The position numbers were made by a program, and so were the translations under genes. The notes under the pieces are model-generated. The model did not search any database, had not been told where the DNA came from, and worked only from the letters and a program-made list of their open reading frames with translations. From Nitrososphaerota archaeon (GTDB lineage: Archaea; Thermoproteota; Nitrososphaeria; Nitrososphaerales; UBA183), in contig JAFMAW010000003.1 in NCBI GenBank assembly GCA_029784795.1, positions 41,395 to 105,394 on the forward strand: a stretch of 64,000 bases of DNA, given 5' to 3'. Below are positions 1-64,000 of the stretch, piece after piece (within the stretch, counting starts at the first letter, position 1; each line of letters starts with the position of its first letter).

Positions 1-52
1 CCTTATTGAAAACCGAACACGCCGGAGCCCCGGTCGCGCGGGGGTTACGGGC

Positions 53-364
53 CTAGGAGGTGAGTATCAGCTCTACCTTCACGTCTTCGGGGATCCTCAG
101 CTTCGTGATCTGGCGCATGGTCCTGTCGTCAGGCTGGACGTCGAGGATCCTTCTGTGCACCCTGAGCTGCCAGTGGTCAAAGGTGTGGCTCCCTTCGCCG
201 GTCGGCGCCTTGCGCGTCGTTATCTTGAGCTTCTTCGTGGGGAGCGGCTGCGGGCCCCTCACCTTCACCCCTGTCTTGTCCGCAATCTCTCTGATGTCGT
301 TGGCGACCTTCTCAAGTTCCGGGAGATTGGTGCTCGTTAGCTTGATCCTGGCGAACTGGGGCAT
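53..364 (-). CDS. rps10: 30S ribosomal protein uS10
   Basis: The 103-residue product is a full-length archaeal uS10, which binds the head of the small ribosomal subunit. It opens with MPQFARIKLTS, has the KVRGPQPLPTKK and HTFDHWQLRVHRR segments typical of the family, and ends with the RIPEDVKVEL strand. The ATG is preceded on the minus strand by an AT-rich box near 389-400, so transcription probably starts just before the gene. In many archaea rps10 follows the EF-1A gene. Here the upstream neighbour is an unrelated sugar-isomerase gene, so the usual tuf-rps10 pairing is broken. Identity is secure. Confidence 0.97.
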   Translation of the reverse strand: MPQFARIKLTSTNLPELEKVANDIREIADKTGVKVRGPQPLPTKKLKITTRKAPTGEGSHTFDHWQLRVHRRILDVQPDDRTMRQITKLRIPEDVKVELILTS

Positions 365-413
365 TTTCTTTCATCGGCGCCGTGGAAGTCTATTTAGATG
401 TTGCCGCATCCTT

Positions 414-1205
414 TCACGTGTACGCCTGCCTGATAGTCGGGAACGCCCCGAGCGCCTGCTCCGGGGTGTACATGTGGGGGTTCAGCTCCAGACAGACGAG
501 GATGTCCCTCCCGGCTACCTGCTCCATCAGCCTGGCGAGGGGAGCGGTCCCCCTCCCCGGGATGAGATGATCGTCGAGGTCGCCGGAGTTATCGCTCAGG
601 TGGATCTCGGTGAGCTTAGCCCCCATCGCCTTCGCCATCGCGCTGGGGTCCTGGCCGCTCGCATGGGCGTGGCCGCTGTCGAGGGTGCATCCGCATCCTG
701 GAACCCTGTTGATGAGGGAGGCGAGGGACTCAGTGGTGCTCCCCAGGGGGTAGCAGTACACGGACGAGCTCCCAGCCTGGTTCTCAACGTTGATGCCGAG
801 CCTCCCCCCCGCGACCTTTACCATCCTTGTCAGGGTCGACACTGCGTCGTCCTCTGATCGCTGGACCATGGCCTCGTTGTGCACGCTCCCCGGGTGGACG
901 GTGATTATGCGCACTCCGAGGGAGGCACAGAACTCTACAAACGACTCCAGGGTCTTCGCTACCGCCTCTTTCACCGGCTGGAAGGGATTCGCAGGGTTAA
1001 GGTCGGTGAAGGGCGCGTGGGCTGTCACCGTCATGTTATAGGCCGACAGCGCGTCTTCGACCTCCCTCCGGTCGGACCAGCCTGGGTACGCGTGGGGGAC
1101 TTCGCCCCAGAGCTCGATGTAGTCCGCCCCCGAGTCACCGATTGCCTTCACCGCCGCGCCGATGTCCAGCCCTAGGAGAGACCAGGTGCTGATGCCTACC
1201 TTCAT
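414..1205 (-). CDS. Sugar phosphate isomerase/epimerase-like TIM-barrel protein
   Basis: This 263-residue protein looks like the xylose isomerase/AP endonuclease 2 superfamily, whose members are metal-dependent TIM barrels that isomerise sugars or cut abasic DNA. Family-like segments are the opening KVGISTWSL, the YIELWGE strand, ITVHPGS, the GINVENQ segment, CTLDSGHAHA and ELNPHMYTPEQ near the end. These supply the Glu, Asp and His residues usual for the metal site. The start is set at the ATG preceded by GGGAGAGAAG. A TTG 15 bases upstream is possible. Substrate cannot be told from the sequence; a sugar or inositol derivative is more likely than DNA because the protein is short and lacks clear endonuclease IV signatures. 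Confidence 0.8.
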   Translation of the reverse strand: MKVGISTWSLLGLDIGAAVKAIGDSGADYIELWGEVPHAYPGWSDRREVEDALSAYNMTVTAHAPFTDLNPANPFQPVKEAVAKTLESFVEFCASLGVRIITVHPGSVHNEAMVQRSEDDAVSTLTRMVKVAGGRLGINVENQAGSSSVYCYPLGSTTESLASLINRVPGCGCTLDSGHAHASGQDPSAMAKAMGAKLTEIHLSDNSGDLDDHLIPGRGTAPLARLMEQVAGRDILVCLELNPHMYTPEQALGAFPTIRQAYT

Positions 1206-1230
1206 CTTCTCTCCCTGCAAGTGGTCGCGC

Positions 1231-1656
1231 TCAGAACCCTGTGGATGCCTCGACCGCTCGGAGCCTCTTCACGAGCTCCTTGAGCATAGGAATCGCGACC
1301 TCGGGGTGCCCCTTTATGAGCCCCGCGAACCCCCACGCGGGAAGCACCCAGCACTTCGTCTGAGCCACGGCGACAACGTCCGCCGACCTCGGCTGCCCGT
1401 CTATCACGGACATCTCGCCGAAGAACTCCCCTCGCCCCAGGGTCGCGAGCAGCTTCGGCCCCTTCCTGACCTCCACCTTCCCGTCGATGATAAGATAGAA
1501 TCCCACTCCTGACCCCTTCTCGCCCACGACCCTGTCGCCTTCATTGAAGGACACCTCCTTCCCTTCTTTGACGATTGCCTTCCTGCTCTTTCCGTCGAGG
1601 CCGTCGAAGAAAGGCACGCCAGCGATGAGCTCAACCGTGTCGGGAGAATCCGCCAT
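1231..1656 (-). CDS. Stand-alone cyclic nucleotide-binding (CAP_ED) domain protein
   Basis: The 141-residue product is a single cNMP-binding beta-roll without a DNA-binding or channel domain. The phosphate-binding cassette reads GEFFGEMSVIDGQPRSADV at about residues 80-98. It has the FGE and PRSA elements that contact the cyclic phosphate in the CAP/PKA-regulatory family. A helix follows (MLKELVKRLRAVEAS) where CAP would continue into its dimer helix, but the protein ends there. The ATG lies 27 bases after a TTTAAA box at about 1681-1688, suggesting a leaderless transcript. It probably acts as a ligand sensor for a partner protein, but no partner is evident. Whether it still binds cAMP is untested. 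Confidence 0.85.
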   Translation of the reverse strand: MADSPDTVELIAGVPFFDGLDGKSRKAIVKEGKEVSFNEGDRVVGEKGSGVGFYLIIDGKVEVRKGPKLLATLGRGEFFGEMSVIDGQPRSADVVAVAQTKCWVLPAWGFAGLIKGHPEVAIPMLKELVKRLRAVEASTGF

Positions 1657-1705
1657 CCTGTCTCAAGGCGCCCCCTGGCGATTTAAACCCACCGAGCGCA
1701 TCAAC

Positions 1706-3310
1706 TCACCCGAGGGCCCTCCGCCTGAGGAGGTAGGCCCGCCACACCAACACGTCGGCCACCGCCCCGGCTGCGAGTACCGCCAGCAGAGCCACGGTCA
1801 GTACGGGGAACTTCGCGGCCGCCGGGTTCAGCGTGATGTCGGTGGTCTGCCCCGACGACACCTGCACGACCTGGCTGACCGTGGAGCCGTCGTAGGTCAT
1901 GGTGAAGTTGTACTCGCCCGGCGGGAGGACCAGTGAGACGGACCCTCCCCTGCCTGTCTTCAGGTGTTCCGGCTGGGCGCCCACCTTCTGCACCGTCAGC
2001 GTGGCGTTCTCGATGGGGACGCCTACGGAGCCCGCCAGGGCGTCCACCGTCCCCACCGATGGCTGGATGCTCTCGACCTGACGCGGGCCTGAGACCGAGA
2101 CGGGGAAGGAGACGGTTGTCACGTTCTCGAAGTTGAGCGCCACAGACGCCGCGACCGGGAATGACCGGGCGATGATATACGCGCTCCCCTTGTACGCCAC
2201 GAAGTCGGCGACCCCTGGCCCCGACACGGTGACCCCGACCTTGCCCAGGGCCACAGCCTGGGTCGCGTTGCCCAGGTCGATCCGCGTCTCCGAGGCAGGC
2301 GCGCTCGAAATGGTGAACGACTCGATCCCTCCGTCGTTGTAGGTCATCAGCAGTGTGGTCGGCCACGACGAGGCCGATCCGTTGAGGGGGGCGCTCAGCT
2401 GGAACGACCCGGACGACACCGGGGTGAGTTGGTTGCATGCTCCCAGAGAGACCCAGGTCCTTCCGTTGACCAGGAGATACTGGGTATCGTAGGTTGATAT
2501 CCCCGCGGGGGTCCTGACATAGGACCTGAGATCGTAGGGGCCGCTCCTCAGGCTGAGGTAGGTGGTCATCGGGGCTACCACGGGCTCGGTGCTTGCGCCC
2601 ACGGCGACCGCCTGGGTCTCGCCAGCCATGGTGTCGTAGGTGACCAGCCCGGTCGCTGTCAAGTAGGTCCGCGGGGTGTAGAGTTGGAACCAGGCCGAGA
2701 CGGGCTGCTGGGCCTGGGGAGCGAAGGCGCTAACTGAGCTGCCGTTCAGCGACACGATCAGGGCGCCCCCGACGGAAGTAGGGAGCTGGAACGTAGACGT
2801 CCCTCCCGCCGCCGGCCCCATCAGGCAGGCCTGCATCCCGTAGGCAGTGGTGTTGGCCACGGAGTAGCCCAGCACAAGGTCGCCCTTCGAGAGCCCAACC
2901 GACTCCAGCGCGGGGGGCTGGAGGGCGCTGGCGTTCCGCACGGAGAAGCCTATCTGGGCGACCCCGTCCCCGAGGTATGCGTCCAGGGTCCACTCACCCA
3001 CTGACCCATTGGACGGGAAGGTGTAGATCTTGGCCAGGGCGCCGGCGGGGAGCTCGACGGCCGGAAGGTCGGAGCCGTTCGGGGGCGCGAGGATGAGCGT
3101 CATCGCGCTGCTGTTGGAGTATGATTGGACCCAGAGGTTGTCCCCCGGGGCGAACACGGGGACCGCCCTGGAAGCCGGCTGGATGCTGAGTGGCCCGTAT
3201 CCGAGGCCGAGGAGGCCCTGGATGGAGTTCGACGCCGCCGCGTGAGACGGGAGAGGGGCGAAGGCCAGGAGGAGCAGGGCGGCCACGGCCAGCGCGGCGC
3301 TACTTCGCAA
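1706..3310 (-). CDS. Exported protein with C-terminal membrane anchor (MoxR/DUF58 locus)
   Basis: This 534-residue protein begins with a signal peptide (residues 1-25, hydrophobic core AALAVAALLLLAFAPLP followed by SHAAA). It ends with a transmembrane segment (about 505-527) and a short RRR-rich cytoplasmic tail. The body between is beta-rich, with many NxS/NxT sequons (for example NSS, NGS, NLT-like), fitting a glycosylated surface protein. A region around residues 455-480 (PPGEYNFTMTYDG) resembles carboxypeptidase-regulatory or PEGA-like beta-sandwich repeats. The TTG start overlaps the stop of the preceding membrane-protein gene by 11 bases, so it is the last gene of the moxR-DUF58 operon. 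No enzymatic motif is visible and no specific function is assigned. Confidence 0.75.
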   Translation of the reverse strand: MRSSAALAVAALLLLAFAPLPSHAAASNSIQGLLGLGYGPLSIQPASRAVPVFAPGDNLWVQSYSNSSAMTLILAPPNGSDLPAVELPAGALAKIYTFPSNGSVGEWTLDAYLGDGVAQIGFSVRNASALQPPALESVGLSKGDLVLGYSVANTTAYGMQACLMGPAAGGTSTFQLPTSVGGALIVSLNGSSVSAFAPQAQQPVSAWFQLYTPRTYLTATGLVTYDTMAGETQAVAVGASTEPVVAPMTTYLSLRSGPYDLRSYVRTPAGISTYDTQYLLVNGRTWVSLGACNQLTPVSSGSFQLSAPLNGSASSWPTTLLMTYNDGGIESFTISSAPASETRIDLGNATQAVALGKVGVTVSGPGVADFVAYKGSAYIIARSFPVAASVALNFENVTTVSFPVSVSGPRQVESIQPSVGTVDALAGSVGVPIENATLTVQKVGAQPEHLKTGRGGSVSLVLPPGEYNFTMTYDGSTVSQVVQVSSGQTTDITLNPAAAKFPVLTVALLAVLAAGAVADVLVWRAYLLRRRALG

Positions 3311-4076
3311 CGCCTATCCCCCACGAAGCGATGACAACGGCCAGCGCCGGCGGCGCCAGGATCAGCGGCGGATAGAGGCCTGTGAGCGATGCGACCACCG
3401 CCCACCCGGCCGTTGCCGCCGTCGCCACTATGGCTACAACGATCTGCCTCGGCTCCACCCTCCCCCCGGCGTCCCATCCGAGGGTCGCGTAGAGGAGCAG
3501 CACCACGTACAATGCGGCGAAGTCGAAGTAGACGGGGTTGGAGGCGGCGAAGGAGACGTACCCTGAAAGGGCGCTCCTAATCACGGCGCCGGGGTCTCCT
3601 CCCGCTGTAGCCGCGGCGTCTGCGGAGTTGATGAGGAGCAGTCCCAGCTCGGCCGCGGCGAGGCACGTGGGCACCACCCTGGTCAGCCTGTCGGACCGGG
3701 ACATGGCGACGCCCACCCTGAACGCCAAGAACGCCAGTCCGCAGGTCGACGCCCCCAGGACCCAGCCTAGGACCAGCTCCTGGCCAAGGCTGGGGATGAG
3801 CGTCCCGCCGAAGGCGAAGTACGCGACGACCAGGACAGGGAGGGCGAGGACGTCTGCTCCGTAGAAGTCGATGACGAACGCTCCGCTTGCGTTCCTTAGC
3901 TTAGGCACCGCGAACAGGGCCTCCGTCTTACCCACTTGGAGTGCGACTACCATCAGTTCGAAGAGCGTCAACTGGGAAAGGACACCGGAGCCGAACAGGG
4001 CCACTATGTACTCGACGTCTATGTAGAGGAGCGCGACCGTCGCGGCGACGGCAAGGGGGACCGTCCGCGCGTTCAT
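3300..4076 (-). CDS. Multipass membrane protein of the MoxR/DUF58 operon
   Basis: The 258-residue product starts MNARTVPLAVAATVALLYIDVEYIV and has about seven hydrophobic segments distributed over its whole length, with short polar loops. No enzymatic motif is visible. The ATG overlaps the stop codon of the DUF58 gene as ATGA, which fixes the start and implies translational coupling. Downstream it overlaps the exported-protein gene. Position in a moxR-DUF58 cassette suggests a role in assembling or anchoring surface proteins, as in other MoxR loci, but that is context only. I do not recognise a named family. Confidence 0.75.
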   Translation of the reverse strand: MNARTVPLAVAATVALLYIDVEYIVALFGSGVLSQLTLFELMVVALQVGKTEALFAVPKLRNASGAFVIDFYGADVLALPVLVVAYFAFGGTLIPSLGQELVLGWVLGASTCGLAFLAFRVGVAMSRSDRLTRVVPTCLAAAELGLLLINSADAAATAGGDPGAVIRSALSGYVSFAASNPVYFDFAALYVVLLLYATLGWDAGGRVEPRQIVVAIVATAATAGWAVVASLTGLYPPLILAPPALAVVIASWGIGVAK

Positions 4077-5182
4077 TTGCTGAGCACCATGGCCACCAGG
4101 CCGCTGATGTCTTCCTTGCCCGTGAAGAAAGCGACCCCAGAACCGATGACCGGGTTCCTCTTCCCCCATGTCAGCACCAGCGACGGCTTCTCGAGCACCA
4201 GGGCCATGGTCTCGGGGTCCTGTGTCTCGACCTGCCCCACGACGACGAAGTCGGAGTCTTTCGGCGTCTCCCTGGTCATCTCTCTCGCGCCGTCCTTCTT
4301 CCAGAGCCACACTACCATCTCCGCCAGCCCCGCCGGGTCCCTGGCCTGGGTTGTCCTCGCGTCGCCATCGACTACGTGCAGCAGCCTCACCGCCGTCCCG
4401 GACAGGATGGCAGGGAGCGCCACCCTCGCTATGGCCTCCGACGCCAGGTCCATCCATATGGCCGTCCCCCTCTCCTCGCTGTCCCGCTCTTCCAGGAAGC
4501 AGACGGTCATCGTCTCCGGGATGTTCGCCTCCCCGACCCTGACGTAGAGCCTGTCGCTGGGGAGCTTCGCTTCCCTCTTCCACATTATGTCCTTAGAGCT
4601 GGACGACGTGTTGTAGACCTCTGCCGAGTAGAACTCCTGGCCGAAGCCGCTCCTCCCTGCCGGGAGGTCTCCCAGCATGGCCGCGGCGACAGTGATCGGC
4701 TCCCTGCTGGCCAGGAGGAACGTCGGGAGGAACTCCAGCGCGAGGTCGAGCTCATGGAGCTGGCTGCGGACGAAGAGCCCGAGGGGGTCCCCCGCCCCCA
4801 CCCTGACCACGAAGCCGCTGAACAGCCCGGCGAACCTGGACTGCACAGCCAGCACCCTGGAGCTCCCCTCCCCTTCCAGCGAGGCATCGATCCCGCGCGG
4901 CCCGGATACCAGCTCGAAGTTGACCGCCACCCTCCTCGGGCCCGACCACCCCTTCAGGGCGACCGTGACCCTCCTTCCTTTGAACGTCCTCTCGCGGGAC
5001 TTCTCGGCGTAGAGGGTCAGCGCCTCGGGAGGGAGCGCCACGACGGCGAGGAGCGAAAACAGCGCCACGAATGCCAGGGAAAGGCCGATGGCCATCCCCC
5101 ATCCGAAGTTTGAGATGGACCCGACGACTGTCACTAGGGCTGTGGCCTTCAGGAAGTCCTTGCCATGGCTTGTCAGCCTTAT
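4073..5182 (-). CDS. DUF58 family membrane-anchored protein; probable AUA start
   Basis: DUF58 proteins partner MoxR AAA+ ATPases. This one has two N-terminal membrane segments, a beta-rich linker and a C-terminal DUF58 region around residues 180-310 (DLPAGRSGFGQEFYSAEVYNTSSSSKDIMWKREAK). The first GTG (5134) would give MTVVGSISNF. The open frame continues upstream to encode RLTSHGKDFLKATALV, which matches the R-L-T-x-x-G-K opening usual for this family. No ATG/GTG/TTG precedes it. An ATA at 5180-5182 overlaps the moxR stop TAA as ATAA, the same four-base geometry as other couplings here (ATGA, GTGA, TTGA). I therefore set the start at 5182 (369 residues), with GTG 5134 (353 residues) as fallback. 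Confidence 0.8.
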   Translation of the reverse strand: MRLTSHGKDFLKATALVTVVGSISNFGWGMAIGLSLAFVALFSLLAVVALPPEALTLYAEKSRERTFKGRRVTVALKGWSGPRRVAVNFELVSGPRGIDASLEGEGSSRVLAVQSRFAGLFSGFVVRVGAGDPLGLFVRSQLHELDLALEFLPTFLLASREPITVAAAMLGDLPAGRSGFGQEFYSAEVYNTSSSSKDIMWKREAKLPSDRLYVRVGEANIPETMTVCFLEERDSEERGTAIWMDLASEAIARVALPAILSGTAVRLLHVVDGDARTTQARDPAGLAEMVVWLWKKDGAREMTRETPKDSDFVVVGQVETQDPETMALVLEKPSLVLTWGKRNPVIGSGVAFFTGKEDISGLVAMVLSK

Positions 5183-6108
5183 CGTGGCGGCTTCACTCTT
5201 GTGAGTATCTCGCTGACGATGTGCCCGGGGTCGTTGGCCTGGCCGACCAGCACCGCAGACTGGTCCAGCTTCAGCCGGTGCCCGAGCACCTCGACGGCCA
5301 CCTGCTTGATGTCTTCAGGGGTCACGTAGTCCCTGCCTTCGAGGTAGGCCAGGGCCCTGGCGCAGTGTGTCAGGTGCACCATCGCCCTTGGGCTCGCCCC
5401 GAGGCTCAGCCTCGCGTCCCCCCTGCTCTCCTTCGCGATGGTCGCCAGGTACCCGATGATCTCGTCCGACACCTTCACCTTCTGCACCCCATCCATGATT
5501 TCCGCTAGCTCCGCGCCGCTCACGACAGCCTTGATCTGGTCCGTGTCCATCTCCCCGAGGTTCCTCCTGATCAGGGCAGACTCGGTGGCCAGGTCAGGGT
5601 AGGGCATCTCGATCCTCATGAGGAATCTGTCCAGCTGGTTCTCCGGGAGCGGGTAGACCCCGTGGAACTCCTGGGGGTTCTGGGTAGCGATGACCATGAA
5701 CGGCCGGGGGAGGGCCTGGGTCTGCCCCTCGACCGTCACCTGGAACTCCTGCATGGCCTCGAGGAGGGCGCTCTGCACCTTGGGGGGCGCCCGGTTAATC
5801 TCGTCGGCGAGGAGTATGTTGGTGAAGACTGGCCCCTTGCGGAAGTCGAAGGCCCTGTCCTTCATGTTGAACACGAATCCCCCCACCATGTCCATGGGGA
5901 GCATGTCAGGCGTGAACTGGATCCTCTTGAAGTCCACACCTATGCACCTCGTGAACGACTTCGCCAGGACAGTCTTCGAGACCCCCGGCACCCCCTCCAG
6001 GAGGACGTGCCCTCCCGCCAGGAATGAGACGAGGAGGAGGTTAACCTCCCTGTCCCTCCCTATGACCACCGTCCTGACCTGCTCAGACACTCTTTCTCTT
6101 AGGTCCAT
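5179..6108 (-). CDS. MoxR-type AAA+ ATPase
   Basis: The 309-residue product is a complete MoxR ATPase. Walker A is GVPGVSKT at residues 39-46, Walker B is LLADEINRAPPKVQSALLEAMQE, sensor 1 is in VIATQNP, and the lid domain carries the LSLGASPRAMVHL sensor 2 segment. MoxR proteins are thought to act as chaperones that activate or insert metal cofactors in partner proteins, often VWA or DUF58 proteins. The ATG at 6108 has GAGGAG nine bases upstream. A TTG six bases earlier is less well placed. The gene overlaps the end of the small membrane protein upstream and the ATA start of the DUF58 gene downstream, so it is part of a tight operon. Confidence 0.95.
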   Translation of the reverse strand: MDLRERVSEQVRTVVIGRDREVNLLLVSFLAGGHVLLEGVPGVSKTVLAKSFTRCIGVDFKRIQFTPDMLPMDMVGGFVFNMKDRAFDFRKGPVFTNILLADEINRAPPKVQSALLEAMQEFQVTVEGQTQALPRPFMVIATQNPQEFHGVYPLPENQLDRFLMRIEMPYPDLATESALIRRNLGEMDTDQIKAVVSGAELAEIMDGVQKVKVSDEIIGYLATIAKESRGDARLSLGASPRAMVHLTHCARALAYLEGRDYVTPEDIKQVAVEVLGHRLKLDQSAVLVGQANDPGHIVSEILTRVKPPR

Positions 6109-6427
6109 GTCCAAGCACTCCTCTCTGGATCTTCATAGCCAGCCCGGTCACTTCCTCCTTCCCCTCCACGGGGTCTGGCCTCCCGCCATACCTGAACGCT
6201 TCGTATGCCTTCAGAGTCTCGCCCATCTTCGACCAGTCGGCCTCCACTCCCGCCCCCTTAAGGCGCTCGAATGCCTCACCCCAGGTGGAACCCTGGGGGA
6301 GCCAAGGCGCCCCCGCCGCCATCGAGCGCTCCAGCACGGAGAAGGCCTCGGCCAGGGTGTCGACTTTCCTAGCTCCCGCCCCCCTCAGGGCCAGGACGCC
6401 GACGGCCGCCGCTGCGAGGACGGCCAT
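6083..6427 (-). CDS. Small membrane-anchored protein upstream of moxR
   Basis: This 114-residue product has one N-terminal hydrophobic segment (AVLAAAAVGVLALRG) followed by a soluble helical part (about residues 20-114) rich in Glu, Lys and Trp. The layout, one membrane helix then a helical tail next to MoxR and DUF58, recalls the cytoplasmic end of DUF4129-type proteins, but similarity is too weak to name it. It overlaps the moxR start by about 26 bases, so translation is likely coupled. Its ATG is the first plausible start. The hydrophobic stretch extends a little upstream of it (EILLALGD), so an earlier non-standard start cannot be excluded. Confidence 0.65.
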   Translation of the reverse strand: MAVLAAAAVGVLALRGAGARKVDTLAEAFSVLERSMAAGAPWLPQGSTWGEAFERLKGAGVEADWSKMGETLKAYEAFRYGGRPDPVEGKEEVTGLAMKIQRGVLGHGPKRKSV

Positions 6428-6449
6428 GTCTCCCAGGGCCAGCAGGATC

Positions 6450-7292
6450 TCAGACTGCGAAGTACTTCACCTCTGACGACATCGCGTACTGGAGCAGCGA
6501 GAGGCCGTAGGACGGGAGCACCTGGTCTTCCCCCTGTGGCCTGAGAACCACGATCGTCCCCGCGGGGGAGCCGTAGGTTCCGACGACAGTCATGTTCACG
6601 TTCATGAAGTCCTGCGGTGCGAACCCAGGCGCGATGAAGCCTCTCAGCTCGGTCGAAGTATCGGCGAAGCTGACGGCTCCTCTCACCCCAGCGTAGACCA
6701 GCGCGGTGGGCTCTGCACCTACCAGCGTGTCCTGGTTCACCACGCTCAACGACGCGACCGCGCCGTAGGCCGGGGTGACCCTCAGGATGAGATATGTGAC
6801 GGTGTTCGACTTGAACGACAGAGTCCCCCTGAAGTTGACGTAGGGTCCGGAGCCGACAACGCTGTAGTTCCCTTCGAGGACAGGTATCTCGCCAGTCCCT
6901 GTCGTGTTCGTGATGAGTATGTTGGAGAGGACCTCCCCCCTGAACACCTTGGGGAGGCCGACCACCTCGAACCTGACTCCGCTGACCGGCTGGCCCAGCT
7001 GCGCCAGAGACGAGGGGGACTTGGACCCGGACGTAAAGGCGGCGCCGACGGTGGAGTTCCCCCCGGGTGCGACGCCGAATGTGACGTTCAACCCGGTCGC
7101 GGCAGGGGCCAACACCTGAACGCTCACTGCGAAATAGGGGCCCTTGGGGACCTGGGTCGTCTGCGCCCCCGCCTGGGTCGCGATGGGGAGGCGGCCCTGG
7201 AGGCCTGTCCCACCCGCCAGGGCGAACGCAAGGCCCCCTGTGACCGCAATCAGGACAACGAGAAGTGCGGTTACAACGGTAGGGCGCCTCAT
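6450..7292 (-). CDS. Membrane-anchored exported protein, first gene of the MoxR operon
   Basis: The roughly 280-residue product has an N-terminal hydrophobic segment after MRRP (VVTALLVVLIAVTGGLAFALAG) that could be a signal anchor, then a Ser/Thr/Gly-rich beta-type ectodomain with several N-x-S/T sequons (NVT, NST, NTT, NYS, NMT). No catalytic motif is seen. The ATG at 7292 and a GTG at 7298 are both compatible with a TATA-like box at 7322-7332. It opens the minus-strand operon (anchor protein, small membrane protein, MoxR, DUF58, multipass protein, exported C-anchored protein), so it probably belongs to the same envelope-associated system. Function unknown. Confidence 0.72.
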   Translation of the reverse strand: MRRPTVVTALLVVLIAVTGGLAFALAGGTGLQGRLPIATQAGAQTTQVPKGPYFAVSVQVLAPAATGLNVTFGVAPGGNSTVGAAFTSGSKSPSSLAQLGQPVSGVRFEVVGLPKVFRGEVLSNILITNTTGTGEIPVLEGNYSVVGSGPYVNFRGTLSFKSNTVTYLILRVTPAYGAVASLSVVNQDTLVGAEPTALVYAGVRGAVSFADTSTELRGFIAPGFAPQDFMNVNMTVVGTYGSPAGTIVVLRPQGEDQVLPSYGLSLLQYAMSSEVKYFAV

Positions 7293-7298
7293 GGGCAC

Positions 7299-7508
7299 GG
7301 GGACTCTGAGGGGGCCATCGCACTAAAAGTATTGTTGACAGCCGCAGGGCACGGAGGGAGCGCTCCCACGACCCCCTTCGTCTCTCTGACGCTCCGGAGC
7401 CCCTGCGCCAGATTTCCATGGCGGGGGTGGGGCCGCCTGAGTCAGACCGAACGAGCCTCTCGCCTCGCGGGGCAAGCTTAAATCAAATGGAGGCTGCTTC
7501 GCCCAGGC
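7299..7508. promoter_or_regulatory. Divergent promoter region
   Basis: This 210-base stretch separates the minus-strand MoxR operon from a plus-strand zinc-ribbon gene. On the minus side the box CTAAAAG (7323-7329, plus-strand reading) lies 31-37 bases before the ATG. On the plus side TTAAAT at 7478-7483 lies 31 bases before the TTG start at 7509. No other structure was noticed. Confidence 0.55.
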
Positions 7509-7916
7509 TTGCATCAGGCAAAGGGACCGGCGAAGTGCTCGCTCTGCGGCGCCGAAGAGGCCACCTCAGGCTCGTTCCCCCTGGTGGTGGGGGTGGGGAA
7601 GGTCTGCATAGCAGACGGGATGGTGAACGTGAAGTGCGAAGCCTGCGGCGCGGGCGTCAAGAGGGTCACTTCTGCAAGACTGCAGGGACGGACGCTCTGC
7701 CTGTCAGACTACATGAAGGAGATAGAGAAGTACAGGCGGCATATAGTGCAGAGCTTCGACGAGGATGACGAACCTGCCGTCGCAATCCTCCAGCGGGCCC
7801 ACAACGAGGCGCCCGTAGGGTACACCCTCCTGGCGGTCCGCCGGGGGAGGAACAGCACCCATGTCTGGGAGGCGGAGTACGAGAAGACCGAGGTCTTTCA
7901 GATGCGCTGCAGCTGA
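7509..7916 (+). CDS. Zinc-ribbon small protein
   Basis: The 135-residue protein has two clear metal-binding knuckles. CSLCGAEE is at residues 10-17, and CEACG follows about 35 residues later; a lone C (VCIADG) lies between them and another (LCLSDY) after. The C-terminal half (residues 75-135) is mixed helix/strand without recognisable motif. The TTG start is supported by a TTAAAT box 31 bases upstream, giving a leaderless transcript. Such small archaeal zinc-ribbon proteins are often transcription or protein-interaction factors, but nothing more specific is visible. The downstream 107-residue gene lies in the same direction but has its own promoter-like box. Confidence 0.7.
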   Translation: MHQAKGPAKCSLCGAEEATSGSFPLVVGVGKVCIADGMVNVKCEACGAGVKRVTSARLQGRTLCLSDYMKEIEKYRRHIVQSFDEDDEPAVAILQRAHNEAPVGYTLLAVRRGRNSTHVWEAEYEKTEVFQMRCS

Positions 7917-8003
7917 CCACGATGCCAACAAACTAACCGCGAGACCAACAAACATACACACTTTTCCTTAAACTGGCGGGGCGCCGTCACACCTCCGTCG
8001 CCC

Positions 8004-8327
8004 TTGGCCAACGAAGAGATGCTCGTCCTGAACAGGCTCCTCCAGGAGATAGAGGACCTCAAGGAGGGGCTCGACCCTGCGATTCTGTCGGGGTGGTACC
8101 AGAAGGTGATGAGCGACGCCAGGGCAGATGCTCCAGGATACCTGACTGACTCGATAGGCGTCGTCCAGGATCCTATCCTCCCCATGAAGTTCGAGTTCAA
8201 GACGTCGAGGCGGGCTGTCAGGCACGTCATAGGCGCCATCGACCGGAACCTCGACGCCATGCCGCTGGCTACCAGGCTCTACTTCCAGAAGGTGGAAGAG
8301 CTGATCCAGGCCGAGTCGCTGCGCTAG
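8004..8327 (+). CDS. Conserved-looking small helical protein, function unknown
   Basis: The 107-residue product is mostly helical (LVLNRLLQEIEDLKEGLDP, then RRAVRHVIGAIDRNLDAMPLATRLYFQKVEELIQAE) with no membrane segment or cysteine. The TTG start follows a TCCTTAAACT box at about 7965-7974 at roughly 30 bases, the same leaderless spacing seen in neighbouring genes. I do not recognise a family. The composition, codon use and promoter spacing match the surrounding genes, which is why it is taken as real. It stands between a zinc-ribbon gene and a convergent CoA-transferase gene, and neither suggests a role. Confidence 0.65.
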   Translation: MANEEMLVLNRLLQEIEDLKEGLDPAILSGWYQKVMSDARADAPGYLTDSIGVVQDPILPMKFEFKTSRRAVRHVIGAIDRNLDAMPLATRLYFQKVEELIQAESLR

Positions 8328-8366
8328 CTCACTTCGCGGCCGCGTCCAGGCGCGCCGCCCCGGAGG

Positions 8367-10022
8367 CTATCCATCGCCGAGCAGCTTGGCAAGGTGCATG
8401 GGCCCGGGGCTGAAAAGCGAAGGGTCCATCTCTATTACTTCCTTGGCCACCGCAGGCCTGTACTCCATCTTCTCCAGCACGTCCCTGTCAAGGTCTGCTC
8501 CGGGCGCCAGCTCGATGAGCTCCAGGCCGGCCGGCGTGAGCCTGAAGACTGCCCTCTCGGTGACGTAGCTGACCTCCTTGCCGAACTTGAGCGCCTGCCT
8601 GCCGCTGAAGAAGTTCTTGTAGACACGCCGCACGAACTTCTTCACTTCGCCGTCCCTGGCGATCTTGAGCTTCCCGCCGTCCACTGATATCTTCGGCTCG
8701 CGGGCGGTGAACGCTCCCGCGAAGTAGATGCGGGGCGACCCCCCGGCTATCACCGGGAACCCCCCCGGCCCATAGATCCTCCCTGGGAGGGTCGACGGAT
8801 TGACGTCTCCGTTCTTCCCGACCTGGAGGAAGCCCAGCGAAGCTGCGTCGATTATCCCGCCCTCGAAGTTGGAGAACATGTCCGGCATGGTGGAGAGCGC
8901 GAATGGGCCGACTGCGGCCCCGAAGTCCACCCCAGGGAGGGCCATGCCGCCCCACTGCCCCGACTCCACCACGGTGACTATGCGGTCCTCCAGCCCTTCT
9001 GAGACTGCCAGCCTCGACACCAGGGCTGGTATGCCTATGCCGAGGTTGACGATGTAGGGGGCGCCTTTCCTCTTCGCGGCCTCGGCCAGCCCCACCAAGA
9101 CACGCCGCGCGATGACCAGCTCCACAGGATCAATGGGTCCCTGCTCCATCCTCTGCGTCGGCTTCCCACTCGAGCAGTAGGCGTGGTCGTAGACCGTGGA
9201 GCCCACCTGCCAATGGTACGCGTTGGGCGAGACCACCACCATGTCCACCAAGGGGCCGGGGACCTCCACCGCCCTGGGGTGGGCGTCCCCTCTGTTCAGG
9301 TTCCTGACCTGCGCTATCACGACGCCGGGGCTCGGGTGCGCCTTGGTCGCCTGCGCCATGCTGAGCACTGTCCCCCTGATGGCCTCGTCTTCCATGGTCA
9401 GGTTCGCTCTCCTGTCGGCCGTGGACGCCCTGACGAGGGCGACGTTTGGCTTCGGGGCCTCGTACAGGAGATACTCCTGGCCGCCGACCGCTATCCTCTT
9501 CACCGTACAGGTGTTCCTCGCGGCCGCCAGCCTGTTGGCCTTCCCCCCTCCCTTCCGCGGGTCGATGGCCGTGTCTATGCCTATCTTGCTGATCACCCCG
9601 GGTCGCCCTGAGGCCACCTCCCTGAACCAGTATGCCGCCACCCCCATGGGCCAGCTGTATGCCTCCACGACGTTGTCACTCACGATCTTCTGAAGCCACG
9701 GGGAGAAGCCAAGGAAGGGGACGGAGATGCCGCGCATGAACCTGCCGTCCTCCCTCTGGGACAGGTCCTTGGCGACGACATCGAGGCCCCTGTCGGGGAT
9801 TGCCGGAAGAGCGTCAGTGATGACAAAGAGGTTGTTCGGGTGGCCGGTCTTCAGGTACTGCCTGTGGAGCTCGAGTATCAGGTACTCCGGGGTGTTGGCC
9901 ATGTTGAAGCCGGAGATGGCCACCACCGACCCGTCCTTCACCGTCGAGACCGCATCGGCTGCGGTGCAGACTCCCGCCCTGCGCCCTTCAGGCCCCCCAG
10001 CTGCCCTCGTCGAAGACACCAT
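8367..10022 (-). CDS. Family I acyl-CoA transferase (acetate/propionate/acetoacetate CoA-transferase type)
   Basis: The 551-residue protein fuses the alpha and beta halves of a family I CoA-transferase in one chain, as in YdiF and propionate CoA-transferase. It would move CoA between short carboxylates through a glutamyl-CoA intermediate. The N-terminal half starts at VKDGSVVAISGFN (about 28-40). The second half has NLGIGIPALV (326-335) and the VVESGQWGG segment with the likely catalytic Glu353. The ATG start gives the expected length. It fits the organic-acid or fatty-acid metabolism suggested by the acyl-CoA dehydrogenase at 15.2 kb, although the genes are not linked. Exact substrate is unknown. 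Confidence 0.88.
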   Translation of the reverse strand: MVSSTRAAGGPEGRRAGVCTAADAVSTVKDGSVVAISGFNMANTPEYLILELHRQYLKTGHPNNLFVITDALPAIPDRGLDVVAKDLSQREDGRFMRGISVPFLGFSPWLQKIVSDNVVEAYSWPMGVAAYWFREVASGRPGVISKIGIDTAIDPRKGGGKANRLAAARNTCTVKRIAVGGQEYLLYEAPKPNVALVRASTADRRANLTMEDEAIRGTVLSMAQATKAHPSPGVVIAQVRNLNRGDAHPRAVEVPGPLVDMVVVSPNAYHWQVGSTVYDHAYCSSGKPTQRMEQGPIDPVELVIARRVLVGLAEAAKRKGAPYIVNLGIGIPALVSRLAVSEGLEDRIVTVVESGQWGGMALPGVDFGAAVGPFALSTMPDMFSNFEGGIIDAASLGFLQVGKNGDVNPSTLPGRIYGPGGFPVIAGGSPRIYFAGAFTAREPKISVDGGKLKIARDGEVKKFVRRVYKNFFSGRQALKFGKEVSYVTERAVFRLTPAGLELIELAPGADLDRDVLEKMEYRPAVAKEVIEMDPSLFSPGPMHLAKLLGDG

Positions 10023-10072
10023 CCACGCCGGCTATGCCGACCCTGGCCGCATGTCTTGGACCGGCACGGCTG

Positions 10073-10348
10073 TCAGCCCTTCGCCCGCGCCAGGGAATAC
10101 ACGATGATGAAGAACCCTACCGCCTGGCAGTACGCCTGCACCGTGATCACCGTCCCGAGGTCTTGCGTCCCGAAGTTGTAGATCACCCCGGCGACCAGGG
10201 CGCCCAGCGTCACGAAGGCGAAGCCGATGGCCAGGAGGAGCATCGCGTGGCTCTTGGTCTTTCTGTAGGCCTTGCCCGCGTAGTAGACCACGACGCCGCC
10301 AAAGATCAGGATTAGCGCTTGCGCTAAGTCGAGATAGGCAAAATACAT
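10073..10348 (-). CDS. Small three-helix membrane protein next to a wHTH regulator
   Basis: The 91-residue product has three hydrophobic segments (about 8-25, 36-58, 66-87) joined by a short basic loop (AGKAYRKTKSH). A CTTTAAAG box on the minus strand at 10374-10381 lies about 30 bases upstream of the ATG, so it has its own leaderless promoter. Small membrane proteins of this size are often found beside winged-helix regulators in archaea, and one lies immediately upstream here. A sensor or signal-relay pairing is an inference from context only. Confidence 0.7.
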   Translation of the reverse strand: MYFAYLDLAQALILIFGGVVVYYAGKAYRKTKSHAMLLLAIGFAFVTLGALVAGVIYNFGTQDLGTVITVQAYCQAVGFFIIVYSLARAKG

Positions 10349-10410
10349 GATTAGTCAGTGTCACCTCCCGCGACCTTTAAAGGCTTGAAGTCGATTCTCA
10401 AGGCTGGAAA

Positions 10411-10773
10411 TCAGTAATCCTCCCTCATGGTCAGCCAGAGGCGCTTCAGCTTATCCGCCACGTCTTCGTTGATCACCGCGTCCACCTTCATCACTCCGCC
10501 GTCGAAGGAGACGTCCACGGCCCTGTAGGCGCTCCTGAGGAGCTCGTACTTCTTCCCCTCTGGGGTGACTATGATCTTCTCCACCAAGAGGATCTGGGCG
10601 TCGAGGAGCTCGTGGACCCTCCTGTAGCAGGTGCTCAGGGGTATGTCGTTCTCTTTGCTGATGTCCTCGACTGACTTGCTCTTGGGGATGGTGGACAGGA
10701 TTATCTTGCGCGAATATTCGTCAGCGAGCCCTTGAACCAGCGCCTGGATGCGAGACGGCTCGGTTATCTCCAA
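10411..10773 (-). CDS. Winged-helix transcriptional regulator (ArsR-like)
   Basis: The 120-residue protein carries an N-terminal winged-helix domain. Helix 1 is LVQGLADEYSRKIILSTIP, the helix-turn-helix is SVEDISKENDIPLSTCYRRVHELLDAQIL, and the wing is LLVEKIIVTPEGKKYELLRSAYRAVDVSF. The C-terminal tail (MKVDAVINEDVADKLKRLWLTMRE) may dimerise. No metal-binding Cys cluster is seen, so metal sensing is unlikely. The TTG start is preceded by AT-rich boxes near 10797-10814. It sits just upstream of a small membrane protein transcribed in the same direction. The target is unknown; the adjacent membrane-protein gene or itself is most likely. Confidence 0.85.
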   Translation of the reverse strand: MEITEPSRIQALVQGLADEYSRKIILSTIPKSKSVEDISKENDIPLSTCYRRVHELLDAQILLVEKIIVTPEGKKYELLRSAYRAVDVSFDGGVMKVDAVINEDVADKLKRLWLTMREDY

Positions 10774-10852
10774 CCTTCCAGAATTGCTGCGGCATCGTAT
10801 TTGAGTTTAACCGGGTCTTTCGCGCTTAGGAAAAACTGGAGGGAAGCAGGAC

Positions 10853-11416
10853 TCAGTCTGTCCTGCTTCGTATGAGATACCCTAGGCCGCCCAGGAGCGC
10901 GCCGATGGCCGCTAAGAGTATCAGTGCCCCGATGGGGTCGGTCAAGTGTCCGAGTATCTGGACGTGGATCTGTTCTGAAGTGAGGCCCTCTCCTCCTCCG
11001 GCGACTGGCGCGCTCGCCCAGCCTGCGAGGTAGCCGCCCCACATCATCAGGAACATGGAGCCGGCGACGCCCACGTTCATGAAGATGAGGTGCCCCCAGG
11101 CGAACGCGTTTGTGATCCCCTTGTATGGCTTGCCCTGCATCCCTTCGATGTAGAGGTAGAATATCGCGGTGACCGCCATGGCGACTACTCCAACCACCAG
11201 GAAGGAGATGTATCCGGTGAAGAACCAGGTCCCGGCTCCGTTGGCGGCTATGACTCTGGCGGGGGAGAAGTAGTCTGGCTTTCCTGTGATGTACTGGAGC
11301 GGGTCGAGGGTCAGCACGGTGGCGACCACCGCGAAGAAACCTTCGACCACCGCCGCCCAGATGAACCTGCCTGCCCACTTGCTCTTGAAGGTGAACTGCG
11401 GTTTGGTGTTTTCCAT
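10853..11416 (-). CDS. Multipass membrane protein, unknown function
   Basis: This 187-residue product has four or five membrane segments (about 14-36, 63-88, 104-130, 153-177) and conserved-looking histidines within or near them (FAWGHLIFMNVGVAG, HVQILGHLTD). This layout recalls small relatives of haem-copper oxidase or NO-reductase subunits, but the metal-ligand pattern is not complete enough to claim it. The start is the ATG at 11416, because TATTATAAG on the minus strand ends about 25-30 bases upstream. The reading frame extends a further 38 codons upstream, beyond the promoter, and that part is not believed to be translated. Confidence 0.7.
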   Translation of the reverse strand: MENTKPQFTFKSKWAGRFIWAAVVEGFFAVVATVLTLDPLQYITGKPDYFSPARVIAANGAGTWFFTGYISFLVVGVVAMAVTAIFYLYIEGMQGKPYKGITNAFAWGHLIFMNVGVAGSMFLMMWGGYLAGWASAPVAGGGEGLTSEQIHVQILGHLTDPIGALILLAAIGALLGGLGYLIRSRTD

Positions 11417-11601
11417 GGGTCCGCGTTCAGGTCTGGTGCTTATAATACGCTTAGACGTTTTTCGCGTATGATAATCAGTTCCAGGGGGAGCCTGGCCGCT
11501 CCGCGGTCCCGCATGGCTGACGGCGACCAACAGAGACCTCGGCTGTCATGCCGCGCCTTTCAGGCGCATAGGCGTTAGCCCCCGCCCGATGGCTGGGCGA
11601 G

Positions 11602-11619
11602 ATTCCCAACGATGGGAAT
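11602..11619. promoter_or_regulatory. Perfect dyad upstream of the uspA promoter
   Basis: The sequence ATTCCC-AACGAT-GGGAAT is a perfect 6-bp inverted repeat with a 6-base spacer. It ends 11 bases before the ATTAAATA box (11631-11638) of the universal stress protein gene. Its position at the BRE/TATA edge suggests an operator. Two further hairpins lie upstream (GCGCCT-TTC-AGGCGC at 11553-11567; GCCC...GGGC near 11584-11598). Confidence 0.45.
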
Positions 11620-11666
11620 TGTAAGGACGGATTAAATAGTGAGGGCCGAAACTGGCGACGTAGGCC

Positions 11667-12125
11667 ATGGCAGCCAATGACAAGGTGTTCCAGAACGTCG
11701 TCGTCGCCTTCGACGGGTCGAGCGACTCGGTGAAAGCCGTACAGCTGGCTTGCTCCATCGTGTCGAAGTTCGGGTCGGCGCTCACTGTTGTCCACGTCTA
11801 CAGTTCGCCTGCGATGGTCTTCGCGGGGGGCCCGGGCATGCCCATCCCCAACTACAGCGAGCTGGAGGAAGCGGCCAAAGGCACAGCCGCGGCCACGCTC
11901 TCCAGGGGGGTCCAGACCGCTGGCCAGTACGGGGTGAAAGCCAAAGGGGAGGTGATCGAGGCTTCGTCTGTCGTGGAAGCGCTGGTGGGTTACGCGACGG
12001 ACCAAGGCGTCGACCTCATCGTGACAGGGACCAGGGGAATGACGGGCTTCAAGAAGCTGATCATGGGGAGCGTCACTTCAGGACTGGTCAGCCACTCTCA
12101 CTGCCCGGTCCTCGTAGTGAGATGA
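11667..12125 (+). CDS. Universal stress protein (UspA family)
   Basis: The 152-residue product is a single UspA domain of the ATP-binding class. It has VVVAFDGSSDSVKA at the start and the nucleotide motif GTRGMTGFKKLIMGSVTS (G-2x-G-9x-G-S/T) near residues 119-136, ending in HCPVLVVR. It is a cytosolic homodimer-type stress protein; no fused domain is present. The ATG lies 36 bases after the start of the ATTAAATA box, with a perfect dyad just upstream. The CBS-domain gene begins four bases after the stop, so the two are co-transcribed. UspA and CBS proteins both sense adenine nucleotides, which suggests an energy-status pair. Confidence 0.93.
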   Translation: MAANDKVFQNVVVAFDGSSDSVKAVQLACSIVSKFGSALTVVHVYSSPAMVFAGGPGMPIPNYSELEEAAKGTAAATLSRGVQTAGQYGVKAKGEVIEASSVVEALVGYATDQGVDLIVTGTRGMTGFKKLIMGSVTSGLVSHSHCPVLVVR

Positions 12126-12129
12126 GAAG

Positions 12130-12555
12130 ATGATCTACGTCAAGGACATCATGACAAGAAAGGTCAGGACCATAGACGCCGACGCATCCATCAAGGAAGC
12201 GGCGAAGGCGATGTCGAAGTGGCGGATAGGCGCACTAGTGATCATGGCAGGGTCTAAGCCGGTCGGAATAATCACAGAGGGGGACATCTCGAGGAGCGTG
12301 GCCAGGGGGCACGACCCCGACGCCACCGTGGGCTCGCTGAAGAAGAGCCTCATCACGGTCTCCCCAGCCGAGAAGGTGGAGGTAGCGGCCAGGATAATGT
12401 CGGAAGCAGGCATCAAGAAGCTCCCTGTGATGGAAAACCACAAGCTCGTGGGCATCGTGACCCAGACCGATATCGTCGGATCCAGCTTCTCCCTGGTCAC
12501 CTCGCTCAAGGAGATGGTCCAGGCCCGATACAGGCCCCCCGACTTCGAGATGTGA
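12130..12555 (+). CDS. CBS-domain pair protein
   Basis: The 141-residue protein consists of two CBS motifs and little else (MIYVKDIMTRKVRTIDADASIKEAAKAM... and SLKKSLITVSPAEKVEVAARIMSEAGIKKLPVM). Paired CBS motifs form a Bateman module that binds AMP, ATP or related ligands. Hallmarks are the GIITEGDISR and GIVTQTDIV segments that close each motif. It follows the UspA gene by four bases and probably shares its transcript. No effector domain is fused, so it likely acts by binding to another protein. Target not evident. Confidence 0.92.
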   Translation: MIYVKDIMTRKVRTIDADASIKEAAKAMSKWRIGALVIMAGSKPVGIITEGDISRSVARGHDPDATVGSLKKSLITVSPAEKVEVAARIMSEAGIKKLPVMENHKLVGIVTQTDIVGSSFSLVTSLKEMVQARYRPPDFEM

Positions 12556-12620
12556 CCCCGGAAGCGCGGCGCCCGTCTCAGAACTGACTATAAGCACCTG
12601 CCTGGAGGGGCACTCACGGA

Positions 12621-12941
12621 TTGAGCATCCCAGACTACACGGTGGTGGTCAACTACGTCAGCGAAGGGGAGGTGGCGAACCTCATCAGGGGATACGTCCA
12701 GGTGAAGGGAAAGAAGGTCAGATTCTCTGGCGTGGCCTACGGCCGCTTCGGCGGCCAGAACTTCTCCCCTCAGTTCACCAAAGGGGCGAAGTTGAAGCTT
12801 GCGGCCCTCACAGGCGACTTCCCGAAGTTCGAGGAGGACCTCCAGCTGCGCCTCGTGAGGGGGGATTTCGAGGCCAAGCCGGGGAAGAACGAACATCATC
12901 ACCACCTTCACCTAGGCGGGCCAGAGGGGGCGCACGTGTGA
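12621..12941 (+). CDS. Small protein of unknown function upstream of an epimerase
   Basis: The 106-residue product is mixed strand/helix with a basic core (VQVKGKKVRFSGVAYGRFGG) and a His-rich tail (EHHHHLHLGG) that could bind metal. The TTG start lies 33 bases after CTATAAGC at 12588-12595, giving a leaderless transcript. The stop overlaps the GTG of the next gene as GTGA, so the two genes are translationally coupled and probably act together or are at least co-regulated. I do not recognise a family. Confidence 0.68.
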   Translation: MSIPDYTVVVNYVSEGEVANLIRGYVQVKGKKVRFSGVAYGRFGGQNFSPQFTKGAKLKLAALTGDFPKFEEDLQLRLVRGDFEAKPGKNEHHHHLHLGGPEGAHV

Positions 12942-13861
12942 ACCTGCTCGTGGGCGGGACGGGCTTCGTAGGGGGGCACCTCGTGGAGTACCTGTTCCAA
13001 CAGGGCGAGATCTCCAAGGGCGCCTTCAGGAAGGGGGCGCACCTGAAGACCATGGACACCAACGGGGTCCAGGGGGTCGAGGTCGACCTCGCAGACCACC
13101 ACTCCCTCCACGAGGCGATGGAAAGCGTGGACGCGGTATACAATCTGGCGTCCCCCATGCCATACTCAGGGAGCGGTTTCATGGGTCCCAACACCGAGGG
13201 GATCCTCAACCTCCTGGAGGCGGCCACCGAGGCGAAGGCCAAGTGCTTCGTGCACCTGAGCACGCTCGATGTCTACGGGTTCGGCGCAGGGAAGGTGGAC
13301 CAGTCTAGGCAGCTCAGGCCTGCAGGCGAATATCAGACCGCCAAGGCCGAAGCTGAGAGGCTCCTGCTGGAGTTCACGAAGCGGACGTCTTCACCCCGGG
13401 TCACGATAATCAGGGCGGCGAAGGCCTTCGGGTCGCGGGACCAATCCATCGCTGTCCCGCTGCTCAAGATGGTCGAGCAGGGGAGGGTGGTCGTACCCCG
13501 GGGAAGCAGCATGTCCTACACGCACCCGCGGGACATCGCCCAGGCGATGTACAGGGCCGCCACTGGGACGCTGGCCACCGGTACGTCCTTCCTTGTGAAG
13601 TCGTTCGACGCCACCCCGGAGGCCCTCGCACGGGGGGTGTCGTCCGCCATAGGCAAGACCCCGGAGTTCAAGAAGCAGGGGCTCTTCTCCGGGCCGGCCG
13701 TGTCGAAGTACGCCTCGGACCAGCTGAGCGCGTCGCTGGCCATCGACGACCAGCCGGACTGGTCGGAGCTCGGCTACGCCCCGCAGTTCGGCCTGAAGGC
13801 GACCTGCGACGAGGTCGCCGCCTGGTACAGGAAGGAACCATGGGTCACCGAAGGCGCCTAG
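12938..13861 (+). CDS. NAD(P)-dependent epimerase/dehydratase (extended SDR)
   Basis: The 307-residue protein is an extended short-chain dehydrogenase. The glycine-rich nucleotide motif [10 protein letters not shown] is at residues 6-15, LDVYGFG carries the strand before the active site, and YQTAK (tyrosine and lysine of YxxxK) is the catalytic pair near residues 129-133. The family acts on nucleotide sugars, steroids or flavonoid-type ketones. The GTG start overlaps the preceding stop as GTGA. The stop codon overlaps the endonuclease III gene by 22 bases, so a three-gene operon is likely. Substrate is not deducible. Confidence 0.87.
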
Positions 13862-14532
13862 CGCTCCCCGACCTCCTCCGAAAGATCAGGGGGATGGTCC
13901 ATAGCTCATCGGACAAGCGGGCCACCGCCCTGGCGAAGCTGCAAGGCGCAGAGGGGGGCGAGCCGTTCAGGATTCTGATCGGGACCATCCTCTCCCATCG
14001 GACCAGGGATGAAAACACCACCCGCGCGACTGAAAACCTGTTTGCAAGGTACAAGACCCCCGGCGAGCTCGCGAGCGCAGACCCCGAGGCGGTCAGCCGG
14101 CTCATCCGCCCATCGGGGTTCTACAGGATGAAGTCGAAGAACATCATCAGGGTGTCGAAGCAGCTGGTCGCCGAGTTCGGCGGCGCCGTCCCCGACAACG
14201 AGGACGACCTGCTTAAGCTGCACTCAGTGGGGCGGAAGACGGCGAACTGCGTCCTCGTGTACGCCTTCAACAAGCCGGCGATACCGGTCGACACGCACGT
14301 CCACCGTATCTCCAACCGGCTCGGGCTGGTGAAGACGAAGACGCCGGAGGAGACTGAGGCAGAGCTGGTCAAGACGGTCCCACGCCGCTACTGGCTTGAG
14401 CTCAACGAGCTCTTCGTCAGGTTCGGGCAGACCACCTGCAAACCGATAGGCCCGAAGTGCCCGTCGTGCACCGTCGCCGGGTCCTGTGAGTACTACCAGA
14501 CGGTCGTGGCTCCCCGGGCCAAAGCTTCATAG
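13840..14532 (+). CDS. nth: Endonuclease III (DNA glycosylase/AP lyase)
   Basis: The 230-residue protein removes oxidised pyrimidines from DNA and cuts the abasic site. It has the helix-hairpin-helix [12 protein letters not shown] with catalytic Lys133, the catalytic Asp151 in VDTHVHR, and an iron-sulphur cluster motif C200-x6-C207-x2-C210-x5-C216. All key residues are present and the length is normal. The ATG gives an N-terminal extension of about 20 residues ([15 protein letters not shown]); a later start is possible. It overlaps the end of the epimerase gene and precedes a MazG-like gene by 24 bases. Confidence 0.95.
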
Positions 14533-14556
14533 CCTCACCTCGGCGCCGTCCGGGCC

Positions 14557-14877
14557 GTGCCAACGCTGGAAGCGGCAAAGAAGAAGGTCGAAGAGCTCGT
14601 CGTGGCGAAGGGGTTCGGCAACTCCCCCGACGAGATAGCCAACAAGCTGCTATTCGCGTTCATCGAGCTGGGAGAGGCAGGCGACTCCTGGAAGAAGGGG
14701 AAGCCGAAGGAGGAGACCATCGAAGAGCTGGTCGACGTCATATTCTACGTCCTCGACGCGTCCAGGCTGATCTCCCCCGACGCAGACCTCGACGCGGTGT
14801 TCGAGGCGAAGTGGTCGAAGAACATGACGAGGCCCCACCGGTACGGCGAGGGGTTCAGGGACAAGCAGCAGGCCTAG
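14557..14877 (+). CDS. MazG-like nucleotide pyrophosphohydrolase
   Basis: The 106-residue product is a compact all-alpha NTP pyrophosphatase domain with the metal motif E37-x-x-E40 ... E57-x-x-D60, the signature of MazG, HisE and dUTPase-like enzymes. Such small proteins hydrolyse non-canonical or excess NTPs to NMP and PPi. It lies 24 bases after the endonuclease III gene, suggesting a DNA-maintenance grouping. The GTG start is the first in frame after the previous stop. Its last bases overlap the convergent 60-residue zinc-protein gene. Confidence 0.82.
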   Translation: MPTLEAAKKKVEELVVAKGFGNSPDEIANKLLFAFIELGEAGDSWKKGKPKEETIEELVDVIFYVLDASRLISPDADLDAVFEAKWSKNMTRPHRYGEGFRDKQQA

Positions 14878-15056
14878 ACCGCCTTCACCCATGTGACCTG
14901 CTTGTCTGCGTGGCAGACGTAGCCGACGAACCCAGGGCCGCTGCCGTCTGTCACAGTCTCGGTCCTCGATAGGGTGCGGCCGCAGATGGTGCATCTCTGC
15001 TCGGTCTGCTCCTGCTTGATGGCGCTCCAGTCGACCATGTAGTAGGTCAGCCACAT
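14874..15056 (-). CDS. Small zinc-finger-like protein
   Basis: The 60-residue product (MWLTYYMVDWSAIKQEQ...) carries a CTICG knuckle at residues 22-26 and a second CHAD element near 48-51, a probable zinc site. It is followed by a TWVKAV tail. Start at ATG 15056; an ATG 33 bases upstream (15089) is an alternative. The ATTAAAT box at 15126-15132 is nearly palindromic and could serve this gene on the minus strand and the acyl-CoA dehydrogenase on the plus strand. The gene converges with and slightly overlaps the MazG-like gene. Function unknown; the two metal knuckles are the reason to accept it. Confidence 0.55.
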   Translation of the reverse strand: MWLTYYMVDWSAIKQEQTEQRCTICGRTLSRTETVTDGSGPGFVGYVCHADKQVTWVKAV

Positions 15057-15158
15057 GGGCGAGACATCAGTCTTCAACCCTTCGTACATCGGGGGCCGGT
15101 TCAAAAGCATGCGCGGCAGGTGAGGATTAAATCCAGGCAACCTCACCCCGGGCCAGCC

Positions 15159-16382
15159 ATGGAACGCCTGTTCCAGTCCTCCATGGACGAGGTGGATAGG
15201 CTCGTCGGACTCGATGACGAGGAGAAGCAGCTCCTCCAGGACGCGGACGCGGCCGCGGACGAACTGCTCGTCTCGGAGTTCGAGAAGTACGTCGAGAGGA
15301 AGTACAACCCTGAGATAGCCAACGTGCTCAGGCGCCACAACCTGATGGGGGTCCCCATAGACAAGGAGCACGGGGGCCGAGGGGCGCGCCAGCTGGTCGA
15401 GGCTCTCTTCCTGGAGAGGATGGGGCAGACGGGGATGGGCGTCATCACCCTGGCCGACGTCCACATGTGCCTGGGGAGCCTCGCGGTCCAGGACTGGGGG
15501 AACGAGGAGCAGAAGGCAAGGTACCTCCCGGCGGCTGCCAAGGGGGACGTCCTGTTCGCCTACGGCCTGACCGAGCCTGAGGCCGGCTCTGACCCGGGCT
15601 CCCTGAAGACCAGCTATGCCAGGGACGGGGACGGGTTCAGGCTGTCCGGGTCGAAGTATCTCATCTCCAACGGGTCCGTCGCGACCAACATGCTCGTCTT
15701 CGCCCGCCCCGAGGGCGCGGCCCGGGGGGTCACCGCCTTCCTTGTCGACACAAAACAGGAGGGGTTCAAGGTCGACATGCGCCTCGAGGAGAAGATGGGG
15801 CTGTTCACCTCCGACACGTCGCTGATCAGCCTCGACGGGGCTTTCGTCCCCAGGGAGGATGTCCTCGGGGAGGAGGGGAAGGGGCTCTCCGTAGCCTACT
15901 CGGCCCTCCTGAACGGTCGGATAGGCATCGCCTCTGGATGCCTCGGGGTGATGGAAGACTGCCTCAACCAGGTGAGGGAGAGGGTCACTTCCAGGGTCCA
16001 GCACGGCAAGGAGATAGCCAGGCACCAACTGATCCAGAAGCACGTAGCCTACATCGAGTCCAGCCTTGAGGCGTGCAGGTGGCTGGTGTACAGGGCTGCG
16101 ATGAAGAAGGACGAATACGAAAAGTCTCCGGGAACCCTCTCTGTCCGCACTGACGGGGACAGGCTCTCCGCGGTGGCGAAGTACGTCTCGTCGAGGTGCG
16201 CCTTCGAGTCTGCAGACAGGGCGGTCCAGTGCTTCGGCGGGTTCGGATACTCCATAATGTCTCCCGTGGCCAAGCACTTCCTCGACTCCAGGGTCGCCAG
16301 GATCTACGAAGGCACCGACGAGATAATGGAGCTCAAAATCGCCTCCTCCGTCCTTGGAAGGGGTTTCGAGGCCTACAGGTAG
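15159..16382 (+). CDS. Acyl-CoA dehydrogenase
   Basis: The 407-residue flavoenzyme would oxidise an acyl-CoA to the 2-enoyl-CoA. It has the FAD/substrate signature YGLTEPEAGSDPGSLKT near residue 130 and the C-terminal CFGGFGYSIMSP...RIYEGTDEIMELKIA block, whose Glu in YEGT is the usual catalytic base. The start is the ATG 33 bases after the start of ATTAAAT at 15126-15132. An upstream GTG at 15120 precedes that box and is rejected. Natural electron partners (ETF) are not in the window. It shares its direction with the CoxG-like gene 115 bases downstream, which has its own TTAAAT box. Confidence 0.94.
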   Translation: MERLFQSSMDEVDRLVGLDDEEKQLLQDADAAADELLVSEFEKYVERKYNPEIANVLRRHNLMGVPIDKEHGGRGARQLVEALFLERMGQTGMGVITLADVHMCLGSLAVQDWGNEEQKARYLPAAAKGDVLFAYGLTEPEAGSDPGSLKTSYARDGDGFRLSGSKYLISNGSVATNMLVFARPEGAARGVTAFLVDTKQEGFKVDMRLEEKMGLFTSDTSLISLDGAFVPREDVLGEEGKGLSVAYSALLNGRIGIASGCLGVMEDCLNQVRERVTSRVQHGKEIARHQLIQKHVAYIESSLEACRWLVYRAAMKKDEYEKSPGTLSVRTDGDRLSAVAKYVSSRCAFESADRAVQCFGGFGYSIMSPVAKHFLDSRVARIYEGTDEIMELKIASSVLGRGFEAYR

Positions 16383-16496
16383 GAGGAGGCCGAGCAGTGC
16401 GCCACCGTCCTCGGCCAGACCGCGCCTGTGAACGCCCCAGGCGCGCCCAATCGTTTCCTGAGCAGGAGTTAAATCACTCCGGGCCGCCATCGAGGT

Positions 16497-16943
16497 ATGC
16501 AACTCCACCTCGACGGATCAAACGTCATCAGATCCCCGCAGAGCAGGGTCTATGCCCTCCTCACGGACGCTGATTTCATCGCCAGGACCCTTCCAGACGC
16601 TGACGACGTCCACGTCATCGACCCGCAGAGCCTGGAGGCGAAGATCAAGCTGAGGGTGGCGGTGGTGTCCAGCACCATGAAGGTGAAGATGACCATCTCC
16701 AAGACTGCACCTACATCGAAGGCGACCTTGGTCGCCGAAGGGACCGGGAGCGGCAGCTCCATGAAGATCACCAGCGTCTTCGAGCTCTCCGGGGACGCGC
16801 CCACTGACATGCGCTGGTCCGCCGACGCCGAGATAACCGGCGTGATGGCCGGGCTGGGATCCTCGTTGCTGAAGGGGTTCGCGACCAAGAAGGTCGCCGA
16901 GATCTTCGAAGGGATTACCAGGGCAGTGGAGTCAGCTTCCTGA
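16497..16943 (+). CDS. CoxG-like SRPBCC-fold protein
   Basis: The 148-residue protein resembles CoxG, the carbon monoxide dehydrogenase subunit G family with a START/SRPBCC fold. Typical features are the opening LHLDGSNVIRSPQSRVYALLTDADFIARTLPD and the core DMRWSADAEITGVMAGLGSSLLKGFATKKVAEIF. In Cox operons CoxG helps anchor or mature the molybdenum enzyme. No CO dehydrogenase genes lie nearby, so here it may be an orphan lipid- or cofactor-binding protein. The ATG lies 28 bases after TTAAAT at 16469-16474. Confidence 0.85.
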   Translation: MQLHLDGSNVIRSPQSRVYALLTDADFIARTLPDADDVHVIDPQSLEAKIKLRVAVVSSTMKVKMTISKTAPTSKATLVAEGTGSGSSMKITSVFELSGDAPTDMRWSADAEITGVMAGLGSSLLKGFATKKVAEIFEGITRAVESAS

Positions 16944-17061
16944 GCTGGGCGTCGCCCAGGCGACGAGGAGGGCGCTTCAGACCGCGGCCTGGAGCCAATC
17001 CGAGGACGATTAGCAGGAGGGTGTTAAGCCACGTTAAATACGGTCAGGAATTCGCCGCATC

Positions 17062-18015
17062 TTGCCCGCCTTGACCCGCATATTCTTCACGACAGACGTC
17101 CACGGCTCGGACAGGTGCTTCAGGAAGTTCCTCAACGCCGCCAAGGTCTACAAGGCCGGCTGCCTCATACTCGGGGGGGACATCACCGGCAAGGTCCTCA
17201 TCCCCATCGTCGAGCGTGAGGACGGGAAGTACGAGGCCCACGTCTTCGGCGAGCGCAGCCTCTTCGGCAAGGAGAAGGTCGAGGAGACCAGGAAGAGGCT
17301 CCAGGACGCCGGGCAGTACTCTTTCGTGACCACCAAGGCCGAGCTGGCTGAGATACAGGGTGACAAGGCAAGAGAGGAGGCTGTCTTCAACGGCGCCATG
17401 GCCGAAGTGCTCAGGTCCTGGATGGCCCTGGCGCAGGAGAGGCTCAAGGAGACAGGCGCCAAGTGCTACGTCTCGCCGGGGAACGACGACAAGCTCGAGA
17501 TAGACTCGGCCCTGGTGGACTCCGGGCCCTTCGTCAACCCAGAAGACAAGGCCGTGGAACTCGAAGGCGGGTTCGAGATGATAACCCTGGGGACGGCCAA
17601 CCCCACGCCCTGGAAGAGCCCCAGGGAGGTGAGCGAGGAGAGGCTCGGGGAGATGATAGAGCGCCTGGCGTCCCAGGTCAACAGGCCGGAGGACGCCATC
17701 TACAACCTGCACGTCCCGCCCATGGACACCGAGCTGGACAGGGCCCCGGCCGTCAGCCACGACTTCAACTACGTGAGGGAAGGGCTCGGGGTCAAGTACA
17801 TCCACGCGGGGAGCTCGGCGGTGCGGAAGGCAATCGAGGCCCATGCGCCCCTCCTCGGGCTGCACGGGCACATCCACGAGTCGAAGGGGTTCGTGAGGAT
17901 AGGGCGGACCCTCTGCCTCAACCCGGGGAGCGAGTACGCCGATGGCATCCTCAGAGGCGCACTGGTGAATCTAGAGCCAGGGAAGGTCCACGACTTTATG
18001 CTGACAAGCGGCTAG
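17062..18015 (+). CDS. Calcineurin-like metallophosphoesterase
   Basis: The 317-residue protein has the full metallophosphoesterase pattern: D12-x-H14 (TTDVHG), GGD40, the GNDD block (SPGNDDKLE), a histidine in NLHVPP and the final GHIHES segment. The insert of about 75 residues between the second and third motifs (VEREDGKYEAHVFGERSLFG...) is helical and family-variable. The TTG start lies 28 bases after TTAAATA at 17034-17040. The stop is next to the end of the convergent ABC permease gene. Substrate unknown; nucleotide or phosphoester hydrolysis is expected. Confidence 0.9.
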   Translation: MPALTRIFFTTDVHGSDRCFRKFLNAAKVYKAGCLILGGDITGKVLIPIVEREDGKYEAHVFGERSLFGKEKVEETRKRLQDAGQYSFVTTKAELAEIQGDKAREEAVFNGAMAEVLRSWMALAQERLKETGAKCYVSPGNDDKLEIDSALVDSGPFVNPEDKAVELEGGFEMITLGTANPTPWKSPREVSEERLGEMIERLASQVNRPEDAIYNLHVPPMDTELDRAPAVSHDFNYVREGLGVKYIHAGSSAVRKAIEAHAPLLGLHGHIHESKGFVRIGRTLCLNPGSEYADGILRGALVNLEPGKVHDFMLTSG

Positions 18016-18860
18016 GACGTGAACTCCTTCCGCTCAAAGAGCACCAGCCCCAGGACCGCCATCACGACGAAGTAGACTCCGAGGATCAGCAGTCCCTCGG
18101 GGATGGTCGCGTGGAACTGGGCCAGGGTGAACCTCCTTCCCGCTCCGAGGGACGTCACGACCTTGTGCGCGGGATAGGGGACATTGAGCACGTCGGAGAT
18201 GATGCCTGCTGCATAGGTGATCGAGAACCACGGCTCTATCCCGGCGACCAGCGACGCGACCGTGTCTATGACGTTGAAGACGAACAGCAGGAGTATGACG
18301 CTCATGAGGATCGAGATGGAGCTGCTCTTGAACAGGGAGCTGAATGCGAACGCCAGCGACATGGCGGCAACCAGGTATACCCAGGCGAAGGCAAATGACT
18401 CCACGAACTCCCAGGGGATGCTCCCAGGGAAGTAGAAGAGCCCGTTCGCGAGCATCGCCAGGGCAAACACGCCGAGTATGATAGTCGAGGCGGCCAGCGC
18501 GGCTAACCACTTCCCGACGTAGATTGCTGACCTCCTGATCGGGTTCGGCACCAGGAAGTACCCGGTCCGGTTCTGGAACTCACCTGAGATGGCGTCCCCT
18601 CCGAAGAAGGCGGCGGACAGCACCACCACGAAGCTGGCGAAACTCCCCCACCCGGCGCCGTAGAAGCCCAGGGCGTCCCCGCCGACGAAGCTCGGGGGCC
18701 TGTAGTATCCGACCAGGGTAGTGAGGAGGCCGGTTATAATCACTATGATGGCGAGCATTACATAGAACCTGCGCGCCCTGAAGTAGTTCAGGAAGTTGTA
18801 CTTCGCGGTGATGCCGACGTGGGCCAGAGAGCCCACGACCGACTTACTTTCGTCCGACAT
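18012..18860 (-). CDS. ABC-2 type transporter permease
   Basis: The 282-residue protein has six membrane segments with the ABC-2 permease layout: a cytoplasmic N-terminus (AKYNFLNYFRARRFYVML), a GEFQNRTGYFLVPNPIRRSAIYVGKW coupling segment and a long loop before the last helix. It would form the membrane part of an exporter with the ATPase encoded three bases upstream (18864-19796). Substrate is not visible. Regulation by the divergent PadR protein suggests a drug or toxic-compound exporter, which is inference from context. Confidence 0.9.
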   Translation of the reverse strand: MSDESKSVVGSLAHVGITAKYNFLNYFRARRFYVMLAIIVIITGLLTTLVGYYRPPSFVGGDALGFYGAGWGSFASFVVVLSAAFFGGDAISGEFQNRTGYFLVPNPIRRSAIYVGKWLAALAASTIILGVFALAMLANGLFYFPGSIPWEFVESFAFAWVYLVAAMSLAFAFSSLFKSSSISILMSVILLLFVFNVIDTVASLVAGIEPWFSITYAAGIISDVLNVPYPAHKVVTSLGAGRRFTLAQFHATIPEGLLILGVYFVVMAVLGLVLFERKEFTS

Positions 18861-18863
18861 GCC

Positions 18864-19796
18864 TCAGAGGGTCTCCTTGATCAGAGAGAGGTACGCGTCT
18901 TCGAGCCCAGACGCGCGGGTGAATGTCAGCGCGCCGGCTTTCAGGCCCGCCACGCTCTCCAGGAGCTTGTCCTGGGTCACGGCGGCGGGGTCGAACTTCA
19001 CGATGAGGTGCCTGTCGTTGGACTTCGTGGTGGAAGTCACCCCCGGGAGCTTTGAGACCCGCGCCCTGAGCGGCTCATCCACGTCCCCTGCGAAGCTGAC
19101 TTCCACGGCCCCCCCGCCTCCGGCGAACTTGGCCGTCACGTTCTCGATGGTGTCGTACACCAGTAGCTTCCCATGGTCGATCATGGCCACTTCCTGGCAC
19201 ACTTCGGTGACCTCGGCGAGCAGGTGGGAGCTCATGAAGACCAGCCTGTCCTTGAGGGACATCACTATGTCCCTGACCTCGCTCATCCCGCGCGGGTCCA
19301 GCCCGCTTGAAGGCTCGTCGAGTATAATCACTTCTGGGTCGCTCAACAGCGTCGAGGCGACGTTCACTCTCTGCTTCATCCCCTTCGAGAACCCCCCGAC
19401 CTTCTTGTCCGCCCACTCGGACATCTTGACCCGGGCGAGCACCTCGTCAATCGTCTTGCTCCTCTCCTGCCGGGGGACGCCACGGATCTCGCAGAGCATC
19501 GACAGAGCCTCCTTAGGGGTGAGCGACGGGTAGATCTCTGGGGTCTCTATGATGGTGGTGCACGAAGCCATGGCCGCCTTCTTGTCCTTGACCACGTCGA
19601 CGCCGTTGATGAGCGCGGTCCCTTCGGTGGCCCTGATCAAGCCGGTGAGTATCTTCATGGTGGTGGTCTTGCCTGCGCCGTTCGGGCCGAGGAACCCGAC
19701 GCACTTGGTCCCTTGGATGTTGAGATCCAGCCCCGAGAGTGCGGTGAATTGACCGTAGCTCTTTGTGAGCTGGCGCGTTTCGATGGAGGGTGCCAT
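18864..19796 (-). CDS. ABC transporter ATP-binding protein
   Basis: The 310-residue protein has one ABC domain: Walker A GPNGAGKTT near residue 37, signature VGGFSKGMKQRV, Walker B VIILDEPSSGLD, and the switch His in SSHLLAEV. A C-terminal extension (about 225-310) of mixed fold resembles that of daunorubicin-type exporters. It is the first gene of a two-gene operon with the permease. A CTTAAATCG box on the minus strand (around 19828-19836) lies about 35 bases upstream, beside the repeats proposed as a PadR site. Confidence 0.95.
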   Translation of the reverse strand: MAPSIETRQLTKSYGQFTALSGLDLNIQGTKCVGFLGPNGAGKTTTMKILTGLIRATEGTALINGVDVVKDKKAAMASCTTIIETPEIYPSLTPKEALSMLCEIRGVPRQERSKTIDEVLARVKMSEWADKKVGGFSKGMKQRVNVASTLLSDPEVIILDEPSSGLDPRGMSEVRDIVMSLKDRLVFMSSHLLAEVTEVCQEVAMIDHGKLLVYDTIENVTAKFAGGGGAVEVSFAGDVDEPLRARVSKLPGVTSTTKSNDRHLIVKFDPAAVTQDKLLESVAGLKAGALTFTRASGLEDAYLSLIKETL

Positions 19797-19839
19797 TTAC
19801 GAATGCTGGTTGCCCGGCCGACGGTCCCGATTTAAGGAT

Positions 19840-19861
19840 TATCTAATACGATATCGGATAC
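19840..19861. promoter_or_regulatory. Candidate PadR operator: 12-bp-spaced direct repeats
   Basis: Two near-identical decamers, TATCTAATAC (19840-19849) and TATCGGATAC (19852-19861), are spaced 12 bases apart with a GATATC palindrome at the junction. They lie between the minus-strand ABC promoter and the plus-strand TTTTATA box (19864-19870) of the padR gene. Blocking both promoters from this site would give auto-regulation plus ABC repression. Confidence 0.5.
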
Positions 19862-19897
19862 TATTTTATACCTCACCTTCGGCGGACTCCACATATC

Positions 19898-20470
19898 ATG
19901 GCGCGTCACCTATCGAGGCGGTGGCTCAACCCTCAGGCCGTCCCACGTGGCTTCCTGAGGCTCTACACCATGACGCTTCTTTCGCGCGGGCCAGAGACCG
20001 GCTATTCGATAATCCAGAAGATAGAGGAGAGGACTGACGGCGCCTGGCGCCCCGGGCCGGGGACGATGTACCCGACGCTCAAGGGGCTGGTCTCCGACGG
20101 CCTCGTGAAGGTCGCCCGTGGGGCGACCGCGGGAAGGAAGGAGTACGTCATGACAACGGAAGGCCACAGGGCGCTCAGAGAGATGCGAGAAAAGATCGCC
20201 GGCCTGGGGCGGAAGGAGAGGGTCATCACGCGACTCTTCTCCGACATCCTCCCCCCACCGGTGTTCGTCCCGCTCGTCCTCAACAGGTACAGGGAGGGAG
20301 CCCAGCAGCTCAGGGAGAAGATGTCCGAGATACCCCTCCCCGAGAGGGTTGTGTACCTCAAGGAGCTCAAACTCTTCATGGAGACCCAGGTCGGGTGGGT
20401 GGATTCGCAGCTCCCGATGCAGAGGGCAGCGGTCCGAGACGGTGGGCTCCGTTCGCGCCGAAGATACTAG
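19898..20470 (+). CDS. PadR family transcriptional regulator
   Basis: The 190-residue protein has a PadR winged helix: the opening GFLRLYTMTLLSRGPETGYSIIQKIEERTDGAWRPGPGTMYPTLKGLVSDGLV is diagnostic, with the wing in VARGATAGRKEYVMTTEGHRAL. The C-terminal half is helical and probably dimerises and binds ligand. The ATG is 28 bases after the end of a TTTTATA box. It is divergent from an ABC exporter operon and followed, 56 bases on, by a DHA2 transporter, a classic multidrug-resistance layout. The ligand is unknown. Confidence 0.93.
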   Translation: MARHLSRRWLNPQAVPRGFLRLYTMTLLSRGPETGYSIIQKIEERTDGAWRPGPGTMYPTLKGLVSDGLVKVARGATAGRKEYVMTTEGHRALREMREKIAGLGRKERVITRLFSDILPPPVFVPLVLNRYREGAQQLREKMSEIPLPERVVYLKELKLFMETQVGWVDSQLPMQRAAVRDGGLRSRRRY

Positions 20471-20526
20471 GCGGGTGTCGGGCGGAACCTGAATCCAGCA
20501 AGTTCCACTGAGGGGGCGGCCTGAGC

Positions 20527-22281
20527 ATGCAGTACAAGTGGACCGTGCTCTCAAACACCACCATCGGGGTCCTGATGGCCACCATAGACGGCACCATCGT
20601 CCTGATCTCGCTCCCAGCCATCTTCAACGGGATCAAGATCGACCCTCTCTCGACCGGCTCCTTCCAATACCTGCTCTGGATCCTCTTCGGATACAGCATA
20701 GTCACCGCCACGCTCCTCGTGACCTTCGGAAGGATTTCAGACATGTTCGGCCGGGTCCGGCTCTACAATCTGGGGTTCGCGATATTCACAGTCGGCTCGT
20801 TCCTCGCCTATCTCACCCCTAGTACTGGGAGCCTGGGAGCCATGGAGCTCATCGTGTTCAGGATCGTCCAGGGGGTCGGAGCAGCCTTCCTGTGGTCCAA
20901 CAGCGCCGCTATCGTGACCGACGCCTTCCCTGCCAACGAAAGGGCGCAGGCCCTGGGGATAAACATGGTCGCGGCCCTGGCCGGGTCGCTGCTGGGGATC
21001 ATAATGGGGGGCGTCCTGGCCACGATCAACTGGCGGCTGATCTTCCTCGTCAGCGTCCCCGTGGGCATCTTCGGGACTGCCTGGTCATACCTGAAGCTGA
21101 AGGAGGTGGTGTCGGTCAAGAGGCACCAGAAGCTGGACTACTGGGGGAACGTGACCTTCGCCCTGGGGCTGATCCTGCTGCTTGTGGGTGTCACCTACGG
21201 CCTCCAGCCCTACGGTGCCTCTGACATGGGGTGGGGTAGCCCAGGGGTCATCGGCGCGCTTCTCGGCGGGGCCGCCCTCCTCGTCGCCTTCCCCTTCATA
21301 GAGATGAGGGTCGAGGACCCGATGTTCAGGCTCTCCCTCTTCAAGAACCAGGCTTTCAGTGCAGGGAACTTCGCAGGGCTCCTCGCGGCCATCGGGAGGG
21401 GTGGGGTGCAGCTGATGCTCATCATATTGCTCCAGGGGATCTGGCTCCCGCTGCACGGTTACAGCTACCAGTCGACCCCCTTCTGGTCTGGGATTTACAT
21501 CGTCCCAATGCTGGTCGGCTTCGTGATAATGGGCCCCATAAGCGGACGGATCGCTGACAGGCGGGGGGCGAGGTTCTTGGCCACCCTTGGCATGGTGGTG
21601 ACCGGCGCCACGTTCATCCTCCTTTCTTTCCTCCCCTACGACTTCGCCTTCCCCGAGTTCGCGGTGATAATCTTCGTGATGGGCCTCGGAGGGGGTATGT
21701 TCGCGGCCCCAAACACCGCCGCGATCATGAACGCGTCTCCGGCCGAGCAGCGGGGGGCGGCGTCAGGCATGAGGGCTACGATCCAGAACGTCGGGCAGAC
21801 CGCGAGCCTCGGGGTCTTCTTCTCCATAGTCCTCATCGCGCTGGCGGCTTCGCTCCCGGGAGCGCTGGGGAACGCGCTCACGAGCGCCGGGGTCCCGCAG
21901 CTTGCCGCCACTTTCAAGCAGATCCCTCCGACCAACGCCCTCTTCGCCGCTTTCCTGGGGTACAACCCCGTAGCAGCGACCCTGCGTGCCGCGCCAGCGT
22001 CCCTGACGTCGTCCATCCCGCCGGCCACCCTGGCATACCTGACGGGGAAGGACTTCTTCCCAACCGCGATAGCCCCCGCATTCATGTCGGCGCTCAGGCT
22101 GACCTTCTACATAGGGGGGGTCCTCTCGCTGGCGGCCGCCGTGGCCTCTGCCCTCCGCGGCAGGGCTTACGTGCACTTCGAAGAGTTCAAGGGAACCGGG
22201 ATGCCGGCGGACTCCGGTCCCAGGGCCGGGGGGAAGCAGCCCGGAGCCGGGGGCCCGGCGGTGGACCCGCGCCCTAACTGA
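20527..22281 (+). CDS. MFS transporter, DHA2 (14-helix) drug exporter type
   Basis: The 584-residue protein has about 14 membrane segments. Motif A is [13 protein letters not shown], the [22 protein letters not shown] segment follows, and there is the DHA2-type [29 protein letters not shown] near residue 400. It should export drugs or metabolites against protons. It follows the padR gene in the same direction, suggesting PadR control. Its first eight residues (MQYKWTVL) are identical to those of a second transporter at 35254, so the two are paralogues. The C-terminal 30 residues are a Gly/Pro-rich tail. Confidence 0.93.
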
Positions 22282-22298
22282 GGGTTGAGTGCGAACAC

Positions 22299-22859
22299 AT
22301 GGCCCAAGACAGGCAGACCGTCAACGTCCTGGTCCTGGAGCTGGCGACCATGGTGGTCGCCATATCGCTGGCCTTCACGGCTACTTTCGTCGCGGCCCTC
22401 GACATCAACACCATAATCTCCTACGTGTCTACAAACATCCTGGTCATCTGGTTCTGGTGGGGGTATGTGGTCGACAGGCTCGCCTACCCGCCGAAGACGC
22501 TGAACTTCCCGATCCTGGACATATTCATCCTCATACTGATCTCCCTCGTCCCGTTCACCCTCAAGTTCGGAGGCATTACCTACATCTCGGGGGTGGTCGG
22601 GGTGATCATCATCACCTGGGCCCTGCTGATCAGGTTCATCCTCATAGAGTACGGCGTCGAGATCGCCCCGGAGAAGAGGGCGTCCCTCCTGACCGAGATG
22701 AAGCAGAGGCTCATCGTCGGGCCTCTTTTCGTGGTTGATGGCGTGCTCAGCTACCTCGTAGGTCTGCTCGGCCTGTTCGTGTTCGACGTCCTGGTCCTCC
22801 TGCTGATCGCCTGGAGCCTGTCCAACAGGCGGCTGGCGAGGGCCAGCCCCCCAGCCTGA
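22299..22859 (+). CDS. Membrane protein of unknown function
   Basis: The 186-residue product has five or six membrane segments (about 9-33, 39-60, 69-84, 90-112, 130-176), with a charged loop EIAPEKRASLLTEMKQR between the fourth and fifth. It starts 17 bases after the MFS gene stop and is probably co-transcribed with it. I do not recognise a family. A role as an accessory of the exporter, or an unrelated passenger, cannot be separated. Confidence 0.7.
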   Translation: MAQDRQTVNVLVLELATMVVAISLAFTATFVAALDINTIISYVSTNILVIWFWWGYVVDRLAYPPKTLNFPILDIFILILISLVPFTLKFGGITYISGVVGVIIITWALLIRFILIEYGVEIAPEKRASLLTEMKQRLIVGPLFVVDGVLSYLVGLLGLFVFDVLVLLLIAWSLSNRRLARASPPA

Positions 22860-22948
22860 AGTCCTGCGCCAGACGCGTTCCGGACCGACCCCCTCGACCG
22901 GGGTCTAACTTTATTCCACGCGAGCGGGAGGGTGTAGCCCGTCTCGCG

Positions 22949-24355
22949 ATGAGGAAGACCAAGATCGTCGTCACCATAGGTCCGGCCAGCAGCGAGGCGG
23001 AGACGGTCAGAGCTCTCGTCGGCCTGGTCGACGTGTTCAGGATCAATTTCTCCCATGGGGACAGAGGGAGCCACCTGGCGGAGATACGAACCATCAGAGC
23101 CGAGGCCAGGGCGCTGGGGAAGTCGGTGGCCATCCTCCAGGACCTTCCGGGCCCGAAGATTAGGGTCGGGAAGATGGCTGGCGGGTCGGCAGCCCTGGCC
23201 CAGGGATCCACGGTGGTCCTCGACGCCTCCGACGCCGAGGGAGACTCGCGGAGGATCCCTGTGAACTACCCTCTGCTCCTCGGATCGGTGGAGAGGGGGG
23301 ACATGCTCCACCTCGCGGACGGGGTGATCAGACTCAGGGTGGAGGCCGTATCGCCCGGCTCGGTCGCCTGCAGCGTCCTGGCCGGGGGCGTCCTGAGCTC
23401 AGGGAAGGGGATCAACGCTCCCGGCGTGGAGCTGAAGATTGAGTACCCGACCAAGAACGACGTGTCGCACCTACAGTTCGGGGCGCGGCAGAAGGTCGAC
23501 TTCGTGGCGGCTTCGTTCATCCGGTCAGCGGCCGACCTCCGGTCGATCAGGCGGCTGCTGCCAGTGGACGGGCCCATGCTCATCGCCAAGATAGAGAAGA
23601 GGGAAGCCGTGAAGGCATTCGACTCCATCCTGGCCGAAGCTGACGGGATAATGGTGGCCAGGGGTGACCTGGGCATCGAGGTCCCGATAGAGACCGTCCC
23701 AGAGATCCAGAAGAAGATAATCACAAAGTGCAACGACGCGGCCAAGCCTGTGATAGTCGCCACCCAGATGCTGGTGAGCATGGTGAGCTCGCCGATTCCC
23801 AGCAGGGCCGAGGTGACCGACGTCGCCACCGCGATCATCGAGGGGACGGACGCGGTGATGCTTTCAGACGAGACGACGGTGGGGAAGTATCCCGTCGAGG
23901 CGGTGAAGATGCTCGACCGGATCGCCAGGGCGACGGAGAGGTCGCCCCACATCTACGAGATCCCTACCATCGCGCCCGCGGCCCACGAGACCGGGCCTGC
24001 CATCGCGCGCGCAGCCTGCAGGCTGGCGGACTACGTAGGGGCCAAAGCCATCGTGGCCCCGACCCAGACTGGCTCGACGGCTCGCAGAGTCTCCATGAAC
24101 AGACCACGCCAGCCGATACTCGCCATCTGCTCCAGCACCCAGGTGGCCAGGCGGCTCAGCCTCTACCGGGGCGTGGTATCCACCGTGACGAGGCAGGCGA
24201 AGACAGTAGACTGGCTCTTCGGCAGGGCCGATGTGGCTGTCGAGGAGGTCGGGCTGGCCCGGAAGGGGGACCTGATCGTGGTCATCTCGGGGACCCCGGG
24301 GGTCAAGGGGACGACCAACCATATCAAGGTCTCGGTGGTAGGAAGGAAGGACTAG
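22949..24355 (+). CDS. pyk: Pyruvate kinase
   Basis: The 468-residue enzyme converts phosphoenolpyruvate and ADP to pyruvate and ATP. Active-site blocks are present: R31-I-N33-F-S35-H36, QDLPGPKIRVG, the K-containing IAKIEKREAV, MVARGDLGIEVPIETVP, ATQMLVSM and the TDVATAIIEGTDAVMLSDETTVGKYPVEAV helix. The B domain (about 73-165) is short but complete. The C-terminal domain matches archaeal and bacterial forms. An AT-rich box (AACTTTATT, 22905-22913) precedes it. Its stop overlaps the convergent helicase gene. Confidence 0.97.
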   Translation: MRKTKIVVTIGPASSEAETVRALVGLVDVFRINFSHGDRGSHLAEIRTIRAEARALGKSVAILQDLPGPKIRVGKMAGGSAALAQGSTVVLDASDAEGDSRRIPVNYPLLLGSVERGDMLHLADGVIRLRVEAVSPGSVACSVLAGGVLSSGKGINAPGVELKIEYPTKNDVSHLQFGARQKVDFVAASFIRSAADLRSIRRLLPVDGPMLIAKIEKREAVKAFDSILAEADGIMVARGDLGIEVPIETVPEIQKKIITKCNDAAKPVIVATQMLVSMVSSPIPSRAEVTDVATAIIEGTDAVMLSDETTVGKYPVEAVKMLDRIARATERSPHIYEIPTIAPAAHETGPAIARAACRLADYVGAKAIVAPTQTGSTARRVSMNRPRQPILAICSSTQVARRLSLYRGVVSTVTRQAKTVDWLFGRADVAVEEVGLARKGDLIVVISGTPGVKGTTNHIKVSVVGRKD

Positions 24356-25905
24356 CCCAGGAAGTCCATCAGCGTCGGGTTCTTGGTCCTCTTTCGCGGC
24401 TGCTTTTCCCCGGTCTGCTTCACCAGCTCCCTCATCCTGCTCTCTTTCATCAGGGTGCTGTAGTAGTAGGACTCGTCTACAGTCCCCTCCGCCAGGAGGA
24501 TGACGACCCTCCCTTCTGTCGTCCTTCCAGTCCTCCCGCGGCGCTGGATGTACCTGATCTCTGAGGGGACCGCCTCGTAGAAGACCACCAGGTCGACGTC
24601 TGGGACGTGCAGCCCCTCCTCGCCTATGCTGCTGCTCACCAACACCTTGAAGTCGCCGTCCCTGAATCGCTCCAGCGTCTCCGTCTGGGCCTGCTGGTCC
24701 ATCCCCTTGCTCCCCTCCCTGTCGGCCTGGCCCACGAACCTCCTGGCTGACAGCCCCTCGCCCTCGAGGGCCTTCACGAGGTCTTCTATGGTGTCCCGGT
24801 ACTGGGTGAACACTATCACCCTGGAGTCCGGCTTCTTTGCGACCTGGGTCCTGACCACGGAGAGCATCACGGACACCTTGGGGTGAGGGAACGAAGAGAG
24901 CTTGGCCGCCTCCTCCTCGACCTTCTCCCAGGCCTGGTCCTTCAAGAGGGAGGAGATTGCCTTCCCCTTGTCTGGCCGCTCGCGCATCTTCGTCAGGTAC
25001 CTGTTGAGCGTCCCGGGGCCCTGTGTCTCGATCATCTCGATGGCGTGGAGGATGGCCACGGCCTGCGCCTGGCTGATTATAGCCCCGAATATGTACCCCT
25101 TCTGCCCCCCGCCTGTCTGTGCGGCCTTCAGCCTCGCCGATATGGTCCCCCGAGCCTCCAGGAGCGCCTTCTTCGACACCCGGTTGCTGCGGATGAAACC
25201 GCCGCTTAGGAGCCTCTTCACCTTGTCGTTGAAAAGCTCCCTCAGCCTGAGGACCGTCTCGTAGTATTCGTCCGGGACCCTGACCCTGATGGGCTCGACG
25301 TCGGTCTTCTCGACGTAGCCCTTCACGTCTTCGCTCTCTTCGTTCCTTGCCTCGACCGCCTCGATGAACAGGCTCCGCTTGATCTCGTTCACCTTCTCCT
25401 TGGACGCTCCGGGGGACGCGGTCAGCCCGAGGATCAGCGGCCTGTCTGCTCCCTCCCTGTAGGCGCTCGCCAGCTTGGTGTATGTGTAGTCCCTGACGCT
25501 CCTGTGGGCCTCGTCGAACACCGCAAGAGCGACGTCCTTCAAGGAGACCCTGCCCTGGCGGACGTCGTTGTAGACAGTCTGGGGGGTGGCGAAGATCACG
25601 GTTGACCTCATCCACAGGACCTCCCTCTCGCCAGGGTCCACCGTCCCTGTGAGGGCCGCCATCGACCCCTCCGGGAGCCTCAGGCCTTCGCTGAAGGAGC
25701 GCAGGTGCTGCAGGACGAGGGGTCGCGTGGGCGCCAGCACGATCACCTTGGACCCCGGCCTCGAGCTCAACACCCGCTCGGCTACCAGCATGGCGATGAT
25801 GGTCTTCCCAAGTCCTGTCGGCAGGACGACGAGGGTGTTGGTCCTGGACGCTACGTCGGCTATCTTCTTCTGATAGTCCCGAGGCTCGAGCCCGCCAGAA
25901 AGCAA
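24352..25905 (-). CDS. Hef-type helicase without nuclease domain
   Basis: The 517-residue SF2 helicase matches the helicase half of archaeal Hef/eukaryotic FANCM, which remodels stalled replication forks. Motifs are LPTGLGKT (29-36), APTRPLVLQ, DEAH (131-134), GLTASPG, VIFTQYRDT, GEEGLHVPDVDLVVFYEAVPS and QRRGRTGR. The XPF-like nuclease present in euryarchaeal Hef is absent. The last residues NPTLMDFLG resemble a PCNA-interacting peptide, with Asn in place of the usual Gln. The TTG start lies about 30 bases after a CTTTTAG box on the minus strand. Confidence 0.92.
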   Translation of the reverse strand: MLSGGLEPRDYQKKIADVASRTNTLVVLPTGLGKTIIAMLVAERVLSSRPGSKVIVLAPTRPLVLQHLRSFSEGLRLPEGSMAALTGTVDPGEREVLWMRSTVIFATPQTVYNDVRQGRVSLKDVALAVFDEAHRSVRDYTYTKLASAYREGADRPLILGLTASPGASKEKVNEIKRSLFIEAVEARNEESEDVKGYVEKTDVEPIRVRVPDEYYETVLRLRELFNDKVKRLLSGGFIRSNRVSKKALLEARGTISARLKAAQTGGGQKGYIFGAIISQAQAVAILHAIEMIETQGPGTLNRYLTKMRERPDKGKAISSLLKDQAWEKVEEEAAKLSSFPHPKVSVMLSVVRTQVAKKPDSRVIVFTQYRDTIEDLVKALEGEGLSARRFVGQADREGSKGMDQQAQTETLERFRDGDFKVLVSSSIGEEGLHVPDVDLVVFYEAVPSEIRYIQRRGRTGRTTEGRVVILLAEGTVDESYYYSTLMKESRMRELVKQTGEKQPRKRTKNPTLMDFLG

Positions 25906-26044
25906 ACGTGCGTCTGGATCTTCGAACGGCTAAAAGAGTTGCCTATCAGGTTCGGGGCTTCCCTTAAACGAGGCGCACCCACACCCCGGCCAGGCGAGCT
26001 AGCGTGGGTGCACGGACGTCGCCGGGGCGGCTGTTGGTCCTGCT

Positions 26045-26557
26045 GTGAGAATATCCAAGCTGAAACTCTTCGTCCTCGTCGTGATGTCTGCCTTCGGCCT
26101 CTGGGCGTCGGGGACGGTCCTCGTCATCTTCTATACGCTCAACCAGCAGCTCCCGCTCTGCCCTACGGGGACCTTCTTCGGCCTCCATCTAGACTGCGGC
26201 GCGGTCCTCAGCAGCGGCTACAGCAGGATCTTCGGAGTCCCACTCGAGCTCCTCGCCATGGCTTACTTCATGGTGAACCTCGGCATGGTCTACCTGATCG
26301 CCTTCGGGTCCGAGCGCGTCTCGGACTTGATGCTCGAAGTGCTCTTCGGCTGGAGGTTCGTCGGGCTCATCATCGTCCCCTACCTCGTCTTCGTCGAGGT
26401 GGGGATACTGCACGCAATCTGCGTCTACTGCACGATGATGCACGTCGCCATCGTGCTCGACTTCGTCGTGGTCAGCTACCTGCTGTTCTTCGGCAAGCAC
26501 GCCCTTTTGAGCGAAGCTGACGGCGAGGCAGCAGGGCCGGCGCAGCCGGGGCTGTAA
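26045..26557 (+). CDS. Vitamin K epoxide reductase (VKOR) family protein
   Basis: The 170-residue membrane protein has four helices and the four VKOR cysteines: C39 and C51 in the first external loop (LCPTG, DCGAVLSS) and the active-site pair C126-V-Y-C129 at the end of a helix. VKOR homologues reoxidise thiol oxidoreductases using quinone, so this protein would support disulphide formation outside the membrane. No DsbA-like partner is adjacent. The GTG start is the first in frame; a CCTTAAAC box lies about 80 bases upstream. Confidence 0.92.
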   Translation: MRISKLKLFVLVVMSAFGLWASGTVLVIFYTLNQQLPLCPTGTFFGLHLDCGAVLSSGYSRIFGVPLELLAMAYFMVNLGMVYLIAFGSERVSDLMLEVLFGWRFVGLIIVPYLVFVEVGILHAICVYCTMMHVAIVLDFVVVSYLLFFGKHALLSEADGEAAGPAQPGL

Positions 26558-26588
26558 TGCATAACTCAGGGCACCTGGCACTGCCGGC

Positions 26589-27137
26589 GTGGCCGAAGCT
26601 TCCATCATCATAGCGGGCTACGACCCCTCCTGGCCGCGCGAGTTCGCCGAGATTGGGGCGAAGCTGAGGGGAGCCCTAGGCGCGACCGCGCTGAGGATCG
26701 ACCACGTCGGTTCCACATCGGTCCCCGGCCTCGACGCCAAGTCCATTATAGACATCCAGGTCTCGGTGCTGCGTCTCGAGCCTCCAGACTCCTACTTCGT
26801 TCCGCTGGAGTCGCTGGGCTATCGCTTCCATGCGTCCAACCCAGACTTGACCAAGCGCTTCTTCCGCGAACCTCCGGGGACGCGGCGGGCGCACATCCAC
26901 GTGCGCCGGAGCGGGAGTTTCGACGGAGCGCTCAACCTCCTCTTCAGGGACTTCCTACGGTCGCACCCCGACGCCTCGCAGGAGTACGCGCAGGCGAAGT
27001 ATGACCTGGCCGCGAGGTTTCAGGACGACAGGGAAGGTTACGTCCTGGCCAAGGGGCCGGCCGTGTGGTCCATCCTTCGCCGCGCCCACGACTGGGCCCA
27101 GGCTTCCGGATGGTCTCCCGGAGAGGCGGACGCCTAG
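26589..27137 (+). CDS. GrpB/UPF0157 family nucleotidyltransferase-fold protein
   Basis: The 182-residue protein has the GrpB pattern: YDPSWPREFAEIGAKLRGALG, then IDHVGSTSVPGLDAKSIIDIQVSV with the G-S-T and D-x-D-like elements of the nucleotidyltransferase fold, then HIHVRRSGS...LNLLFRDFLRSHPDASQEYAQAKYDLA. The GTG start lies about 30 bases after GCATAACT near 26559-26566. The biochemical role of this family is not settled. Confidence 0.9.
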   Translation: MAEASIIIAGYDPSWPREFAEIGAKLRGALGATALRIDHVGSTSVPGLDAKSIIDIQVSVLRLEPPDSYFVPLESLGYRFHASNPDLTKRFFREPPGTRRAHIHVRRSGSFDGALNLLFRDFLRSHPDASQEYAQAKYDLAARFQDDREGYVLAKGPAVWSILRRAHDWAQASGWSPGEADA

Positions 27138-27149
27138 GCGGGTCGACCG

Positions 27150-27171
27150 ATGCCAGCCCAATGCCAGCCCA
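27150..27171. repeat. 11-bp tandem duplication
   Basis: ATGCCAGCCCA occurs twice head to tail (27150-27160 and 27161-27171) in the gap between the grpB-like gene and tRNA-Leu. No further copy was noticed and no function is proposed. Confidence 0.6.
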
Positions 27172-27199
27172 GGGGTGCCTGAGTAGTGGAACCGCGCGC

Positions 27200-27215
27200 C
27201 GGATCTGCTGATCCG
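27200..27215. terminator. Short perfect hairpin downstream of tRNA-Leu
   Basis: CGGATC-TGCT-GATCCG forms a 6-bp stem with a 4-base loop about 65 bases beyond the 3' end of the minus-strand tRNA. No T-run accompanies it, so terminator function is only a possibility. Confidence 0.3.
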
Positions 27216-27279
27216 AGCGCATCCCAGTGGTACGCGCATCACGGGCTGGCCTGCACATAGGCGCGGTCAGACACGAGCG

Positions 27280-27364
27280 TGCGGGGGGAGGGATTCGAAC
27301 CCTCGAACCCCTAAGGGACGAGGTCCTAAGCCTCGCGCCGTTGACCAGGCTGGGCGACCCCCGC
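27280..27364 (-). tRNA. tRNA-Leu (anticodon UAG)
   Basis: The 85-base minus-strand gene folds as a class II tRNA. It has a perfect 7-bp acceptor stem (GCGGGGG with CCCCCGC) and a D arm GCC...GGC. The anticodon stem is CGAGG/CCTCG with loop CTTAGGA (anticodon TAG), followed by a long variable arm (CCC-TTA-GGG) and a T arm GAGGG-TTCGAAT-CCCTC. The discriminator base is A, as expected for leucine, and CCA is not encoded. A TATATGG element at 27391-27397 lies about 27-33 bases upstream and overlaps the stop codon of the preceding membrane-protein gene. Confidence 0.97.
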
Positions 27365-27389
27365 GCAACCGGCGGCCCGCTCCGTGAAA

Positions 27390-28016
27390 CTATATGGTTT
27401 GCGTGCCCTCGCCCGCTGGGCGGCCTCTGTCGAGCTCTACGTGCAGGTACTTCTTGACGAGGGCTTCCCAGTCGAGCTGGTAGATCAGTATCCCGAGGCC
27501 CATGAACCCAGCGGTGACCGCGACGGTCACCCAGACGTTGGAGAATGTGAAGACCTGGATCACGTCCTTCAGTATGGTGAACTCGACCCCTATCTCCACA
27601 GCGCTCTTCAGCAGCTTCGCCCCGAAGGTGACCGTCCCCATCGCCGGCAGGGATACGGAGGTCGCCCCTGCCCCTATGTAGATGAAATCGTCTAGGGGGA
27701 GGATGGGCATGAAGGCGGTCACAAAGAGGACGGCGAAGAACATGCGCGTGGACGCGTTCCTGCCTATCAGCTGGACGTTCTTGTTCCTGACGAGGAACCG
27801 CCTCAACCCGAAGGCCCCGTAGTAGATAGCGAGCTTTCCCAGCGCCGCCCCGGCCGCAGAGAACAAGACGACCACCAGGAAGTTGGCCGGCGTGAACCCC
27901 ATCAGGATGAGGTCGAGGGTGGCAAAGAAGGTGTAGGACGCCCCGAAGAAAGGCGAGATGTTAGAGACGAAGCCGATGGCCAGTATCGCGGCTGCCTCCA
28001 GCAGCAGGGGGTTCAA
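27390..28016 (-). CDS. VTT/DedA-like membrane protein
   Basis: The 208-residue protein has about six membrane segments. The stretch AAGAALGKLAIYYGAFGLRRFL followed by TAFMPILPLDDFIYIGAG resembles the G-x-x-x-G and F-x-P elements of the VTT (SNARE-associated/DedA) domain, whose members scramble or transport lipids. Similarity is moderate. The TTG start lies about 25 bases after GATAAATA (minus strand, near 28038-28045). The stop codon overlaps the promoter element of the tRNA-Leu gene. The gene is divergent from the RAM-domain gene. Confidence 0.7.
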   Translation of the reverse strand: MNPLLLEAAAILAIGFVSNISPFFGASYTFFATLDLILMGFTPANFLVVVLFSAAGAALGKLAIYYGAFGLRRFLVRNKNVQLIGRNASTRMFFAVLFVTAFMPILPLDDFIYIGAGATSVSLPAMGTVTFGAKLLKSAVEIGVEFTILKDVIQVFTFSNVWVTVAVTAGFMGLGILIYQLDWEALVKKYLHVELDRGRPAGEGTQTI

Positions 28017-28090
28017 TCTGGTCCATCCGCCACACTCGCTATTTATCTCTGGCAGGGGTCAGAGCGAGCGTTCCATCTCATTTGGGAACG

Positions 28091-28097
28091 TATATAT
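28091..28097 (+). promoter_or_regulatory. TATA box of the RAM-domain gene
   Basis: TATATAT lies 40-46 bases before the ATG at 28137, predicting a transcript start near 28120 and a short leader. It is the strongest TATA element in this stretch. Confidence 0.6.
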
Positions 28098-28136
28098 CGG
28101 CGACAGGACGGCCGCCCAAGCCAACGGTCCCGCCTT

Positions 28137-28427
28137 ATGGTCAAGATGCTCGCGTTCGTGGACATATTCGTGGATTCGCCGAGCATGGATGCTGTAGTGG
28201 ATGCCTTGAAGAGGATCCCGAACATCGAGGAGCTCTACGAAGTGACGGGAGAGTTCGACGTCGTGACGCTCGTGTCGGCGGCAGACATCGAGGAGTTCAG
28301 GGACATCCTGAAGAACAAAATCCTCAAGATAAGAGGGGTCAAGAGCACGGTCAGCGCCATGGTCCTGTACACGCACAAGGGTCCGCGCTTCAACGGTGAC
28401 CAGAAACCTAGGCCTTCGGGGCGCTAG
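28137..28427 (+). CDS. Stand-alone Lrp/AsnC effector (RAM) domain protein
   Basis: The 96-residue protein is a ferredoxin-like RAM domain without the helix-turn-helix of Lrp. It opens with AFVDIFVDSPSMDAVVDALKRIPNIEELYEVTGEFDVVTLVSAADIEEFRDIL and ends with the RGVKSTVSAMVLYTHKG strand. Such proteins bind amino acids or act as modulators of full-length Lrp regulators. It lies 58 bases upstream of kdpA in the same direction and may share a transcript, but no functional link to potassium is known. Confidence 0.9.
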   Translation: MVKMLAFVDIFVDSPSMDAVVDALKRIPNIEELYEVTGEFDVVTLVSAADIEEFRDILKNKILKIRGVKSTVSAMVLYTHKGPRFNGDQKPRPSGR

Positions 28428-28484
28428 GCCGCCTGCGAAACACTCACATCAGGGGCCAAGGGGCAGCAATGGAACTTGAGATAG

Positions 28485-30152
28485 TTGATAGACGCTATCC
28501 AGGCTTTAGTCGTCGTAGCCATCCTGGCTTCGGCTCTCATCTCAGGTAGCCTCCTCGCTCCCTATGTGGTCAGGGTGCTCACCGGCGCTCCCACCCGGCT
28601 CGACCGGCTGCTGGACCCGGTTGAGAAGAGGGTCTACAGGCTCATCGGCGCCGACCCGACGATCACCATGGGTTGGAAGCAGTACTTCTTCGCCGCGCTC
28701 CTCCTCAACGTGGCCCAGATGGCCATAGCCTTCGCGATTCTCGTGGGCCAGGGCGTGCTCCCGCTGAACCCCCAGGGATTCCCCGGCCTCAGCTGGGACC
28801 TTGCCCTCAACACCGTGGTCTCATTTGCCACCAACACCAACCTCCAGCACTACGCAGGGGAGGCAACTCTGTCTTACTTCTCCCAGATGACTGCCATCCA
28901 GTTCCTGCAGTTCACCTCCGCAACGACCGGCGTCTGCGTGATGGCCGCGATGATAAGGGGTTTCAAGCCCGGTTCCGTCCACATGGGGAACTTCTACGTG
29001 GACTTCGTGAGGGTGCTCACCCGGTTATTGCTGCCGCTGTGCATCTTGGCCGCCCTCGTCTTTGTCGCCCTCGGCGTCCCGCAGACCATCGGAGGCTACG
29101 TCACGGTGAAGACGGTGGAAGGGGCGACCCAGACGCTCTTGGTGGGCCCTGTCGCCTCCCTCGTCGCCATAATGCAGATCGGGACGAACGGCGGGGGCTA
29201 TTTCGGCGCCAACTCGGCCTACCCGTTCCAGAACCCTAACCCTGCGACCGACGTGCTGCAGATCTACCTGATGCTTCTGATCCCCACCACCCTCATCTTC
29301 GTGTTCGGGGAGATGATAGGGAAGAAGAAGGAGACGCGCCCCATCCTGATAGGAAGCTACGCTCTCCTCGCGATCGACATGGTCATAGCGTTCCTTGGCT
29401 CGATTCCAGTGGTGGGGCCGGGGATAGAGACGAGGTTCGGGGGCTTCTTCTCCACCTTCTGGACTGTCATCACGACGGCTGTCACCACCGGCTCGGTGAA
29501 CGCTTCTCTCTCGGCGATCAACCCGCTCGGAATCCTGTCTGCCTTCATGGGGATGCTCATCCAGGCGACGCCGGGCGGCAAGGGGGTAGGTGTCATGTAC
29601 ATGATAATGTACATCGTCATAACTGTCTTCGTGGTCGGGCTCATGACCGGGCGCACCCCGGAGTATCTGGGCGCGAAGATCAACGCGAGGGACGTCAAAC
29701 TGGTCATGGTCGCCTTCTTGGTCCACCCGATCGCGATCCTGGTGCCGACCATAGCCGCCTACGCCACGAAGGCGGTCGACGCCATACCTGGCTTCTCCTC
29801 CCTCCCCACCTCGGTGGGGTTCACACAGGTCCTGTACGAGTTCGCGAGCTCGGCCGCCAACAATGGGTCCGACTTCTTCGGGGCCGCGGCCAACACCCCT
29901 TTCTTCAACTTCGCCACCGCGGCGGTGATTTTCGTGGGGCGCTACGTCCCCATCGCGATTCTCCTGGCGCTGGCCGGCTCGATGATAGGCAGGAAGAGGG
30001 TCGCGGAGCAGAGCCTAAGGACCGACGGCGCCGCCTTCTCCTTTGTCCTGGTCGGGAGCATCCTCCTGCTCGTCGTCCTGACGTTCCTGCCGTTCCTCAT
30101 GCTCGGCCCCCTGTTGACGTACTTCCAAGGCATGGTGAACTTCTTTGGCTAG
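28485..30152 (+). CDS. kdpA: Potassium-transporting ATPase A subunit
   Basis: The 555-residue protein is the potassium-selective channel-like subunit of the high-affinity Kdp pump. It shows the WKQYFFAALLLN and LSWDLALNTVVSFATNTNLQHYAGE blocks and the later selectivity-type segments GTNGGGYFGANSAYPFQNP and SAANNGSDFFGAAANTP. About ten membrane segments are seen. The TTG start gives alignment with the usual N-terminus (hydrophobic helix then VRVLTGAPTRLDRLLDPVE). It overlaps kdpB by eight bases. No KdpF is obvious and no kdpD/kdpE lies nearby. Confidence 0.96.
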   Translation: MIDAIQALVVVAILASALISGSLLAPYVVRVLTGAPTRLDRLLDPVEKRVYRLIGADPTITMGWKQYFFAALLLNVAQMAIAFAILVGQGVLPLNPQGFPGLSWDLALNTVVSFATNTNLQHYAGEATLSYFSQMTAIQFLQFTSATTGVCVMAAMIRGFKPGSVHMGNFYVDFVRVLTRLLLPLCILAALVFVALGVPQTIGGYVTVKTVEGATQTLLVGPVASLVAIMQIGTNGGGYFGANSAYPFQNPNPATDVLQIYLMLLIPTTLIFVFGEMIGKKKETRPILIGSYALLAIDMVIAFLGSIPVVGPGIETRFGGFFSTFWTVITTAVTTGSVNASLSAINPLGILSAFMGMLIQATPGGKGVGVMYMIMYIVITVFVVGLMTGRTPEYLGAKINARDVKLVMVAFLVHPIAILVPTIAAYATKAVDAIPGFSSLPTSVGFTQVLYEFASSAANNGSDFFGAAANTPFFNFATAAVIFVGRYVPIAILLALAGSMIGRKRVAEQSLRTDGAAFSFVLVGSILLLVVLTFLPFLMLGPLLTYFQGMVNFFG

Positions 30153-32304
30153 GAGAGTCCCAGGCCTCGACCGGGTACTGGGGAAGGCTAGGCTCGCGCG
30201 CCGCCCATCCGCCCTGACTACCAAGACCCTGGCCGACTCGGTCGTAAGGCTGAGCCCAGTCTCGCTCCTCGCCAACCCGGTGATGCTGATCGTTGAGCTG
30301 ACGTTCTTCATTGTCGCGGCCATGGCCGCATACCCATACGCCTTCGTCCCGTTCGCCAGCCCTGGAGAGCGGCGGTTCTACGCTGAAGTGGCCGTCATCC
30401 TCCTGGTCACCGTCTGGTTCAGCACCCTCTCGGACTCCCTGGCTGAGCAGCAGGCGAAGAACACGGCGAGCAGCCTGAAGCAGCTGGAGACCGAGGTGCC
30501 GGCGAAGAAGGTGGTCACCGAAGGCTGGGAGCGGCAGATAGTCCGCACGGAGTCCACCAAGCTCCAGAAGGGGGACCTGGTCCTACTGGAGAAGGGGGAC
30601 GTCGTCCCCATGGACGCGGAGGTCCTGGAGGGGATAGCCATGGTGGATGAGTCACTTGTCACCGGCGAGTCGGTGGCGGTCCGGAAGGCCCCCGGGGACA
30701 GCCTGATCGGAGGGTCGAAGGTCGCCAGCGACACCATGACCGCCAGGGTGGCGGTGAACCCTGGAGAGAGCTACCTGGACCAGATGGTCCGCCTCGTCGA
30801 GTCCTCCAAGCGCCCCAAGACCCCCAACGAGGTCGCAATCACCATGGTCCTCTTCGGCCTTTCAGCCGTCTTCACCATAATCATAGCCTCCATCCTCGGA
30901 CTCTCAGTCACCCTGGGGCTCAGCGTCGACCTCTCTGTCCTGATCGCGCTCTATGTCTGCCTCCTCCCAACCACCATCGGGGCCCTCCTCCCGGCCATCG
31001 GCCTCTCTGGGATCAGCCGCCTCTACGAAAGGAAGGTGATTGCGAAGTCCGGTCGGGCCATAGAGACCGCCGGTGACACCGACGTGATACTGCTGGACAA
31101 GACAGGGACCATCACCGTGGGCAATAGGCAGGCGGTCGAGATGATCCCTCTGGACGGCAAGACCGAGAAGGAGGTGGGCGAGGCTGCGTTCCTATCGTCG
31201 TGGTTCGACGACACCCCCGAAGGGCGCAGCGTGATCAGGCTAGGTTACGAGAAGGGGTACGTCCCCAGAGAGCTCAACGCCCTCACCATGTCCGAAGTCT
31301 ACGACTTCTCGGCGCAGACGAGGACCAGCGGGGTGAAGCTCCACTTCGGAGCAAGCTTCGTCCTCCCTAAGGGGAGCGTCCAGAGGGTCAGGCGCAAGTT
31401 CTACCTCGAGGACGCCAGCGAGCAGGGGATGCACCTCTCTGGTGAGGAGACCGAGATCGTGAAGGGGGCCCCTGACTCTTTCCTGAAGTCGGGCTTCAAG
31501 GCGCCCCAGGGATTCCGGGAGCTGGTGGACAAGATCGCTTCCGAAGGGGACACGCCGATGGCGGTCGCCCGAGACCACGAGGTGATAGGGCTGGTCAGGC
31601 TGAAGGACGTCCTGAAGCCCGGGACCAGGGAAAAGATAGAGGCCGTGCGCTCCATGGGAATCAGGCCGGTCATGATAACCGGGGACCAGCCCCTGACCGC
31701 GAAGAGCATAGCCTCAGAGGTGGGGATCGACGAGTTCGTCGCCCAGGTCAGGCCCGAGGACAAGTACAGCATCGTCCTGAAGGAGCAGTCTCAGAACCAC
31801 ATCGTAGCGATGATTGGCGACGGGACCAACGACGCCCCGGCCTTGGCGGCGGCCGACGTCGGCCTTTCCATGAACTCAGGCACCGAGGCAGCCAAGGAGG
31901 CGGCAAACATGGTGGACCTCGAGTCCAACCCCGCCAAGATAATCGACGTCGTGCTGCTAGGCAAGCAGCTCCTCATGACCCGCGGAGCGGTCACAGCCTT
32001 CAGCATCTCCAACGACGTGGCGAAGTACTTCGCCATCCTCCCGGTGATGTTCGCCACCGCCTTCCCCGCCCTCCGGTCGCTCAACATCCTGGGGCTCGAC
32101 CTTCAGACCGCCGTCCTCTCAGCCCTCATCTTCAACGCCGTCGTCATACCGATGCTCATCCCTCTGGCCATGCGCGGGGTGACCTTCAAACCATCGAGCA
32201 CCATGTCGCTCTTCCTCAGGAACGTCCTGATCTACGGCGTCGGCGGGGTCATCGTGCCGTTCATCGGCATAAAGCTCATCGACCTGCTCCTGGGGGTCCT
32301 GTAG
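30145..32304 (+). CDS. kdpB: Potassium-transporting P-type ATPase B subunit
   Basis: The 719-residue catalytic subunit hydrolyses ATP to drive KdpA. It has TGES (173-176), the intramembrane LLPTTIGALLPAIG, the phosphorylation site D318-KTGT, and VAMIGDGTNDAPALAAADVGLSMNSGTEAAKEAANMVDLESNPAKI. The TTG start overlaps kdpA, so the subunits are translationally coupled. The N-terminal approximately 25 residues are basic. Length and motifs are complete. Ser in TGES, the inhibitory phosphorylation site known for Escherichia coli KdpB, is conserved. Confidence 0.97.
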   Translation: MARRVPGLDRVLGKARLARRPSALTTKTLADSVVRLSPVSLLANPVMLIVELTFFIVAAMAAYPYAFVPFASPGERRFYAEVAVILLVTVWFSTLSDSLAEQQAKNTASSLKQLETEVPAKKVVTEGWERQIVRTESTKLQKGDLVLLEKGDVVPMDAEVLEGIAMVDESLVTGESVAVRKAPGDSLIGGSKVASDTMTARVAVNPGESYLDQMVRLVESSKRPKTPNEVAITMVLFGLSAVFTIIIASILGLSVTLGLSVDLSVLIALYVCLLPTTIGALLPAIGLSGISRLYERKVIAKSGRAIETAGDTDVILLDKTGTITVGNRQAVEMIPLDGKTEKEVGEAAFLSSWFDDTPEGRSVIRLGYEKGYVPRELNALTMSEVYDFSAQTRTSGVKLHFGASFVLPKGSVQRVRRKFYLEDASEQGMHLSGEETEIVKGAPDSFLKSGFKAPQGFRELVDKIASEGDTPMAVARDHEVIGLVRLKDVLKPGTREKIEAVRSMGIRPVMITGDQPLTAKSIASEVGIDEFVAQVRPEDKYSIVLKEQSQNHIVAMIGDGTNDAPALAAADVGLSMNSGTEAAKEAANMVDLESNPAKIIDVVLLGKQLLMTRGAVTAFSISNDVAKYFAILPVMFATAFPALRSLNILGLDLQTAVLSALIFNAVVIPMLIPLAMRGVTFKPSSTMSLFLRNVLIYGVGGVIVPFIGIKLIDLLLGVL

Positions 32305-32309
32305 GCGGC

Positions 32310-32786
32310 GTGACAATGAGCTCCAAGGCATCCAGGTGGAAGACCTACAGGCCGGTGATTGCCCTCTCAATCCTGTCGATGCTCGTCTGCGGGCTCGCCT
32401 ACCCCCTTCTGATCACCGGTGTCTCCCAGGCGGCGTTCCCCTACCAAGCCAACGGGAGCCAGGTCCAGCTTGGAGGGAGGGCCGTCGGATCCTACTACAT
32501 CGACAACGGCTTCACCCTCCCGATCTTCTTCCACGGGAGGAACGAGACCAACCCGTTCACGGCGTCTGCTTCGGGGGTCGACCCTGACATCACGCTCTCG
32601 GACGCCCTGTCTCAGATTCCGAGAATCTCAAACGCCACCGGCATACCAGCGTCGAGCCTCGATGCCCTGGTCGTGGCCCACGAGCACTGGACCCTCTGGA
32701 TCACCGGGGACCCGTACGTCAACGTCTTGGAGCTCAACCTGGCGCTCATCGCTGCCTATCCGTCGTCCTACCCTGGCTACGCCTAG
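32310..32786 (+). CDS. kdpC: Potassium-transporting ATPase C subunit
   Basis: The 158-residue product has one N-terminal membrane helix (PVIALSILSMLVCGLAYPLLITGVSQ) and the KdpC ectodomain with GRAVGSYYIDNG, ASGVDPDITLSDALSQIPRIS and the final VNVLELNLAL. It stabilises the KdpAB complex. It is shorter than typical bacterial KdpC (about 190 residues), mostly through a shorter middle. The gene follows kdpB by five bases; GTG at 32310 or ATG two codons later are both usable starts. Confidence 0.94.
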   Translation: MTMSSKASRWKTYRPVIALSILSMLVCGLAYPLLITGVSQAAFPYQANGSQVQLGGRAVGSYYIDNGFTLPIFFHGRNETNPFTASASGVDPDITLSDALSQIPRISNATGIPASSLDALVVAHEHWTLWITGDPYVNVLELNLALIAAYPSSYPGYA

Positions 32787-32790
32787 AGCC

Positions 32791-33093
32791 TCAGTTCTTG
32801 GAAGCGCGCCTGCGCTTCTCCTCTTCCTTCTTCGCCTTCTTCTGGCGCTCTTCGCGCCTCTGGCGGTCGTACTCACCCAGCGGGCCTTCGTGCTCGGTGA
32901 AGCCATGGTGCATCTCGAATGCCCTCTTCACCATCTCTTCCGAGTCCCTGTCCCTCTTGACCAGCCTCACGGAGAGGTTCCGCCTGTCGATGACCGTCCA
33001 CTCCAGCCCCTTAAGCTTCTTCAGCTCCTCGACCGCCTGCTCCATGGCGTACTCGTTCCCGAAGAGCCCTCTTATCTCCCATGTCCCGGCCAT
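32791..33093 (-). CDS. Small basic-tailed protein, unknown function
   Basis: The 100-residue product has an alpha/beta N-terminal part (WEIRGLFGNEYAMEQAVEELKKLKGLEWTVIDRRNLSVRLVKRD), resembling a small ferredoxin-like or ACT-like fold, and a highly charged Lys/Arg/Glu C-terminal tail. The ATG lies 25-33 bases after CTTTTATC on the minus strand, so it is leaderless. It converges with kdpC. No family recognised. Confidence 0.65.
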   Translation of the reverse strand: MAGTWEIRGLFGNEYAMEQAVEELKKLKGLEWTVIDRRNLSVRLVKRDRDSEEMVKRAFEMHHGFTEHEGPLGEYDRQRREERQKKAKKEEEKRRRASKN

Positions 33094-33126
33094 CTTGCTC
33101 CCGCCGCCGGAGGGACGATAAAAGCT

Positions 33127-35142
33127 CTAACTTGCGCCCAGCTGGGACGCGAGGTCAGCGGCGCTCCCGGCAGGGAGGCTGCACACGCCGTTCACGCAGA
33201 CGTAGGCCAGCGGCTTGGCGCCGGGCTTCCTCCCCTCGAGCAGCGGGCTGATCTTCGAAAGCGCCGGGTAGTTGGCTCCGGTCCCTACCACGAGGACCCT
33301 GTCGGGGGAGAACGCCCCATACGCGGCCTCGACGAAGGGCTTCGCTTCGGCCGGCCCACTGGCGGTCACCACGACCTGCCTCGACCCGTTCACCAGGAGG
33401 TCCAGGCCCGTGAGCATGCAGGCGTGGCCCGTCGCGTTCCTGCTCAGCTCGCTGCCGAACGCCCTCAGCGTCCTCTCCGCGGCCTTCCTGAACTCGTCCT
33501 TCCCTGTGAGCTCGGCGAGCCTGACCAGGTCCAAGACGGCGGCCGAGTTCCCGGACGGCGTGGGGCCGTCGTAACTTTCCTTCAACCTGGCTGGCTGCTG
33601 TTCCAGAGCCATGTAGAACCCGCCTGACCCCTTGTCCTCGAACTCAAGCATCGTCCCCGTCAGCCTCAGAGAGTCGCGGAGGCGGTCTGGGTCCCCGGTC
33701 GCCTCGAACAGGTCCAACAGCCCCATGACGAAGAAGGCGTAGTCTTCCAGGGTCCCGGGGAGCGCCGCTTCGCCGTCCGCGTACCTCCGGAGGAGCCTTC
33801 CGCCCTCGGACAGCGCGCCGAGGACGAAGTCTGCGGCCCTGGACGCCTCAGCCACCAGCGCGTCGTCGCGAAGGACTCCGCCGGCGTAGGCGAGCGCCGA
33901 TATGGCGAGGCCGTTCCACGAGGTCAGGACCTTCGTGTCCGTCTTCGGCCTCGGCCTCGTGAGCCTCATGGAGTACAGCGCCGGCCTGGCCCTGGCCGCC
34001 GCCTCCTGATCTTCCTTCGGCTGGGCTCTGCCGGGGTCGAGATGGAGCAGGCTCCGGCCGTCGAAGTTGCCTGTCCTGGTGACCCCATAGACCCTGTTGA
34101 ACGCCTCCCCGTCAGCCTCTCCGACGCACTGGATGACCTCCTGCGGGGTCCAGCTGTAGTACGCCCCTTCTCCCTCTGCCGTGTCCGCGTCCTGGGCGGA
34201 GTAGAAGCCGCCTTCCGGGTTTTTCATCTCCCGGACGATCCATCCCAGGGCCTCTTGGGCCACTGTGGCGTACTCCGGCTTCCCTGCCAGCTGGTAGCCC
34301 TCGGCGTAGACCCTCGCCAGGAGCGCGTTGTCATAGAGCATTTTCTCGAAGTGAGGCACCAGCCACGCCCTGTCGGTGGAATAGCGGTGGAACCCGCCCC
34401 CCAGGTGGTCCCTTATCCCGCCGGCCATCATCTCGTCCAGCGTCTTCAGCGCACTGGCCTTCGCCAGCTCGTTCCCGGTCCTAAAGTGGTACCGCAGGAG
34501 GAATCCCAGGGTGATCGGGAGGGGGAACTTCGGGGCGGTGCTGAACCCTCCCCGGGCCGAGTCGAAGCTGGACATCAGGCCCGCGTAGCACTCGTCGAGC
34601 GCCTCCTTCGCAGGCTCCGCCGGCCCCTCAACTCTCCCCTGGACCGCCTTCGACACCTCTTGCGCGTTGGCCGACACCTCGCTTCTCTTCTCCTTCCAGA
34701 GGTTCGCGACGAACTGCAAGACCTGCATGAAGCTCGGCATTCCCTGGCGGGGCTCGGGCGGGAAGTACGTCCCGCCGTAGAATGGCTCGAGGCCGGGGGC
34801 GAGGAAGACGCTCAACGGCCACCCCCCGCCCCCGGTCATCGCCTGGACGGCGGCCATGTAGTAGGCGTCGACCTCCGGCCTCTCCTCTCTGTCGACCTTG
34901 ATGGGGATGAAGTTCTTGTTGATGAAGGCCGCCGTCTTCGGGTCTTCGAACGACTCCTTCGCGAGGACGTGGCACCAGTGGCAGGTGGAGTACCCTATGC
35001 TCAGGAAGATCGGTTTGCCGTCGTTCTTCGCCTTGGCCAGCGCCTCCTCGCACCATGGCCACCAGTCCACTGGGTTGTAGGCGTGCTCCAGCAGGTATGG
35101 GCTCTTCTCCTTTGCCAGCCTGTTGGGCGGCCTGTTCTCCAA
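33127..35142 (-). CDS. Thioredoxin-domain DUF255/YyaL-type protein
   Basis: The protein (about 671 residues from this start) combines an N-terminal thioredoxin-like DUF255 domain with a C-terminal alpha/alpha-barrel. The first has [24 protein letters not shown], the redox-like S-T-C54-H-W-C57-H motif and [15 protein letters not shown]. The barrel resembles the GlcNAc 2-epimerase fold ([36 protein letters not shown]). Homologues include YyaL and human SSP411; their reaction is not established. The start is taken at TTG 35142 because AATTAG on the minus strand (35169-35174) is about 30 bases upstream; TTG 35196 would add 18 residues unlike the family. Confidence 0.93.
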
Positions 35143-35253
35143 CTTCCTTTGGCAGACGCGGCGCCGTCTAATTGAAGTTGTCTCCGGAGGGAACAATGTT
35201 TAACATCGTTCTGCCCGTTGCGAGCCAGGGCCCAGCCGGCCACGTGAATCTCA

Positions 35254-36714
35254 TTGCAGTACAAATGGACAGTCCTCACGGTAACCACGGTCGGGGTCCT
35301 CATGTCAGGCATAGACTCGAGGATCATCGTGATCGGCATCCCAGAGGTTGCCGCCGCCCTAGGCGCCGGGGCCGAGCAGGCGATCTGGTTCACCCAGGCC
35401 TACGTCTTCGGCAGCACCGTCGCTCTCCTGTTCATCGGGAGGGTGAGCGACATGATGGGGAGGGTGAAGATCTACGCGGTCGGGTTCCTCATATTCACAG
35501 CGGGGTCCTTCCTCACCAGCATCTCGCCCTCCCCTGACTACGTCATCATATTCAGGATTCTGCAGGGGCTGGGATCTGCGGCCCTCTTCGCCAACAGCGC
35601 CGCGATTATCACCGACGCGACCCCCAGCGACGAGCTCGGGCTCTTCCTGGGCATCAACCAGGTCGCCTTCAGGGTCGGGGCAATGGCAGGCCTGACCCTC
35701 AGCGGCCTGATACTCCTGTTCCTTGACTGGCGCGTCCTCTTCTACATCAACGTCCCCATCGGGATCTTCGGTACGCTATGGGCGCGCCGCCGGCTGAAGG
35801 AGCTGTCGAAGCCAGAGAAGGGGGTGCCTATGGACTGGACTGGATTCTTCACGTTCACGGCAGCCATCGTCCTCCTGCTGCTCGCCCTCACCTACGCAGC
35901 CTACGGCACCTTTCCGCTCGATGAGCTGGCGGTGCTTCTCGCGGGTGCTGCCGCCTTCTTCGCGCTCTTCATCCTGAGGGAGCGCAGGACGCCCTACCCG
36001 CTGCTCAACCTCGGGCTCCTGAGGATCAGGGAGTTCACCGGGGGCGTGACCGCCCAGATGCTGAACTCGCTCTCCTGGGGGGCGGTGATACTCCTGCTGA
36101 GCCTCTACCTGCAGCTGGTGAAGGGGATGTCACCCTTCGCCGCCGGCATCGCCATCATCCCCTTCGACGTCGCCTTCCTGGCCGTCGGCCCCCTCAGCGG
36201 GCGCCTGTCGGACAGGTACGGGCACATGCCTTTCACCACGACAGGACTGGCGATAATCAGCGGCTCGCTCCTCCTCTTCTCCACCACCACGGTGTCGACG
36301 CCATACCTCGTGCTGGCAGCCTACCTGGTTGTCTTCGGGGTTGGTCTGGGGGTCTTCAGTTCCCCTAACATGAGCTCTGTCATGGGCTCGGTTCCGCCCT
36401 CGGAGAGGGGGGTGGCGTCGGGGGTGCGTGCCACCTTCTTCAACGTGGGGTACGTCCTGAGCTTCAACGTCGCGCTGCTCGTGATGACAGCGGTGCTGCC
36501 GTACTCGACCATAACCGCGGTGATATCCTCTGGCAACCCAGCCGCCATCGCGGGCTTGGACAAGACCCTGTTCGCCAGGGGCATCGATTACGCCTTCGAG
36601 GTCTCCGCCGTGATCAACGCCGTTGCCATCCTCCCTTCGGTCCTCAGAGGGAAGCGATCCGCCGCCCTCCCAGAAGGAAGGCCCGGTCCCCTCGGCGGCT
36701 TCGAGCCAGAGTGA
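35254..36714 (+). CDS. MFS transporter, DHA2-like drug exporter
   Basis: The 486-residue protein has about 14 membrane segments with motif A GRVSDMMGRVKIY, the NSAAIITDATPSDELGLFLGIN segment and the SSPNMSSVMGSVPPSERGVASGVRATFFNVGY block. Its start MQYKWTVL (TTG) matches that of the transporter at 20527, and the two share the same motif order, so they are paralogues. It is divergent from the DUF255 gene. No regulator is adjacent. Substrate unknown. Confidence 0.93.
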   Translation: MQYKWTVLTVTTVGVLMSGIDSRIIVIGIPEVAAALGAGAEQAIWFTQAYVFGSTVALLFIGRVSDMMGRVKIYAVGFLIFTAGSFLTSISPSPDYVIIFRILQGLGSAALFANSAAIITDATPSDELGLFLGINQVAFRVGAMAGLTLSGLILLFLDWRVLFYINVPIGIFGTLWARRRLKELSKPEKGVPMDWTGFFTFTAAIVLLLLALTYAAYGTFPLDELAVLLAGAAAFFALFILRERRTPYPLLNLGLLRIREFTGGVTAQMLNSLSWGAVILLLSLYLQLVKGMSPFAAGIAIIPFDVAFLAVGPLSGRLSDRYGHMPFTTTGLAIISGSLLLFSTTTVSTPYLVLAAYLVVFGVGLGVFSSPNMSSVMGSVPPSERGVASGVRATFFNVGYVLSFNVALLVMTAVLPYSTITAVISSGNPAAIAGLDKTLFARGIDYAFEVSAVINAVAILPSVLRGKRSAALPEGRPGPLGGFEPE

Positions 36715-36777
36715 CCATCCCCGGGCCCCTCCGTCTAGATTCAAATAGCGGGGTCGGGTCGCCGGCAGTCAGCCGTT

Positions 36778-39447
36778 ATGCCACTAGAGAGCCTTGACCG
36801 CGTCCGAGAGAAGTTCGACTCTCCCTTTGGGAAGGCGACGGTCTACAACATCCTCAAGTTGAAGGACCTCGGCTACGACGTCGAGCGTCTCCCGTATTCG
36901 ATACGCATACTTCTTGAAAACGCCGCCCGACACTCGGGGAAGGTCGGCGGCGCGTTGGAGGCGGTCCACGCGCTCGCCCAGTGGCCTAACTCCATAGGAA
37001 GGGAGACCCCGTTCATGCCCCACAGGGTGCTCCTTCAGGACTACACCGGAGTCCCCCTGGTGGTGGACCTGGCGGGGATGCGGGACGCCGCCAAGGCTGC
37101 GGGGATCGACCCTGGCGCCATCAACTCGCAGGTCCCAGTCGACCTGGTCATCGACCATTCGATTCAGGTCGATGCCTGGGGGAGCGGTTCCGCCTTCTCG
37201 AGCAACCTTGAGAAGGAGTACGAGCGCAACGCCGAGCGCTATTCGCTCCTGAAGTGGGCGCGGACCGCCTTCAAGGGGATGAGGGTGTTCCCGCCGGGGA
37301 AGGGCATCTGCCACCAGTTCAATCTCGAATACCTCGCACAGGTGGTCGCGATGTCGGGGACGGGGGACGGGCTCGTAGCCTACCCGGACACGTTGGTGGG
37401 GGCCGATTCCCACACCACCATGGTGAACGGTCTTGGGTGCCTCGGATGGGGGGTCGGAGGGATTGAGGCCGAGGCGGTCATGCTCGGCGAGCCATACCAC
37501 ATGCCGATACCGAGCGTCTTCGGGGTCAAGTTCACCGGGGCGCTCCGTGAAGGGGTGACCCCCACCGACCTCGTCCTCGCCGTCACAGAGCGCCTGAGGG
37601 AGAAGAACGTGGTCGGCGCCTTCGTCGAGTACTTCGGCGAGGGGTACAGCCAGCTGTCGGTCCCCGACAGGGCGACCATAGGGAACATGTCCCCAGAGTA
37701 TGGAGCGACCGCGGGCTTCTTCCCGGTGGACGGCGCTACCCTGACTTACTTGACCGGGACCGGCCGGCCGGCGAAGCAGGTGGAGCTCGTCTCTAGCTAT
37801 GCGAAGCGGTGTGGGTTCTTCATGACCGACGTGGAACCGCGCTACACCGAAGTCATACGCATCGAGCTCGACAAGATAGAGCCGTCCATCGCTGGTCCCC
37901 GCAACCCAGAGGAGAGGCACGCCCTAGTGTCTGTCCCTTCCATGGCCAGGACGTTCGTGGCCGCAGGCGGCCACTCCTCAGGCCCAGCTCAGGCAGTCGT
38001 CCAGGCAGACAGCGCTCATTCCGGCCTGTCAGACGGGTCGGTAGTGATAGCGGCGATAACCAGCTGCACGAACACCTCGAACCCGACGGTGATGGTCGGG
38101 GCCGGCTTGATAGCGAAGCGGGCCGTGGAGGCCGGGTTGACGGTGAAGCCCTGGGTGAAGCCTAGTCTGGCCCCAGGCTCCACGGTGGTCACCGACTATC
38201 TCACGAGCGCGGGGCTCGTCCCCTCCCTGGAGAAGCTCGGCTTCTTCCTAGTCGGTTACGGGTGCACGAGCTGCATAGGCAACTCCGGGCCGCTGGCGCC
38301 CGAAGTCGAGAAGGAGATCAAGGAGCGGGACCTCTACGCCGTCGCCGCCCTGTCGGGGAACAGGAACTTCGAGGGGAGGATCCACCCACTCGCGAAGGGG
38401 TCGTTCCTCATGTCTCCGATGCTGGTGGTCGCCTACGCCCTCGCGGGGAGGATCGACTTCGACTTCTCGTCAACCCCTCTGGGCGTCGGCAAGGACGGGC
38501 GGCCCGTCTACCTGAAGGACCTTTGGCCGTCGATGAAAGACGTCAAAGACGCCGTCGAGAAGTGCCTCGACTCGTCTCTCTATGAGAGACGCTACGCTGA
38601 CGCCATGAAGGGGGACGAAAGGTGGGAGAAGCTGGGGTCGTCCTCGGGGGATGTCTACGACTGGGACCCTTCGTCCACATACATCAGGCGCCCGCCGTGG
38701 TTTGACCCCGACCAGTCGGTCTCGGCGAAGCGCGACGTCAAGGGAGCGAGGGTGTTGGCCGTCTTCCGGGACAAGGTCACCACGGACCACATCTCCCCAG
38801 CGGGGATGATAGCGATCGACAGCCCTGCAGGCAGCTACCTCGGCGAGAGGGGAGTCGGCCTGCTCCAGATGTCCACCTATGGGAGCAGGAGGGGGAACCA
38901 CGAGGTGCTGGTCAGAGGCGGATTCAGCAACATCAGGCTCCGCAACGTCCTGGCGAAGGGGAAGGAGGGGGGATACACCCAGCACTTCCCAGATGCCGAG
39001 GTCATGTCGATTTTCGACGCGGCGGAACGGTATGCCAGGGAGAGCGTGCCCCTTGTGATCCTAGCGGGCAAACAGTACGGTGCGGGGAGCTCCAGGGACT
39101 GGGCAGCCAAGGCCCCCAAGCTGCTGGGCGTCAGGGCGGTCATCGCAGAAAGCTTCGAGAGGATCCACCGGAGCAACCTGGTCGCCATGGGGGTGATCCC
39201 CCTCCAGTTCAAGGACGGTGAGGGGGTAGAGCGGCTCGGGCTCACAGGTGAGGAGGTCATAGACATCGTCGGCATCGAGCGGATGGACGGGCCGAAGGAC
39301 TCCGTCGAGGTGGTCGCGAAAGGGAGCTCAGGGGAGAAGAGGTTCAGCGTCCTCGCCAGGGTGGACAACGCCATCGAGATGGAGTACCTCCGGTCGGGCG
39401 GCGTCCTCCCGTATGTCTTCGGGCGACTCCCCAAATCCGTACACTGA
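36778..39447 (+). CDS. acnA: Aconitate hydratase (AcnA/IRP type)
   Basis: The 889-residue iron-sulphur enzyme interconverts citrate and isocitrate. Cluster ligands are C430 in TSCTNTSNP and the pair C496-T-S-C499 in GYGCTSCIGNSGPL. The swivel domain has YGAGSSRDWAAKAPKLLGVRAVIAESFERIHRSNLVAMGVIPLQF. N-terminal blocks (HRVLLQDYTGVPLVVDLAGMRDAA, GADSHTTMVNGLGCLGWGVGGIEAE) are complete. The ATG follows an ATTCAAATA box by about 36 bases. It supports a tricarboxylic acid cycle. The monofunctional gene is followed by ilvE with a separate TTTTAA-type promoter. Confidence 0.97.
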   Translation: MPLESLDRVREKFDSPFGKATVYNILKLKDLGYDVERLPYSIRILLENAARHSGKVGGALEAVHALAQWPNSIGRETPFMPHRVLLQDYTGVPLVVDLAGMRDAAKAAGIDPGAINSQVPVDLVIDHSIQVDAWGSGSAFSSNLEKEYERNAERYSLLKWARTAFKGMRVFPPGKGICHQFNLEYLAQVVAMSGTGDGLVAYPDTLVGADSHTTMVNGLGCLGWGVGGIEAEAVMLGEPYHMPIPSVFGVKFTGALREGVTPTDLVLAVTERLREKNVVGAFVEYFGEGYSQLSVPDRATIGNMSPEYGATAGFFPVDGATLTYLTGTGRPAKQVELVSSYAKRCGFFMTDVEPRYTEVIRIELDKIEPSIAGPRNPEERHALVSVPSMARTFVAAGGHSSGPAQAVVQADSAHSGLSDGSVVIAAITSCTNTSNPTVMVGAGLIAKRAVEAGLTVKPWVKPSLAPGSTVVTDYLTSAGLVPSLEKLGFFLVGYGCTSCIGNSGPLAPEVEKEIKERDLYAVAALSGNRNFEGRIHPLAKGSFLMSPMLVVAYALAGRIDFDFSSTPLGVGKDGRPVYLKDLWPSMKDVKDAVEKCLDSSLYERRYADAMKGDERWEKLGSSSGDVYDWDPSSTYIRRPPWFDPDQSVSAKRDVKGARVLAVFRDKVTTDHISPAGMIAIDSPAGSYLGERGVGLLQMSTYGSRRGNHEVLVRGGFSNIRLRNVLAKGKEGGYTQHFPDAEVMSIFDAAERYARESVPLVILAGKQYGAGSSRDWAAKAPKLLGVRAVIAESFERIHRSNLVAMGVIPLQFKDGEGVERLGLTGEEVIDIVGIERMDGPKDSVEVVAKGSSGEKRFSVLARVDNAIEMEYLRSGGVLPYVFGRLPKSVH

Positions 39448-39486
39448 CAAAACCGTTTTAACCGCCTCGGGCCCGTCTTTTCTCCA

Positions 39487-40395
39487 ATGAACAGGGAGCA
39501 GCTGGTGTACGTCGACGGGAAGTTCGTCGAGCGCTCGAAGGCTGTGGTCTCCGTGTTCGACCACGGGCTCCTCTACGGGGACGGAGTCTTCGAGGGGATC
39601 AGGGCCTACGACGGGAGCGTCTTCAGGCTCGCCGACCACGTCGACCGGCTGTTCGACTCGGCCAAACTCATTCGGCTCAAGATCCCGCTTGCCAAGCACG
39701 AGGTGACCGAGGCGGTCTTGGAGACCCTGCGCAGGAACGGCCTCAGGGACGCCTACGTCAGACTGGTGGTGACCAGAGGGTCGGGGGACCTGGGGGTCAA
39801 TCCTGCGCTGTGCACGAACCCGACCGTATTCATCATCGCGGAGCCGATGGCCAGCACCCTGGGGCCGAAGGAGCCGAAGGTGGTCAGGATGACGTACTCG
39901 TCCTACAGGAGGGACGCCGTCGACGGCACGTCCCATGAGATAAAGTCGCTCAACTACATGAACAGCATCCTCGCGAAGATAGAGGCCACCAGTGCCGGGG
40001 CCGACGACGCGATAATGCTCGACCACAGGGGGTTCGTATCAGAGGCCACCGTGAGCAACATATTCTTGGTCAAGGATGGGAGGCTGTCGACCCCTTCCTC
40101 TGCTGCAGGTATCCTACATGGGATAACCAGAGCCTACATCATCGCTCTCTGCTCCGACCTCGGACTGGAGGTCGAAGAAAGGGACATCACACCATTCGAG
40201 CTCAACACCGCCGACGAAGTCTTCCTCGTGGGGACCAAGGCGGAGGTCCTCGCGGTCGGCTCCATCAGCGGCGTGAGCATCGGGACCGGCGGCGCAGGAC
40301 AGGTGACGAAGAGGCTCTACGCAGAGTTCTCCAAGGCAGTGCGCAAGCCTGAGGAGGGGACGTCCGCCTACGAGGCCGAACAGGTGAGCGCCTGA
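39487..40395 (+). CDS. ilvE: Branched-chain amino acid aminotransferase
   Basis: The 302-residue fold-type IV PLP enzyme transfers amino groups between branched-chain 2-oxo acids and glutamate. It has VFDHGLLYGDGVFEGIRAY, the PLP lysine K153 in HEIKSLNYMNSILAK, the EATVSNIFLVKDG block and the phosphate-binding GILHGITR. The length matches bacterial and archaeal IlvE. A GTTTTAAC box at about 39453-39460 lies roughly 30 bases before the ATG. D-amino acid transaminases share the fold, but the motif details favour IlvE. Confidence 0.93.
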   Translation: MNREQLVYVDGKFVERSKAVVSVFDHGLLYGDGVFEGIRAYDGSVFRLADHVDRLFDSAKLIRLKIPLAKHEVTEAVLETLRRNGLRDAYVRLVVTRGSGDLGVNPALCTNPTVFIIAEPMASTLGPKEPKVVRMTYSSYRRDAVDGTSHEIKSLNYMNSILAKIEATSAGADDAIMLDHRGFVSEATVSNIFLVKDGRLSTPSSAAGILHGITRAYIIALCSDLGLEVEERDITPFELNTADEVFLVGTKAEVLAVGSISGVSIGTGGAGQVTKRLYAEFSKAVRKPEEGTSAYEAEQVSA

Positions 40396-40669
40396 CGAGC
40401 GGCAGTTCTCCTATTATGTCGCCGTCCCCGCCCTTCCCGCTCTGATAACCCCACCATACGACCCGAAGAGCATGTTTTCTCACCCTGAATAGAACCAGGA
40501 GCTGAAAGACTGCTGTTTTCAGTCAGAGGATCCTCACCGGTGGCGCGCTCCGGAGTGCGGTCAGGCCTTCGTAATATCTAAATACGTGCTCAAAAGCGCT
40601 CTTCAAGGGGCCCTGTTCCGTGTATTGTTCGAGCGAGGTAGTCTGTATTATCAATGGAGGTAAGACGGC
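40396..40669. promoter_or_regulatory. Upstream region and leader of the RNA polymerase operon
   Basis: The gap between ilvE and rpoH holds a TAATATCTAAATAC promoter element (40572-40585; TATA core about 40577-40584) that predicts transcription from near 40605. A GGAGGT ribosome-binding site at 40656-40661 ends eight bases before the proposed ATA start. Between them, GTATTATCA (40645-40653) is a second, weaker AT-rich element. A CTGAAA...TTTTCAG imperfect hairpin is seen near 40502-40521. Confidence 0.55.
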
Positions 40670-40969
40670 ATAGCAGAGGCGAAGGCCGCTCCCAAGAAGA
40701 CGACGAGAAGGAAGAAGGTAGAGGACGAGGTCCCGGCCTTCAAGGTCAGCACGCACTTTCTGATTCCGAAGCATGAGCTCCTTACCAAGGAAGAGGCAGC
40801 CCAGGCCGTCGCCAGGTTCAACGCGTCACCGTCGCAGTTCCCATATATCCAGTCGACAGACTCGATAGTCAAGGAGATCGGCGCGAAGCCCGGAGACTTC
40901 GTCAGGATCACCAGGACCAGCGAGACCGCAGGCTCCAGCGTGTACTACAGGTACGTGGTGCAGGGATAG
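40670..40969 (+). CDS. rpoH: RNA polymerase subunit H; non-canonical AUA start
   Basis: The 99-residue product is archaeal RpoH (eukaryotic RPB5 C-terminal domain). It has the core STHFLIPKHELLTKEEA, then FNASPSQFPYIQSTDSIVKEIGAKPGDFVRITRTSETAGSSVYYRYVVQG, and a Lys/Arg-rich N-terminal tail. Gene order (just before rpoB) confirms it. From the in-frame stop at 40661 to the conserved core there is no ATG, GTG or TTG. An ATA at 40670 stands eight bases after GGAGGT and gives the sensible N-terminus M-A-E-A-K-A-A-P-K-K. Alternatives are a CTG in the core (too late) or ATG 40654, which is out of frame and would need a sequencing error. Confidence 0.9.
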   Translation: MAEAKAAPKKTTRRKKVEDEVPAFKVSTHFLIPKHELLTKEEAAQAVARFNASPSQFPYIQSTDSIVKEIGAKPGDFVRITRTSETAGSSVYYRYVVQG

Positions 40970-40972
40970 AGA

Positions 40973-43900
40973 TTGAGCAGACAGATAGCGAACAACTCCT
41001 GGGTGATACTGAGCGACCTCCTGCAGAGGGAAGGGGTGGCGCGTCAGCACCTTAACAGCTACAATGAGTTTGTGACCAGGGGCCTCCAGAACATAGTCGA
41101 CGAGATAGGCGAGGTCGAGGTGGAGACCGTCAGCACCCCCTACAGGATAAAGTTCGGCAGAGTGACCCTCGGGTCACCCAGAGTAGTGGAGATAGACGGC
41201 TCCGTGAGCAGCATACTCCCAATGGAGTCGAGGCTGCGGAACCTCACCTATTCTGCCCCGATCCTGCTCGAAATGACCATCGAAGAGGAAGGTCTCCCCC
41301 GCGACACCACCCGCCAGCACATCGGCGACCTCCCTGTCATGGTGAAGAGCGAGCTCTGCCCGCTCTCGAACCGCTCGAGGGACCAGCTCGTAGAGTCTGG
41401 AGAGGATCCCAACGATCCCGGGGGATACTTCATCATCCACGGGGCAGAGAGGGTGATCGTAGGGCTCGAGGACCTCTCGCCAAACAAGATTCTGGTAGAC
41501 GCGGAGAAGCTTGCAGGGGCCACCACCTACAAGTCTCGGGTGTACTCTTCCGTCGTTGGGTACAGGTCAAAGCTTGAGCTGACGCTCAAGCAGGACGGCG
41601 CAATCAACGTCAAGGTTCCAAGCTGCCCGGTGGACCTCCCCTACGTGATAGTAATGCGCGCCCTCGGGATAAAGTCGGACAAGGACATCGCCGACGCGGT
41701 CTCACCCAAGCCCGAGATCCAGGACCTCCTGGAGGTCTCCTTCGACAAGGCGAGCGAAGCGCCCACGGGGAAGGACGCCCTCGTGTTCATCGGGAACAGG
41801 GTCGCCCACGGGATGCTCGAGGAGTTCAGGGTGAAGAGGGCCCTGTCTATGCTCGATTGGGGGCTGCTGCCGCACCTGGGCAAGACGGAGGACAAACGCT
41901 TCGACAAGTCGATGTTCATGGGCGAAGCCGCCTGCAAGCTGCTCGAGCTGAGGCTCGGGTGGATAGAGGCGGACGACAAGGACCACTACGGGAACAAGGT
42001 GATCAAGTTTGCGGGACAGATGCTGGCAGACCTCTTCAGGACCGCCTTCCGCAACCTGGTGAGGGACATGAAGTACCAGCTCGAAAGGACGGGCCAGAAG
42101 CGGGGAGGCAATGTAGTCGGCGCCGCCATCAGGACGGGCATAATCACTGACAAGCTCAACAACGCCATAGCGACCGGGAACTGGGGGAGGGGGAAGGTCG
42201 GGGTGACGCAGCTCCTCGACAGGACCAACTACCTCAGCACCCTGAGCCACCTGAGGCGTGTCCAGTCCCCGCTGAGCAGGAGCCAGCCGAACTTCGAGGC
42301 GAGGGACCTCCACGCGACCCACTTCGGCCGAATATGCCCGTCTGAGACCCCTGAAGGGGTGAACTGCGGCCTGGTGAAGAACCTAGCGCTCTCGGCCATC
42401 ATCTCCGTGAGCGTCCCGTCGCAGGAAGTCGAAGAGAAGCTCTGGGAACTGGGCGCCAGGCAGATCCGAGACTCAGACCAGAAGCTGCAGGTGGATGGCT
42501 GCAGGATATTCATGGACGGGAGGTTCTTGGGATACGTCGACGACGGGGAGCGCCTCGCGAAGGCGTTCCGGAAGCTCAGGCGCGAGGGGCAGATCAACCC
42601 CGGCGCCAGCGTCTTGTATGTCTCCCCGGTGAACGAGAACGCCTACCCGCGGGTCTACATCAGCCTGAGCTCAGGGAGGGTCCTCAGACCGCTGGTCCTG
42701 GTGGAGAGCGGCCGCCCGCTGCTGAACCCCGAGCTCATCGACAAGGTCAGCACGGGGCAGCTGTCTTGGAGGGACCTGGTGGACCAGGGCGTCATCGAGC
42801 TAATCGACGCCAACGAGGAGGAGAACTGCCTCGTCTCCATGGGGGCCGACGACGTCCTGACAAAGAACAGCCACATGGAGCTCTTCCCCGCGGCCATGTT
42901 CGGGATCGCCGCTTCCATAATCCCATACCCGGAGCACAACCAGTCGCCAAGGAACACCTACGAGTCGGCCATGGCGAAGCAGAGCCTGGGCTTCAGCTCG
43001 CCTACCTATCCGATCTCGCCTCACGTGAGGCAGCACCTGCTCGTCAGCCCGCAGGCGCCCGTGGTGCGGACCAGGACCCTGGACCTGCTCAGGATAGACG
43101 AGCGTCCCCTGGGGACGAACTGCGTGGTCGCCGTTCTCTCGTTCGAGGGTTACAACATAGAGGACGCCATCATCATGAACAAGTCCAGCGTCGAGAGGGG
43201 CATGTCTCGTTCATTCTTCTACAGGCTCTACGAAGGCGAGGCCAAGCAGTACCTCGGTGGGATGCGCGACACCTTCGAGGTCCCGGCGGCCGACTCCAAC
43301 ATACGCGGCTACAGAGGGGAGAAGTTCTACCGGCTCCTTGAGGGGGACGGAGTGGTCGCCCACGAGTCGCAGGTGACCGGCGGGGACGTTGTGGTCGGTA
43401 GGACCAGCCCTCCAAGGTTCATGGAGGAGTACAAGGAGTTCGAGATTAAGGGGCCGTACAGGCGGGACACGTCGGTCGCCGTCAGGCCATCCGAGACCGG
43501 CGTGGTGGACTCCATCTTCATGACCGAGAATGTCGAGGGAGGAAAGATGTTCAAGGTGAGGGTCAGAGACATGAGGGTCCCCGAGATAGGAGACAAGTTC
43601 GCGTCAAGGCACGGCCAGAAGGGGGTCATCGGGCTGGTCGTCCCCCAGGAGGACATGCCCTACACCGCCGAGGGGATTGTCCCGGATGTGATAATCAACC
43701 CGCACGCGTTCCCGTCGAGGATGACCGTCGGTCAGTTCATCGAGTCCATCGCAGGCAAGGCCGCCGCATTCCGGGGCTCGCCCGTCGACGGCTCCGCCTT
43801 CGCAGGGGAGAGCATCGAGGAGATGGAGAAGGTCCTCAGGGCGAAGGGGTTCGAGCCAACAGGGAGGGAAGTCATGTACGACGGGAAGACTGGGAAGAAG

Positions 43901-44326
43901 TTCGCGGCCGACGTCTTCGTGGGTGTCGTCTACTACCAGAAGCTGCACCACATGGTTGCGGACAAGATCCACGCGCGAGCAAGAGGACAGGTGCAGATGC
44001 TCACCAAGCAGCCTACCGAAGGGAGGGCCCGCGGAGGCGGCCTCAGGTTCGGGGAGATGGAACGGGACTGCCTGATCGCCTACGGGGCGTCCATGGTACT
44101 CAAGGACAGGCTGCTCGACGAGGCTGACAAGACTGAGATTTACGTCTGCGAGAAGTGCGGCCTGATTGCCTACTACGACGCGAAACAGAGGAGATACACC
44201 TGCAAGATAGACGGCGACCAGGCGAAGATATCCACGGTGGTAGTCGCCTACGCGTTCAAGCTGCTGCTCCAAGAGATGATGAGCCTGAACATAGCACCGC
44301 GGCTCCAGCTGAAGGACAAGGTGTAG
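40973..44326 (+). CDS. rpoB: DNA-directed RNA polymerase subunit B (unsplit)
   Basis: The 1117-residue second-largest subunit is intact; B' and B'' are not separate genes. It has NYLSTLSHLRRVQSP, RICPSETPEGVNCGLVKNLALSA, GYNIEDAIIMNKSSVERG, RDMRVPEIGDKFASRHGQKGVIG and the C-terminal zinc ribbon beginning at C1059 (CEKCGLIAYYDAKQRRYTCK). The TTG start lies three bases after the rpoH stop. rpoA follows after four bases, so the three subunits are translated from one transcript. Confidence 0.98.
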   Translation: MSRQIANNSWVILSDLLQREGVARQHLNSYNEFVTRGLQNIVDEIGEVEVETVSTPYRIKFGRVTLGSPRVVEIDGSVSSILPMESRLRNLTYSAPILLEMTIEEEGLPRDTTRQHIGDLPVMVKSELCPLSNRSRDQLVESGEDPNDPGGYFIIHGAERVIVGLEDLSPNKILVDAEKLAGATTYKSRVYSSVVGYRSKLELTLKQDGAINVKVPSCPVDLPYVIVMRALGIKSDKDIADAVSPKPEIQDLLEVSFDKASEAPTGKDALVFIGNRVAHGMLEEFRVKRALSMLDWGLLPHLGKTEDKRFDKSMFMGEAACKLLELRLGWIEADDKDHYGNKVIKFAGQMLADLFRTAFRNLVRDMKYQLERTGQKRGGNVVGAAIRTGIITDKLNNAIATGNWGRGKVGVTQLLDRTNYLSTLSHLRRVQSPLSRSQPNFEARDLHATHFGRICPSETPEGVNCGLVKNLALSAIISVSVPSQEVEEKLWELGARQIRDSDQKLQVDGCRIFMDGRFLGYVDDGERLAKAFRKLRREGQINPGASVLYVSPVNENAYPRVYISLSSGRVLRPLVLVESGRPLLNPELIDKVSTGQLSWRDLVDQGVIELIDANEEENCLVSMGADDVLTKNSHMELFPAAMFGIAASIIPYPEHNQSPRNTYESAMAKQSLGFSSPTYPISPHVRQHLLVSPQAPVVRTRTLDLLRIDERPLGTNCVVAVLSFEGYNIEDAIIMNKSSVERGMSRSFFYRLYEGEAKQYLGGMRDTFEVPAADSNIRGYRGEKFYRLLEGDGVVAHESQVTGGDVVVGRTSPPRFMEEYKEFEIKGPYRRDTSVAVRPSETGVVDSIFMTENVEGGKMFKVRVRDMRVPEIGDKFASRHGQKGVIGLVVPQEDMPYTAEGIVPDVIINPHAFPSRMTVGQFIESIAGKAAAFRGSPVDGSAFAGESIEEMEKVLRAKGFEPTGREVMYDGKTGKKFAADVFVGVVYYQKLHHMVADKIHARARGQVQMLTKQPTEGRARGGGLRFGEMERDCLIAYGASMVLKDRLLDEADKTEIYVCEKCGLIAYYDAKQRRYTCKIDGDQAKISTVVVAYAFKLLLQEMMSLNIAPRLQLKDKV

Positions 44327-44330
44327 AGAC

Positions 44331-47300
44331 ATGTCAATGGAACAGGCGCTCAAGACCATCGGCGGGATCAACTTCGCAGTCTTCTCCCCCGCGGAGGTCA
44401 GGAAGTACTCAGTCGCCGAGATAACTCAGCCGGAGACCTATGACGAAGACGGGATGCCGGTCCAGGGGGGGCTCATGGACAGCAGGCTCGGGACCCTCGA
44501 GCCGGGACAGAAATGCGGTACCTGCGGAGGGACAGCGGGCAGGTGCCCGGGTCACTTCGGCCACGTCGAGCTGGCCGAGCCGGTCCTCCACATCGCGTTC
44601 GTAGATGAGATCAACAGGTTGGTCCAGACGACCTGCAGGTCCTGCGGAAGGATACTCCTCCCGCAGCAGGAGCTGGACGCCTACCAGACGAAGCTGACGA
44701 GCCAGACAGACTATACCCCGTCCCTGGTGGCGGCGGTGGCCAAGGAGATCATCACGAAGGCGAAGAAGGTCAAGCTCTGCCCGCACTGCGGGAAGCAGCA
44801 GTACCAGATCGAGTTCACGAAGCCGACCATCTTCCACGAGATCACCGAGGAAGGGGGGGCGACCCGCCTGCTCCCGGTGGCGATCCGCGAGCGCCTGGAG
44901 AGGATAAACAACGACGACCTCGGGCTCCTCGGGTTCAACTCCAAGGCGGCCAGGCCAGAGTGGTTCGTGCTGCAGGTGCTCCAGGTCCCTCCGCTCACGG
45001 TCCGCCCGTCCATTACGCTGGAGTCTGGCATCAGGTCGGAGGACGACCTCACCCACAAGGTGGTGGACATCCTCAGGGTCAACCAGCGGGTACGCGAGTC
45101 CAAGGAGTCGGGCACCCCGCACCTGATCGTCCAGGACCTGGTCGACCTCCTTCACTATCACGTCACCACATACTTCGACAACGAAGTCTCAGGGATCCCC
45201 CAGGCACACCACAGGTCCGGGAGGCCGCTGAAGACCCTCAGCCAGAGGCTGAAGGGGAAGGAGGGGCGCTTCAGAGGGTCGCTGTCGGGGAAGAGGGTCG
45301 ACTTCTCCAGCCGCACTGTGATCAGCCCTGACCCAAACCTCGACATAGGGGAAGTAGGGGTGCCGTTCGAGGTGGCGAAGAAGCTGACCATACCAGAGAA
45401 GGTCTCCCCGTTTAACATCAATCATCTGAAGGACCTGGTCAACAGGGGCCCCTTCGAGCACCCCGGCGCTAACTATGTCATAAGGCCGGACGGCGTGAAG
45501 ATCAGGCTCGACTTCGCCAGCGACAGGAAGGCGCTGGCAGACTCGCTCACCCCAGGGTATATAGTAGAAAGGCACCTGATGGACGGGGACATCGTCCTCT
45601 TCAACAGGCAGCCGTCGCTCCACAGGATGTCAGTCATGGCGCACTTCGTCCGGGTGCTCCCGTTCAGGACCTTCAGGCTCCACCCCTCGGTCTGCCCTCC
45701 TTACAACGCTGACTTCGACGGGGACGAGATGAACCTCCACGTTCCCCAGAGCGAGGAGTCTCGGTCCGAGGCGCTCATGCTGATGAGGGTGCAGGACCAG
45801 ATACTCTCGCCAAGGTACGGGGGGCCCATCATCGGAGGAATCAGGGACTTCATCACAGGCGCGTTCATGCTCACGCGGGATGAGGCCGCCCTCACCCCGG
45901 CGGAGTTCTCCAACCTCGCCCTTGTCGGGGATTACGTCGGGGACCTCCCGGAGCCAGCGGTGAAGGGGACGCATCCCACATACACGGGCAAGCAGCTCTT
46001 CTCCCTCTTCCTCCCCAAGGGGATGAACTACGTCCTCACCTCGAAGTGGGCCAAGGCCCAGAGGACCGGGGCCACCAACGACGTGGTCATACGTGACGGC
46101 GAGCTGATCTCCGGGGTCGTCGACAAGGCAGTCATAGGGGCCGAGGAGCCTGACTCCCTGCTGCACAGGATCGCCAAGGACTACGGCAACGAAGAGGCCC
46201 GCAACTTCCTTAATTCGATACTGAAGGTGCTCAAGACCTTCCTCACCCGCAGGGGCTTCACCTACGGGTTCAACGAGCTCGAGCTCCCCACCGAGGCCAA
46301 GCAAGGGATCACCGACGCCCTCGACGAGGCTTATGCCAGCGTCACAGACCTCCAGAAGAAGTACAAGACCGGTTCGCTGCAGCTGACCAGAGGGCTCTCG
46401 GCGGAGGACACCCTCGAGGCGTACATAGTCAACGAGCTCGCGAAGGCCAGGGACAAGGCAGGGAGGATAGCCGACAAGGCCTTCCCCGCGGAGAATTCAG
46501 GCATGATCATGGCCAGGACCGGAGCCAGGGGGTCGAGCCTCAACGTCGGCCAGATGACTGCGGCCCTGGGGCAGCAGTCCGTCCGCGGCAAGAGAATCAG
46601 CCACGGCCTGAAGGGGAGGGCGCTGAGCCACTTCGCCTGGAACGACCCGTCCCCCACCGCCAAGGGGTTCGTCAAGAGCAACTACAGAGACGGCCTCTCC
46701 CCGACTGAGTTCTTCTTCCACGCGATGGGCGGCCGCGAGGGCCTCGTCGACACTGCGGTCAGGACCCAGCAGAGCGGCTACATGCAGAGGAGGCTGGTCA
46801 ACGCCCTGGAGCACCTCAAGGTCGAGTACGACCTCACGGTGAGGGACCCACACGGCCACGTCATCCAGTTCCTCTACGGCGAGGACGGCGTCGATCCCGC
46901 TAAGAGCGACCACGGGCGCCCCATCAACCTGGACAGGCTGATTGAGACCGAGGAGCTGTCGCGTAAGTCGAAGGCGAAGACCAGCGAGGAGGGACTGGAG
47001 ACGCTCCTGAAGAAGTACCAGTCCTCGCTCAACGAAAGGCTGGTCAAGGAGCTGAGGGACAAGCTCGGAGACTCTCATCTCACGGACGAAGGGCTCAAGG
47101 AGTCCATGGAAAGGGTGGCCGAGGCCCTCGACTACTCGAGGGTCGAGCCTGGCGAGGCGTCGGGCATAGTCGCCGCCCAGTCCATAGGGGAACCAGGCAC
47201 CCAGATGACACTCAGGACCTTCCACTTCGCGGGGGTCCGCGAGAGAGACGTCACCCTGGGGCTGCCGAGGCTGATGGAGCTGGTGGACGCCCGCAAGATC

Positions 47301-48119
47301 CCGGCGAAACCGTCCATGGACATCTACCTGACCAAAGACTATGCTGCCCAGAACGAGAAGGCGGTCAAGGTGGCGAAGGAGATACTCTTCACCAAGGTCG
47401 GGAACGTCGTTGCCTTCAGCGAGGTCGACCCCACGGAGGGGATCAAGCTTCACCTCAACCCAGAGATGATGGCCGACAGGGACACGAACCCGGAGGAGAT
47501 CGCCAAGGTGATAGAGACCGGGAAGCGGAAGGTCCAGCAGGACAAGAAGAACGCGAACATCATCCACGTCAGCATGCCTGACGCCGACCTCTCGGCCCTG
47601 TTCACGCTCAGGAACAAGATCCTCAACATGAAACTGAAGGGAATCCCCGGGATCACCCGGGTCACGGTGGTGAAGGAGGGGGAGGAGTGGTTCATACAGA
47701 CCTCAGGCTCGAACCTGGGCAAGGTCGTGCAGGTCCAGGGGGTCGACCCGAGCAAGGTATACACCAACAACGTCCACGAGGTAGCCCAGGTCCTCGGCAT
47801 CGAGGCTGCCCGCGCCACTCTCGTGAGGGAGCTCATGAGCACCCTGGACGAGCAGGGGCTCGAGGTGGACATCCGCCACATCTTCCTGGTGGCTGACCTG
47901 ATGACCTCCAAGGGGTACATCCAGCAGATAGGAAGGCACGGCATCGCAGGGACCAAGAGCAGCGTCCTCGCCCGGGCCGCCTTCGAGATCACGGTCCCGA
48001 CCCTCGCCGAAGCCGCGGTCAAGGGGGAGGTCGAGGACCTGAAGGGGGTCACCGAGAACGTCATCGTCGGGCTCCCGATACCGGTGGGGACCGGGATGAT
48101 CGACCTCTACATGAGCTGA
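44331..48119 (+). CDS. rpoA: DNA-directed RNA polymerase subunit A, fused A'-A''
   Basis: The 1262-residue protein carries the whole largest subunit in one chain. Near the start is zinc site C62-x2-C65-x6-C72-x2-H75. The catalytic Mg site NADFDGDE has D461, D463 and D465. The bridge helix region FFFHAMGGREGLVDTAVRTQQSGYMQRRLV follows, then A''-type sequence from about residue 850 on (GEASGIVAAQSIGEPGTQMTLRTFHFAGV) ending in LPIPVGTGMIDLYMS. Most archaea split this gene into rpoA1 and rpoA2; the fused form is known in Thaumarchaeota and some relatives. No frameshift or internal gap is seen. Confidence 0.98.
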   Translation: MSMEQALKTIGGINFAVFSPAEVRKYSVAEITQPETYDEDGMPVQGGLMDSRLGTLEPGQKCGTCGGTAGRCPGHFGHVELAEPVLHIAFVDEINRLVQTTCRSCGRILLPQQELDAYQTKLTSQTDYTPSLVAAVAKEIITKAKKVKLCPHCGKQQYQIEFTKPTIFHEITEEGGATRLLPVAIRERLERINNDDLGLLGFNSKAARPEWFVLQVLQVPPLTVRPSITLESGIRSEDDLTHKVVDILRVNQRVRESKESGTPHLIVQDLVDLLHYHVTTYFDNEVSGIPQAHHRSGRPLKTLSQRLKGKEGRFRGSLSGKRVDFSSRTVISPDPNLDIGEVGVPFEVAKKLTIPEKVSPFNINHLKDLVNRGPFEHPGANYVIRPDGVKIRLDFASDRKALADSLTPGYIVERHLMDGDIVLFNRQPSLHRMSVMAHFVRVLPFRTFRLHPSVCPPYNADFDGDEMNLHVPQSEESRSEALMLMRVQDQILSPRYGGPIIGGIRDFITGAFMLTRDEAALTPAEFSNLALVGDYVGDLPEPAVKGTHPTYTGKQLFSLFLPKGMNYVLTSKWAKAQRTGATNDVVIRDGELISGVVDKAVIGAEEPDSLLHRIAKDYGNEEARNFLNSILKVLKTFLTRRGFTYGFNELELPTEAKQGITDALDEAYASVTDLQKKYKTGSLQLTRGLSAEDTLEAYIVNELAKARDKAGRIADKAFPAENSGMIMARTGARGSSLNVGQMTAALGQQSVRGKRISHGLKGRALSHFAWNDPSPTAKGFVKSNYRDGLSPTEFFFHAMGGREGLVDTAVRTQQSGYMQRRLVNALEHLKVEYDLTVRDPHGHVIQFLYGEDGVDPAKSDHGRPINLDRLIETEELSRKSKAKTSEEGLETLLKKYQSSLNERLVKELRDKLGDSHLTDEGLKESMERVAEALDYSRVEPGEASGIVAAQSIGEPGTQMTLRTFHFAGVRERDVTLGLPRLMELVDARKIPAKPSMDIYLTKDYAAQNEKAVKVAKEILFTKVGNVVAFSEVDPTEGIKLHLNPEMMADRDTNPEEIAKVIETGKRKVQQDKKNANIIHVSMPDADLSALFTLRNKILNMKLKGIPGITRVTVVKEGEEWFIQTSGSNLGKVVQVQGVDPSKVYTNNVHEVAQVLGIEAARATLVRELMSTLDEQGLEVDIRHIFLVADLMTSKGYIQQIGRHGIAGTKSSVLARAAFEITVPTLAEAAVKGEVEDLKGVTENVIVGLPIPVGTGMIDLYMS

Positions 48120-48125
48120 TAGAGA

Positions 48126-48428
48126 ATGGTGGACAGCGCCCAACTCTCCAAAGCGGTAAAGGATTCCATGAAGGCCGGGAAGACGGCGGTCGGCGCCAAG
48201 GAGAGCATAGCAGCAGTGAAAGGGAGCAAAGGCGTCCTCATAACGAGGTCCATCCCTCATGACCTGGGCGAGAAGCTCAGGGAGGAGGCGAAGAAGCACG
48301 GGGTCCCGGTCGTCGAACTGACCCAGACGTCAGCGGAGTTGGCGCGGCTTGTGGGGAGGCCATACAAGGTCTCCGCCATGGCGCTCAGGAACGTGAGCGA
48401 CACCGACGTCAAACAGCTGATGCGGTGA
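48126..48428 (+). CDS. rpl30e: 50S ribosomal protein eL30
   Basis: The 100-residue protein is archaeal L30e, with AVKDSMKAGKTAVGAKESIAAVKGSKGVLITRSIP and the VPVVELTQTSAELARLVGRPYKVSAMAL block of the L7Ae/L30e fold. It lies in its conserved place between rpoA and nusA. It starts six bases after the rpoA stop; its own stop overlaps the nusA GTG as GTGA. Confidence 0.95.
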   Translation: MVDSAQLSKAVKDSMKAGKTAVGAKESIAAVKGSKGVLITRSIPHDLGEKLREEAKKHGVPVVELTQTSAELARLVGRPYKVSAMALRNVSDTDVKQLMR

Positions 48429-48883
48429 TCCTCCAGGTGCCAGAGATCAAGCTCTCATCCGACGAGCTCTCCCTGATGTCCATGTTCCAGGGGATGACTG
48501 GGGCCACGGCCAGGGACTGCGTCATAGACGAGAAGAGGGACCGGGTCATCTTCGTGGTCGCCCAGGGACAGATGGGCCTCGCCATAGGCAAGGAGGGCGC
48601 TTCTGTCAAGAAGATCGAGCGGGCGGTGAGGAGGTCCGTCGAGGTGGTTGAATGGGCCGACGACGTGGAGGGATTGGTCAAGAACGCGCTGGGCGCGAAG
48701 TCCGTCCAGGAGGTGCGCGTCAGCGAGAGGCCGGATGGCACCAAGGCGGTGGTCGTGGTAGTCGACTCGAGGAAGAAGGGGGCTGTCCTCGGGCTGGGGG
48801 GGAAGAACGCCGAGAAGGTCAGGCTCCTCGCCAGGCGCTACTTCGACGTGAGCAATCTGCAGATAACGTCCGAGTTTCTTTGA
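48425..48883 (+). CDS. nusA: NusA-like transcription termination/antitermination factor
   Basis: The 152-residue protein is the short archaeal NusA with two KH domains and no N-terminal polymerase-binding or S1 domain. The first has the GxxG loop in GLAIGKEGASVKKIERAV and the second has GAVLGLGGKNAEKVRLLARRYF. It binds RNA during transcription. The GTG overlaps the eL30 stop as GTGA. The stop codon lies just before the rps12 promoter. Confidence 0.93.
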   Translation: MILQVPEIKLSSDELSLMSMFQGMTGATARDCVIDEKRDRVIFVVAQGQMGLAIGKEGASVKKIERAVRRSVEVVEWADDVEGLVKNALGAKSVQEVRVSERPDGTKAVVVVVDSRKKGAVLGLGGKNAEKVRLLARRYFDVSNLQITSEFL

Positions 48884-48889
48884 AAGCTC

Positions 48890-48896
48890 TATATAC
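48890..48896 (+). promoter_or_regulatory. TATA box of rps12-rps7
   Basis: TATATAC begins 32 bases before the rps12 ATG, the leaderless spacing seen elsewhere in the window. It follows the nusA stop by six bases, so the two ribosomal genes can be transcribed separately from the polymerase operon. Confidence 0.6.
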
Positions 48897-48921
48897 GATG
48901 GGAAAAGGCGGCGTCTGAAGC

Positions 48922-49359
48922 ATGTCCGGTTCGCCACGCGGAGAGTTCGCAGCGAGGCAGGTCTCGCTCAAGCGCCAGAGGTTCCGCTGGTCGAACAAGT
49001 GGTACAAGAGGCGGAAGCTCGGGCTCGACTACAAGGCAGACCCACTAGAAGGCGCCCCCCAGGCCAGAGGCATCGTACTTGAGAAGGTGGGCGTGGAGTC
49101 AAAGCAACCCAACTCGGCCATCAGGAAGTGCATCCGATGCCAGATAGTCAAGAACGGGAAGCAGGTCACGGCCTTTCTCCCGGGCGACGGCGCGCTGAAC
49201 TTCGTGGACGAGCACGATGAGGTCGTCCTTCAGGGCATAGGCGGGTCGATGAAGAGGGCCATGGGGGACATCCCCGGGGTCCGCTGGACGGTGTTCAAGG
49301 TGAACGGTGTTTCGCTCAACGAGCTGGTCTACGGCCGCAAGGAGAAGCCGAGGAGATAG
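48922..49359 (+). CDS. rps12: 30S ribosomal protein uS12
   Basis: The 145-residue decoding-centre protein is complete, with [58 protein letters not shown] and the C-terminal [36 protein letters not shown] is the conserved decoding loop. The gene has its own promoter and is followed by rps7 after two bases. Confidence 0.97.
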
Positions 49360-49361
49360 GC

Positions 49362-49973
49362 ATGAGCAAGCAGGCGCTCGAGTATCCGAACCTCCTCCTC
49401 TGGGAACGGTGGGACCTGACCGGGGTCAAGGTCGAGGACCCGGGGCTCCAGACGGTGATCAACGTGAGGCCGATCCTGATCCCTCACTCGGGGGGGAGGC
49501 ACGAGCACAAGAAGTTCGGGAAGACCAGGGTCAACATAGTCGAAAGGCTGGTGAACGAGATGATGCACTTCGGGAAGAAGTACGCGAAGAACACGGGGCG
49601 GATGGGGGGCAAGAAGCAGAAGGCGATGAACGTGGTCAAGACCTCCTTCGCCATCATCGAGCTCAGGACAGGCCAGAACCCGGTGCAGCAGCTGGTGAAG
49701 GCGATAGAGAACTCCTCTCCCAACGAGGATACCACGAGGCTGAGCTACGGCGGCGTCGTCTACCACCAGTCGGTGGACATCGCGCCAGTGAGGAGGGTCG
49801 ACCTCGCCCTGAGGTTCATCTCCGAGGGGGTCAGGGAGTCGGCGTTCAACTCCGTGAAGTCAGTGGAAGAGGTGCTGGCGGACGAGATCATCCAGGCCGC
49901 CTCCGGCGACTCCAACAGCTACGCGGTCAAGAAGAAGAACGAGCAAGAGCGCGTGGCAATGGCTTCGAGGTAG
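49362..49973 (+). CDS. rps7: 30S ribosomal protein uS7
   Basis: The 203-residue archaeal uS7 has HKKFGKTRVNIVERLVNEMMHFGKKYAKNTGRMGGKKQKAMNVVKTSFAIIELRTGQNPVQQLVKAIENSSP and the later GGVVYHQSVDIAPVRRVDLALRFISEG block. It contacts the 3' domain of 16S rRNA. The usual elongation-factor gene does not follow; the next 315 bases hold no convincing gene. Confidence 0.97.
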   Translation: MSKQALEYPNLLLWERWDLTGVKVEDPGLQTVINVRPILIPHSGGRHEHKKFGKTRVNIVERLVNEMMHFGKKYAKNTGRMGGKKQKAMNVVKTSFAIIELRTGQNPVQQLVKAIENSSPNEDTTRLSYGGVVYHQSVDIAPVRRVDLALRFISEGVRESAFNSVKSVEEVLADEIIQAASGDSNSYAVKKKNEQERVAMASR

Positions 49974-50288
49974 TCGGCCTCTAGCGTCACCTCCGGGGAC
50001 AAGGAAGCCGGACTGCGTTCAACCGGACGTCTCTTTCGCCGCTCTGGAGGGGAGCCGCTTGGTGGCGACCCAGCGGCGCCTCGCTTCTCCTCCCCTGTCT
50101 CAAGATGGAACGATATGCGCCAGCGCCCGCCGAAGATCCCGTTGTGCTTCTCTATGAGGCGGGCGAACGCGGCCCAGGTGCCGGGTCCCAGGGCTTCGAC
50201 GCCAGGGGCATGGAAGAGGACCCGCAAACGCCTCGGCGGTCAGTAAGAGTGTTTCCACGGCTGGCGGCGTCGGCCCGCGGGCGTTCGC
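49974..50288. other. Intergenic stretch without a convincing gene
   Basis: The 315 bases between rps7 and the convergent hydrolase gene contain only a weak minus-strand frame (start at 50227) whose product is low-complexity and overlaps rps7. No promoter, RNA fold or repeat stands out. Confidence 0.5.
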
Positions 50289-51059
50289 CTAGGGCGCGCT
50301 CTTCTTCCAGATGGGCCCGTCTTTCTCGTCGTCTTTCCTCAGGGCCTGGCCCCGGAGCTCGTTCTCCATCTCGGGGGGCTCGGCGACCATCGCCGAGGGC
50401 CTGGACAGGAACGACCTGGTCAGCTGCAGCACCTGAGGGGCCCTGAAGCTCTGGAGCCTGTGGCTCATGCGGAAGTCATACCTCGGGTCCCTGGCCACCG
50501 CCTCCAGCACCTCAAGCCTCGAAGTCCCGATGGCGTCCCTCAGGAGGTACCCCGCCTTCAGTTGCGTGACCATGTCGTCCTCTGCGTAGATTATCAGCGT
50601 CGGCTTCCTCAGCGCTTGCAGCCTGGGGAGCTGTTCCGTGTCATAGGCGCTGGCGACCAGCACCAGCGAGCTCACCGAGTCGGGCCACTCCAAGGCGTAT
50701 TCGAGGGCGACCTGACCTCCCCACCCGCCTCCGAGCATCGCGGCCCGGTCCACCCCGAGCTTGTCCGCCAGGTCCTTGAGCATGCGCGCCTGGCCGCCGT
50801 GGTCCGGGGTCTCAGTGGGCCTCGAGGACTTCCCGTGGCCCAGCAGGTCAGGGGCGATGACCCGGTAGGTGTCGGCTAGGGGGAGCAGCGGCTCCCACAC
50901 CCTCCAGCTCTCCCGGGGCTCGCTGCCGTGGAGCATGAAGAGCGGTTCGCCGTTCCCCGCCGAGGCGTAGTTGACCTTGTACTCCCCGACCTCGACCTCC
51001 TTCTCGGCTGGTTCCAACTTCGACACGCCCAGTCTGGGTCTCCTTACTAACCTTTGCAC
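50289..51059 (-). CDS. Alpha/beta-hydrolase fold protein lacking the nucleophile
   Basis: The 256-residue protein has an alpha/beta-hydrolase fold. PLFMLHGSEPRESWRVWEPLLPLADTYRVIAPDLLGHGKSSRP is typical, and LIIYAEDDMV supplies the acid residue. The nucleophile elbow reads G110-G-G112-W-G where the family has G-x-S-x-G, so the catalytic serine is replaced by glycine and ordinary esterase activity is unlikely. It is the last gene of the guaB-guaA-adenosine deaminase operon, starting two bases after the deaminase stop. GTG 51026 is an alternative start. Confidence 0.85.
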   Translation of the reverse strand: MQRLVRRPRLGVSKLEPAEKEVEVGEYKVNYASAGNGEPLFMLHGSEPRESWRVWEPLLPLADTYRVIAPDLLGHGKSSRPTETPDHGGQARMLKDLADKLGVDRAAMLGGGWGGQVALEYALEWPDSVSSLVLVASAYDTEQLPRLQALRKPTLIIYAEDDMVTQLKAGYLLRDAIGTSRLEVLEAVARDPRYDFRMSHRLQSFRAPQVLQLTRSFLSRPSAMVAEPPEMENELRGQALRKDDEKDGPIWKKSAP

Positions 51060-51061
51060 TC

Positions 51062-52055
51062 TCAGCCTTTGACGAAGGACGCCTTGAACGCTGCCCTGTT
51101 CGCCCGCGCCGCCTCTGCAGCGGTGAAAACTCCGTTCCTGACAAGGAAGTCCACCTCTCCGCGGAGGTTGGTCTTCAGCATCTCGGGCCCGTCGGTGTTG
51201 ATCGTGTACCTCACCCCATGAGCCTTCAGGGCCGCGAAGACCCTCTTCAGCTCCGCGGTCCCCTTCAGGACCCCTGTGTTCAGGTTCGAAGTGGGGCAGA
51301 CCTCGAGGACTGCGCCCCTCTCCGCCAGCATCTCCATCGTCTCCTCGTCTTCGGTCGCCCTCACCCCGTGGCCGATCCTGTCAGGCTCCAGGCGCCCAAG
51401 GACCTCGCGGACCGACTCCGGCCCTTCGTCCTCGCCCGCATGCACAGTGAGGCCCAGGCCTGCCTTCCTAGCCCGCCTGTACGTCGCCGCGTAGTCAGCG
51501 TACCTGAACCCTCTTGCGGAGGGCCCCGCCATGTCGATCCCCACCACTCCCCTGTTGGAGAAGAGGACGGCCTTGTCGACCAGTATCTCGTTCAACTTCC
51601 GGTCGAACGTCCTGTCCAGGCAGACGATGAGGCCCGTCCTGACAGGATACTCCAGCGACGCCCTGTCCAGTCCTCTGACGGCCGCCATCATGATCTGGTC
51701 CAAGTCCTGCTCACCCCCCTGTTCCTCTTCATGGGGTTGAAGCGCAGCTCGAGGAGCGTGATGTTGTTCTTCCTGTACGCCCCGGCGATGGTCTGGTGCA
51801 CCGACCTCTCGATCGCGAGCGGGCTGGACTGGATGAGCTCTGTCCAGTGGAACAGCGCGACGTACTCCTCGAAGGTCTTCCCCTTGGCCCCGTCCACGTG
51901 ACCATGTCCACGAACTTCCAGTAGTCCTTGGTCGGGAGCCTGATCCCCTGGGCGTGTGCTATCTCCCAAATCACGGCCGGGTCCACCGACCCTCCGAGGT
52001 GGACGTGCAGCTCCGCAAGCTCCGTCCTTGGTCCGGGTCGAGCCATGGCCCTCAC
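51062..52055 (-). pseudogene. Adenosine deaminase family protein, two single-base frame breaks
   Basis: Three consecutive frames together encode one adenosine deaminase of about 330 residues: ELHVHLGGSVDP (HxH metal ligands), KGKTFEEYVALFHWTELIQSS, then VHAGED, GHGVRATEDEE, CPTSNLNTG and NTDGPEM. The first break is near 51895, where ATGGTCACGTGGAC appears to lack one base. The second is at a run of six C (plus strand, about 51713-51718) that would need seven. Each is a one-base loss. The GTG start overlaps the guaA stop as GTGA. The second Asp of the usual T-D-D is Gly here. Either sequencing error or recent loss. Confidence 0.85.
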
Positions 52056-53595
52056 TGTGGCTCAATGGTGGCGGGGGGCTTGGACGAGAGGTTGTAGGCC
52101 ACGGCCACCGCCCCATGCACCTCGTTGGTTATCCTGCTCGAGATCCTCTCCAGGGTCGCCGGGTCGAGCCTGCTCCAGTCGGCGGTCATCCCGTCCACCG
52201 ACTTTACCACCTTCACCGTGACCTGGAACCCGTACTTCCTCTCGTCCCCCAGGACGCCCGTGACCCTGTCGTCCCCGACGTAGGCGAACGCCTGCCACGC
52301 CTGCGAGTATGCCCCGGCCTCTTCCAGGACTTCCTCCACGATCTTGCTCGCCTCCCTGCAGACCGCGAGCTTCTCCCCGGTGACCTCGCCCAGGACCCTC
52401 ACCGCCAGCCCTGGTCCGGGGAACGGATGCCTCCTCAGGGCGGTCTCGGGGAGGCCGAGGAGCGCCCCGAGCTCCCTGACCTCGTCCTTGTACAGCTCCC
52501 TGAGCGGCTCTACCACGTGCATCGACAGCCCCGGCGGCAGCCCGCCAACGTTGTGATGCGTCTTGATCACCGCCGCGGGGCCGGACGACCTCCCGCTCTC
52601 TATCACATCGGGGTACAGCGTCCCCTGGGCCAGGTGCTCGAATGGGCCCTCCGTGCTCGCGAACTCCTCGAAGACTTCGGCGAACGTCTTCCCCACCACC
52701 ATCCTCTTCTGTTCGGGGTCAGATGCCCCCTTCAGGCCTCCCAGGAACCTCTCAGAAGCGTCGATGAACGCCACGCTCAGCCCGAGGTCCCTTCCTAGGG
52801 TCGCCTCCACCTTCTCCCTCTCGCCCGCCCTGAGAAGCCCGGTGTCGATGAAGACGCACCTGAGCCGCTGCCCGACCGCCCTCGATAGGATCGCAGCCGC
52901 GACCGAGGAGTCGACCCCGCCTGAGACAGCGCACAGGACCCTCCCCTCGAGCTTCGACAGCTCCTCCACCGACCGCTGGAGGAATCCCTGCATGCTCCAC
53001 TTCCGCTCGGACCCGCAGACGTCCAGGACGAAGTTGGCCAGGATGGTCTCCCCCATGTCGGTGTGAGAGACCTCGGGGTGGAACTGGACGCCGTACTGCC
53101 GTCCCCCCGAGAGCCTGACCGCCGCGTAGGGGGACCCGTCGGACGCCGCCAGGACCTCCATCGTCGGCGAGATCTTGGTGGCCGAGTCGGAGTGGCTCAT
53201 CCAGGCCTCCAGCCCCCCGCCCCCCACCCCTTTGAACAGCCCCCCGCCTTCGGTTATCCTGACCCTGGACCTGCCGTACTCCCTCCTTCCGGCTCGTGCA
53301 ACCTCCCCGCCGTGGGCCTTCACCATGAGCTGGTAGCCATAGCAGATGCCCAGGATGGGGAGCTCCCCGGCGAAGATCCCCGGGTCTGCCGTGGGCGCAC
53401 CGGGGGCGTAGACACTGTACGGACCTCCGGAGAGGATCGCCCCTGCCACCCCCAGCTTCTCCAGCTCTGCCAGGGTCGTCTGATGAGGGAGCAGTGCGGC
53501 GTACACTCCGAGCCCCCTCACCCTGCGGCAGATCAGGTGAGCATACTGTCCCCCGAAGTCGAGGACAGCTATCCCTCCAGCGAGGTCTGGCTCCA

Positions 53596-53596
<1 letters not shown>
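52052..53596 (-). CDS. guaA: GMP synthase (glutamine-hydrolysing)
   Basis: The 514-residue enzyme aminates XMP to GMP. Its N-terminal glutaminase has C85 in GICYGYQ and the FHPEVSHT His/Glu pair. The ATP pyrophosphatase has SGGVDSSVAAAIL, and the C-terminal dimer domain ends with ITNEVHGAVAVAYNLSSKPPATIEPQ. Both domains are in one chain, unlike many archaea in which they are separate genes. The ATG overlaps the guaB stop by one base (TGATG), and the stop overlaps the deaminase start, so the purine genes form a tight operon. Confidence 0.97.
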
Positions 53597-54775
<1,179 letters not shown>

Positions 54776-54938
54776 TCAGCTCTTCGTCCGCCTCGCCTGG
54801 CATCCTGACGCAGCCGCCGGCGCGGGTGGGGAGCCCGTGGAAGCGCCCGGGGTAGGCGAGATCAGTTTCGTGCCCCCTGCTCCCCAACGCGGTCAAAATC
54901 CTACAGAGGCTTATGTATGCGGCTGCCGGCTGCCGCAC

Positions 54939-55637
54939 ATGTCGCGTTTCGTCCTCGTCCCAGGCGCCTGGCTCGGCGCATGGGCCTGGAAGTACGTCGT
55001 GCCTCTCCTCGAGAGGGAGGGCCACAAGGCCTACCCGGTGACCCTCACGGGGATGGGGGAGAGGGCCCACCTGATGTCCAAGGACGTCGGCATGGAGACG
55101 GCGACACGCGACGTGCTCAACGTGATACGGTACAACGAGCTGGACGACTTCATACTCGTGGGGCACAGCTTCGCCGGCAAGGTGGCCGCGGCGGTGGCCG
55201 ACAGCGCCCATGACAGGGTGTCGAAGGTGATCTACCTCGACGCCTTCAGGCCTGAGAGGGTCCGAGGGCCTCAGGGCAGCTTCGACCCGTCCAAGGAGTT
55301 TCCTTCACTCACCCCCGACTCGCTGGGGGTCCCGCTCACAGAGCAGACGGTAGACACCATAGGGAAGGACCTCGTGGGGGAGAAGAGGAAATGGATGATG
55401 TCCATGGCCACCCCCTGGCCTGTCAAGCTAGCCAAGGACCCGATAACCCTGTCCAAGGAATACGACCCGGTCAAGGAGGCATACGTCTTCTGCACCCTCG
55501 CAGGGGACCCGGTGGATGAGATCATCGCCGGGAAGTGGGGAAAGCTGGAAGGGCCATACAGGCTCATCGAGACGGGGCACTGGCCCATGATAACGGACCC
55601 CGAGGGGACTGCCCGTGACCTCATCGCCCTCTCGTAA
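54939..55637 (+). CDS. Alpha/beta hydrolase (salicylate esterase/hydroxynitrile lyase-like)
   Basis: The 232-residue protein opens FVLVPGAWLGAWAWKYVVPLLEREGHKAY and has the nucleophile S77 in VGHSFAG, an acid residue near the C-terminal third and His in ETGHWPMITDPE. This is the short EstA/methyl-esterase branch of the fold. The ATG at 54939 is 26-31 bases after a CTTATGTATG box, so the transcript is leaderless. Frame open upstream of that box is not used. Substrate unknown. Confidence 0.87.
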   Translation: MSRFVLVPGAWLGAWAWKYVVPLLEREGHKAYPVTLTGMGERAHLMSKDVGMETATRDVLNVIRYNELDDFILVGHSFAGKVAAAVADSAHDRVSKVIYLDAFRPERVRGPQGSFDPSKEFPSLTPDSLGVPLTEQTVDTIGKDLVGEKRKWMMSMATPWPVKLAKDPITLSKEYDPVKEAYVFCTLAGDPVDEIIAGKWGKLEGPYRLIETGHWPMITDPEGTARDLIALS

Positions 55638-55672
55638 GGTGTCATGAGAATGGCAGGGCCGGCTGTGAAGCC

Positions 55673-56668
55673 TTGAGCCCCAAGGCCTCGGGGGCGTCTT
55701 GGCTCCTCGGGGATGACCAGCCTTCGGTCCGGTATCTCGCCCTGACGGAGCTGCTCGGAAGGCCCCAGAGCGACTCTGAGGTCGCGGCGGCCAAAGCCTC
55801 CATCCCTGACCTGGGCTGGGCGAGCGAGATACTCGGCAGGCAGAAGCAGGAGGGATACTGGGAGGGCGGGCGCAGCCTCTACTGGCCGAAATACACCTCG
55901 ACCAACTGGATGCTCCTGGTCCTCTCCGACCTGGGGCTCACGAAGGCGGACCCGAGGGTCGACAGGGCGTGCCGCCTGTGGGTCGACCGGTTCGCGGCCG
56001 AGGACGGCGGCTTCGTGGGATCCAGCAAGGGGGGCGCGAAGCACGGCCACCTCTGCACCACCGGGAACGCCGCCAGGGCCCTGGTCAGGTTCGGCTACGT
56101 CGACCACCCGAAGGTGAAGAGCGCCTTCGAGTGGTTCGTGAAGAGCCAGGCGCGCCTCGGAGGATGGTCCTGCTTCAACTACGGGGAGGCAGCCAGGGGT
56201 CGGAACCTGGACTCCTGGGAGCCGCTCAGCGCCTTCGCGGTCTATCCGAGACAGAAGTGGACCCGGGGTATGAAGGGCGCGGTCGAGAAGGGAGCAGAGT
56301 TCTTCCTGCAGCGGGAGCTGCACATTCAGGGGGACAGGTACGAGCCATGGCATCGGTTCCACTACCCGGTGCACTACTACTACGACCTGCTCGTGGGGCT
56401 CGAGTTCATGACAGCCCTCGGTTACACAGACGACAGGAGGATGGGCTACGCAATCTCTCTGCTGAAGAAGAAGCGAAGGCCGGACGGCAGGTGGCTGCTC
56501 GACGCGGTCCACCCTGACCCGGACAGCCCCCAGGGGGTGTGGAACAGGAGCCACCCGAAGCAGGCGGCCGTCCCCTTCGCCCTGGAGGAGCCCGGAAAGC
56601 CCAGCAAGATGGTCACCCTCAGGGCCCTGACCGTGTTGAAGCGCCTCGGGGAGTGGGCCCCGGCGTGA
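55673..56668 (+). CDS. Alpha/alpha-toroid (prenyltransferase/squalene cyclase-like) repeat protein
   Basis: The 331-residue protein has helical repeats typical of the terpenoid cyclase/protein prenyltransferase toroid: QKQEGYWEGGRSLYWPKYTSTNWMLLVLSDLGL, LWVDRFAAEDGGFVG and KSQARLGGWSCFNYGEAARG. A conserved HLCTTGNAARALVRFGY segment is present. The DxDD motif of squalene cyclases is not seen, so cyclisation is not claimed. The TTG start is 36 bases after the hydrolase stop and the genes may be co-transcribed. Function unknown. Confidence 0.72.
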   Translation: MSPKASGASWLLGDDQPSVRYLALTELLGRPQSDSEVAAAKASIPDLGWASEILGRQKQEGYWEGGRSLYWPKYTSTNWMLLVLSDLGLTKADPRVDRACRLWVDRFAAEDGGFVGSSKGGAKHGHLCTTGNAARALVRFGYVDHPKVKSAFEWFVKSQARLGGWSCFNYGEAARGRNLDSWEPLSAFAVYPRQKWTRGMKGAVEKGAEFFLQRELHIQGDRYEPWHRFHYPVHYYYDLLVGLEFMTALGYTDDRRMGYAISLLKKKRRPDGRWLLDAVHPDPDSPQGVWNRSHPKQAAVPFALEEPGKPSKMVTLRALTVLKRLGEWAPA

Positions 56669-56817
56669 GGGCTGCGCTCAACCACTCGGCCCCGCTCGAG
56701 CAGGGTCGACGGCATGGAGGCCATCCCCCCGAAGGGCGCCCTCAGGGCATGCTCGCCGCGTGCGGATTCCCTCTCCACAACCGTTAACTAGCCTGGAGCC
56801 CCTGTTTGGGGGTCGAC

Positions 56818-56988
56818 TTGCCTCCAGAACCAGGGTCGTTGTTCGGCGGTCTGCTGACCGTCTGCGTCAACGACGAGTACAAACGCGACAGGAAGGTCCT
56901 CGCCGAGGGGGCTCTGCTGGTCCTCCTGGGAGGGGCGAGCAGCTTCCTCACCGTCTACGCTCTGTCCGCGCTAGGGTCCCTGCTGTAA
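56818..56988 (+). CDS. Small membrane protein
   Basis: The 56-residue product has a polar start (PPEPGSLFGGLLTVCVNDEYKRDRKVL) and one or two hydrophobic segments (ALLVLLGGASSFLTVYALSALGSLL). CCGTTAACTAG near 56781-56791 could be its promoter, at about 30-35 bases from TTG 56818. TTG 56806 is an alternative start. Accepted because of the promoter spacing and membrane-type composition; no homology recognised. Confidence 0.5.
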   Translation: MPPEPGSLFGGLLTVCVNDEYKRDRKVLAEGALLVLLGGASSFLTVYALSALGSLL

Positions 56989-57039
56989 ACTATTCAACCA
57001 AGCCGTAAAGGAATCCTGTCCCTGCCCGATTTACCGACT

Positions 57040-57276
57040 TTGGACGTCGATGGAGTCTATCGAAACAGCATGGGAAGAAAACTCATCCTGTTGGCATTCT
57101 GGCTCGTGGGCTACGCCCTGGGCTTCTTCGCCTGGCTCGTCAGGGCTCCGGTGATCTCGTTCATCGAGACATTCGGGCTGAGCTCTGACATGGCGGGGGC
57201 CCTGATCACGGGCTTCGCCGGTTCGCTGGTGATGCTCGTCGGCGTTGTCACCTGGAGCTACCTATCATCGAGCTAA
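57040..57276 (+). CDS. Small two-helix membrane protein at the island's left edge
   Basis: The 78-residue product has two membrane segments (LILLAFWLVGYALGFFAWLV and ALITGFAGSLVMLVGVVTWSY) and ends S-S-S-stop. Start is TTG 57040 or ATG 57070. The last codons (ATCGAGCTAA) form the left copy of the direct repeat that bounds the AT-richer island, so the island appears to be inserted at the 3' end of this gene while leaving its stop codon intact. Function unknown. Confidence 0.6.
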   Translation: MDVDGVYRNSMGRKLILLAFWLVGYALGFFAWLVRAPVISFIETFGLSSDMAGALITGFAGSLVMLVGVVTWSYLSSS

Positions 57277-57285
57277 GTCCTATAG
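57267..57285. repeat. Left boundary of the integrated element
   Basis: ATCGAGCT (57267-57274), a 3-base spacer and TCCTATAG (57278-57285). At the right end (61159-61177) the inner octamer recurs inverted (CTATAGGA) and the outer octamer recurs directly (ATCGAGCT), again with a 3-base spacer. The base composition becomes AT-richer immediately inside. Confidence 0.5.
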
Positions 57286-57463
57286 CGCTCTAGAGCCTAA
57301 ACGGACCCTCGGTGACCTCCCTTCTTTAATCGAGAACAAAGCGGGACCCTTCTCACACTACGCGAATCAATACTCAACGAAAGAACAACGGCATAGATGC
57401 CACGGAACACCACGAAACGCAAAGCTGTGGAACCTACACGAGACCATAAGACAGGACAAGGCG

Positions 57464-57931
57464 ATGCAACAGTACTTCGCAGTCCTTGGAAACAGGCGCA
57501 GGAACGATGGTATCATATCGGCAAACAGTTACCGAACAGCACCAGCTGCCTGCAGGGCATTCCTCGACTACCTCGGAATAAGGATCACGACGAATGCGTT
57601 GTCGGAGCTGATTGCCCAGACGAAAAAGCAACACAAGAAGGACAACATGGACACCAATGACGCCATACTACGGTTCGCGTCGCTTCCACCAGTGCCTCAG
57701 CATTCGACCCTCGCATCATTCGTGAAGGGAGTCTTCAGGTCGATGCAGGACTTCGATAGACTAACGAGAGAGATGCTAGTATATGGCAAGAAGTATAGTG
57801 AAATCATAATCCCCTACATCAATGCCGGGGGCTTGTCTAACGAACAACTTGACACAGCTCTTCAGCTACTATCCGAACACTACCCTCAAGTCAAGAGCTG
57901 CTTTCCGCTCAACCGCGCAGATTTGACCTAG
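57464..57931 (+). CDS. Integrase-like N-terminal (SAM-like core-binding) fragment
   Basis: The 155-residue product starts MQQYFAVLGNRRR. Residues 20-95 (NSYRTAPAACRAFLDYLGI ... LASFVKGVFRSM) resemble the SAM-like core-binding domain that precedes the catalytic domain of archaeal tyrosine recombinases. The catalytic R...HxxR...Y residues are absent; the protein instead continues with about 60 helical residues and stops. It sits just inside the left boundary repeat, as an integrase would. The frame is open for some distance upstream but without standard start codons. It may be a truncated integrase or a separate DNA-binding protein. Confidence 0.55.
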   Translation: MQQYFAVLGNRRRNDGIISANSYRTAPAACRAFLDYLGIRITTNALSELIAQTKKQHKKDNMDTNDAILRFASLPPVPQHSTLASFVKGVFRSMQDFDRLTREMLVYGKKYSEIIIPYINAGGLSNEQLDTALQLLSEHYPQVKSCFPLNRADLT

Positions 57932-58134
57932 GACTCAATACTCCGAACGTTAGAGGTCCAATCTGGATTAGACCATGCTGCAGGGAGGACGGGGGTAACA
58001 GCCACAAGCCGCCGACCCTGCTCGACCCTATCCAAGCGAAGACCACTGCTATACCTCTCGTACCAGTTCTCTTGAGTCGGCTTCTTGACGATTTCCAAGA
58101 GCCTACAATAGCTTGCTTCAACGCCTTCAACCAT
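57928..58134 (-). CDS. Small protein coupled to rep
   Basis: The 68-residue product (MVEGVEASYCRLLEIVKKPTQ...) overlaps the rep stop by eight bases and has a strong GGAGGGG ribosome-binding site six bases before its ATG, so it is translated with rep. It is mixed helix/strand with a Trp-containing tail. Its stop overlaps that of the convergent integrase-like gene. No family recognised; a copy-control or replication accessory role is only a guess from position. Confidence 0.6.
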   Translation of the reverse strand: MVEGVEASYCRLLEIVKKPTQENWYERYSSGLRLDRVEQGRRLVAVTPVLPAAWSNPDWTSNVRSIES

Positions 58135-59222
58135 CTTCTCCCCTCCTATCTGAAATCAAGATGCCGAGTCCGAGATGCACGACCTCTTCCAGAGTCAATG
58201 GCTTATCATACCAGTTCGACTCCATTTTCGCTCCGCAGAGATCGCAGAACAGCGTCCTCCTGACCTTCATCCGATCCGCCTTCCGCTTGAACTGTACGCC
58301 AACGCGCCAGGCATACTTGTTCAGGACAGCGTTGCTCATCCACCCGAAGCCAGAATGACGATGGGACCATGGTTTGCGCTTCGTGAGCATCTGCTCGAAC
58401 CAGACCGTCTCCTCGTCGGTCCTCGGAGCGCAGTTGTTGTACACGACTTCGCGATAGGCATCCCGGACCTCGGGACGGAAGGTGTACTCCAGGCAGAACT
58501 TGACGTCGTGACTCTCGGGATAGTACCTGTAGTTCACCACGAACTCTGAGGCAGAAGATTCGCCGTATAATGCCTCGACCTCACGCCTCCAAGCCCTACC
58601 GAGCTCGTAACACATCCTCCTAACTTCGCCTCGGGAGAGCGAAAGCGTCCGCTTAACGAAGGCACCCTTTGAGAGACCGTCCAGACCGTAGACTTCGTAC
58701 AATCGGTCAAACATCATCGAGTAGACTACAGCGTGGACGTGATAGTCCGCCCCTCTCCAGACGTTTCCTTTGCACCCCCTCCCCCCTGCAATGTAGGCAG
58801 TCCTTACCAGGGCATTCTTTCGCGGGATGGAAGGAGTGAGAGAACTGAGCCGCAACATCGCCCCCCAGAACATAACGTCTGACGCTCTTCTGACCCTCGA
58901 CAGGCACTGATTCTCCGCCGAAATATTCTGAAAGTACCTTCACGACGATGCGTTCCAGAGCCCTTGCAGCGTTGGGATCGGCGTCCACCCGCTCCCAAAG
59001 ATCGTCTTTCATGGTGAACGTGAACATCGAGGCCGAGACCGTCTCATGGAGCGCCGAGTACACCGTGTCGAGGAGTTCCATCCTGTCGGCAACCTGCTCA
59101 ACCTTCTTCGCGGAAGCGCAGAAGTAACAGAGCGGACGCTTGCAGCCTATCCGGGCCACTCTCTTGTGACTGGAACCCTTCGAACAAGTCCAGACACGAC
59201 GTGGGGTGCCGCAATCCGCCAT
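58127..59222 (-). pseudogene. Rolling-circle replication initiator (HUH Rep), frame broken
   Basis: Two overlapping frames encode one Rep of about 364 residues. The first has an N-terminal cysteine cluster (CGTP, WTC, IGCKRPLCYFC) and Rep motif 1 MFTFTMKDDLW. The second has the HUH motif YHVHAVVYS, its two His codons at 58733-58741, then a long C-terminal part with FCDLCGAKM. The frames meet near 58775-58786, where runs of five and six C (plus strand) occur. Removing one base gives CLHCRGEGCKGNVWRGADYHVH, a plausible continuation. The catalytic Tyr is not assigned. HUH Reps nick plasmid or viral DNA to start replication. Confidence 0.72.
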
Positions 59223-59254
59223 GTGGTCTAACTCGTAGTCGGCTAGAAATGACC

Positions 59255-59278
59255 CCCAAGGCAGCCTTCCACCTTGGG
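59255..59278. promoter_or_regulatory. Hairpin in the rep-regulator intergenic region; possible replication origin
   Basis: CCCAAGG (59255-59261) and CCTTGGG (59272-59278) form a perfect 7-bp stem with a 10-base loop. It lies about 30 bases upstream of the rep ATG in the divergent gap between rep and the wHTH gene. HUH Reps often nick in or next to such hairpins. It could instead be an operator. Confidence 0.4.
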
Positions 59279-59375
59279 TCCATCCGACGAGGAGCGTATT
59301 GCTCAGCCGTTACCACTTTCAGTCGAAGCATAGAGATAATATTGACTCGTCCCTGCTCTTTACCGGAAGGGACAA

Positions 59376-59873
59376 ATGCCACGTGCAGTGAGGACAGACA
59401 AGGACCGAATCTATCGGGACCTCACCATCAAGCACGGCCCACTCACCAACGTTGAATTGTGTAGGTATGCGAAGGAGATTACCGGCTTCGACAAGATGTC
59501 TGACTTTGCTCTCGAAAAAGACGTTGACCGTCTTGTGAAGTACCACCTCGAAATGGGAACTCTCGTAAGGGAGAACGGAGCGCTAACCTGGCTCCTTCCT
59601 GTTAGTCGCCCTGCTTCAGTTGGCCCGGAACCTGGGCAAGCCTTCCTCAGCGGCGACGGCTTTCTCACCTCGCGGGCTGCTGTAAAATGCAGGCGCTGCG
59701 GCGACACCATCGATCTCTCAACTGTCAAAAAGCGGTGGAGACTTGAGAACCGCTATCTCGCGCTAGCGCTGCACGTCCACCACTTCTTCCGGGTGACATG
59801 CCCCGGCTGTGGCTGGGACGCTAGATGCGACACCGGGAAAGACGTGAAACCCTTGCTCTCCCCAGGGAGCTGA
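59376..59873 (+). CDS. wHTH protein with C-terminal zinc ribbon
   Basis: The 165-residue protein has an N-terminal winged-helix-like domain (DRIYRDLTIKHGPLTNVELCRYAKEITGFDKMSDFALEKDVDRLVKYHLEMGTLVRENGALTWLLP) and a C-terminal zinc ribbon with CRRCG (about 119-123) and CPGCGW (about 150-155). It is divergent from rep, and an AGATAATATTG element (59332-59342) precedes it. A regulator of rep or of the following hic operon is the likely role, since the HicB here lacks a DNA-binding domain. Named family not recognised. Confidence 0.7.
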   Translation: MPRAVRTDKDRIYRDLTIKHGPLTNVELCRYAKEITGFDKMSDFALEKDVDRLVKYHLEMGTLVRENGALTWLLPVSRPASVGPEPGQAFLSGDGFLTSRAAVKCRRCGDTIDLSTVKKRWRLENRYLALALHVHHFFRVTCPGCGWDARCDTGKDVKPLLSPGS

Positions 59874-60014
59874 CAAACCAAAACCAACTCTGGCGGTCCG
59901 TCAGGGAATACACGCAAGAATCAACTAAATTAAGGGGCATCCGTCGAAAAACAAGGCGCTTCCGCCTGTATCTGTCCGAAACGAGCCCCGTTCTGCCGAT
60001 TTTAAGTTCACAAG

Positions 60015-60022
60015 TATTAAAT
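60015..60022 (+). promoter_or_regulatory. Promoter of the hicB-hicA operon
   Basis: ATTAAATA (60015-60022) predicts transcription from about 60043. GGGGTGAT (60051-60058) is a good ribosome-binding site nine bases before the ATG at 60068, which decides the hicB start over ATG 60041. Confidence 0.55.
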
Positions 60023-60067
60023 AACGATGCACTGGTCTGCATGCCTACCTGGGGTGATTCAGCTAGC

Positions 60068-60337
60068 ATGGCCATGTCAGCAGAGTTCGGGTTCCAGAAT
60101 TATCGCCTAGCCCCGTCCCCTATCCAGAAGGGACGCGTGCGCCCCGTGTACCACGTCGCAATCAAGGAGGATGAACGAGGATGGATAGTTGCACGTTGTA
60201 TTGAAATCCCTGCTGCCATAACTCAGGGCCGAAGCAAGGATGAAGCCATCAGGCGTTCATTCGACGCGATCGCTTCGATCCTTGATGCAACAGGGGTGGA
60301 CCAACCTGAGTTTGTCGTCCTTGCTACTGAAGGTTAA
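60068..60337 (+). CDS. hicB: HicB-type antitoxin
   Basis: The 89-residue protein has the partial RNase H-like HicB fold: RPVYHVAIKEDERGWIVARCIEIPAAITQGRSKDEAIRRSFDAIASIL. The C-terminal ribbon-helix-helix or HTH found in many HicB proteins is missing, so it may neutralise HicA without repressing its own promoter. Stop and hicA start are directly adjacent (TAA-TTG). The start is set by the ribbon of SD sequence at 60051-60058. Confidence 0.88.
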   Translation: MAMSAEFGFQNYRLAPSPIQKGRVRPVYHVAIKEDERGWIVARCIEIPAAITQGRSKDEAIRRSFDAIASILDATGVDQPEFVVLATEG

Positions 60338-60556
60338 TTGCCCAAGCTACCGGTCGTCTCAGGGAAAGAGATGGCAAAGTATCTCTCAAAGAAAGGCTTT
60401 GAAATAAGGCAGGGTAGAGGCTCTCACGTTGTCGCAAAGAAGGGCGGCCTGATGACAGTCATCCCAATGGACGACGAACTCGCAACCGGGACCCTGCTCG
60501 GGATTCTCGAGCAGGTTGGAATCAGTCGTGAGACCTTCTCGGAGGAGCTCCGTTGA
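60338..60556 (+). CDS. hicA: HicA-type mRNA interferase toxin
   Basis: The 72-residue double-stranded-RNA-binding-like protein has the HicA pattern: LPVVSGKEMAKYLSKKGFEIRQGRGSHVVAKK with the catalytic H30, then the VIPMDDELATGTLLGILEQVGISRETF helix. It should cleave mRNA when HicB is lost. The TTG start immediately follows the hicB stop. Its own stop overlaps the next gene's TTG as TTGA, so a third protein is made from the same transcript. Confidence 0.93.
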   Translation: MPKLPVVSGKEMAKYLSKKGFEIRQGRGSHVVAKKGGLMTVIPMDDELATGTLLGILEQVGISRETFSEELR

Positions 60557-61008
60557 GCGCACCCGCCGATGCAGGTATGGTCGAGGCAGACTTCGCGGTT
60601 CTTCGTGAAGACTACTCGCGCTACCTGTTGAGCGATGGCACGACGCTTAGAGTAAAGATTGTGGTCCGGAAACTTTTCAAGACTCCCGCAACGTCTCCCC
60701 AGGGGTATCCACTGAACGTGGGGGTTGACTCAATCAACGTTGTCGCAGCCCAGGTCCCTGACCGGCTCAGGCGCAGACCTTCTGCCGACACCATTGATAC
60801 TTCAAGGGACGTGGGAACAGAAATGAAGTTCGAACTCATGGGGGAACAGCGTGACCAAGAGTACCTTACCGCCGATGGCCTCAGGGTTCTCATGAAGCCC
60901 GTGTTAACGAAGGTCTTCAAGTACGACAAGTACAACGGTTATGGCGAACCGATTTACAATGTCGTGGTCCAAGCCATTACTAACATGGAGAAGGTCTCTA
61001 GCTCGTAG
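60553..61008 (+). CDS. Third gene of the hicBA operon, unrecognised
   Basis: The 151-residue product (MSAPADAGMVEADFAVLREDYSRYLLSDGTTLRVKIVVRKLF...) is soluble and beta-rich, without Cys pairs or membrane segments. Recurring elements are DGTTLRVKIVVRKLFK near residue 28 and DGLRVLMKPVLTKVFKYDKYNGYGEPIYNVVVQAITN near the end, which look like two related beta-rich halves. The start overlaps hicA as TTGA, so it is translated with the toxin. It could be a target mimic, an accessory antitoxin or a passenger. No function is assigned. Confidence 0.68.
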   Translation: MSAPADAGMVEADFAVLREDYSRYLLSDGTTLRVKIVVRKLFKTPATSPQGYPLNVGVDSINVVAAQVPDRLRRRPSADTIDTSRDVGTEMKFELMGEQRDQEYLTADGLRVLMKPVLTKVFKYDKYNGYGEPIYNVVVQAITNMEKVSSS

Positions 61009-61284
61009 CGTCTAACCCAGGTCCGAATCCAACCCACAGCCATCAGCGATACATGGTGGGATGACGGATGGTTAGCCGGGATTGACCTCCCACAAGAAGG
61101 AAGATCGTGAATAAGGCACCGTAAATCAAACGCCTAGTAGTCTAAACCTAGAAGGAGTCTATAGGAATTATCGAGCTGAGCGGTAGGGCATAGAGCGTAG
61201 AGCGGGAGGCTCGACCCGGCTCACGCCCCCGAATTTCGCTTCACAAGGACCGGCGCCATCCAATCACGGAGCGGGACGACCGGT
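61009..61284. other. Non-coding right edge of the element
   Basis: No convincing gene lies in these 276 bases. They contain the right boundary repeat, and base composition returns to the chromosomal level after about 61190. No tRNA or terminator fold was found. Confidence 0.5.
61159..61177. repeat. Right boundary of the integrated element
   Basis: CTATAGGA (61159-61166), a 3-base spacer, then ATCGAGCT (61170-61177). The first is the exact inverse of the left inner octamer; the second is the same as the left outer octamer. The following GAG against AAG at the left extends the direct repeat to 10 of 11. Confidence 0.5.
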
Positions 61285-61966
61285 TTGGACCTGCTCTTCT
61301 CCACTGGAGATCTTCGCGCAGCGCTTCGCCAGGCGCACCACCCGCCCCAGGAGGAGGCCCACCCCGAAGGTAAGCAGCAGGTCGGTCGCCATGGTCGAGT
61401 GGAGGGGGGCGCCCGTCAGGGCGGCGAACGCGGAGCTGATCGCCGCTCAGGACCCGGGGTCTCCTTTCTCGTACAGAAGCTGAGGGCGCTGGGGGTCAGG
61501 CATACGTTCATGCTCACCGGGGACAACCGGACCAACGTCTAGCTCATCGCCAGGGAGCCGGGGATAGAGGGTCGAGGCGGACCTCCTCCCGGAGCAGAAG
61601 GTGCAAGAGGTGAGGCGGCTGACGGAAGGGTATGGTTCCTCGGTCATGGTAGGTGACGGGATAAACGACGCCCCGGCTCTGGCCACCGCCGCGGTGGGGG
61701 TGGCCATGGGAGCCCATGGCACCGGGATATCCGCCGAGGCGGCCGACGCGGTCCTCCTGGTCGACGACGTCGCCAAGGTGGGGGACGGCGTGGCCATAGG
61801 GCAGAGGATGCTCCGAATAGCCGAGCAGAGCATCTGCTTCGGCATGGGAGGGAGCTTTGTCCTGATGGCGATCGCCAGCTTCTGGTACATCGAACCGGCC
61901 GTGGGCTCGATGCTGCAGGAGGTCATGGACGTCGCAGTAATTCTCAACGCCCTGAGGGCCCGCTGA
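61285..61966 (+). pseudogene. Remnant of a heavy-metal (P1B-type) ATPase
   Basis: Several frames carry pieces of one P-type ATPase. EIFAQRFAR comes from the region before the phosphorylation site. LVQKLRALGVRHTFMLTGDNRTNV follows but is ended by an in-frame TAG. Then, after a frame change, DLLPEQKVQEVRRL...MVGDGINDAPALATAAVGVAMGAHGTGISAEAADAVLLVDD and the last membrane helices are intact (to 61966). The DKTGT core and the metal-binding CPC region are gone. The VAMGAHGTGISAEAADAVLL pattern fits Zn/Cd- or Cu-type pumps. It lies just outside the right boundary of the integrated element. Confidence 0.85.
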
Positions 61967-61993
61967 GCCGGGCGCGACCTGCTGCCCTGACGG

Positions 61994-63229
61994 CTAGACG
62001 GCCAGCAGCGGGACCGACGCGAAGACCTTGGCGTCGTTGACGAGGTTGGCCAGCTTCGAGTATTCATTCGGCTCGTGAGGGACATCGTCGATGGTGCTCC
62101 ACACGGCGGTAGGTATCCCGTCCCTCCTGAAGAGGTTCCCCACCGTCTGCCCCCCGATCCCTGTGAACCTAGGCTTCACCCCAGTCACAGCTGAGACCGC
62201 CCTCCGCAAGAGGGCCGCGACGTCGCTGTCGCTGGCGGTCGCGGGCCCTGCGGACTCCATCTGCACCTTCTCGAACCGGATCTTCGCCCGGCGCTTCTTC
62301 TCGACCCGTCGGACGGTCGCCTTCACGTCACGGACCACGGCGTCGAGGTCGTATTCGGGTAGGACCCTGCAGTCGAAGTAGGACACGTCTTCGCCCGGGA
62401 TGGTGTTGATGTTCCCGACGTTGGGCTCGACCTTCGTGGGCTCGAACGACGAGACCGGGTAGTCGTAGAGCCTGTTCCTCTTCGTGTACTTTCCGTTGAG
62501 CACCCTGTCCAGGTCCAGGGCGAGCTCCATCCCGACCCTGTGGGCGTTCAGCCCCTTCTTCGGGAGGCTCGCGTGGACCTGCTTCCCCTCGGTGGTCAGC
62601 TTCATCCACAGCAGCCCCTTCTCGGCTATCTCTATGTCGGACCCAGTCGGCGTCCCCGCGTCCGGGACAACCACCAGGTCCGTCTTCTTGAACAGGCCCT
62701 TCTCAAGGAGGGCTTTGATCCCGTAGTCGCTGCCGAACTCTTCATCCGCCACGAACCAGACGCCGACGTTGAACGGCAGCTCGGCGCCCACCTCCTTGAG
62801 GGCTAGCAGCGCGAAGAGCGAGGCGACCAGCGACTGGCCGTTGTCCTCGGCGCCCCTGGCATAGACTTTGCCGTCTCTGACCACCGGCTCGAACGGGTCC
62901 GTCTTCCAGAGGTCCCTGCTCCCCTCGGGGACCGTGTCCAAGTGCGAAATGTACCACAGGTTGCGGCCCGAGTCCTTTCCTCCTATCTTCGCCGAGATGC
63001 TTGGCCTGACCCCTCCGGGTGCCCCGCCGTCTTTCACGTCGACGCGGTCAACGGCGAAACCGTTCCCCCTGAGGAACTTCTCCAGGAAAGCTGCCCTCTC
63101 CTTTTCTCCGGGCCCGCCCATCCGCGGGTTGACCGCCTTTATCCTGAGCATGTCCGTGAAGACGCCCTGCATCTCCCGGGCGCGGGCGTCAACGGCCGAC
63201 TCCACCCTGTCCAGCGCGTCTGTCTCCAT
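61994..63229 (-). CDS. M20 family metallopeptidase (ArgE/DapE-like)
   Basis: The 411-residue protein has the M20 dinuclear zinc layout: ISHLDTVPEGSRDLWKTDPF, ARGAEDNGQSLVASLFALLAL, DEEFGSDYG with the general-base Glu, the small lid domain (KQVHASLPKKGLNAH) and the final DVPHEPNEYSKLANL. The ATG at 63229 is about 28 bases after CATATCTA on the minus strand, whereas the frame upstream of the promoter is not used. Such enzymes cleave N-acyl amino acids or dipeptides. Substrate unknown. Confidence 0.92.
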   Translation of the reverse strand: METDALDRVESAVDARAREMQGVFTDMLRIKAVNPRMGGPGEKERAAFLEKFLRGNGFAVDRVDVKDGGAPGGVRPSISAKIGGKDSGRNLWYISHLDTVPEGSRDLWKTDPFEPVVRDGKVYARGAEDNGQSLVASLFALLALKEVGAELPFNVGVWFVADEEFGSDYGIKALLEKGLFKKTDLVVVPDAGTPTGSDIEIAEKGLLWMKLTTEGKQVHASLPKKGLNAHRVGMELALDLDRVLNGKYTKRNRLYDYPVSSFEPTKVEPNVGNINTIPGEDVSYFDCRVLPEYDLDAVVRDVKATVRRVEKKRRAKIRFEKVQMESAGPATASDSDVAALLRRAVSAVTGVKPRFTGIGGQTVGNLFRRDGIPTAVWSTIDDVPHEPNEYSKLANLVNDAKVFASVPLLAV

Positions 63230-63429
63230 GGCTGGGGCCTGGGTGAGGGCCACGGTAGATATGTCGTTCCCTGGCCTGCGACTTCGACGGTCCACGCCGT
63301 TCCGATTCGGCCCAAGGCGCTCACGCGGTACCCGCGCTTCACGCCGCGCTGACACCCCGAGGGGATGCGCGGCAAGGACTACCAGACGTACGTCTCTCGC
63401 TTCCTCGGAGCAGAGCCCCACATGACTAG

Positions 63430-63897
63430 CTACGAGGTGCTCTTGTGGAGGAGGAACTCGCCGGGGACCACCATCATCACCCGGTACATGTTCACCGCGC
63501 GCAGCGTCCCGAACCGTTTCGCCAACTCCGCGAAGCTCGTCCTGGCGAACCCATGCGCGAGGAAGAGTCCGGTCGAAGGCGCGTTGCCCTCTTCGACGCT
63601 CGCGTAGACGTCTTCGATCCTGCCCGCCTTGAACTTCTCCAGAGCGTCCGTCAGGAGCAGCGTTGCCACCCCCTTCCCCCTGTGCTCTCTGGTTACCGCG
63701 ACGTAGTAGACGTAGCCAGCCTTCTGCTCCAATGCCTTCACCATTATCACGCCGACGGGGCCGCTTGAGCCTCGTGCGGCCCTGACCGCCTCTATCTCCC
63801 TCAGCGTCCTCTTCGCATGCCTCAGGTAGAGGCCATCGAAGCTCTCGTCAAGTATGAACTCCAGGCCGTCCCTGGACTCCGGCGGCACATCGACTAT
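63430..63897 (-). CDS. GNAT family N-acetyltransferase; possible AUA start
   Basis: The 155-residue protein has the GNAT acetyl-CoA motif YVYYVAVTREHRGKGVATLLLTDALEKF, followed by VYASVEEGNAPSTGLFLAHGFARTS. The GTG at 63888 is the first standard start. An ATA nine bases upstream (63897) is preceded by GGGGGGAG eight bases away and gives M-V-D-V-P-P-E-S, whereas the same site is too far (17 bases) from the GTG. The gene follows the amidohydrolase by about 20 bases and is probably co-transcribed. Acceptor substrate unknown. Confidence 0.85.
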   Translation of the reverse strand: MVDVPPESRDGLEFILDESFDGLYLRHAKRTLREIEAVRAARGSSGPVGVIMVKALEQKAGYVYYVAVTREHRGKGVATLLLTDALEKFKAGRIEDVYASVEEGNAPSTGLFLAHGFARTSFAELAKRFGTLRAVNMYRVMMVVPGEFLLHKSTS

Positions 63898-63917
63898 CTC
63901 GACCGCTCCCCCCGCGT

Positions 63918-64000
63918 TCAGAGGCCGAATACCTCCTTGGCGTTGCGCCAGAGGATCCTTTCCCTGTCTGGGTCGTCCACGTCCATCATCTCTACGAGCT
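63918..64000 (-). CDS. Amidohydrolase family protein, C-terminal end only
   Basis: Only the last 27 residues lie in the window: LVEMMDVDDPDRERILWRNAKEVFGL-stop. The ERILWRNAKEVFGL ending is typical of amidohydrolase-2 (TIM-barrel metal-dependent hydrolase) proteins. The gene continues beyond the window end. It precedes the GNAT gene in the same direction. Confidence 0.65.
   Translation of the reverse strand, partial: LVEMMDVDDPDRERILWRNAKEVFGL

Follow-up and report, generated by a model that had tools for sequence, protein, structure and literature searches.

Conserved NUA codons as likely start codons of rpoH at the end of a 17-codon leader frame in an archaeal genus

How does a core gene begin when its reading frame offers no recognized start codon? 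Archaeal genes are assumed to start at NTG. In the stretch of DNA analysed here, 64,000 nucleotides from a Nitrososphaerota archaeon (hereafter the window), the forward-strand frame of rpoH, which encodes RNA polymerase subunit H (Rpb5 C-terminal domain), is open over 40664-40969 and is preceded by an in-frame stop, TAA at 40661-40663. The original prediction held that ATG, GTG and TTG are absent from this frame ahead of the conserved core. Its coordinates proved exact, and the first such codon in the frame, a GTG, comes only at codon index 92. An ATG at 40654 is out of the rpoH frame, as had been stated, and the codon ATA (40670-40672, forward strand), proposed as the start, indeed stands eight nucleotides after a perfect Shine-Dalgarno sequence, GGAGGT at 40656-40661 on the same strand.

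The primary structure of the product was then examined. Initiation at ATA would yield a protein of 99 residues (40670-40969), which matched the profile PF01191 (RNA_pol_Rpb5_C) with 93.9 bits (cut-off 23.5) over residues 24-96 of 99 and profile positions 1-73 of 73. The protein also matched solved archaeal Rpo5/RpoH chains in the PDB, with the core domain matched in full. Alignments to the matched solved chains began at query residue 18-31, and those to archaeal chains at residue 23-28. Compared with PF01191 and the PDB Rpo5 chains, the window RpoH has about 22 extra N-terminal residues and no NTG start. It had been supposed that this lysine-rich N terminus resembles that of other archaeal RpoH proteins, a view we could not uphold, as the extension is lineage-specific.

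The locus was compared within a family set of 46 genomes, 39 of which gave an rpoH match. The genus of the window is represented by 31 genomes with a match in 25, and all 25 loci were read; the six genus genomes without a match (G008, G012, G015, G020, G030 and G031) are 48-74% complete. Together with the window these loci form a set of 26 sequences with 22 distinct leaders (L001 equals the window); loci L031-L056, mostly from the same assemblies as L001-L030, were not counted twice. The assemblies carry the collection labels Nitrososphaerota, Thaumarchaeota or Nitrososphaerales, one being labelled bacterium; judging from the available portion of PMC10640624, they may belong to the Gagatemarchaeaceae (Group I.1c, f_UBA183), archaea of soil and acid sites.

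At the position of the window's ATA, the 26 sequences display ATA (20), TTA (3), TTG (2) and GTA (1), with ATG or GTG in none, which supports the proposal that rpoH most likely starts at this codon. Independent assemblies carry the same codon pattern and not one of the 25 loci has ATG there, which removes the doubt that a sequencing error had created the ATA. In 17 of the 26, the whole stretch from the upstream in-frame stop to the core is free of NTG, and the weak codon is retained among relatives. The other nine do contain one: a GTG two codons upstream of NTA in L003, an ATG two codons upstream in L018 and L024, TTG at the start codon itself in L011 and L014, and an inner GTG in L010, L013, L015 and L017. 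Since a nearby or inner GTG or ATG is present, NTA need not be used in L003, L018, L024, L010, L013, L015 and L017. Judged from the sequences, the absence of a canonical rpoH start codon exceeds chance. Mismatches within the N-terminal extension, counted by codon position in 46 equal-length pairs, were 215/139/416; this is the pattern of translated DNA and points to translation of the extension.

It had also been expected that gene finders would miss rpoH, and this holds in part. Several JGI-sourced proteins are cut to 83-88 residues at an inner GTG, whereas the NCBI-sourced protein P0002 (99 residues) has Met at the position in question. P0002 is the same protein as that of locus L006, whose DNA has ATA at the Met position. 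Among the 120 matches listed, none was identical to the window RpoH, the best reaching 93%.

The notion of a free-standing ATA start needs revision, because ATA overlaps the stop of a conserved leader ORF of 17 codons (40620-40673, forward strand), which reads GTG TAT TGT TCG AGC GAG GTA GTC TGT ATT ATC AAT GGA GGT AAG ACG GCA TAG and contains the Shine-Dalgarno sequence as GGA GGT. The putative start codon consists of the last base of leader codon 17 and the TA of the leader stop (TAG, 40671-40673), resulting in the four-base overlap ATAG at 40670-40673. The leader was open, 17 codons long and terminated at one fixed place in 26 of 26 sequences (22 distinct), and the co-directed stop/start overlap was found at the same place in all of them. 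Leader start codons are GTG (22) and TTG (4), and stop codons TAG (22), TAA (2) and TGA (2); the other two frames over the leader contain internal stops in 25 and 26 of the 26 sequences. The Shine-Dalgarno sequence is GGRGGT in most loci of the genus and GGAGAT in L011 and L014. Where coupling would lead one to expect a canonical NTG for the downstream gene, NTA was found in 24 of 26 and TTG in two; the latter are again L011 and L014, in which the leader stop is TGA and the rpoH codon consequently reads TTG. The overlap with the leader stop explains the position of ATA better than the Shine-Dalgarno sequence alone.

The first base of NTA, immediately preceding the leader stop, is A in 20, T in 5, G in 1 and C in none of the 26 sequences, a bias weakened by shared descent, which inflates such counts among related sequences. 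Third codon bases in six genes of the window are A 7.7%, T 5.4%, C 47.1% and G 39.8%. GCA makes up 8% of the alanine codons in these genes, but 14 of 19 alanine codons at the last leader position, and the third base of leader codon 16 is distributed as usual (G 20, C 5, A 1). As the leader amino acid varies at the last position, the leader peptide does not account for the A; the bias fits a choice made on the start codon rather than on a leader residue. Conservation of the leader amino acids is modest relative to a column-shuffle null, the BLOSUM score being reached by 9 of 300 shuffles and the synonymous fraction by 42 of 300, and part of it (Gly-Gly) is the Shine-Dalgarno sequence itself. 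By their sequence pattern, both the leader and the rpoH frame are coding.

About 43 nt before the leader ORF lies a TATA-like element, TCTAAATAC (40577-40585, forward strand), the putative promoter of the rpoH operon, and a similar AAATCTAAATAC is present at the same distance in most loci of the genus. rpoH is followed on the same strand by rpoB (40973-44326, TTG start, Pfam RNA_pol_Rpb2 domains) and by an unsplit Rpb1-like rpoA (44331-48119), which carries A' and A'' in one frame (Pfam RNA_pol_Rpb1 domains 1-5). No Rfam family was found near rpoH, the best hit (E 0.35) lying far below its gathering score.

We also examined the arrangement in sister genera. In genus g7, the small ORF is kept in seven of eight genomes (16 codons in L029, 17 in L134-L139) and ends on an ordinary rpoH ATG, as TGATG in L029, L134 and L135 and as TAATG in L136-L139; the exception, L133, has TAA directly before ATG without the small ORF. 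Genus g4 (L026) displays the ATAG arrangement of the window, with an inner GTG further on. In genus g2 (L027, L099 and L100), the stop directly precedes GTG and a 19-codon frame runs from an NTG, while genus g5 (L028) has a 16-codon frame ending one base before ATG and genus g6 (L140) has TAG before GTG and no clear leader. In other families of the order, no such leader ORF was seen by eye among 20 fetched loci, the core being found in 14.

Other genes with unusual starts were sought by comparing orthologs between 800 kb of genome G006 and 640 kb of G010, with gene names assigned by Pfam. An NTG was shared within the first 25 aligned codons in 115 of 167 coding pairs, and from the 52 remaining we followed up carA/carB, TFB, a TRAM-domain gene and a DUF2203 gene. 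The four-base overlap of carA and carB reads GTAA in 10, GTAG in 6 and GTGA in 12 loci (28 of 30 fetched, two being without a match), and the carB start codon is GTA in 16 of 20 loci of genus g1 and GTG in all eight of g6/g7. Read in this way, carA/carB is a second operon with the same NTG/NTA switch at the overlap as rpoH. A carB start at NCG was considered and rejected, since that stretch is the end of carA in the wrong frame, the overlap being located at a GTR codon.

The TFB genes (29 of 30 loci), in which several paralogues are mixed, gave ATA in 5, TTA in 2, AAA in 1 (with TTG adjacent) and NTG in 21, and the seven ATA/TTA loci had no NTG in the stretch read. For the TRAM-domain gene, ACG was found in 22 and ATG in 8 of 30 loci, ACG being present in 20 of 21 g1 loci and ATG in g6/g7. 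Of these 22 ACG loci, 15 have no upstream in-frame NTG, six have one at a distance of 16 or more codons, and in L188 a GTG precedes the ACG by three codons. In the DUF2203 gene, 28 of 30 loci carry ACG where the gene probably begins, a weak case because only 9 of the 30 have no NTG at all. A scan for starts supported by a Shine-Dalgarno sequence, too noisy in this GC-rich DNA to be informative, brought out only TTG (ratio 9.7) and not even ATG or GTG; it lends no support to ATA or ACG.

Several further observations were made along the way. In part of the family, carB carries an insert of 21-24 nt between IGEAGE and FDYSGS, which forms a hairpin whose loop contains a stop codon (L355, at G006 C1:103646-103856, and L345, L347, L349-L354 and L356-L359). 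By eye, its stem changes on both sides between loci, and the insert may be a tiny archaeal mRNA intron. Within the window at 55619-55680, a gene-end TAA (55635-55637) overlaps a downstream frame as GTAA, with TTG at 55673 as an alternative start. The G010 C13 ORF G10_+_223666_224520 has a possible CTG start at a CTGA overlap, the G006 ortholog reading TTGA.

Taking these results together, we consider it probable that the leader is translated and that ribosomes then undergo termination-reinitiation at the NUA of rpoH. Ribosomes would translate the 17-codon leader at the front of the rpoH mRNA and terminate at UAG (40671-40673). They would then be kept in place by the leader-internal GGAGGU and reinitiate one base back at AUA (40670-40672) by way of the AUAG overlap. 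What we infer is a translated leader, an rpoH dependent on it and an initiator tRNA that pairs with NUA; the regulatory purpose may be to keep H in step with, or below, the state of transcription or translation. Counting for reinitiation at NUA are the conservation of NTA, the fixed leader, the TGATG/TAATG arrangement in g7, the A bias, the carA/carB switch and the ATAG of g4. Counting against it are UUA and GUA, which differ from AUG at two bases, and the modest conservation of the leader.

The same AUA might instead be an independent start selected through the Shine-Dalgarno sequence alone, the leader ORF being incidental or serving another purpose. The 8-nt spacing from GGAGGT would suit this, as would the TFB loci L300, L301, L311 and L314, where ATAT or ATAC presents NTA without a stop overlap, and the ACG start of the TRAM-domain gene, seen without a leader overlap. 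We regard it as unlikely, since leader length and stop position are fixed in 26 of 26 sequences and the overlap in g7 is of the coupled type. Ribosomes leaving the leader could also reinitiate at the next codon, x+2 (GCA, GTA, GTC, ACA and others), or be indifferent to the codon. The ATG of g7 does sit at x+2, but NTG occurs at x+2 in none of the 26 sequences and it is the x-1 codon that carries the A bias, leaving this explanation improbable. Ribosomal frameshifting by -1 as the leader ends would fuse the leader peptide to RpoH and account for the missing start codon, as none would be needed, and the register of the two overlapping frames is the one that such a shift requires. It is nevertheless improbable: the two codons before the leader stop, on reading the 26 sequences, vary freely between loci and thus form no conserved slip site, every one of the 26 loci has a TAA or TAG in the rpoH frame 6 nt upstream of NTA, and rpoH of g7 has its own ATG. 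That the mRNA is changed by splicing or base editing to give a normal start hardly deserves credence in view of the conservation of the leader stop itself, even though a single base change would turn NTA into NTG, or ACG into ATG, and carB of part of the family contains the small intron-like hairpin insert.

The anticodon arm of initiator tRNA, ATCCCGGCGGGCTCATA with CAU, gave a single exact match in 12 of 12 genomes (two outgroups), so an altered initiator anticodon is not supported as the cause of NUA starts. Loss of aIF1 is not supported either; the factor (PF01253) was found in 40 of 46 genomes, although 3 of the 15 best assemblies lack it. What the tRNA finder had called a UGA-decoding tRNA is actually a CAU tRNA with an intron. 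The acceptor ends of initiator tRNA are AGCGAGG/CCTCGCT in ten family members (L402-L411) and AGCGGGG/CCCCGCT in outgroup G044. Comparison of L402-L411 with L413 displays an acceptor A-U in place of G-C, and the family genes have introns at up to several sites.

Whether the start set of the family is widened, with NUA (AUA, UUA, GUA) and ACG used beside NUG in rpoH, carB, TFB and the TRAM protein and third-base G not required at stop-start overlaps in the best-studied genus, is to us an evenly balanced question. If it is, leader and upstream stops would be free to be UAA or UAG, as third-base G would not be required at overlaps. With the CAU anticodon unchanged, one would have to look to tRNA modification, the ribosome or initiation factors for the cause, and start-codon fidelity in an aIF1-bearing lineage would be a testable question. 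If this uncultured family keeps NUA and ACG starts in core genes over at least one genus, gene catalogues would contain such genes in truncated form or not at all. Standing directly in front of the polymerase operon, the 17-codon leader is a candidate site for controlling how much RNA polymerase is supplied, and the change from GTGA to GTAA/GTAG in carA/carB offers a natural series on whether reinitiation relaxes start-codon identity.

Termination-reinitiation at overlapping genes occurs in archaea and bacteria, according to the available parts of two studies (Huber et al. 2019, PMC6728339; PMC10666635). In the portion of PMC10666635 at hand, overlaps of -4 (ATGA/GTGA) and -1 (TAATG, TGATG, TAGTG) are common, and all start codons have G in the third place, the rare non-canonical ATT being allowed. 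As far as these excerpts describe such systems, the rpoH arrangement resembles them in its co-directed stop-start overlap, often with an internal Shine-Dalgarno sequence. It differs from those of PMC10666635 in that its -4 overlap takes the form NTAG/NTAA, the start codon having A in the third place, and in that the upstream gene is a 17-codon leader. Searches of the open-access literature did not reveal any archaeal case of conserved NUA or ACG starts, nor one of NUA starts at stop-start overlaps kept across an archaeal genus. E. coli infC starts at AUU. In Staphylococcus aureus, infC and ccpN have conserved AUA starts with strong Shine-Dalgarno sequences and a measured expression below that of AUG, as given in the accessible part of PMC13009471. 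rpoH is like these genes in its conserved near-cognate AUA and strong Shine-Dalgarno sequence. By the same partial account they differ from it in being bacterial and mediated by initiation factor IF3, with no stop-start overlap reported, and UUA and GUA also occur at rpoH. Non-AUG starts and stop-start coupling are thus each already known; what is new here is the overlap with the leader stop, and a sign that this family tolerates NUA and ACG as starts.
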